25,072 bases of DNA, taken from IMG/VR virus record IMGVR_UViG_3300013102_000073, positions 1 to 25,072 of that record; one strand, 5' to 3'. A model generated the notes under the pieces. That model saw nothing but the letters and a program-made list of their open reading frames with translations, did not search any database and was not told the DNA's origin. Source of the DNA: a virus. This document shows, piece after piece, positions 1 through 25,072 of this stretch; position 1 is the first letter of the stretch; each line of letters opens with the position of its first letter. A program made the translations under genes and the position numbers.

Positions 1-2
1 CT

Positions 3-395
3 GAGGATGTCATCGGCACCCTACCGTTTCTGCGGGCTCAGGCTGAGTCGCTGATGGTGGACACGTGCACGATTGCGCGCCCGGGTGAGCCGGTAACAGA
101 CCCTGATTCGGGCAACGTGACGGACAGCATGACCGAGGTCTACAGCGGCATTTGCAAGGTGCAGTCGAAGGATTCTTCGGTTGCGACTCCGGATGTGGCG
201 GGTGCGTCGTTTGTTGTGGTGTCGCGGCAGGTGCATATTCCGGCGGGTGTGGCGGACGTCAAGAATGGCGACGTCATTACCGTAACGGCGTCTCTCCTGA
301 ATCCGTTTGGGGTTGGTAAGCAGTACCGGGTTGAGGGGTTCACTCCTGACAGCTACGAGACTGCGGCGCGTATCCCGGTGAAGGAAATCCTCTGA
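3..395 (+). CDS. Head-tail connector, DUF6093-like (5' partial)
   Basis: Probable head-to-tail stopper/connector protein of the virion. The frame is open back to the window edge, and the residues before the first in-window ATG (54) include an R-A-Q-A-E-S-L-M-V-D stretch followed by C-T-I. This is the conserved N-terminal pattern I associate with the DUF6093 actinophage family, so the true start is probably upstream and the ATG at 54 is internal. The rest is a small beta-rich domain, as expected for a connector. The stop overlaps the next start by one base (TGATG), so translation is probably coupled. Family assignment is from memory of the motif; the role is inferred from position before gp10-like and tail terminator genes. 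Confidence 0.7.
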   Translation, partial: EDVIGTLPFLRAQAESLMVDTCTIARPGEPVTDPDSGNVTDSMTEVYSGICKVQSKDSSVATPDVAGASFVVVSRQVHIPAGVADVKNGDVITVTASLLNPFGVGKQYRVEGFTPDSYETAARIPVKEIL

Positions 396-784
396 TGGGC
401 GCGGATGCGTCGGAGTTGGACGGGTTGGCGAGGGCGTTTCGTGAGATTCCGGCACTCATGGTTCCGAAGCTCAAGGGCGTGGTTGCTAAGTCGGCGTTGA
501 ACACTAAGAAGCTGATGCAGGCGGACGCGCGTAGGTCTCAGCACTTCAAGCAGTTGGCGCCGACGATCAGTTATGACCTGAAGGTTCATTCGTTCGGAGG
601 CGACGGCGTGATTGAGGCTGAGATTGGCCCGACGCCGGGCGGCTCTGGTTCCCTCGCTGGTATCGCGTATTACGGTACGTCGAAGCCTGGCGGTGGGACG
701 GTGCGTAATCCTGAGGACGCCATGCTTGAGGAGGCGCCGAACTTTTATGAGTATGCGTTCAAGGCGACGGAGGGTTTGTTGTGA
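395..784 (+). CDS. HK97 gp10-like head-tail/tail completion protein
   Basis: Likely a connector of the HK97 gp10-like type, acting where the tail joins the head. The 129-aa protein has a helical N-terminus (about residues 5-45, ending in a K/R-rich stretch with ADARR) followed by beta strands with a GP-T-P-G-G-S-G turn and a YYGTSKPGGG segment. This resembles gp10-like proteins, where a YxxYGTS/H-type strand precedes the C-terminal helix. ATG overlaps the upstream stop by 1 nt, and the stop overlaps the next GTG by 4 nt. Order (stopper, gp10-like, terminator, major tail protein) supports the call. No catalytic residues are expected. Confidence 0.7.
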   Translation: MGADASELDGLARAFREIPALMVPKLKGVVAKSALNTKKLMQADARRSQHFKQLAPTISYDLKVHSFGGDGVIEAEIGPTPGGSGSLAGIAYYGTSKPGGGTVRNPEDAMLEEAPNFYEYAFKATEGLL

Positions 785-1194
785 TCCGTGAGCATTACGC
801 TGCTGTGAAGGCGATGGTGCCGGCGGGTACGACGGTTTACCAGTGGTCAGTTCCCGGCACCCCAAGCTATCCCTATGTGTGTCTTTGGGGCGATCTTGGT
901 GACGAGTCCAGCGGCGGCCCTGACGGCGACTCGCTGCAAGACGTTCCCGACGTCCTGAGCCTGCGTGTGCGTGCGACGTATGCGGGGCTGAACGGTGATT
1001 CGGTGCTCATCGTTTGCCGGAATGTGCGGGCCGCGTTGAATCGGAAGACCCCAGTTGTTGAGGGCTGGGCTCTTGGCCCGTTGCGGCAGTCGTCGTTGAT
1101 GGATGTGCAGACTGATGACTCTGTGACCCTGACTAGTGGGACGCATCCTGTGTTCGCTGTTGACGAGTTCGCTTTGGTGTCCTCGAAGCTCTAA
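781..1194 (+). CDS. Tail terminator-like protein
   Basis: 137-aa protein in the slot normally held by the tail terminator (tail completion, gpU/gp17-like), which caps the tail tube before head joining. It starts at a GTG overlapping the previous stop (GTGA). The N-terminal helix (IREHYAAVKAMV) is followed by alternating strands, the usual layout of this fold: helix, V-Y-Q-W, P-Y-V-C-L-W strand, then R-V-R-A-T-Y. The call rests mainly on gene order directly before the major tail protein; sequence similarity cannot be tested here. A hairpin with a T-run follows the stop. Confidence 0.6.
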   Translation: MIREHYAAVKAMVPAGTTVYQWSVPGTPSYPYVCLWGDLGDESSGGPDGDSLQDVPDVLSLRVRATYAGLNGDSVLIVCRNVRAALNRKTPVVEGWALGPLRQSSLMDVQTDDSVTLTSGTHPVFAVDEFALVSSKL

Positions 1195-1207
1195 ACCCTA
1201 ATCGTTA

Positions 1208-1233
1208 GGCGCTCCACTTGGGGCGTCTCTTTT
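1208..1233 (+). terminator. Hairpin with T-run after tail terminator gene
   Basis: An 8-bp stem with two G-T pairs (1208-1215 with 1220-1227), loop ACTT, then TCTTTT. It could end or attenuate transcription between the connector genes and the tail genes. Its left arm can also pair with the following Shine-Dalgarno (see findings). Confidence 0.6.
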
Positions 1234-1252
1234 CATGCCCTGGAGGCGCCCA

Positions 1253-1399
1253 ATGTCATTCGTTGACGTAATCAATTCGCGTGGTGAGGTCCAGACCGTT
1301 CCGGTGCACTGGCTCGAATCATTCGCGGGGCAGTTCACCCCGATCTCTGATGTAAAACCAATCCCGGCGAAGGCCGACACCACGAAGGAGGCCAAGTAA
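1253..1399 (+). CDS. Small hypothetical protein before major tail protein (48 aa)
   Basis: A 48-aa reading frame with ATG at 1253 and a GGAGG Shine-Dalgarno 6 nt upstream (1242-1246). The stop TAA directly abuts the next ATG (1400). The product begins MSFVDVINSRGEVQ, includes V-P-V-H-W-L-E, and ends in a charged A-D-T-T-K-E-A-K tail. I do not recognise a domain. Its own good ribosome site, tight fit between a terminator and the major tail gene, and the fact that the next gene's AAGGAGG lies in its last codons suggest it is real. It may be a virion or assembly peptide, but no function is assigned. Confidence 0.6.
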   Translation: MSFVDVINSRGEVQTVPVHWLESFAGQFTPISDVKPIPAKADTTKEAK

Positions 1400-1903
1400 A
1401 TGGCTCGTGTACTTGCTGACGGCAAGACCAAATTTACGGTCCTGACCACTAAGCCCGCTAACCCTGCCGCCCCGACTGCTGCGGAGCTGAACGCCGGCAT
1501 TGATCTGTCCCTCGATGTGCTGTCTTCGGACTTCAACTTCGGCGCGGCTGACTCGGATAAGGTCGCTGAGAAGGCGCTTGGTGCTAGCGGCAACGCTAAC
1601 GCCATCGGCGCCTCCAACTACACTGTCGGGTTCACTCTCTGGCGGAAGTTCCTGGCGGGTGGCGGCTTCGACGCCGCGAACGAAACAGGCTGGGCCGCGC
1701 TGAAGGTGAAGGGCACTACCCTTTGGGGTTATGCCCGCCAGATGGACAAGCTCGCTACGGCTGCTTGGGCTTCCTCGGATGAGATTTACCTGGGCGCCGA
1801 GTTTACTGTGGACACCCCGCAGCGCACGGATGGTACGGGCTTCATCAAGTACCGCATCCCCGGCGAGGCCCAGAACGGTTACCCCTTCATCGCGGTTGCG
1901 TAG
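1400..1903 (+). CDS. Major tail protein (tail tube)
   Basis: 167-aa structural protein that should polymerise into the tail tube. ATG at 1400 has AAGGAGG 8 nt upstream. The composition is beta-rich with few cysteines, opening with MARVLADGKTKFTVL and carrying an A-E-L-N-A-G-I-D-L-S segment near residue 30. That A-E-(L/I)-N-A-G-x-D-(L/I) element is common in actinophage major tail proteins. It lies just after the tail terminator and before the assembly chaperones, its standard place. Length fits the family. Confidence 0.8.
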   Translation: MARVLADGKTKFTVLTTKPANPAAPTAAELNAGIDLSLDVLSSDFNFGAADSDKVAEKALGASGNANAIGASNYTVGFTLWRKFLAGGGFDAANETGWAALKVKGTTLWGYARQMDKLATAAWASSDEIYLGAEFTVDTPQRTDGTGFIKYRIPGEAQNGYPFIAVA

Positions 1904-1912
1904 GGCTGACGG

Positions 1913-2224
1913 ATGATTACTTACACCGTCCCGGTTATTGCCGGTACGCCGCCGACGTATGTGACGCCGGCGTCTTCTGACACGGCCCAGATCGGTTCGA
2001 CGCTGATTGTGAAGAACGGTTCTGGTGCTTCGATCACGGTAACGATGGTCACGCCGGGGAACCTTGCTACGGGTGATGCTTACCCGGATAAGGCGTACAC
2101 GGTTGCGGCTGCTGGTGAGGCTTGGATCCCGGTGCTTCCGGATTATCGGAACACTGCTGGGGTTGCTGCTGTGACGTTTTCGGCTACTGCGTCTGTGACT
2201 GCAACGTCTATCGCGCATAGCTGA
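1913..2224 (+). CDS. Beta-rich virion-type protein, unknown role
   Basis: 103-aa protein starting at ATG 1913, ten bases after the major tail gene, with only a weak upstream purine stretch, so it may depend on coupling. It is almost entirely beta-strand-like (T/V/S/G/P-rich, with S-T-L-I-V-K-N-G-S-G near residue 29 and A-V-T-F-S-A-T-A-S near the end). The pattern (S-D-T, L-x-V-x-N-G-x-G, I-P, T-A-S-V-T) resembles small actinophage proteins sometimes annotated as decoration or cement proteins. I infer a structural role, probably on the tail tube given the location, without being able to choose between decoration and adaptor. Confidence 0.6.
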   Translation: MITYTVPVIAGTPPTYVTPASSDTAQIGSTLIVKNGSGASITVTMVTPGNLATGDAYPDKAYTVAAAGEAWIPVLPDYRNTAGVAAVTFSATASVTATSIAHS

Positions 2225-2232
2225 GTTTGACC

Positions 2233-2271
2233 GGTTGGCGGCGCGTGTTTTCAGGCTCCGCGCCGCCAACC
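2233..2271 (+). terminator. 13-bp perfect hairpin between tail genes
   Basis: GGTTGGCGGCGCG (2233-2245) and its exact reverse complement (2259-2271) enclose a 13-nt loop. There is only a weak T-run afterwards, so it may be a processing or translational control element as much as a terminator. The loop bases 2249-2258 are complementary to the next gene's Shine-Dalgarno region. Confidence 0.6.
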
Positions 2272-2321
2272 TTCAACACCCCGAGCCTGAACAACCAACT
2301 ACTTAGGAGCCTGAAACCCCT

Positions 2322-2834
2322 ATGACTGAACCCAAAGATTTTGACCTTGATGCCTGGCTTGATGATGCTGACCGGCCTGAGCGCTCCGTGACTGTGTATC
2401 AGAAGGCGGGTTTGATCGCTGACCTTGACCGGCTGGCGGAACAGATTCAGAACGCTGATGATGACGAGGTTGACGGCCCGTCTATGGGCGGTGGTGCTGG
2501 TGCGTTGCGGGCCGAGTACGCGAAGGTCGCTAAGCAGTTCCACGATTCGGCGCTGACTGTGCGTGTCAGGTCCGTGTCGCAGGAGGAACAGCGCGAGTTG
2601 CGGGAGAAGAACCCCGATCTTGGAGATGCGGCGCTCGGCAAGCTGGTGCTTTCTGAGGCGTTTGTGTCCCCGAAGGCGTCGCCGGACCAGGTCGGCAAGC
2701 TTGAGCGCGTCCTGGGTGATGCCCAATTCTCGCTGATCGTTGGGGCGTGGCAGCAGGCTTGCCGTGCGGTGCCTGCTGTGAGCGCTGATTTTTTGCCGAA
2801 GCGCTCTACACCGGACGATGGTGGCGAGTCCTAG
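2322..2834 (+). CDS. Tail assembly chaperone, short product (gpG-like)
   Basis: 170-aa chaperone that would coat the tape measure protein during tail assembly. ATG at 2322 follows TAGGAG (12-nt gap). The acidic N-terminus (F-D-L-D-A-W-L-D-D-A) is followed by helical segments and a C-terminal part ending in S-A-D-F-L-P-K-R. Position between the major tail protein and tape measure is diagnostic of gpG-type proteins. The stop at 2832-2834 is bypassed in part of translation by a -1 slip at 2789-2795, giving the longer gpGT-like product. The leader of this gene carries an anti-Shine-Dalgarno hairpin. Confidence 0.85.
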   Translation: MTEPKDFDLDAWLDDADRPERSVTVYQKAGLIADLDRLAEQIQNADDDEVDGPSMGGGAGALRAEYAKVAKQFHDSALTVRVRSVSQEEQRELREKNPDLGDAALGKLVLSEAFVSPKASPDQVGKLERVLGDAQFSLIVGAWQQACRAVPAVSADFLPKRSTPDDGGES

Positions 2835-3214
2835 CGGCCCTAAAGACTGCTGAGCGTTTCCAGCGCCCGCCGAGTTCCTACCTTGGGCCCCTGCCTGAGT
2901 CGAAGAATAGGTTGCTGGAGTTCGCCTACACGCTCTACGTCGAGGGCTTGTGTGATTGCGGGCGCCCCAAGTTTGAGTGCCGCAACGAAGCTAATGCGGG
3001 CCTATATGAGGTCGCGGACGTAACCTGCTATGCGCAAGCTGCGGTGGAGGAACATACCGGGCAGAAGGATTTCAAGCCGGATCCGGGGCAGCGTTTCTAC
3101 GCGACCGAGATTGACGACGAGCTAATTACCCGCAGGGCGTTCGCGCCACTTACCTACGCCGACAATGGCGACGATAAATCCGGCGAGAGCGACAGCGCTA
3201 GCGACGGCGTTTAG
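2322..3214 (+). CDS. Tail assembly chaperone, -1 frameshift fusion (gpGT-like)
   Basis: Fusion made by a -1 ribosomal frameshift: read 2322-2795 in the first frame, then 2795-3214 in the -1 frame, about 297 aa. The heptamer T TTT TTG (2789-2795) fits the X XXY YYZ slippery pattern in the zero frame. The -1 frame is open from a TGA at 2786-2788 to TAG at 3212-3214 and continues with A-E-A-L-Y-T-G-R-W-W and later L-C-D-C-G-R-P-K-F-E-C, a Cys-rich segment plausible for the T domain. The tail is very acidic/Ser-rich. A separate start at ATG 2912 is unlikely because the frame is open and protein-like well before it. Known mechanism in lambda G/GT and many siphophages. Confidence 0.85.
2789..2795 (+). 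promoter_or_regulatory. -1 ribosomal frameshift slippery site
   Basis: Six T then G read as T TTT TTG in the chaperone frame. Both tRNAs can re-pair after slipping one base back. It lies 37 nt before the zero-frame stop. Confidence 0.85.
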
Positions 3215-3337
3215 CCCGGCATTTCCGTTTTCTCCCGCACTGGCTAGTGCAATGGCTATTCCGAATACGAGCATTGCGAGCCCGGTCTTCATGATGTTGG
3301 CGCCGCGTTTTTTATGGACATCCCCCGTTTGAGTCAT
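3122..3337 (-). CDS. Small two-helix membrane protein, antisense in the late region
   Basis: 71-aa protein on the opposite strand, in the only sizeable gap of the tail module (3215-3386) and overlapping the last 93 bases of the chaperone fusion. It has two clear hydrophobic helices: about residues 17-34 (T-G-L-A-M-L-V-F-G-I-A-I-A-L-A) and 43-62 (V-A-S-A-V-A-L-A-G-F-I-V-A-I-V-G). A basic N-terminus and K-W-R-E-R C-terminal tail flank them. There is no useful Shine-Dalgarno near ATG 3337. Instead TTTTAA-N17-CATACT-N6 precedes it, suggesting a leaderless transcript. An internal ATG (Met16) is possible. It could be a prophage-expressed accessory gene (for example exclusion of other phages), but that is inference. 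Antisense of a Ser/Asp-rich tail also tends to look hydrophobic, which lowers confidence for helix 2. Confidence 0.5.
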   Translation of the reverse strand: MTQTGDVHKKRGANIMKTGLAMLVFGIAIALASAGENGNAGLNAVASAVALAGFIVAIVGVGKWRERPAGN

Positions 3338-3386
3338 TGGCTAAGTATGCCATGCCTCCCCCGAATTTAAAACCACTGGAGGAATC

Positions 3387-6300
3387 ATGGCTGGTTCGAC
3401 GCGCAATGTCTCGGTAAAGTTCAGCGCTGAAGTTCAGAATTACAAGGCCGCGATGGAGGCCGCGGCTAAGGCCACGGAGAAGCTGAAGAAGTCAGCCGAA
3501 GAGACTGGCGGCGCTTCCGAAAAGGCGAATAAGCAGTCCGAGGAAGCGGCTAAGCGGTCCGCCGAGGAAATCGCCAAGGTAGCGGCGGCGCATCAGGAGG
3601 CAGCGAAGGCTCAGAACCTTCAATATGCGGGCACCGGGCAGCTTGTTGACATGAATGGCAAGGCCCTAAGTTCTCAGCAGGCGGCGGCCGTCGGTTTGCA
3701 GACGTTCTCTCAGGAAGCGTACCTTGCAGGCCGGGCGGCTGAAGAGGCTGGTGCGGCTGCTGAGGCTGCTGCCGAGGCGCAGGCTGAGGCTGCTAGTGCT
3801 GCGGCTAAGTCCGAGGAAGAGCATAAGAGCGCACTCGAAGAACTGGCTGTCACTGCTGGCTTGTCAGGTGCAGCGATGGTCGCTGGCGTTGGTGTCGCTA
3901 TCAACGCTTACGCTGACTTCGATAAGCAGATGTCGAGTGTGGATGCGGCAACTCACGAGACCGTCGGGAATATGAATCTGTTGCGCCAGGCGGCTATTGA
4001 TGCTGGCGCGGATACGTCATTCTCCGCGGGCGAGGCCGCGCAGGGTATCGAGGAGCTAGCCAAGGCGGGCGTCTCTACCAATGACATCCTCAACGGCGGG
4101 TTGAATGGTTCGCTGGCGCTAGCTGCCGCCGGTTCGCTTGATGTGGGCCAGGCTGCGGAGATCGCGGCTTCGGCGCTTACTCAGTTCAAGCTTTCAGGCG
4201 ATAAGGTCCCGCATGTTGCGGACCTGTTGGCTGCTGGTGCTGGCAAGGCGCAGGGCTCCGTCGAGGATCTTGGCGCGGCGCTCAATCAGTCTGGTCTTGT
4301 TGCGGCGTCAACAGGCCTGACGATTGAGGAGACGACGGGCGCACTGTCCGCGTTCGCATCCGCAGGCCTGACTGGTTCCGACGCTGGCACATCCTTTAAG
4401 ACGATGTTGATGTCCCTGAACCCGAACTCCAAAGAAGCCGCTGGGCTGATGGATGATCTGGGTATCCACGCATATGACGCGCAGGGCAAGTTTATTGGCA
4501 TGTCCGAATATGCGGGCGTCTTGCAAAATGCTTTGAAGGGCATGTCGGACGAGCAGCGTAACGCTACCCTGAAGACCCTGTTCGGCTCTGACGCTGTCCG
4601 TGCCGCGAATGTCCTTTATGAGCAGGGCGCGGACGGTATCAATAAGTGGGAATCTGCGGTCAATGACGCCGGATACGCGGCTGATACTGCGGCGCGCATG
4701 CAAAATAACCTTGCGGGCGACATTGAGAAGCTTGGCGGCTCTTTCGACACCGCGCTTATAAAGTCTGGCTCCGGCGCTAACGATGTTTTGCGCGGGTTGG
4801 TGCAGGGGCTTGAGGGTCTGGTTGATGTTGTTGGTTCCATCCCTGGTCCGACACTGTCGGTTGGGCTTGGCTTCGTTGGCATTGCTGGTGGTGCGCTGGT
4901 GTTGGGCAGCGGCCTTGTTGCTCTCAATGCGAAGATCGCAAGCACCAGCGCTGCCCTTGCCCTGATAGCGCCGGCCGGGACTAAGGCGGGCACTGCGCTT
5001 GCTATGGCGGGCACCGCCGCGAAACTGGCAGGTGTTGCTGCCGGGATCGGTCTGGTGGGTTTCGGTCTCGCCAAGTGGGCTGAGGCCGACTATATGGGCA
5101 AGATCGAAACCGGCATGGGCCACGTGAATAATGCGTTGGCTGATGTTGCCGCGTCTGCCCCTGGTGCTTCAAGCGCCCTCGACACGATCTTTCAGGACCG
5201 TGACGGCGGCGACCTTATTAGCACGGTTGATGGTCTCGAGTCGGCGATTAAGCGGACATTCAACCGTGACGCGGGTCAGCAGTTCAACGACTGGGGTTCC
5301 GGCCTGATGAACAGTATCACCGGGGTTAAGGGCAGCACTGAGATCCTGGCTGACCAGTTCAAGAGCCTAGACTCTGGCCTCGCCGGGCTGGTGTCAGGCG
5401 GCAAGCCTGAGGACGCAGCTAAGGCGTTTGACAAGATCAAGGAAGCCGCGAAGAACCAAGGCGTGAGCGTTGAGGATCTGACGAAGAAGTTCCCCGCGTA
5501 TGCGGATGCTTTGAAGCAGGCCGAGGCTAACGCTAAAGGCGCTGGCGAGGGTGGTGACGCGGCTGCGGATGGCATAAAGGCTGCCGGGGATGCGTCCGAT
5601 ACGGCCGGCCCGAGTGCCGAGGATCTAGCAAAGGCTTTGGAGGCAGTCGGCATTGCTGCTGATGGTTCCGTTGTGGACATTGACAAGTTTGGGCAGTCGT
5701 TGTTCGCGGCCGGCCTCCTGTCGCTGTCTGCGTCTGATGCGTCTATCGCGTATCAAGATGCCATCGACAAGATGACTGAGTCAGTCAAGACGAATGGCAC
5801 GACGCTTGATCTGAATACGGAGAAGGGCCGAGCTAACCAGTCTGCTTTCAACGGACTCGCGCAGGCGGCGATTACTTCGGCTGAGGCTCACGCGTCGGAG
5901 ACTCTTGCGGCTAAGGGGTCCGCGGCGGCGCAGACCGAGTTGCAGGCTGGGCTAAAGACCAGCTACACCGATCTTGTCAACGCCGCTGGTCAGCTTGGCA
6001 TTACTGGTGATGCGGCGGACACGATGGCCCGCAAGGCTTTGGGTATTCCGAAGCAGATCCCCATTGATACGTGGGTTAATGACCACGCGTCCGACCTCCT
6101 AATTGGGATCAAGGGCAAGGCCGACGCTCTCAATGGCAAGACGGCAACTGTCACGGTGTTCTTTCAGAGTGACACGAGCGGCTATTACGACCCGACTGGT
6201 GGCACGAACGGCGCGGGAGCTGGCACTGGCACGAAGCGAAAAGGCCCGGTTGTTTACGCAACTGGCGGGCGCCTCCCTGGTTATGCGGATGGTGGGCAGT

Positions 6301-6665
6301 TGCCTACTACCGGCCCGGGTACGGAAATCACTGACGGGTTCCTTGGTATCTCATCGGCGGGTCTTCCGCTGGCCCGGGTGGATGCTGGCGAGTGGATTAT
6401 CAACGGCAAATCATCGAACCGGTACAACCGGGAGCTTGCGGCTATAAATGCCGGGACGTTCCCAAAGCTGCCCGGCTATGCGTCGGGCGGGTTGTACGCG
6501 GCTCAATCGTTCGGCTACGCCGGCGCTGGGAACGTGAGCGTCGCTGCCCCGGCAGTGACGGTGATGATCGGTAACGAGCAGTTGGATGCCCGCATGTTCA
6601 AGGTTGCTTCGGCGACTGTTTCGGCTGCTGATTCGCAGTCCCAATTTTCGAGGAGGGGCCGCTAG
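3387..6665 (+). CDS. Tape measure protein
   Basis: 1092-aa tape measure that sets tail length and leaves the tail tip during DNA injection. ATG at 3387 has TGGAGGA upstream. Residues 15-150 are Ala/Glu/Lys-rich coiled coil. Residues about 155-430 look like the TP901-type tail core, with F-D-K-Q-M-S-S-V, A-A-I-D-A-G-A-D-T-S-F-S and G-L-T-G-S-D-A-G-T-S-F-K typical of it. Hydrophobic stretches lie at about 153-172, 490-514 and 538-563. The C-terminal third is Gly/Thr-rich, with repeated G-Y-A-(D/S)-G-G motifs. At roughly 0.15 nm per residue this predicts a tail of about 160 nm. It is the largest gene here and directly follows the frameshifted chaperones. Confidence 0.93.
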   Translation: MAGSTRNVSVKFSAEVQNYKAAMEAAAKATEKLKKSAEETGGASEKANKQSEEAAKRSAEEIAKVAAAHQEAAKAQNLQYAGTGQLVDMNGKALSSQQAAAVGLQTFSQEAYLAGRAAEEAGAAAEAAAEAQAEAASAAAKSEEEHKSALEELAVTAGLSGAAMVAGVGVAINAYADFDKQMSSVDAATHETVGNMNLLRQAAIDAGADTSFSAGEAAQGIEELAKAGVSTNDILNGGLNGSLALAAAGSLDVGQAAEIAASALTQFKLSGDKVPHVADLLAAGAGKAQGSVEDLGAALNQSGLVAASTGLTIEETTGALSAFASAGLTGSDAGTSFKTMLMSLNPNSKEAAGLMDDLGIHAYDAQGKFIGMSEYAGVLQNALKGMSDEQRNATLKTLFGSDAVRAANVLYEQGADGINKWESAVNDAGYAADTAARMQNNLAGDIEKLGGSFDTALIKSGSGANDVLRGLVQGLEGLVDVVGSIPGPTLSVGLGFVGIAGGALVLGSGLVALNAKIASTSAALALIAPAGTKAGTALAMAGTAAKLAGVAAGIGLVGFGLAKWAEADYMGKIETGMGHVNNALADVAASAPGASSALDTIFQDRDGGDLISTVDGLESAIKRTFNRDAGQQFNDWGSGLMNSITGVKGSTEILADQFKSLDSGLAGLVSGGKPEDAAKAFDKIKEAAKNQGVSVEDLTKKFPAYADALKQAEANAKGAGEGGDAAADGIKAAGDASDTAGPSAEDLAKALEAVGIAADGSVVDIDKFGQSLFAAGLLSLSASDASIAYQDAIDKMTESVKTNGTTLDLNTEKGRANQSAFNGLAQAAITSAEAHASETLAAKGSAAAQTELQAGLKTSYTDLVNAAGQLGITGDAADTMARKALGIPKQIPIDTWVNDHASDLLIGIKGKADALNGKTATVTVFFQSDTSGYYDPTGGTNGAGAGTGTKRKGPVVYATGGRLPGYADGGQLPTTGPGTEITDGFLGISSAGLPLARVDAGEWIINGKSSNRYNRELAAINAGTFPKLPGYASGGLYAAQSFGYAGAGNVSVAAPAVTVMIGNEQLDARMFKVASATVSAADSQSQFSRRGR

Positions 6666-7504
6666 TGGCTGTTGCTGTTGCGCTTGAGGCGCTTCTGAGT
6701 GATCCGTGTCCGCGTGTTGGTGTGACGGTCACTGGTTTGGGTACTAGTTCGGCGTCGGTTGTTTCGGTGTGGCGTGTCGCGGATGGGGAGCGTAATCCTG
6801 TTCGCGGCGCCCGCCGTGTGAGTTTGACGGATTCGTCGTATGTGGTGGATTTTGACGTCCCGCTTGGTCGGCCTGTCACGTATGAGGTTGAGGTGATTAG
6901 CGGCCCGTCTGGTGCTAGCCGTGTCACCTCTTCAGCGGTGACGGTGAACGCTTCGACGGGTTGGTTGATGGATCCTTTGGTGCCGCAGTCTGCGGTGCCG
7001 GTGGTGGGTGATTCGACGGATGAGACGTATTTGCGGTCTCAGGCTTTGTCTGAGTTGGCGTATCAGGCTGATGTTCAGGTGTTCAACATTATGGGGAGCA
7101 GTAAGCCGTTGGCGTTGTTTGGTCAGAGGATGGCTGAGCGTGGTTTGGATACGTCGTTGTCTACGCGGTCGGCTGAGCAGAACGCCCGGCTCGAATCGCT
7201 GTTGAAGTCTACGGCGCAACTACTGTTCCGCCCCTTGCCTGGTTGGGGTACGCGGACGCTGCCGGGTTCGATGTTCCTGGCGAATGCTACGGCCACTCAG
7301 CTCCCGGTTGATGTGTCGTGGGGTGGTGATCTGACGCGCTGGGATTTGAAGTCTGATGTTGTCGCTGCCCCGACGATCAAGGCTCTTACTGCGACGTTCA
7401 CGTATGGGGATGTTGCGTTGCTGACTTCGACGTATCAGCAGAAGCAGGACCGCATGGCGGGGAAGAAGTATTTGGATGATTTGAAGAACCCAGTCGGAGG
7501 CTAG
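6665..7504 (+). CDS. Distal tail (Dit-like) minor tail protein
   Basis: 279-aa tail tip protein, probably the distal tail component that links tube and hub. GTG start overlaps the tape measure stop by one base (TAGTG), with GAGGAGG upstream. The N-terminal half is beta-rich, with V-T-V-T-G-L-G and V-T-Y-E-V-E-V strands. The second half has D-V-Q-V-F-N-I-M-G-S and a C-terminal region with A-T-F-T-Y-G-D and K-Y-L-D-D-L. Position immediately after the tape measure is the usual Dit position; assignment is by synteny and fold-like composition. Confidence 0.65.
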   Translation: MAVAVALEALLSDPCPRVGVTVTGLGTSSASVVSVWRVADGERNPVRGARRVSLTDSSYVVDFDVPLGRPVTYEVEVISGPSGASRVTSSAVTVNASTGWLMDPLVPQSAVPVVGDSTDETYLRSQALSELAYQADVQVFNIMGSSKPLALFGQRMAERGLDTSLSTRSAEQNARLESLLKSTAQLLFRPLPGWGTRTLPGSMFLANATATQLPVDVSWGGDLTRWDLKSDVVAAPTIKALTATFTYGDVALLTSTYQQKQDRMAGKKYLDDLKNPVGG

Positions 7505-7506
7505 CC

Positions 7507-8805
7507 GTGCGTTTGATTGATGAGGGTTCTTTGGCTGCGTTGGATGGTTCGCGGCCTGCTGATTCGTTGGTGGCGTGGGTGTGGCGTGATGGGGAGTTGG
7601 TGTTGCCAGAGCCGCTGGACGTCATTGACTGGTCAGAGTCTGATGAGGCCGGCGATTCGGTGAAGGTTGGGCAGAAGCTGTCCCTGACTGTTGCGGATCC
7701 TGATGGCAGCTTGGGTGCGTGGCAGTTCGAGGATTCGCTCAGTGTGGCGGGTGCTGTGTTGCAGGTCATTTACCGTGTGGGCGGTGCTGGTGCGGTCAAC
7801 TTTGGTTGGTTCCGTGTCATCTCGAACGAGCCGACTGTTGCTTTCGATTCGCGCGTGATTGACGAGTTCGGTTTAGATGCGCCGGATTCGTTGAACGCAC
7901 CGCATGAGCGCCGCCGGTACGTGACGAGTGGTGTTGTGAAGCTTGAGGCTGTTGATCTGACTTTCAACGTGGATCGGGACAAGTTGGAGTCGCCGCAGTC
8001 GCCGAAGTCTGGGGCGACGGTGTTGTCTGAGTTTCGGCGGCTGACGTCCGCGTATTTCCCGACTGTTGTTGATGCGGGCGTTACGGATGCTTCGGTGTCG
8101 TCGCGGCTTGTGTTCGATAAGGAACGGTTGGAGGCGGTCCAGGATTTGGCGTCTCGGGTGAATGCGCGTTACCGGATGGGTGGCGACGGCGAGTGCCATG
8201 TGTACCCGGTTGTTTCGGCCCCTGTGTGGCGTGTTGAGCCCGAGGTGTCGCTGGTTTCGGTGTCTCGTAAGCAGTCCATTGATGGTTTGTTCAACAAGTG
8301 GATTGTTGAGGGTAAGGATTCCAAGGGCGGCGCACCTGTCCGCGGGTCTGCTGTTATCGAGTCCGGGCCCCTGCGTTGGGGTGGCCCCCATGGTAAGGCG
8401 CCGGATTTCTACTCGTCCGAGATGATAACGACTCGTGTTCAGGCTGACTTTTACGCCGCCGAGTTGCGCGACAGGTTCCTCGCCTCGCTGGCGATTGAGT
8501 TGGCGGTTGAGACGGTTCCGCGCCCTGAGTTGCAGGCGGGTGACCGTGTCGAGGTTGGTTGCCCTGTTGTAGCCGGGCATGTCGCGTACTTCCCCGGCAC
8601 AATCACGTCGATCCGCCGCTCAGGTTCGACAGTCCCCGGCGGCACTTCCCTGACTGTGACGTGTTCATACAGCGACGTCGTCAACGGTCTTGCCCGTACC
8701 GAGTGGGCGAAGAACATCAAGGGCACACTCCCCGCACTGACGTGGGATCGCATGCCGGGCAACTGGGGTCAACTCCCGCCAACCATTTGGAACGACCTGC
8801 CATAA
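7507..8805 (+). CDS. Tail hub-like minor tail protein (gp27/DUF5047-like)
   Basis: 432-aa minor tail protein in the position of the Tal/hub. GTG start at 7507, two bases after the upstream stop, with CGGAGG upstream. Features: early V-L-P-E-P-L-D-V-I-D-W, a K-L-S-L-T-V-A-D-P-D-G strand pair, a central domain with a G-A-T-V-L-S-E-F-R-R helix, and near residue 340 P-E-L-Q-A-G-D-R-V-E-V-G followed by a G-T-I-T-S-I-R strand. That Q-x-G-D-x-V and I-x-S-I pattern occurs in hub proteins of the gp27 type. The C-terminus is W- and P-rich. I infer hub from order and motif pattern; a DUF5047 relationship is likely but untested. Confidence 0.6.
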   Translation: MRLIDEGSLAALDGSRPADSLVAWVWRDGELVLPEPLDVIDWSESDEAGDSVKVGQKLSLTVADPDGSLGAWQFEDSLSVAGAVLQVIYRVGGAGAVNFGWFRVISNEPTVAFDSRVIDEFGLDAPDSLNAPHERRRYVTSGVVKLEAVDLTFNVDRDKLESPQSPKSGATVLSEFRRLTSAYFPTVVDAGVTDASVSSRLVFDKERLEAVQDLASRVNARYRMGGDGECHVYPVVSAPVWRVEPEVSLVSVSRKQSIDGLFNKWIVEGKDSKGGAPVRGSAVIESGPLRWGGPHGKAPDFYSSEMITTRVQADFYAAELRDRFLASLAIELAVETVPRPELQAGDRVEVGCPVVAGHVAYFPGTITSIRRSGSTVPGGTSLTVTCSYSDVVNGLARTEWAKNIKGTLPALTWDRMPGNWGQLPPTIWNDLP

Positions 8806-8815
8806 GGAGGCCATT

Positions 8816-9769
8816 GTGCCCGGTTTGAAGTACACGATGGGCGCGATGGATCCGGGTAAGACTACCCGCTATTTCGGGACCGCCTTTTGGGATGGGTCTA
8901 AGTGGTGGGCGAAGCTTGGCGACAATCTTTTGGATGCTCGCTGGTTGGACCCGATCCAGCCGTTGCAGGGCGGCAAGATCGTTGTTGATGTGACGAATGA
9001 TGGGAAGGGCCAGTCTTCGGCGCTCGTCATTGGTGGGTACACGGATCAGCCAAGGCCGTCTACGGGGACGGCGCAGTCGGTTATTCCGGCGGGGGTTTCG
9101 ACTCAGATCGTTTTCACGGGTGAGGATGGGCAGTCGTACACGACCGACCGGTTCGTTGGCGACTATAACCCTGGCGATCCTGTGTATCTGACGTGGGATG
9201 CGGCTAAGCCGACGATTATTGGGAAGATCGCGGCGGTTGCGACGGTCCCTGAGGCTGCACCGCCTCCCCCGCCGTCAACGGCTACGAGTGGTGAGACTCG
9301 TCTTGCTGCGACGGCGTCTGACACTTGGGGTGTTGGTGGTTGGGGGCGTTGGGCGTCTTCCAGGTCCGGCGGTGAGGACGTTTACGCGGGTACGTGGGCT
9401 GGTTACACGCTGACGGGTTCCTGGTTCTACGGTGCGCCACGGCCCGAGCTCGCGGGGAAGACCATTACCAGGATTCTGTTCAAGGTCCCTGCCCGCCTCA
9501 GTGTCGGCGCCTCAGGTACGGCAACTATTCATGCGTACGCGCACACGTCAGGGTCACGGCCCGGCGGTGATGTGAACCGTGTTACCGGCCCGTTCGACAT
9601 CAGTGTTCCGCAAGGCTATCCCGGCGGGTACACGGACCTTCCCCTTAGTTTCGCCCCGGCCCTTGTCGCGGGTGGCGGTATCAGCATCGCAGGTGACCCG
9701 TATGTCGGGTTCCAGTCCCGGCTCGACAATCCCGAGTTCGGCAAGCTCATTATCTCTTGGAGTAGCTAA
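8816..9769 (+). CDS. Minor tail protein with Pro-rich hinge and beta C-domain
   Basis: 317-aa tail tip protein. GTG at 8816 follows TAAGGAGG. Residues 1-140 are beta-rich, with repeated aromatic strands (F-W-D-G-S-K-W-W) and a Y-N-P-G-D-P-V-Y-L-T-W element. A P-P-P-P-P hinge near residue 145 separates a C-terminal beta-sandwich-like domain containing G-V-G-G-W-G-R-W, I-T-R-I-L-F-K-V-P and T-A-T-I-H-A-Y-A. The second domain resembles jelly-roll carbohydrate-binding modules in general character, so host surface binding is a reasonable inference, not shown. The stop overlaps the next ATG by one base. Confidence 0.6.
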   Translation: MPGLKYTMGAMDPGKTTRYFGTAFWDGSKWWAKLGDNLLDARWLDPIQPLQGGKIVVDVTNDGKGQSSALVIGGYTDQPRPSTGTAQSVIPAGVSTQIVFTGEDGQSYTTDRFVGDYNPGDPVYLTWDAAKPTIIGKIAAVATVPEAAPPPPPSTATSGETRLAATASDTWGVGGWGRWASSRSGGEDVYAGTWAGYTLTGSWFYGAPRPELAGKTITRILFKVPARLSVGASGTATIHAYAHTSGSRPGGDVNRVTGPFDISVPQGYPGGYTDLPLSFAPALVAGGGISIAGDPYVGFQSRLDNPEFGKLIISWSS

Positions 9770-10356
9770 TGCAAACCCTTGAAAACGGTGTCCAGGTTTT
9801 CACGAACGGCGACCCTTACAACCTGGCTGAGGATATTGCTAACTCGTTCAAGTCCGCGAACCTGATCGTGAAGGTGTCGAACCAGGCGGCGCGGGATGCG
9901 CTGACGAAGTACGACGGGCTCACGGTGCGCCGGCTCGACGTGACAGGCAGGCCTACGGAGGTCTGGGACGGTTCAACATGGACCCGCTCGCCTGTGATGA
10001 CATCCGCGGCGGTCACCCCTGACGGCTTGTGGTCGATCAATGGCGCGTATTTGAAAACCGTTGTTACCGGGTTGGCGCAGGTAACGGCAACGTTGCAGCT
10101 TGTCCGCACCGGCCCGTCCATGCTGATCAACACGGCTGACACGGTCCTGACGTCCGCGATTGTGCCGTCCGGGTTCCGCCCGTCAGCCAACGCCTTCTTT
10201 GCTGGGACCGTGAACACCAACACTGGCGTCTACAACTCGTCCCCGCAGCTCGTCATCAACACTGACGGCATCCTCGTTGGACGGTCCACATCCGGTGGCG
10301 CGGTGAGCCTCGGCACCGGCTACACCATGTTCATATCGGTCAACTGGTACATCTAA
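9769..10356 (+). CDS. Minor tail protein
   Basis: 195-aa protein whose ATG overlaps the preceding TAA. Residues about 30-75 contain V-S-N-Q-A-A-R-D-A-L and V-R-R-L-D-V-T-G-R-P-T-E-V-W-D-G-S, a small segment seen in many actinophage tail proteins that sit beside the fibre. The remainder is beta-rich (A-T-L-Q-L-V-R-T-G, L-V-I-N-T-D-G-I) and ends W-Y-I. I infer a tail tip or fibre-base adaptor. No enzymatic motif is visible. A hairpin with T-run follows before the fibre gene. Confidence 0.55.
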   Translation: MQTLENGVQVFTNGDPYNLAEDIANSFKSANLIVKVSNQAARDALTKYDGLTVRRLDVTGRPTEVWDGSTWTRSPVMTSAAVTPDGLWSINGAYLKTVVTGLAQVTATLQLVRTGPSMLINTADTVLTSAIVPSGFRPSANAFFAGTVNTNTGVYNSSPQLVINTDGILVGRSTSGGAVSLGTGYTMFISVNWYI

Positions 10357-10383
10357 AGCCCGACTCTCTAGCCAACCATCCGC

Positions 10384-10406
10384 GGCGTCCCCTTGGGGCG
10401 CCTTTT
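10384..10406 (+). terminator. Hairpin with T-run before the fibre gene
   Basis: GGCGTCCC (10384-10391) pairs with GGGGCGCC (10395-10402), one G-T pair, tight CTT loop, followed by TTTT. It may reduce transcription into the fibre and lysis genes. The left arm has an alternative partner in the fibre Shine-Dalgarno (see findings). Confidence 0.6.
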
Positions 10407-10429
10407 CTGTATCTAAGGAGACGCCGCAC

Positions 10430-13018
10430 ATGGCTATCACAACCACCCCGCTCGGATTCCAGAAGCCGGACGGGAACGAGGCTGTCCGCAACGGTGACAA
10501 CGTCATCGCAGCTAACGCGCAGAAAGCTGAAGACCGGATCAATGAGGACCGGGGCCGGCTGGGCCTCATTGAGCAGAAGAACACTGCCCAAGATGATCGG
10601 CTCGACAAGGTTGAAGCCAAGAACTACACCCAGGATTCTCGCCTAGCCACGCAGGACGCCCGCCTCGCGAACCTCGACAACGCGGCAGGCTTCACCGGGG
10701 ACCCGCTCGCACTGAATGACGCAGCGTTCGCCGAAACCCTCACGAACGGAACCGCGACGTCGGCGGCTCTCGATGTCCGCCTGACCGCACGTGTCCCGCC
10801 GATTGTGTCGGCAGCCATCGCATCGGATCCGACCATCGCAAGTTCCGCGGCGACAATGGCGCAGAACACGGCAGGCCTCATCCCGGCATGGAAAGCGTCA
10901 ACGGCTTACGCGGCGGGCCAGAGGGTCATAGCCCCGAACGGTGACGTTGTATCCGCGAAGGTCAACTTCACCTCATCAGCTGCCTATTCGGCGACTAACT
11001 GGAACGCATCGACCCAGGACGGGCGCATCGCCGCCGTAGAGACGAAGAACACCGACCAGGACGCCCGCCTCAACGGCAGGCAGCCGGCGGACCAGACCGA
11101 CCTGCACACCATCACCGAGCAGGGCGACCACCGCATCCTCTGGTTCACCACCAACCAGGCCGCGCAGAACATGCCCGTCACCACCCGCGGAATCCTCAAT
11201 GTCCTCAACGTCGGAACCAACAGGATCCTGACCTACAAGACGTATGAGACAAACCCCCGCATCTTCATGCAGACGCTGGTATCCGGTGTGTGGGGCCCGT
11301 GGAAGAACATGGAGGACGCCGGTGTCGTCGCCGCGGCCGCTGTCGCGGCCCGGGCGACTGACCTTGAGTCGTCGCGGGACGGCAAGCTTCTCGCGGACCA
11401 GACGGACTTCCGAAGCGTTGCCGGCGGCGGGAAGTACAAGGTCCTTTACTTCTCGACGGACTATGTCGGACAGCACATGCCCGTACCTACCCGTGGCGTG
11501 TTGGACGTTTCGCCGCTCTCGTCCACGAACCGTATCCTTACGTACATGACTTATGAGGACACCCCGCGCATGTTCATCTGCGCATGCGTGCAGGGCGTGT
11601 GGGGTTCGTGGCGGGAGCTTGGGCCGGAAGCGTTGAACGGCGGCAAGATCATGGCCGACCCAACCCCGGACTTCCACACCATCAGCGAGGCCGGCAAGCA
11701 CAAGATGCTTGCCTTCCCCCCGAACTGGGCTGACCTCAACATGCCTGTCGGAACCCGCGGCATCCTCGACGTCGTCACAGTGTCAAGCACGAACCGGATC
11801 CTCACGTACACAACTTACGAGGCCGTGCCGAGGGTGTTTATCCAGGCGTGTGTTTCGGGCGTGTGGGGTGCGTGGACGGAGCCGGCGGCTGGGTCTGGTG
11901 CCGGGCCCGTGCAGTCCTCGGCACCTACGCGCCCAGCGTCAGGCTTGAAGGTGGTTCCGCTTCAGCTCAACCTGGGCAATGCCACGCAGACGGATGGTGC
12001 TTTGACTGGCACGTTCCGTTATCCGATGAAGTGGAACGCGCCTTTGCAGCGGGTGCGGGTGAACATTCAGAACGTCCACCCGTCATCGGGCACTGTTAGA
12101 GCTGGGGCTGTGGACTTCACCGGCCTGTGGGTTGGGAAGCACGCCAGCAATGGTGCGTTCGCCGCGGCGCCTACGCAGGTGCAGGGCGCTTTCAGCTCAC
12201 CGGCTGACGGGTCTAAGTGGGTGTCGAAGTGGTTCTGGCTCAACCAAACCCCGGGCGTTGAAGACCTGCTCTCGTTCGGGTACACCGCCTCTAACGGGAC
12301 TGTGTTCAACATCAACGGCGCCGGGTGGAAGAGCACGGACCCGGCAGTCGCGGGCCAGCAGTCACCGACCCTCACCAGCGAGGGGATGCTGCCGTTCTAC
12401 GTGTGGCTGGAAGCGGAAACCTACGCAACGACCCCGCACCTCGGCGTCATGGGCGACTCCATCGCATCAGGCGTCGGCGCGGCGCATGTGCAGAACTCGT
12501 GGCTGTCGAAATACTGCTACACGAAGGGCGCCCTCCCCACGCATTACAGCAACTCAGGTGACACGCTGGAATCGTGGGGCACGAACCTCAATCACTTCAA
12601 GTGGAACGTTTTCGACGGGCTGGCGATCCCTGACGCCGTCATTATCGCGGGCGGTTCGAATGACCTCAACGGCGTCCGCACCAACGTGGAAATTCAGAGC
12701 TACTACAACGCGGTCGCGGCGCAGTTCAAAGCTAAGGGTGTTCCCAACCTGTACGCGGCTAACATACTGCCGCGCACCAGCGGCGAGAGCGCAACATTCG
12801 AGGTCAATCGGCGGGCGCACAACAACTGGCTCACCGGACTCCCTGGCGGGGTGCGGGACCTGTTCAACTTCCGCGACGTGGTCAGCTCGGACGATGAAAC
12901 ACTCAACCCCGCCTACGACTACGACGGGGTCCACCTCAACGCGTCAGGCTACGCGGCCATCGCTGCTTCCATCACCCGCCCAGTAACGGCGCCGCCGGTC
13001 ATGTACCAGACCGTCTAA
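10430..13018 (+). CDS. Tail fibre/tailspike with pyocin-knob repeats and SGNH hydrolase domain
   Basis: 862-aa receptor-binding protein with an enzyme domain. Residues 1-90 are helical and coiled-coil-like (repeated Q-D-x-R-L). Residues 152-192 (A-W-K-A-S-T-A-Y-A-A-G-Q-R-V ... N-W) resemble a small chitin/carbohydrate-binding module. Three pyocin-knob-like repeats lie at about 223-292, 324-394 and 413-482, each with (M)P-V-x-(T)-R-G-(I/V)-L, N-R-I-L-T-Y and a closing G-V-W-G-x-W. The C-terminal SGNH/GDSL-type hydrolase (about 668-855) has M-G-D-S (Ser677), G-G-S-N-D (Asn744) and D-G-V-H (Asp832, His835). All four signature residues are present, so it should be active, probably as an esterase on cell-surface glycan. 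ATG at 10430 follows AAGGAG. Codon choice is more C-ending than in the upstream tail genes. Confidence 0.85.
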   Translation: MAITTTPLGFQKPDGNEAVRNGDNVIAANAQKAEDRINEDRGRLGLIEQKNTAQDDRLDKVEAKNYTQDSRLATQDARLANLDNAAGFTGDPLALNDAAFAETLTNGTATSAALDVRLTARVPPIVSAAIASDPTIASSAATMAQNTAGLIPAWKASTAYAAGQRVIAPNGDVVSAKVNFTSSAAYSATNWNASTQDGRIAAVETKNTDQDARLNGRQPADQTDLHTITEQGDHRILWFTTNQAAQNMPVTTRGILNVLNVGTNRILTYKTYETNPRIFMQTLVSGVWGPWKNMEDAGVVAAAAVAARATDLESSRDGKLLADQTDFRSVAGGGKYKVLYFSTDYVGQHMPVPTRGVLDVSPLSSTNRILTYMTYEDTPRMFICACVQGVWGSWRELGPEALNGGKIMADPTPDFHTISEAGKHKMLAFPPNWADLNMPVGTRGILDVVTVSSTNRILTYTTYEAVPRVFIQACVSGVWGAWTEPAAGSGAGPVQSSAPTRPASGLKVVPLQLNLGNATQTDGALTGTFRYPMKWNAPLQRVRVNIQNVHPSSGTVRAGAVDFTGLWVGKHASNGAFAAAPTQVQGAFSSPADGSKWVSKWFWLNQTPGVEDLLSFGYTASNGTVFNINGAGWKSTDPAVAGQQSPTLTSEGMLPFYVWLEAETYATTPHLGVMGDSIASGVGAAHVQNSWLSKYCYTKGALPTHYSNSGDTLESWGTNLNHFKWNVFDGLAIPDAVIIAGGSNDLNGVRTNVEIQSYYNAVAAQFKAKGVPNLYAANILPRTSGESATFEVNRRAHNNWLTGLPGGVRDLFNFRDVVSSDDETLNPAYDYDGVHLNASGYAAIAASITRPVTAPPVMYQTV

Positions 13019-13035
13019 GCAGCACCAACAACCAG

Positions 13036-13057
13036 GCACCCCGCGGGGTGCTTTTTT
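13036..13057 (+). terminator. Strong terminator after the fibre gene
   Basis: The 16-nt perfect palindrome GCACCCCGCGGGGTGC (13036-13051) is followed by six T. It is the best + strand terminator in the window, 17 bases after the fibre stop. Confidence 0.85.
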
Positions 13058-13070
13058 GTTGCCCAAAAAC

Positions 13071-13103
13071 GTGTGGCCCCGGGATTGCGCCCCGGGGCCA
13101 CAC
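13071..13103 (-). terminator. 13-bp hairpin, terminator for the - strand
   Basis: GTGTGGCCCCGGG (13071-13083) and its exact complement (13091-13103), 7-nt loop. No T-run on the + side, but reading leftwards on the - strand it is followed by GTTTTTGG, which fits a terminator for antisense transcription. Confidence 0.6.
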
Positions 13104-13161
13104 GGCACCAACCATATACGACCGCCAACCCGGCAGGTCACAACACGCCGGGAGGCAAACT

Positions 13162-13575
13162 ATGCGCAACAAAATCAACGGGCGCAGAGGCGCCTTCCTG
13201 CTCCTGTTCTCCGGGGTTTACCTCATCGTCGGGACGAGCTTCCTACTAACCCCTGGCGCCGGCACGCGGCAAACCTCGCTCCGGTGGCTGTCCACGACCG
13301 TCCCGCTCGAACCGTTCGCCGCACTATGGGTACTCGCTGGAATCCTCGGCGTAGTCGCAGCGTTCATGTCCCGCCCCCGCGACTGGTTCGGGTTCAGCGC
13401 CCTCGTGTTCGCCCCCGCCGTGTGGTCCGCCCTATTCCTCATCGGCGGCATCCTCGGCAGCCCGGCAGCATACACATCCGCAGCCGTCTACTGCCTGTTC
13501 GCCGCAGCCCCCATGATCGTCTCAGGCATGCAGGGCGAGCGCGACAGAGACACAAGGATGCACAGTGACCCCTGA
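13162..13575 (+). CDS. Four-helix membrane protein, lysis cassette
   Basis: 137-aa membrane protein. I place the start at ATG 13162, which has GGGAGG 7 nt upstream. The frame is open back to an ATG inside the terminator (13048), but that extension is not protein-like. Four hydrophobic helices: about residues 11-29, 51-69, 77-99 and 102-121, with a basic N-terminus (R-N-K-I-N-G-R-R) and charged C-terminus. It is first in a cassette followed by a one-helix protein, endolysin and holin, so a role in membrane permeabilisation or its control is plausible. I do not recognise a named family. Confidence 0.75.
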   Translation: MRNKINGRRGAFLLLFSGVYLIVGTSFLLTPGAGTRQTSLRWLSTTVPLEPFAALWVLAGILGVVAAFMSRPRDWFGFSALVFAPAVWSALFLIGGILGSPAAYTSAAVYCLFAAAPMIVSGMQGERDRDTRMHSDP

Positions 13576-13930
13576 CCAAATAATCACCCTACTCGGGATC
13601 CTCATCGTTGCCGGGGCCAGCGCATACGGTGCCACATACGCGGGCCGCACATCCTCGAAGACAGCCAAGGAAGCAACAGCGGTGACGTTCGCCAAGAACC
13701 TCATGGACCGCGTCGAGTCACTTGAGGATGACGTCGCTGGCCTTCGCCGCGACCTAAACCTGGTGTCCCGTAATTTCAGCACGGCGATCAACTTCATTGA
13801 GCGGATGGTGTTCTGGGCGAAGGGCGGATCGAAGCCGCCGATCCCCGGCATCCCCGAATCGTTGAAAGCCCACCTTGACCCGTCACTCGTTGACCGCCAC
13901 GAAGAACAGCAGGAACGGGAGACACCATGA
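13565..13930 (+). CDS. One-helix coiled-coil membrane protein (holin/spanin-like accessory)
   Basis: 121-aa protein with GTG start at 13565, overlapping the previous gene by 11 nt. Residues 5-24 (I-I-T-L-L-G-I-L-I-V-A-G-A) form a single N-terminal membrane helix, then a likely coiled coil at about 44-85 (M-D-R-V-E-S-L-E-D-D-V-A-G-L-R-R-D-L). The C-terminus is Pro-rich then charged. This layout is like DUF2746-type actinophage lysis proteins, which are sometimes called holins. The stop overlaps the endolysin ATG by four bases. The exact lysis role is inferred from context. Confidence 0.65.
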   Translation: MTPDQIITLLGILIVAGASAYGATYAGRTSSKTAKEATAVTFAKNLMDRVESLEDDVAGLRRDLNLVSRNFSTAINFIERMVFWAKGGSKPPIPGIPESLKAHLDPSLVDRHEEQQERETP

Positions 13931-14769
13931 GGCCTGTATCAGCAGAGTTTGAATTGAGCCAGGAGTTCGGCGGTGGCGCCACTGCTGGTGTCGCAGCCAA
14001 CCCCGACAAGAACAGTGGCATGGGCTATTACGTGTGGCTGTACGGCAACTACCAGCCCTACGGGCACGCGGGCATGGACATTGCCTGCCCCATCGGCACA
14101 CCTGTTTATGCGCCGGCTGACGGTACGGTCCTGTACGCGGGCTGGTGTGAAGACCTCCCCGGCAACGGGAACGTGCGCAAGTGGCTGCTGTATTACAACT
14201 TCGGCGGCATTGTCACCGTGATCCAGCACAACGGTTGGATCAGTGTCATCGCGCACCAGTCCACCAACGACGCCGTATATGCGGGGATGCAGGTCAAGGA
14301 AGGCCAGCTCATCGGCAAGACAGGCAACACCAAGACCCGCACCACCTATGTTGCGGCCCACGTCCACATTGAGGCTCTGGTCTACAACGACTACCGCACC
14401 GACGTAAGCAACGGCATCATCTATGGCCGCGTTAACCCGGCCCCATTCTTCGGCGGCATCGCCGCGCAAGGAACCATCACACCACAAAGCACAACCGAAT
14501 CCGAGGAGGATTTCATGGGCGGACTTATCGACAAGAACCAGGCCGAAGACATCGTAGCCGAGACGACACGGCGTGTCCTCGCGGGAGTGCTGGAGGCGCT
14601 GGACAACAAGGTGCGCATCAACCCGGTGCAGGCCGAATCAATCGTGAAGGCATCCACGTCCCGCACCGTTGACGGCGTGGATTCCCGCAACACCGGGAAG
14701 CTGATCGACCGTGGGCAGGCTGACGACATCGCCCGCGCCGCTGCCCTCTACTCCAAGGAAGGCAACTAA
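13927..14769 (+). CDS. Endolysin, M23-family peptidase with C-terminal repeats
   Basis: 280-aa endolysin cutting peptide bonds of peptidoglycan. The LytM/M23 zinc site is visible: G-H-A-G-M-D (His47, Asp51) and A-H-V-H-I-E (His145, His147), with His110 in a V-I-A-H segment. Residues 1-175 form the enzyme. A linker of T/Q/S/E follows, then a C-terminal region with three Q-A-(E/D)-(D/S)-I-(V/A) repeats at 205, 235 and 264, spaced 30 and 29 residues, probably for wall binding or oligomerisation. Met197 lies 6 nt after GAGGAGGA, suggesting a second, separately made C-terminal product. ATG overlaps the upstream stop, and the TAA overlaps the holin ATG by one base. Confidence 0.9.
   Translation: MRPVSAEFELSQEFGGGATAGVAANPDKNSGMGYYVWLYGNYQPYGHAGMDIACPIGTPVYAPADGTVLYAGWCEDLPGNGNVRKWLLYYNFGGIVTVIQHNGWISVIAHQSTNDAVYAGMQVKEGQLIGKTGNTKTRTTYVAAHVHIEALVYNDYRTDVSNGIIYGRVNPAPFFGGIAAQGTITPQSTTESEEDFMGGLIDKNQAEDIVAETTRRVLAGVLEALDNKVRINPVQAESIVKASTSRTVDGVDSRNTGKLIDRGQADDIARAAALYSKEGN
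14515..14769 (+). CDS. Internal product of endolysin gene: C-terminal repeat domain alone (predicted)
   Basis: In-frame ATG at 14515 inside the endolysin gene, preceded by the strong Shine-Dalgarno GAGGAGGA (14503-14510) at 4 nt from ATG. It would give an 84-aa protein, M-G-G-L-I-D-K-N-Q-A to the shared C-terminus, comprising only the three QAEDIV-type repeats. Separate translation of cell-wall-binding domains from internal starts, forming hetero-oligomers with full endolysin, is established for several other phages' endolysins. Here it is inferred from the ribosome site and domain boundary. Confidence 0.5.
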   Translation: MGGLIDKNQAEDIVAETTRRVLAGVLEALDNKVRINPVQAESIVKASTSRTVDGVDSRNTGKLIDRGQADDIARAAALYSKEGN

Positions 14770-15008
14770 TGTTCACTCTCGCATTTTGGAAGGCCGCTAC
14801 TGAGCGGGCCATCAAGACCGCCGCGCAGACGGTACTCACCGCTTACTTCGTCGGCGACGTCGCTATGAACGTGCTCGAGGCTGACTGGGCCAACATGGGC
14901 GGCATCGCAGCCGGCGGCGCGCTCCTGTCCTACCTGACGTCCCTGGTGTCAGGTGCGCGAGACGGCAACCCGTCCGCGACTAACGCCGAAGTGACCCCCG
15001 CAGCCTAG
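14769..15008 (+). CDS. Holin, r1t-type
   Basis: 79-aa holin that should form membrane lesions releasing the endolysin. The opening F-W-K-A-A-T-E-R-A-I-K-T-A-A-Q-T is the r1t holin signature, followed by a helix through residue 37, V-L-E-A-D-W, and a second helix ending L-L-S-Y-L-T-S-L-V-S. These match the family's (F/M)WK-x-x-x-ERA-x-K-T and S-x-L-T-S positions. ATG overlaps the endolysin stop. Its own stop (15006-15008) overlaps the stop of an antisense small gene. Confidence 0.88.
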   Translation: MFTLAFWKAATERAIKTAAQTVLTAYFVGDVAMNVLEADWANMGGIAAGGALLSYLTSLVSGARDGNPSATNAEVTPAA

Positions 15009-15163
15009 ACCGGCGGGAACAGCGGCGAAAAAATGTAAGCGGACACCGCCGCCATGAGCGGTATGAACGCCATCAGGAAGTCGGCCCGCGTGTAACCGCG
15101 CGGGTCCTCCTCCGGTGCGATGAAGCGAAAAACGGCGAGTGCGCAAGAACTCATGATCCCCAT
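15005..15163 (-). CDS. Small antisense membrane protein (52 aa)
   Basis: 52-aa frame on the - strand, tail-to-tail with the holin. The product starts M-G-I-M-S-S-C-A-L-A-V-F-R-F-I, has a charged turn (A-P-E-E-D-P-R), then a hydrophobic helix (A-D-F-L-M-A-F-I-P-L-M-A-A-V-S-A-Y-I-F) and ends P-L-F-P-P-V. It occupies most of the otherwise empty 15009-15190. There is no Shine-Dalgarno. TTTTAA-N17-TAGGCT-N7 precedes the ATG, which would give a leaderless mRNA, the same layout as the antisense gene at 3337. Function unknown; an accessory membrane protein made in the lysogen is an inference. Confidence 0.5.
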   Translation of the reverse strand: MGIMSSCALAVFRFIAPEEDPRGYTRADFLMAFIPLMAAVSAYIFSPLFPPV

Positions 15164-15195
15164 GCGGGCCAGCCTAGAACAACCGCGACCATATT

Positions 15196-15233
15196 AAAAG
15201 CCCCCACCATCTACGGATGGTGGGGGCTTTTTT
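15196..15233. terminator. Bidirectional terminator between lysis and integration genes
   Basis: A 16-bp perfect stem, AAAAGCCCCCACCATC (15196-15211) with 15216-15231, loop TACG, T-runs in both directions. It closes the late + transcript and the - strand integrase transcript. Confidence 0.9.
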
Positions 15234-15257
15234 GCGTGCTGGCGAATGTGGTGAATC

Positions 15258-15497
15258 TCAGGCGCTCAGGTACTCGCGTCCCTTAGCTGTCAGTTCGTAG
15301 TCGCCGCGGCAGCCGCAGTTGCAGCCCGTGAGGTAGCCCTTGTCGATGAGCTTACCCATCTTGGCACGGAACAACCTGCCAGGCAGATCAGAGTACGGCG
15401 GATCGAAGTCCCACGCATTCACCCACATACCCTTTTCGGCTTCCTTGGCGGCGACAAACCGCAACAGCGGCCTGTCAGCGATGTCCTTACACTGCAT
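15258..15497 (-). CDS. Small winged-helix-like protein downstream of integrase
   Basis: 79-aa protein, last gene of the integration operon. ATG at 15497 has GAGGAG upstream, overlapping the integrase stop region (10-nt gap). Middle: W-D-F-D-P-P-Y-S-D-L-P. The C-terminal half reads L-I-D-K-G-Y-L-T-G-C-N-C-G-C-R-G-D-Y-E-L-T-A-K-G, typical of the second helix and wing of small winged-helix proteins (x-K-G-Y-L ... Y-x-L-T-x-K-G), with an inserted C-x-C-x-C that could bind metal. Could be a DNA-binding partner of integrase or a regulator. No named family recognised. Confidence 0.65.
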   Translation of the reverse strand: MQCKDIADRPLLRFVAAKEAEKGMWVNAWDFDPPYSDLPGRLFRAKMGKLIDKGYLTGCNCGCRGDYELTAKGREYLSA

Positions 15498-15506
15498 CTT
15501 TGCTCC

Positions 15507-16652
15507 TCACGCTTCTAGTTGTTTACCCATGTTGCTGAACACGAGCGCGCCCTTGGTGTGGCTGGAATGCATGAGGTGTGCGTACACGCGTTCGGTGGTC
15601 GCTGTTGAGGAGTGCCCGAGTCTGCGTGCCACCTCGTACAAACTGAGCCCGCCTTGGAGCCCCCATGACGCGCTGGTGTGCCTCAGATCATGCAGTCGTG
15701 GCGTCTTGTGGAAGCTTGGATCCTCGGCGCGCGCCTTCTCCATCGCTTCCTGCCAGGCGTTCCACAAATACTTTTGCGCCACCCGCCCACCTGTTGATGT
15801 GCGGAACACGAGCGTATCCCCTGAGACGCCTTCCATGGCTGGTTTCAGGGCCTCAATAACCATGGGCGGGATGCTGACACTCCGCTTAGAACTGGCGGTC
15901 TTAGGCTGCGCAATGTAGTACGCATTCGCCCCGTCACGCTTCCACGACTTATTCAAACGAACAACCCACGTAAACCCGGCGTCCGCGTCCCTGACCTGCG
16001 CGAAGTCCCCCACCTTCACCGCTGTAGCCTCACCGAACCTCGCCCCGGACATGACCAGGAACAACGCGAGCGGCTGCCATAACGGGTTGAGGTTCCGGTA
16101 TAGGAGTTCCCATTCGTCCCACGTGAGGAACTGTTCTTTGTCCTCGGCGTGTTCGGTGGTCGGCAACGCTACCCCGCGGCAAGGATTATCCGGCCGGTAA
16201 CCCAACCTGATCGCCGTTTCCATGCCGGCGCTGATGAGCCCGTGCACGTTCCTAATGGTCTTCGGCGCCAACTGCTTGTCCTGCATCGCCCGAACCCAGC
16301 TAGTGAGGTGCCGGATGTCCAGCGCCGTCACAGCAACGCCACCAATGTGCGGGCTGATGTGGTCGTTGATCATGTTCCGGTAATTACGGATCGTCTGAGA
16401 CGTGGGTTTCACGAGCAGGTCAACATGTTCCGTCAACACCTGGGACACTGTGCGGGCGTTCTGCGTGTGCGCGTACACGACAGCCTCAGCAATGTTGTAG
16501 CTGTTGCTGTTCAGCTCTAGTGCGGCTTTGAACAGTTCAGCCTCAGCCACGGTATCGAACGACTGCCCACGCTGCTTACCGTCCGAGTCGCGCCAACCAA
16601 CCGTGTGATACTCCGACCCGTTCGCCCGGGTGCGGGTACGGATACTAGCCAC
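15507..16652 (-). CDS. int: Tyrosine integrase
   Basis: 381-aa site-specific recombinase for attP x attB integration. The N-terminal domain (1-55, S-I-R-T-R-T-R-A-N-G-S-E-Y) is of the arm-binding type, the core-binding SAM-like domain lies at about 65-165, and the catalytic domain at 170-375. Catalytic set visible: Arg205 in S-G-A-R-F-G-E, Lys251 region (P-K-T-A-S-S-K-R), H-D-L-R-H-T (His321, Arg324), L-G-H-S-S (His347) and Tyr357 in E-R-V-Y-A-H-L. All present, so probably functional. GTG start at 16652, two bases after the preceding stop, suggests coupling. attP lies about 420 bp upstream, with arm sites to match the N-terminal domain. Confidence 0.95.
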   Translation of the reverse strand: MASIRTRTRANGSEYHTVGWRDSDGKQRGQSFDTVAEAELFKAALELNSNSYNIAEAVVYAHTQNARTVSQVLTEHVDLLVKPTSQTIRNYRNMINDHISPHIGGVAVTALDIRHLTSWVRAMQDKQLAPKTIRNVHGLISAGMETAIRLGYRPDNPCRGVALPTTEHAEDKEQFLTWDEWELLYRNLNPLWQPLALFLVMSGARFGEATAVKVGDFAQVRDADAGFTWVVRLNKSWKRDGANAYYIAQPKTASSKRSVSIPPMVIEALKPAMEGVSGDTLVFRTSTGGRVAQKYLWNAWQEAMEKARAEDPSFHKTPRLHDLRHTSASWGLQGGLSLYEVARRLGHSSTATTERVYAHLMHSSHTKGALVFSNMGKQLEA

Positions 16653-16654
16653 GG

Positions 16655-16924
16655 CTAGCCCTGCTTCTTTCGCCAGTCGTCATTTAGAGCTTCGAGTGAC
16701 TGGCGGGCCATCTTGTCAGCGAACGTCTCATCATCCACAAGTTCGCCCACCAGTTCGACGGGCGGGAACTTCGCAGTGAAGCGCGTACCCATTGAGACCG
16801 GGTCATACCATTGCGTCAGCTCAAGGTCGTCAGCGGTGCTCAAGTCGCGCGGTGTGATCGTCACCTCGCCGCCCAACTTGTGAATCAGGATGGCGATCAT
16901 TGCTTCCTGCTGGGTCATCGTCAT
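16655..16924 (-). CDS. Small hypothetical protein, first gene of the integrase operon
   Basis: 89-aa acidic protein. ATG at 16924 follows AGGAA, and the stop is 2 nt before the integrase GTG, so the two are co-translated. N-terminus M-T-M-T-Q-Q-E-A-M-I-A-I-L-I-H-K-L-G-G is followed by E-V-T-I-T-P-R-D-L, a common pattern in small phage proteins of unknown function. A C-terminal helix ends D-D-W-R-K-K-Q-G. Not recognised as excisionase (no clear HTH). An AAGTGC inverted repeat lies just upstream and may control the operon. Confidence 0.7.
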   Translation of the reverse strand: MTMTQQEAMIAILIHKLGGEVTITPRDLSTADDLELTQWYDPVSMGTRFTAKFPPVELVGELVDDETFADKMARQSLEALNDDWRKKQG

Positions 16925-16951
16925 ACTGCGTTCCTGTCTGCGTCGCTGTGG

Positions 16952-16984
16952 GCACTTGCCTCATCTAAGTGCATTTAAGTATCC
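16952..16984. promoter_or_regulatory. AAGTRC-type operator candidate upstream of integrase operon
   Basis: Contains GCACTT (16952), AAGTGC (16967) and AAGTAT (16977). The 18-bp element 16967-16984 recurs, with changes, at 17962-17978 and inverted at 24961-24980. In each case it sits upstream of a transcription unit in the same orientation relative to that unit. Confidence 0.45.
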
Positions 16985-17043
16985 ATCAATTCAATTCTAG
17001 GGGCATCCGTCAACAATTGCTAGTCCCCCGTCAACAGATAAGA

Positions 17044-17071
17044 AAAAACCCCCTATTTCTAGAGGGTTTTT
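17044..17071. terminator. Terminator hairpin beside the attP core
   Basis: AAAACCCCCT (17045-17054) pairs with AGAGGGTTTT (17061-17070), one mismatch, six-base loop, T-runs both ways. On the - strand it directly follows the tRNA CCA end, exactly where a host tRNA terminator would be, so it may belong to the segment shared with attB. Confidence 0.65.
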
Positions 17072-17096
17072 GGTGCCCGAGGTGGGACTCGAACCC
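17071..17096 (-). other. attP core: 3' end of a tRNA gene
   Basis: Read on the - strand: GGGTTCGAGTCCC (T-arm with TTCGAGT loop), then ACCTCGGGCA and CCA. Beyond 17096 the T-stem no longer pairs (ACGGG against CCCAC), so identity to the host tRNA probably ends near there. The tRNA type cannot be read from this fragment; the acceptor would start near TGCCCGAGG. Confidence 0.75.
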
Positions 17097-17144
17097 GTAT
17101 CCCAACCCTGTCAGGACGCGGAAAACCCCTAGAACACAGTCCCC

Positions 17145-17171
17145 ACGAGTGTCTACGAGTGTCAACGACAC
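17145..17171. repeat. 10-bp direct repeats beside attP (possible Xis sites)
   Basis: ACGAGTGTCT, ACGAGTGTCA and partial ACGACACGCA follow each other with exact 10-bp spacing between the core and the right arm sites. This is the usual arrangement of excisionase binding sites in lambda-like systems. Confidence 0.5.
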
Positions 17172-17252
17172 GCAATTTTGTTGACGCCGTCAACAGCCGG
17201 CACCAGCCCACCTTTTCAAGCTTTAGGGCACTTTAGGCGGAACCAATAAAAC

Positions 17253-17287
17253 GCAAAAGGCCCCCACCGGATGGTGTGGGCCTTTGC
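17253..17287 (-). terminator. Terminator downstream of the tRNA-like RNA
   Basis: Near-perfect stem (CACC/GGTG core, GGCCC arms, one bulge), loop of four, followed on the - strand by GTTTTATT. It ends transcripts coming from the tRNA-like element. Confidence 0.75.
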
Positions 17288-17296
17288 TGTTCTAGT

Positions 17297-17410
17297 TGGT
17301 TGCGCTGGCGGGATTCGAACTCCGCGTCCACTTCCCCGGCATAAGGTTGGACACCGTATCCACGACTGCCGCGTGGGGTGTAGCTATTGCCATCCACTAC
17401 AGACAGCACA
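17297..17410 (-). ncRNA. tRNA-like RNA with long variable arm
   Basis: A 114-nt cloverleaf can be drawn. Acceptor TGTGCTG/CAGCGCA (one G-T), A discriminator and encoded CCA. D-arm TGTAG/CTACA with 13-nt loop containing GG. Anticodon arm CCACG/CGTGG with 7-nt loop CGGCAGT. Long variable arm GTGTCCA/TGGACGC with 17-nt loop. T-arm GCGG(A)G-TTCGAAT-CCCGC with one bulged A. Oddities: base 33 is G not U, the T-stem has an extra A, and total length exceeds class II tRNAs. Nominal anticodon would be GCA. CTAGTTGG before the 5' end pairs with CCAACTAG at the 3' end, extending the acceptor helix to 16 positions and hiding CCA. A terminator follows. Probably a non-decoding tRNA relative; it could be a decayed tRNA. 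Confidence 0.55.
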
Positions 17411-17446
17411 GCCAACTAGAAGTCTATAGGAGCGCTTTGTTGTCGC

Positions 17447-17650
17447 TCATCCTTGGCTCCTGTAGGGGCTGGTGATCTGGGTAGTGGCCTCGAAGTCTTG
17501 GGCCACTCCGACCTCGCGTCCAGCCTCCCACGCTTCCGCCAGCATGTGCGGGGACGCGGCTTCGAGCATCTTCCGAACCGTTGCCCTCGATAGCCAGTCG
17601 TCATCAGGGATCTTCGAACGAGCCGCCTCTACCGCAGCTTCCGGGATCAC
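17447..17650 (-). CDS. Small conserved actinophage protein (67 aa)
   Basis: 67-aa protein, GTG start at 17650 overlapping the DUF6221 stop (GTGA). The text M-I-P-E-A-A-V-E-A-A and M-L-E-A-A-S-P-H-M-L-A-E-A-W-E-A-G is a pattern seen in many small actinobacterial phage and host-associated proteins (V-P-x-A-A-V-E-A-A ... L-E-A-A-A-P-x-L). No function known to me. Longer upstream reading in this frame is inside the DUF6221 gene and unlikely. It is co-transcribed with that gene and ends about 35 bases before the tRNA-like RNA. Confidence 0.65.
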   Translation of the reverse strand: MIPEAAVEAARSKIPDDDWLSRATVRKMLEAASPHMLAEAWEAGREVGVAQDFEATTQITSPYRSQG

Positions 17651-17928
17651 TTGGCCCACTCCTGCTGGTAGGCCGGGTGAGATGCGTAAACACATGCGAG
17701 GACCGCGAGAACTTCGCCGTCACTGTGCGCCAAGAGTTTCCGCTTTGCGGCGGCTTCGGCGGCCATGCGCTCCGGCACACCACAGTTGCACGGGTAAGAG
17801 TAGCCAGACTCGTCCGGGATCCAGCCACAGTCCTCCCGGTGGCACTCCCGCAAGGTGGCCGACACTTCATCCTCGGTAATGCGAGCTTCCAGGAACTCGG
17901 TGATCGTCATTTGCTTATTGTCGCTCAT
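17647..17928 (-). CDS. DUF6221 family protein
   Basis: 93-aa protein matching the DUF6221 pattern: (M)T-I-T-E-F-L-E-A-R-I-x-E-D-E near the N-terminus, a middle part with Cys pairs (C-H-R-E-D-C-G and Y-P-C-N-C-G), K-R-K-L-L, and C-terminal L-A-V-L-A-C-V-Y-A-S-H-P-A-Y-Q-Q-E-W. Function of the family is unknown. I use ATG 17928; the second Met (17910) is where many relatives begin. TAGGAT-N6 precedes ATG 17928, so it may be leaderless, although a G-run could act as a weak ribosome site. An AAGTRC-type motif lies 34-50 bases upstream. Confidence 0.8.
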   Translation of the reverse strand: MSDNKQMTITEFLEARITEDEVSATLRECHREDCGWIPDESGYSYPCNCGVPERMAAEAAAKRKLLAHSDGEVLAVLACVYASHPAYQQEWAK

Positions 17929-17946
17929 GCCCCCATCCTACCCGAA

Positions 17947-17978
17947 AGCACTCAAGTAGCACAGTGCTTTTAAGTACC
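17947..17978. promoter_or_regulatory. AAGTRC-type operator candidate upstream of DUF6221 gene
   Basis: AGCACT (17947) and AGTGCT (17963) form an inverted repeat; CAGTGCTTTTAAGTACC (17962-17978) matches the elements at 16967 and 24961-24980. It lies between the ImmA-gene terminator and the DUF6221 start. Confidence 0.45.
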
Positions 17979-17988
17979 AACACCGCCC

Positions 17989-18020
17989 AAGCAAAAGAGG
18001 CCCCGAAAAGTGGGGCCTCT
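17989..18020 (-). terminator. Terminator of the ImmA-like gene
   Basis: AGAGGCCCC (17996-18004) with GGGGCCTCT (18012-18020), 7-nt loop, followed on the - strand by TTTGC. It sits 14 bases after the ImmA-like stop. Confidence 0.8.
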
Positions 18021-18033
18021 CTCATGCGGGGGT

Positions 18034-18444
18034 TCATACGGGGGTGAGCATCCGCGCTGGGTGGCGGGCTTCAACAATGGGACACAGCCGGCACGTCAAA
18101 CAACCCACAGCCTCAGCCTGCGCATCCGTCAACGTCGCCGCACGATCCATCAACACCTGACGCGTCACACCAAGACCACGCGCAACCTGGGCGAGCGTCG
18201 AACCCTCACACCGCGGGCCGCCCTCAGCCAGATTCGAATCAGGGAGGAGGCGGCGGGCGGTCTCGTAGCGGACCATCATCTCAACCGCCTCAACCTGCAC
18301 CGTCGAATGGCCCAACTCGATATGGATCTGCTCGTGAGCTACGGCGCACTTCTCCTGCACCTCATTCAACCGATCATCAACCCAAATATCGACACCATCA
18401 GTACGAGCCGCCACACCATCAGGCATGCGCGTTTTATATACCAT
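18034..18444 (-). CDS. ImmA/IrrE-like metallopeptidase
   Basis: 136 aa from ATG 18444; a GTG at 18489 would add 15 residues, and the start is uncertain because neither has a clear ribosome site. The family signature is complete: T-D-G-V-D-I-W-V-D-D-R-L, then A-H-E-Q-I-H-I-E-L-G-H, an HExxH zinc site (His37, Glu38, His41 from this start), and a later M-V-R-Y-E-T-A-R-R-L-L helix. A C-terminal helix-turn-helix-like stretch (T-L-A-Q-V-A-R-G-L-G-V-T-R-Q-V-L) follows. In ICEBs1, ImmA cleaves the repressor ImmR; here the neighbouring two-HTH regulator is the likely partner. Context and motif are strong, the partner is inferred. Confidence 0.82.
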   Translation of the reverse strand: MVYKTRMPDGVAARTDGVDIWVDDRLNEVQEKCAVAHEQIHIELGHSTVQVEAVEMMVRYETARRLLPDSNLAEGGPRCEGSTLAQVARGLGVTRQVLMDRAATLTDAQAEAVGCLTCRLCPIVEARHPARMLTPV

Positions 18445-18658
18445 GACCAACCGTAAAACCCCCAGCGTTAGAACTATCGTGTCGCCCACTGCATAACCGA
18501 CATGTGAAAAGCATATTTGAAGCCAACGACATTATTAGCACTAGCACAGCCCCTAATGGATCCTTGGCGAGACAGATCGGTCACACAGCCTACTGATTAC
18601 AAGGCATGCCACGATTTGGTGTAGGAAAAGATGCGCCGAACCTGCGCAGACACTTCGT
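18445..18658. other. Gap between ImmA-like and regulator genes
   Basis: About 210 bases with no convincing gene. Locally AT-rich around 18500-18560 on the - strand, with AATAAT (5 of 6 to a -10 box), but no good -35 found. It probably carries the promoter of the ImmA-like gene. Confidence 0.3.
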
Positions 18659-19327
18659 TCAGTCCTCGTTACCGGACTCGTCTTCCAGGTGCTCAGCGTT
18701 CGTGGATGCGGCGAGCCCGAACATGTCACGCACACGGGCTTCCATCGGCGACGGAACCTGAGACAGCCGGCGGGTAAGTTCCTCGATCAGCTCAGCGTTC
18801 GTCAGCAGCGATGCGCTCTTGATCCCACCCTGAGCTGCGATGTGAAGCGAGTCCTCAGCGTCGACTTCCTCCATCGTGATCTCAGATGCCTTGCGATCAA
18901 CCATCCGCATAACGTCCTCGATCACACCGAGCCGCCACCCCAAGGCCTTCTCCATCTTCCGCTGGTTGGTGCCGCTCATGAGGCGCCGGCCAAACTCAAA
19001 GTCCCGAACCGTGGAGTCCGACCCCATGCCAGCCTCTTTGGCGAACGGCACGCGCCCCAAGCCCAGCTCTTCACGCCGCTGCTTAGCGAGCCGTCCCAGC
19101 TGCCGAAGCAACGCGCCGTGACCAAACTCCGGCACCGACTCGCCATTCATATCTAGGGCCTTCCGCACTGCAGCGACTTTCACCGCGGGTACTTCCTTCG
19201 TCCCATTCTCCCACTCAATAACTGCACTCATCGTTACTCCAACTCGGTCTGCCAGCTCCTGGACGCTCATCCCCAGCGACAGGCGGTGTGAACTTATCTC
19301 GTTTGAATCGAGGCTGTTCATGCTCAT
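18659..19327 (-). CDS. Phage repressor candidate with two HTH domains
   Basis: 222 aa from ATG 19327, chosen because GGGGAGAAAG lies just upstream; the frame extends to ATG 19402 without a ribosome site. First XRE-type HTH at about 12-60 (S-V-Q-E-L-A-D-R-V-G-V-T-M-S-A-V-I-E-W-E-N-G), second at about 78-135 (R-V-P-F-A-K-E-A-G-M-G-S-D-S-T-V-R-D-F-E). C-terminal region has L-T-N-A-E-L-I-E-E-L-T-R-R-L and an acidic end. It diverges from the Cro-like gene across the GTTAC array and is followed by an ImmA-like peptidase, so immunity repressor is the best call. The two-HTH arrangement could let one chain bind two half-sites. Confidence 0.75.
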   Translation of the reverse strand: MSMNSLDSNEISSHRLSLGMSVQELADRVGVTMSAVIEWENGTKEVPAVKVAAVRKALDMNGESVPEFGHGALLRQLGRLAKQRREELGLGRVPFAKEAGMGSDSTVRDFEFGRRLMSGTNQRKMEKALGWRLGVIEDVMRMVDRKASEITMEEVDAEDSLHIAAQGGIKSASLLTNAELIEELTRRLSQVPSPMEARVRDMFGLAASTNAEHLEDESGNED

Positions 19328-19441
19328 GATCTTTCTCCCCATGTATGTGTTGCGCAATGTCTGCGGGTACTCGTTTTTGCTCTGCGGCCTACTTGGCGTC
19401 ACTCGCCCCGGCGCTCATTCCGGTTCCCATCGAGTGTCCGA

Positions 19442-19669
19442 GTTACTTGATTCGGCGTTGGCCACAGAATTGCAAAAGATTTTGAGTAACCACAACCAGC
19501 GCACTGAGTAACTTACGGCATTAATTGGCGTAACCCATGGTCAATAGCCGTTCGAATTTATGTTCGAACAGTAACCCCGTTACCCAGCAACGGCGCGGAA
19601 TTTGAGGTCGGTTACCGGGAGTTACTGGGTCCGGGTTGACGAAGTTACTGATGTTGACTTAGGGTTACT
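19442..19669. promoter_or_regulatory. Immunity operator array: ten GTTAC half-sites
   Basis: GTTAC or its complement starts at 19442, 19486, 19508, 19530, 19571, 19579, 19611, 19621, 19644 and 19664. Spacings are 44, 22, 22, 41, 8, 32, 10, 23 and 20, near multiples of the DNA helical turn. Consensus about RRGTTACTG. It fills the 270-base space between divergent regulator genes; no gene is seen there. Confidence 0.7.
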
Positions 19670-19672
19670 GCA
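19636..19672 (+). promoter_or_regulatory. Early (PR-like) promoter, probably leaderless
   Basis: TTGACG (19636-19641), 18-bp spacer, TAGGGT (19660-19665), then 6 bases to ATG 19672, so the transcript would start at the start codon. One GTTACT lies in the spacer and one overlaps the -10 box, suitable for repression. No Shine-Dalgarno is present for the gene. Confidence 0.6.
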
Positions 19673-20004
19673 TGAGCACAGCAACGATGGGTAGCCGGGC
19701 AGCCCAGAACCAGTACGACCCGGAAGACGTGCGAGTCGGCGAGACTCTCAAGGCCCTCATGTACCGCAACGAGGAAACCCCAGAGGGCTTCCTTATCCGC
19801 CGGCCCATCAAGCACGCAGAACTCGCAGCAGGGATCGTCGTACCGGGCCGCACCAAGCCCTACGACCGCTCCTACATCTCCCAGATCCTCACCGGCGCCA
19901 AGCACCTCAACAACGACATGCTTTACGCAATCGCCCGCTACCTAGGCGTGAACCCCGTAGCCATCAAGCGCCCCGACATGGACCGCGAGCTGGTGGCCGC
20001 ATAA
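19672..20004 (+). CDS. Cro-like HTH regulator
   Basis: 110-aa DNA-binding protein, first gene of the early operon. HTH region about residues 50-95: K-H-A-E-L-A-A-G-I, Y-D-R-S-Y-I-S-Q-I-L-T-G-A-K-H-L (recognition part), then D-M-L-Y-A-I-A-R-Y-L-G-V-N-P, a classic XRE ending. ATG at 19672 chosen as first in frame after the promoter. Divergent from the two-HTH repressor across ten half-sites, the usual Cro position, so it probably helps commit to lysis. Stop overlaps the next ATG by one base. Confidence 0.72.
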   Translation: MSTATMGSRAAQNQYDPEDVRVGETLKALMYRNEETPEGFLIRRPIKHAELAAGIVVPGRTKPYDRSYISQILTGAKHLNNDMLYAIARYLGVNPVAIKRPDMDRELVAA

Positions 20005-20423
20005 TGGCACGCCGCATGGGTTACAACCACCACGAAAAGCTGCACTACGTCTACCGGATCTTCGACAAGACCGGACGCCTCATCTACATCGGATGCACCT
20101 ACAACCCCGAGATGAGAATCAACTCGCACCGCACGACGATCTGGTGGGGCGACCAGATCCATCGCATCAAACTCACCGTCCACCCGAACAAACGCGCCGG
20201 CCACGCAGCCGAAAAGATCGCCATCCACTCCGAGCACCCCCGCTGGAACATCGGCGGACGATGGGCGCACCGGGCCTCATGGAACAGCCAGGACTGGGCG
20301 GACTACATCAAAGCGGCGCAACTCGGCCCCGAGATTTGCGGATTCCGTCTGGAACGGATTGAGCAAGCCAAGCAGTTGATGGCTGAGCGGATCGCAGAAG
20401 AGCAACGCCAGCAAGCCGCCTGA
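20004..20423 (+). CDS. GIY-YIG family endonuclease
   Basis: 139-aa nuclease. Motif residues are all present: Y-V-Y-R-I-F-D (Tyr17), L-I-Y-I-G-C-T (Tyr28), Arg38, His42, Glu70 in A-A-E-K-I-A-I-H (metal-binding position) and P-R-W-N (Asn82). It therefore appears catalytically intact. The GIY-YIG domain takes most of the protein, with a helical tail rich in Gln/Glu/Ala. No extra DNA-binding domain, so not an obvious homing endonuclease. It sits second in the early operon with overlapping start; a role in DNA processing, recombination or host DNA attack is possible but not shown. Confidence 0.82.
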   Translation: MARRMGYNHHEKLHYVYRIFDKTGRLIYIGCTYNPEMRINSHRTTIWWGDQIHRIKLTVHPNKRAGHAAEKIAIHSEHPRWNIGGRWAHRASWNSQDWADYIKAAQLGPEICGFRLERIEQAKQLMAERIAEEQRQQAA

Positions 20424-20424
20424 C

Positions 20425-20652
20425 ATGGAACCGCTGAAAACAATCGGCGAGGTAGCCGAACTCTTCAAGATTTCCCGCTCCACCGCTTACCGCATGAAGA
20501 AGGCCGATTCCTGGCCCCATCACAGATTCGGTACAGAGATTCGGTTCTCTGAGGCCGACATCGCCGCCATCCAGGCGAAGTACGCCAAAACCCCTACACC
20601 AGACCGCCGAACCCCACGGATCGGCACACGCGCAAACAGGAGAAACAAATGA
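20425..20652 (+). CDS. Excisionase-like HTH protein
   Basis: 75-aa protein with a MerR-type/HTH_17 helix-turn-helix: T-I-G-E-V-A-E-L-F-K-I-S-R-S-T-A-Y-R-M-K-K (residues 6-26), then a wing with H-R-F-G-T-E-I-R-F-S-E-A-D-I. The C-terminus is basic (R-R-T-P-R-I-G-T-R-A-N-R-R). This is the standard form of phage Xis proteins. It lies 3.8 kb from the integrase but in the early lytic operon, as expected for controlling excision. The 10-bp direct repeats at attP are possible targets. It begins a run of genes linked by 4-nt overlaps. Confidence 0.75.
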   Translation: MEPLKTIGEVAELFKISRSTAYRMKKADSWPHHRFGTEIRFSEADIAAIQAKYAKTPTPDRRTPRIGTRANRRNK

Positions 20653-20768
20653 GCAACGCTAAGCACACAACCACTTGGACCGCCGAACGTTTCCGCGACG
20701 ACCTGCTGAAGTCCGTGCTGGTCCCGTCCGGCAAGCGCGTTGACCTGACCAAGGGATACCGCAAGTGA
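20649..20768 (+). CDS. Tiny early protein (39 aa)
   Basis: 39-aa basic protein, M-S-N-A-K-H-T-T-T-W to L-T-K-G-Y-R-K. ATG overlaps the Xis-like stop (ATGA), AGGAGAAAC ribosome site upstream, and its stop overlaps the next GTG (GTGA). Centre: A-E-R-F-R-D-D-L-L-K-S-V-L-V-P. Not recognised. Supported by its ribosome site and double 4-nt overlap. Confidence 0.6.
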   Translation: MSNAKHTTTWTAERFRDDLLKSVLVPSGKRVDLTKGYRK

Positions 20769-21139
20769 ACGCCCCCGCATCCGATATGCACGCCCGTTGG
20801 CTGGTCCGGCACTACGCCCAGCAGCACGTAGCGGAAACCGAGTGGAATGAGCCATCGAAGGCCTGGATTGCCCGGGCCCGTCGTACTCAGGCGGCGATGA
20901 ACGCGGCGTTGGGTGTGCGCGTGAACGGCGCCGACCTGAACCAGCTCATCACCGACTTCGAAGAGTTCGAATCGCTTGAGTGCGGAACCCACCCCGACCT
21001 GACCGTCAACAACGCCGGCACCGTGGACAACACCGCCGAACTCACCGACCGCATCAACCAGCAGATAAACGCGACCGTCACCGAACTACTCCAATCCGCC
21101 GAACCCCTCACCCGGGCCGAAGACAAGGTAATGGCATGA
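20765..21139 (+). CDS. Hypothetical early protein (124 aa)
   Basis: 124-aa protein, GTG start overlapping the upstream stop by 4 nt. N-terminal half helical with aromatic and charged residues (A-R-W-L-V-R-H-Y-A-Q-Q-H-V-A-E-T-E-W) and A-R-A-R-R-T-Q-A-A-M; C-terminal half has repeated Asn/Thr and E-L-T-D-R-I-N-Q-Q-I. No Cys, no membrane helix, no motif I recognise. ATGA overlap at the end keeps it in the coupled chain. Confidence 0.7.
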   Translation: MNAPASDMHARWLVRHYAQQHVAETEWNEPSKAWIARARRTQAAMNAALGVRVNGADLNQLITDFEEFESLECGTHPDLTVNNAGTVDNTAELTDRINQQINATVTELLQSAEPLTRAEDKVMA

Positions 21140-21279
21140 GCGCAAAAGTGCGCCCGTCCGCAGTTAGCGGCTGGGCAGTGATCTGCAAGGACTGCGAAGA
21201 AATCAGAACCGGAACAATGGCTCAAGTTGACCTGTGGGCCGATGTCCACAATGACGAGAATCACGGAGACGAAGCATGA
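21136..21279 (+). CDS. Small zinc-ribbon-like protein (47 aa)
   Basis: 47-aa protein with one C-x-x-C (V-I-C-K-D-C-E-E) and two C-terminal His (D-V-H-N-D-E-N-H), an arrangement that could bind one zinc. Similar small proteins with Cx2C near the N-terminus and Ax2H near the end are common in actinophage early regions; functions unknown. Starts and ends in 4-nt ATGA overlaps. Confidence 0.65.
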   Translation: MSAKVRPSAVSGWAVICKDCEEIRTGTMAQVDLWADVHNDENHGDEA

Positions 21280-21362
21280 TCCTCCTCCTCGTCTGCGCAA
21301 CCGTCGCCACGGGTATTCAGTCGGCCCGCCTCATCACACAACCCGCCAGGAGCAACAAATGA
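21276..21362 (+). CDS. Tiny hydrophobic peptide (28 aa)
   Basis: 28-aa peptide starting M-I-L-L-L-V-C-A-T-V-A-T-G-I and ending A-R-S-N-K. The first 14 residues could enter the membrane. Evidence for being real is the ATGA overlap at both ends inside an unbroken chain. Its main role might be coupling: AGGAGC near its end serves the next gene. Confidence 0.5.
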   Translation: MILLLVCATVATGIQSARLITQPARSNK

Positions 21363-21640
21363 GCAGCAACACGCACATGTCCATGACGAAGTTCCGTCAA
21401 GAGGGCGTCCACGAATGGCAGGCCGACGAGGGCTCGACCGATGCCACCAACATCGCAGCCGCTATCGACGCCCAAACTGAGGCCACGCTCGCCCTCGCCT
21501 ATGAGCAGCGCACCGCCAACCTGATGGCCTTCGAGCGGTCCCAGTGGGAAGCGTGGCAGAACGACACCCTGAACGACGAGGGGCAGCGTATGTGGAAGCT
21601 GGCCGCTGATCAGATCGCAGAAAGGCTGGACCTGTCATGA
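21359..21640 (+). CDS. Hypothetical early protein (93 aa)
   Basis: 93-aa acidic helical protein. ATG at 21359 follows AGGAGCAACAA, and is preferred over an earlier in-frame ATG (21227) that would overlap two upstream genes. Contains M-T-K-F-R-Q-E-G-V-H-E-W-Q and long helices with A-A-A-I-D-A-Q-T-E-A-T-L-A-L. Trp/Glu-rich near the end. Not recognised. ATGA overlaps on both sides. Confidence 0.65.
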   Translation: MSSNTHMSMTKFRQEGVHEWQADEGSTDATNIAAAIDAQTEATLALAYEQRTANLMAFERSQWEAWQNDTLNDEGQRMWKLAADQIAERLDLS

Positions 21641-21765
21641 GCCACACCCCATCGTGCACGACGCGTAAGGAACTAACCGGCAACGTCTGGGTGCACTACT
21701 CGTCGCCGGACCCCGACTGCCAAGACATCAGCCACGAAGCCCACTACACCGAGGAGTCAGCATGA
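21637..21765 (+). CDS. Tiny early protein with Cys/His (42 aa)
   Basis: 42-aa protein, M-S-H-T-P-S-C-T-T-R-K-E-L-T-G to Y-T-E-E-S-A. Contains two Cys (7, 28) and several His (3, 20, 33, 36), possible metal ligands but not in a standard motif. G-N-V-W-V-H-Y-S-S-P-D-P reads like a short beta hairpin. Evidence is the 4-nt overlap at both ends. Confidence 0.55.
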   Translation: MSHTPSCTTRKELTGNVWVHYSSPDPDCQDISHEAHYTEESA

Positions 21766-22067
21766 ACCCCACCAAGTACCGCAAGAAGCCCGTCGTCATC
21801 GAAGCCATGCAATGGGACGGAAGCGCCGAAGGCGCCACCCCGATCGTCAATTGGATTCTGGAAGGCCCGCTTACCGCGAGCTACCACGAGCACCTGCTGG
21901 ACGGCAGCATCATCGCCCACCCTGACCCTTTCCTGAGAATCAACACTCTCGAAGGCGTCATGATCGCCAGCACCGGGGATTTCATCATCAAGGGCGTCAA
22001 AGGGGAGTTCTACCCCTGCAAGCCGGGCATCTTCGCCAAGACCTACGAACTGGAGGAGTCAGCGTGA
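21762..22067 (+). CDS. Conserved phage protein (PGDF/ PCKP type)
   Basis: 101-aa protein of a very widespread phage family: K-Y-R-K-K-P-V-V-I-E-A-M-Q-W at the start, I-x-T-L-E-G-V-M-I-A-S-T-G-D-F-I-I-K-G-V-K-G-E-F-Y-P-C-K in separate runs of the second half, then P-G-I-F-A-K-T-Y-E. The matching elements are the TGD(F/Y)IIKG turn and YPCKP-IF. Function is not established as far as I know. AGGAG upstream and ATGA overlap fix the start. Confidence 0.8.
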   Translation: MNPTKYRKKPVVIEAMQWDGSAEGATPIVNWILEGPLTASYHEHLLDGSIIAHPDPFLRINTLEGVMIASTGDFIIKGVKGEFYPCKPGIFAKTYELEESA

Positions 22068-22231
22068 ACCAGGATCCGCGCAACTCGACAATGTCGGCGA
22101 CGAAAACGTTCCGACACCAGCACGTCCTCAACGACATCGTCCGCGACCCCGAAGCCGAACGGCTGGCACTGCTTTACCTCGACCGTCACGCCCCGGACCT
22201 GGTCGGCGTCATCCTCGGACACGTCCTGTGA
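22064..22231 (+). CDS. Small early protein (55 aa)
   Basis: 55-aa protein, GTG start in a GTGA overlap with a GGAGG site upstream; its own stop is in another GTGA overlap. Helical with T-F-R-H-Q-H-V-L-N-D-I-V and E-A-E-R-L-A-L-L-Y-L-D-R-H-A-P. Not recognised. Good ribosome site and double overlap support it. Confidence 0.6.
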   Translation: MNQDPRNSTMSATKTFRHQHVLNDIVRDPEAERLALLYLDRHAPDLVGVILGHVL

Positions 22232-22509
22232 GCGAGCGAGACGAACTGGCCCGTGAACTTGCCGCAGCCTATGGGGACCTTGAGGTGCGCACGCCGGACC
22301 TCAATGCCGCAGACGGGATCATCGCAGCAGGCTACCGGAAGATCTTCGACGGCGACTGCGGGCTAAGCAACATTAAGGATCCGACCGAGCGTGAAGCGGC
22401 AGAGGCGTGGATGCGCTGGGCAAACATCGTCTCAGGGAACGACGGCAACGGCATCGCAGCCATGCAGCAGATGCTTACCGAACTCGGCTACCGGAAGCAG
22501 GAGCCATGA
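22228..22509 (+). CDS. Hypothetical early protein (93 aa)
   Basis: 93-aa acidic helical protein; GTG start overlapping the upstream stop. S-E-R-D-E-L-A-R-E-L-A-A-A-Y opens it, followed by A-A-D-G-I-I-A-A-G-Y-R-K and a C-terminal M-L-T-E-L-G-Y-R-K. The A-D-x-I-(I/L)-A-x-G-Y pattern occurs in small actinophage proteins of unknown role. No metal or catalytic motif seen. Confidence 0.65.
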   Translation: MSERDELARELAAAYGDLEVRTPDLNAADGIIAAGYRKIFDGDCGLSNIKDPTEREAAEAWMRWANIVSGNDGNGIAAMQQMLTELGYRKQEP

Positions 22510-22649
22510 CCCCGGACCCTAACGACCCTGCCGAGCAGGAAGCGTTCCGGGCACTCGACCAGTCCCGCCGCACCGGATGCGCAGACAACTGTGTTTGCAA
22601 AGTGGACGACGCCATGACCACACCGATTGATCTGGAGGACCTGGAATGA
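22506..22649 (+). CDS. Small Cys-containing early protein (47 aa)
   Basis: 47-aa protein with G-C-A-D-N-C-V-C-K in the middle, a C-x3-C-x-C cluster that could bind metal, and acidic ends (D-P-N-D-P-A-E-Q-E and L-E-D-L-E). Starts in an ATGA overlap with AGGAGCC upstream and ends in another. Unrecognised. Confidence 0.6.
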   Translation: MTPDPNDPAEQEAFRALDQSRRTGCADNCVCKVDDAMTTPIDLEDLE

Positions 22650-22750
22650 CTCGCCCTTACCGCTGCACATGCGGGCACGTCGAACTCGACAAGCCAGGCA
22701 CCTACGAATGCGAATGGCACGGAACCACCACCATCGAGGAGGACAAATGA
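22646..22750 (+). CDS. Tiny zinc-ribbon-like peptide (34 aa)
   Basis: 34-aa peptide with Y-R-C-T-C-G-H near the start and E-C-E-W-H-G later, giving C-x-C-x-H ... C-x2-H, enough for one metal site. GGAGG ribosome site and ATGA overlap at the start; its final codons carry the GAGGAGG used by the exonuclease gene. Unrecognised. Confidence 0.6.
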   Translation: MTRPYRCTCGHVELDKPGTYECEWHGTTTIEEDK

Positions 22751-23454
22751 GCGCCACAATCACCGAACCGAAGATCAGCCTGCAAGTCTTCGCCGACCTT
22801 GAGCAGGGCACAGATGAGTGGCTTGCTGCACGGTGCGGGATCATCACCGCATCCGTTGTCGGGCAGCTCATCACCCCGAAGACAATCAAGCCCGCCACTA
22901 ACGACACGACACGCGGACTCACAGCAACCCTCGCCGCCGAACGCATCACCGGGTTTGTTGAGTATGTGCACCCGAACGCCGACATGCAGCGCGGGACCAT
23001 GAGCGAGCCGTTTGCCCGGGACATCTACTCCGAGGATTACGCGCCCGCCACTGAAGTCGGTTTTATGATCCGCGACTTCGACGGCGGCTACCGGATCGGC
23101 TACTCACCTGACGGATTGGTTGGCGATGACGGGCTAATCGAAATCAAGGCGCCCCGCCAGAAGAAGCACCTGTCAACAATCCTGGCTGATGAAGTGCCGC
23201 TGGAGAACATGGCGCAGTGTCAGGCGGGCCTGCTGGTGTCTGGCCGTGAATGGCTGGACTTCATCTCCTACAACGGCGGCATGCCCCTTTTCGTGAAGCG
23301 TGTTCTGCCGGATCCCAAATGGTTCGCCGCGATCCACGAAGCCGTCGAAGCATTCGAGGCAGCAGCCGAAGCAATGATCGGCACCTACAAGGCCGTCACC
23401 AAGGGCCGCCCAAACACCGAACGCATCGACTTCTACGCAGAAATGAGCATCTAA
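22747..23454 (+). CDS. YqaJ-like recombination exonuclease
   Basis: 235-aa nuclease of the YqaJ/lambda-exonuclease type, which would resect double-stranded ends for annealing. ATG 22747 has GAGGAGGA upstream and overlaps the prior stop; longer upstream reading is not protein-like. Motifs: Q-G-T-D-E-W-L-A-A-R-C-G (residues 20-31), then T-A-S; Glu87 in M-S-E-P-F-A-R-D; G-Y-S-P-D-G (Asp122); I-E-I-K-A-P (Glu132, Lys134); and M-A-Q-C-Q (Gln157/159). All core residues are present. It is followed directly by a protein usually found next to such nucleases and, further on, by SSB. Confidence 0.88.
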   Translation: MSATITEPKISLQVFADLEQGTDEWLAARCGIITASVVGQLITPKTIKPATNDTTRGLTATLAAERITGFVEYVHPNADMQRGTMSEPFARDIYSEDYAPATEVGFMIRDFDGGYRIGYSPDGLVGDDGLIEIKAPRQKKHLSTILADEVPLENMAQCQAGLLVSGREWLDFISYNGGMPLFVKRVLPDPKWFAAIHEAVEAFEAAAEAMIGTYKAVTKGRPNTERIDFYAEMSI

Positions 23455-24003
23455 ATGGACATGTCAGCCAGTATCGCCCCGAAGTCTGACCAGCTAGACG
23501 CAATTGAGCTGGTCGCGGGACCGCAGACCTTCACGATTGCGAAGGTAGCACAGAACAACGCCGAACAGCCTTGGAACTTCCACCTTGCAGAGTTCCCGCG
23601 TCCGTGGCGTCCGGGCAAGTCTATGTTGCGGGTGATGGCCGCAGCGTGGGGCTTGGACGGCAACAAGTACGTCGGCCATCGCGTCACTCTCTACTGCGAC
23701 CCGACCGTCCAGTTCGGAAACGACACCGTTGGAGGGACGCGCATCAGCCACATGACCGGCATCGACAAGCCCCTCAAGGTGCCGCTGCTCATCAAGCGTG
23801 GCAAGTCTGCCGTGTTCACCGTCCAGCCGCTCCCCGCAGAAGCCCCCAAACCCTCCCGTGACTTCCTGGCTGAAGCTGAGGCCGCGAACGGTGACAAGGC
23901 AACACTCCGCGCCCTGTGGACCGCGGCCCGTGACGCCGGCGAACCCCAAGCCCACCTCGACACCATCGCCGCCATGGTCGCCCCTGATGAGTCGGCGTCC
24001 TAA
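23455..24003 (+). CDS. Conserved phage protein next to exonuclease (recombination module)
   Basis: 182-aa protein. ATG comes directly after the exonuclease stop. Conserved-looking elements: S-D-Q-L-D-A-I-E-L near residue 11, E-Q-P-W-N-F-H-L, R-P-W-R-P-G-K-S-M-L-R-V-M-A-A-A-W-G, V-T-L-Y-C-D-P-T-V-Q-F-G and V-G-G-T-R-I-S-H-M. These match a family I know from many phages beside YqaJ-type nucleases. Its biochemical function is not known to me. An accessory to end resection or annealing is inferred from neighbours. A Pro-rich link near 128 leads to an Ala-rich helical tail. Confidence 0.75.
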   Translation: MDMSASIAPKSDQLDAIELVAGPQTFTIAKVAQNNAEQPWNFHLAEFPRPWRPGKSMLRVMAAAWGLDGNKYVGHRVTLYCDPTVQFGNDTVGGTRISHMTGIDKPLKVPLLIKRGKSAVFTVQPLPAEAPKPSRDFLAEAEAANGDKATLRALWTAARDAGEPQAHLDTIAAMVAPDESAS

Positions 24004-24160
24004 GTGCCCGTGTGGCAAGGTCCAAAGTTCGGACCTTAGCGCGGCCCGCGAACTGCACGCCCGTATCTGGGCGGCCCGCGGGGGTGAAGCTCGCGTCAGA
24101 TTTTACGAATGCCGATACGGTGCAACGCACTGGACCCGAATGCTTGAACCAATCCAATAG
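23987..24160 (+). CDS. Small zinc-ribbon-like protein (57 aa)
   Basis: 57-aa basic protein, ATG 23987 overlapping the upstream gene by 17 nt. K-C-P-C-G-K near the start, A-R-E-L-H-A-R-I-W-A-A-R in the middle, and Y-E-C-R-Y-G-A-T-H-W-T-R at the end. This fits the small actinophage proteins with an N-terminal Cys pair and a C-terminal Y-x-C-x(4-5)-W/H-W/H. The second Cys pair is incomplete (one Cys replaced by Gly), so zinc binding may use His. Confidence 0.65.
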   Translation: MSRRPKCPCGKVQSSDLSAARELHARIWAARGGEARVRFYECRYGATHWTRMLEPIQ

Positions 24161-24169
24161 AAGGAATCA

Positions 24170-24445
24170 ATGAAACCCCGCATCATCACGCTCTACACGT
24201 CCCCCGGGTGCCAGCCCTGCCTCGCCATCAAGCGATGGTTCAAGAAGAAGGGCGTCGAGTACACCGAGAAGGACGTCACCCAGGACCCGCAGGACTTGGC
24301 AGCCGTCAAGGAACTCGGCTACAAATCAGCCCCAGTCGTCATCGTCTCGACCGGCGACCCCGAAGTTGAGATCCACTGGCAGGGCCTCCACATGGCAAAC
24401 CTCGAAAAATACACACTCACAACCGCAGAACAGAAGGCAGCATAA
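24170..24445 (+). CDS. nrdH: NrdH-like glutaredoxin
   Basis: 91-aa thioredoxin-fold protein that would supply electrons to ribonucleotide reductase. [12 protein letters not shown] holds the redox pair (Cys14, Cys17), followed by the [13 protein letters not shown] helix and K-S-A-P-V-V-I-V with the cis-Pro. The active site CQPC differs from the CVQC of typical NrdH. W-x-G-L near residue 70 agrees with NrdH. ATG follows AGAAGGAA. Phages often carry this gene to support DNA precursor supply. Confidence 0.85.
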
Positions 24446-24447
24446 CC

Positions 24448-24951
24448 ATGGCTAACGACACCACCATCACCGTTATCGGCAACCTGACCAGCGATCCCGA
24501 ACTCAGGTTCACGCCTTCCGGTTCCGCAGTTGCCAACTTCACCATCGCATCCACCCCTCGCACGTTCGACAAGAACAGCAACGAATGGAAGGACGGCGAA
24601 ACCCTGTTCCTGCGCTCGTCAGTGTGGCGTGAGGCAGCGGAGAACGTCGCCGAATCCCTCACCAAGGGCATGGGCGTTATCGCTCAGGGACGCCTCAAGT
24701 CCAGGAGCTACGAAACCAAGGAAGGCGAAAAGCGCACCGTCATCGAGTTCGAGATTGACGAAATCGGCCCCAGCCTCAAGTACGCCAAGGCGCAGGTAAA
24801 CCGCACCCAGCGCAACGGCGGCGGCAACCAGCAGCAGGCCCAGCAGCGACAGCCTGTGGCGCGAACGCAGGAGGATCCGTGGGCAACTCCCGGCGTTTCC
24901 AACACGGGCGGTGGCTGGGGTACCGGCCCCGATTCTGAGCCTCCTTTTTAA
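24448..24951 (+). CDS. ssb: Single-stranded DNA-binding protein
   Basis: 167-aa SSB. OB fold at residues about 5-112: [23 protein letters not shown], and [12 protein letters not shown] near residue 52 followed by G-x-x-V/I-A-Q-G-R-L. The linker is Q/N/G-rich, and the C-terminus ends D-S-E-P-P-F, a short acidic tip similar to the usual partner-binding tail. ATG 24448 is two bases after the NrdH stop. It works with the exonuclease module and in phage replication. Confidence 0.93.
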
Positions 24952-24960
24952 ACCCCAGCG

Positions 24961-24995
24961 TGGTACTTAAAAATACTTAGTTCATAGAGCATAAT
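24961..24995 (+). promoter_or_regulatory. Promoter with overlapping AAGTRC-type element
   Basis: TTAAAA (24967-24972), 17-bp spacer, CATAAT (24990-24995). The third copy of the repeated element (24961-24980, reverse orientation) covers the -35 box. It probably drives the gene starting at 25052. Confidence 0.5.
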
Positions 24996-25003
24996 TGAGT
25001 AAC

Positions 25004-25029
25004 GGTGGGCCGGCGAGAGTCGGCCCACC
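25004..25029 (+). promoter_or_regulatory. Leader hairpin before the last gene
   Basis: GGTGGGCCG (25004-25012) and its exact complement (25021-25029), 8-nt loop, no T-run. It falls at or just after the predicted transcription start, so it is likely an mRNA 5' stem (stability or control) rather than a terminator. Confidence 0.5.
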
Positions 25030-25051
25030 ACCCCAAACCCTAGGAGCAGCA

Positions 25052-25072
25052 ATGAGCTTTCATCTCTCCGTC
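25052..25072 (+). CDS. Start of a gene cut by the window edge
   Basis: ATG at 25052 with TAGGAG 6 nt upstream; only M-S-F-H-L-S-V is visible. It follows a promoter candidate and leader hairpin. The product cannot be named. Confidence 0.55.

Follow-up and report, generated by a model that had tools for sequence, protein, structure and literature searches.

A Probable Non-decoding tRNA-Mimic RNA with a Closed End in Temperate Actinophages

Introduction

The stretch of viral DNA analyzed here (the window; 25,072 bases of the incomplete IMG/VR virus record IMGVR_UViG_3300013102_000073, labelled G000) encodes on its minus strand a structured RNA that is very probably a conserved, non-decoding mimic of tRNA. 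On the evidence of sequence comparison it appears to be a real and previously uncatalogued RNA belonging to a well-supported family, as relatives in other contexts keep its shape while changing its letters. With confidence a little short of even, we read it overall as an unchargeable, sealed tRNA mimic of temperate actinophages, most likely acting as a decoy for a protein that binds or cleaves tRNA. A preliminary description of positions 17297-17410, made from the letters of the window, had drawn a non-standard cloverleaf there; the observation itself is confirmed, and the reading attached to it is partly supported.

Genomic Setting

The relatives of the window's tape-measure and integrase genes are Arthrobacter phages and actinophage-like metagenomic contigs. 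Along the minus strand the order is repressor, metallo-protease-like gene, DUF6221 ORF, an orphan ORF, the RNA, a terminator-like hairpin, attP, a small ORF and a tyrosine integrase (Table 1), an order that makes the RNA the last element of the lysogeny operon; no promoter-like match was found. The GC hairpin and T run at 17285-17247, on the same strand, bear out the earlier attribution of a terminator to the RNA, and from their sequence they are probably the intrinsic terminator of both the RNA and its operon. The attP core is identical over 24-25 nt in the integrase relatives L135, L136 and L137, and in the window its length seems sufficient to restore the host tRNA.

Two further features were observed in this region. 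A palindrome, GTTGACGGCGTCAAC, lies at about 17195-17140 (minus strand), where direct repeats, GACACTCGT, adjoin attP; the palindrome recurs close to attP in L138 and L136 and, as a variant, in L135. Palindrome and repeats together are likely arm-type integrase sites. Separately, an eight-codon ORF, ATGAGCGACAACAAAGCGCTCCTATAG (17450-17424, minus strand), has the same beginning as the gene at 17928 (MSDNK...) and may be what is left of a gene truncated at the position of the RNA cassette.

Table 1. Features of the repressor-integrase region of the window and of the RNA encoded there, in order along the minus strand.
Feature	Positions	Strand	Basis or remark
Two-HTH phage repressor	18659..19402	-	sequence/family search
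Metallo-protease-like gene (ImmA/IrrE type), repressor operon	18034..18489	-	phrog_87
DUF6221 small ORF, repressor operon	17647..17928	-	PF19730, E 1e-9
Small ORF immediately upstream of the RNA, without family match	17447..17695	-	family searches
Sealed tRNA-mimic RNA, whole structured unit, 132 nt	17290..17421	-	
P1 (long closing helix), 5' strand: TTCTAGTTGG extension, mismatched C, TGTGCTG of the acceptor-like stem	17404..17421	-	18 positions, 14 with compensatory double changes
D-like arm TGTAG/CTACA, 5-bp stem, 13-nt loop with central GG	17379..17401	-	5/5 pairs kept in all three members, one compensatory
Anticodon-like arm CCACG-CGGCAGT-CGTGG, G at 33, without U33	17360..17376	-	3/5 pairs compensatory in L220, model-fitted alignment
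Conserved motif ATACGGTGTCCAACC (ATACGG-YG-CCAACC in all three members)	17345..17359	-	alignment
Long variable arm GTCCA...TGGAC	17326..17352	-	consensus fold; register in L220 uncertain
T arm GCGG(A)G-TTCGAAT-CCCGC, one bulged A	17308..17325	-	U54, C56, A58, U60 of the T-loop kept in all three
3' strand of P1: CAGCGCA, A, CCAACTAGAA; CCA 17299-17297 within the helix	17290..17307	-	
GC hairpin and T run, same strand as the RNA	17247..17285	-	sequence
25-nt attP core, similar to the 3' end of a host tRNA gene (acceptor end ...CTCGGGCAC)	17073..17097	-	
Tyrosine integrase	15507..16652	-	phrog_1, E 1e-62

Structure of the RNA

The cloverleaf part of the RNA, which reads on the minus strand (17410-17297), measures 114 nt and has a terminal CCA, as the preliminary description had it. 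Its acceptor-like stem pairs TGTGCTG (17410-17404) with CAGCGCA (17307-17301), followed by A and CCA (17300-17297). Beyond this stem, TTCTAGTTGG (17421-17412) pairs with CCAACTAGAA (17299-17290) over 10 bp, and only one C/A mismatch stands between the extension and the acceptor stem. The earlier proposal that CTAGTTGG pairs with CCAACTAG, extends the acceptor and hides the CCA thus picked out the key feature, although the repeat is longer (10 bp) than had been noted; the helix also shows the strongest covariation. The other irregularities that had been listed are likewise all seen: U33 is missing (G33 in CGGCAGT), the T-stem is bulged by an A, and the variable region is long, at 34 nt.

The single-sequence minimum-energy fold gives the long helix a pair probability of about 1 and the inner cloverleaf about 0.1; as this fold yields only the long helix, assignment of the inner arms rests on the relatives and on tRNA motifs. 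The plus strand of the element folds no better than shuffles. A possible pseudoknot joins CGGCA of the anticodon-like loop to TGCCG of the variable loop in the window and in L219, with the letters unchanged between them, and is absent in L220.

Relatives and Covariation

The family has three members: the window RNA, L219 and L220. A covariance model built from the window sequence alone (R1), run over 50 related whole records, recovered L219 (G034:5000-5134, minus strand) at 97 bits (E 7e-23) and L220 (G030:999-1127, plus strand) at 36 bits (E 1.6e-7). Since ordinary tRNAs peak at about 23 bits with R1 or with a three-sequence model (R2), neither match is merely a tRNA. The same two models returned only weak chance-level or ordinary-tRNA matches in well over 100 further actinophage records, and close integrase relatives share the attP core, yet their records hold no convincing match to either model. 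Nucleotide searches found nothing similar in 50,697 phage records beyond generic T-arm and terminator matches, and generic T-arm, terminator or chance matches only among GenBank phages and plasmids. The exact T-arm/acceptor pattern had no match in IMG/VR, core-pattern searches returned only records of the two known relatives, and an integrase search in genomes gave distant clostridial matches only. The sealed RNA is rare and sporadic among actinophage records. The terminator matches in Arthrobacter phages MrSmee, Pitbull and Hum25 extend to the hairpin alone, and loci carrying the anticodon-loop and T-loop pattern, once scored with R1, proved mostly ordinary tRNAs or chance matches, none of them convincing.

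Compensatory changes, for which the preliminary description had proposed looking in related phages and whose absence it had named as a refutation, together with a match to a known Rfam family, are plentiful, and no such match arose. In a MAFFT alignment of the three members that was not fitted to the structure, 95% of tested cells are paired and double compensatory change affects 16 of 28 pairs; none of 500 shuffles of this alignment equalled the observed value, and slid structures reached 35-49% paired. The model-fitted alignment gives 99% paired, with double compensatory change in 18 of 35 pairs. The closing helix P1 is the most strongly covarying part of the RNA, 14 of its 18 pairs having changed on both sides in the alignment not fitted to structure, and the RNAalifold consensus of the three members is a cloverleaf with a variable arm. 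Between the window and L219, identity is 44% in P1 and 84% in the core, which argues that P1 is maintained by pairing and the core by sequence.

All three members keep the closing helix, the U that follows it, the D-like arm, the central GG of the 13-nt loop, the anticodon-like stem, the ATACGG-YG-CCAACC motif, and U54, C56, A58 and U60 of the T arm. What they do not keep is the CCA, U33, the length of the anticodon-like loop (7 nt in the window, 8 nt in L219, shorter in L220) and the bulged A of the T stem. The CCA position reads GAT in L219 and CTA in L220; the encoded CCA, which had been taken as part of the design, is therefore unconserved. This pattern of kept and lost features indicates that selection preserves the tRNA body, the elbow and the closed end, and not decoding or charging. 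Single-base indels separate the window sequence from that of L219, ruling out a shared reading frame, so the element is not coding.

Recognition by tRNA and RNA-Family Tools

The judgment that the RNA is neither a decoding tRNA nor a tmRNA holds up well. ARAGORN called neither on the window element, and Rfam returned no family at gathering thresholds, with chance-level matches only at relaxed ones; none of its tRNA-type families attains its cut-off. Among relevant matches below threshold the best is tmRNA, which scores 11.9 bits where 47 would be needed, and although the RNA shares a tRNA-like T arm and acceptor with tmRNA, it has no tag reading frame and, at about 132 nt, is too short. Whereas a tRNA has a 7-bp acceptor and a free 3' CCA, here the acceptor is 17-18 bp and the CCA is paired in the window and absent from L219 and L220. 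In place of a 7-nt anticodon loop with U33, the window has CGGCAGT (G33), L219 an 8-nt CGGCTAGT, and L220 a shorter and different loop. The elbow letters, by contrast, are those of a tRNA (GG in the D-loop and TTCRANY in the T-loop), L219 having the T-loop variant TCCAATT.

A strict cloverleaf descriptor gave 201 matches over 2.25 Mb of fetched phage loci, 198 of which ARAGORN also calls as tRNA; the window element is among the remaining 3. A control descriptor with a reversed T-loop gave 0 matches. The window element is alone in extending its acceptor by more than 5 bp (10 bp, against 0-5 bp in the other 200).

Other unusual tRNA-like sequences were observed along the way. An odd cloverleaf not called by ARAGORN (L265:1084-1175, plus strand, and L313; TCCCCTG/CAGGGGA, loop CATCCCA without U33, ACAG replacing CCA) lies about 3 kb from the large terminase gene of a different actinophage. 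A large phage (L079, about 6847-6758, minus strand) and a second record (L096) carry a tRNA-like GCGGCAGTC...GTTCGAATC stretch, with about 50 nt separating GCGGCAGTC from the T loop, possibly an intron or a non-standard tRNA. Finally, pairing leaders and trailers occur now and then outside the sealed-mimic family: in tRNA-like genes at L078:8092-8188 (plus strand) and L096:2551-2647 (plus strand) they lengthen the acceptor to about 14 bp.

Genomic Contexts and Alternative Explanations

The RNA is a discrete, insertable cassette. Each of the three members has a different context: the window copy adjoins attP, the L219 copy precedes the small terminase gene, and the L220 copy is about 1 kb from the left end of the G030 prophage, which has a serine integrase at its right end. 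The same HNH-terS junction as in L219, but lacking the RNA, occurs in L232 and L233, whose phages are near relatives of the L219 phage (97-98% identity over the part of the large terminase that was compared); the alignment breaks off a few bases short of the helix at one end and, at the other, up to about a dozen bases past it. In L138, a terminator of the window type directly follows the last ORF of the operon, with no RNA between them.

The G030 context suggests an RNA antitoxin, in which the tRNA-like RNA would bind and silence a phage HEPN-type ribonuclease as part of a type III-like toxin-antitoxin or abortive-infection pair. There, a gene (L226:1-807, plus strand) whose product combines a membrane segment with a C-terminus that is HEPN-like and contains the RX4H motif RNDIAH ends about 75 nt upstream of two tandem tRNA-like RNAs on the same strand. 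The arrangement resembles AbiF, a prophage pair of HEPN-like protein (RNQCAH) and structured antitoxin RNA (PMC12373285). However, the AbiF RNA family RF03085 is unmatched, and a HEPN-type gene is adjacent in only one of the three members; in the window and in L219 no such gene is recognized next to the RNA. The HEPN-like end matches PF18735 at E 2e-4, below that family's cut-off, with weak Csm6/Cas13b-like matches; tblastn finds no relatives of the gene in phage or plasmid records, and the predicted structure of the protein, with a mean pLDDT of 49, is of too low quality for fold comparison. We consider an antitoxin role unlikely.

The second of the tandem RNAs (L220:882-994, plus strand, IMGVR_UViG_2927815084_000001) lies between the HEPN-type gene and the family member. 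It has a 10-bp closing helix without CCA, a D loop with GG, a GAAA-capped long variable arm and a bulged T stem, and its own minimum-energy fold is a cloverleaf with a long variable arm (z -1.6). It matches neither ARAGORN nor Rfam, and a model built from it (R3) found no further member.

Distinctly unlikely, in our estimate, is a cis-acting element, the fold serving as a processing signal, mRNA stabilizer or leader regulator of its own operon. A cis role is possible for the L219 copy, which occupies the 5' leader of the small terminase gene and stops about 20 nt short of the ribosome-binding site; the window copy immediately precedes the operon terminator. Against such a role, the three contexts have no downstream gene in common, the core is 84% identical in unrelated contexts, and the elbow letters are conserved, though unnecessary for a simple stem.

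The preliminary description had also offered a decayed tRNA captured during excision, which in its fuller form would be a host or phage tRNA taken up by imprecise excision at the neighboring tRNA attachment site. The overall likeness to tRNA, the encoded CCA and the location beside a tRNA-type attP agree with this origin, but the structure persists in two relatives from unrelated contexts, the closing helix evolves by compensation, the core is conserved between unrelated phages, and the phage records searched hold no similar sequence apart from the generic matches. We disfavor it as very improbable. Slighter still is the chance of an unusual but functional decoding tRNA, or a pre-tRNA with pairing leader and trailer. 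Some ordinary phage tRNAs have such leaders and trailers (L078, L096), and tRNA-dependent lysogeny is known in actinophages (PMC10865867), the likeness to phage tRNAs extending to a cloverleaf gene in a temperate actinophage with an adjoining attP in a tRNA gene. Yet the sealed RNA as drawn can neither decode nor be charged: U33 is lacking, the loop varies in length, and neither anticodon nor CCA is conserved. Moreover, attP retains the 24-25-nt tRNA core, so a replacement tRNA is unnecessary. A DNA-level element (a cruciform, recombination or packaging site) is scarcely credible, for despite the long inverted repeat and the location of two of the three copies near attachment sites and one near packaging genes, RNA-type details are conserved (D-loop GG, T-loop), G-U pairs occur on one side only, and the window terminator is directional.

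A Possible Decoy

The suggestion in the preliminary description that the RNA may be a decoy or a regulatory RNA is a reasonable inference. The ends of the transcript zip into a continuous 17-18-bp helix that replaces the acceptor stem, leaving no free 3' end for charging, while the D and T loops retain the letters used for docking in the tRNA elbow, and the RNA has a long variable arm in addition. As the last element of the repressor (lysogeny) operon, before the terminator, the RNA is probably made in the lysogen. An unchargeable, exonuclease-resistant decoy could occupy a protein that reads the tRNA elbow and the acceptor/T stack, candidates being tRNA-cleaving toxins or nucleases, whether encoded by the host or by a competing phage, and tRNA-processing enzymes. 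We hold the decoy function itself tentatively, as a possibility clearly below even.

The decoy reading draws on analogy with two systems. In the bacterial Y RNA YrlA, the stem that is not tRNA-like departs on the anticodon side; in the sealed RNA, it is the two ends of the molecule that build the extended acceptor helix. YrlA and other bacterial Y RNAs, whose partner is Ro60/Rsr, resemble the sealed RNA in being non-coding, in having a tRNA-like module with elbow letters and in lacking a usable CCA end; a tRNA-like module without a free CCA is a likeness, not proof of homology. The sealed RNA differs in having no Rfam match and no TROVE/Ro60 gene (PF05731) in G034, G030 or the incomplete record G000. 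For YrlA, competitive inhibition of a tRNA nuclease has been proposed (PMC7790460). The second analogy is with viral RNAs that copy the tRNA elbow and capture tRNA-binding proteins (PMC4810234). Plant-virus tRNA-like structures of the TYMV type reproduce the elbow within an otherwise different architecture, as the sealed RNA does, but they are aminoacylated 3' ends of RNA genomes, while the sealed RNA is a separate gene of a DNA phage and has a closed end. A possible role against tRNA-targeting defence is also shared with phage tRNAs whose altered anticodon loops evade tRNases (PMC10264068); those, however, decode and replace cleaved tRNAs, unlike the sealed mimic of the window.

Significance

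If a decoy of this kind exists, phages possess dedicated RNAs that reproduce the body of a tRNA but not its function and that go unseen by tRNA finders and by Rfam, and an RNA layer would be added to the conflict over tRNA-cleaving defences. Such RNAs would provide a natural tool for probing which proteins read the tRNA elbow, and would suggest that many non-standard "tRNA-like" phage genes are functional, not decayed. Conceivable, though doubtful, is the broader idea that sealed tRNA mimics form a new class of insertable cassettes in temperate actinophages, serving as weapons or shields against tRNA-targeting immunity, some of them paired with a membrane HEPN ribonuclease that they would restrain.
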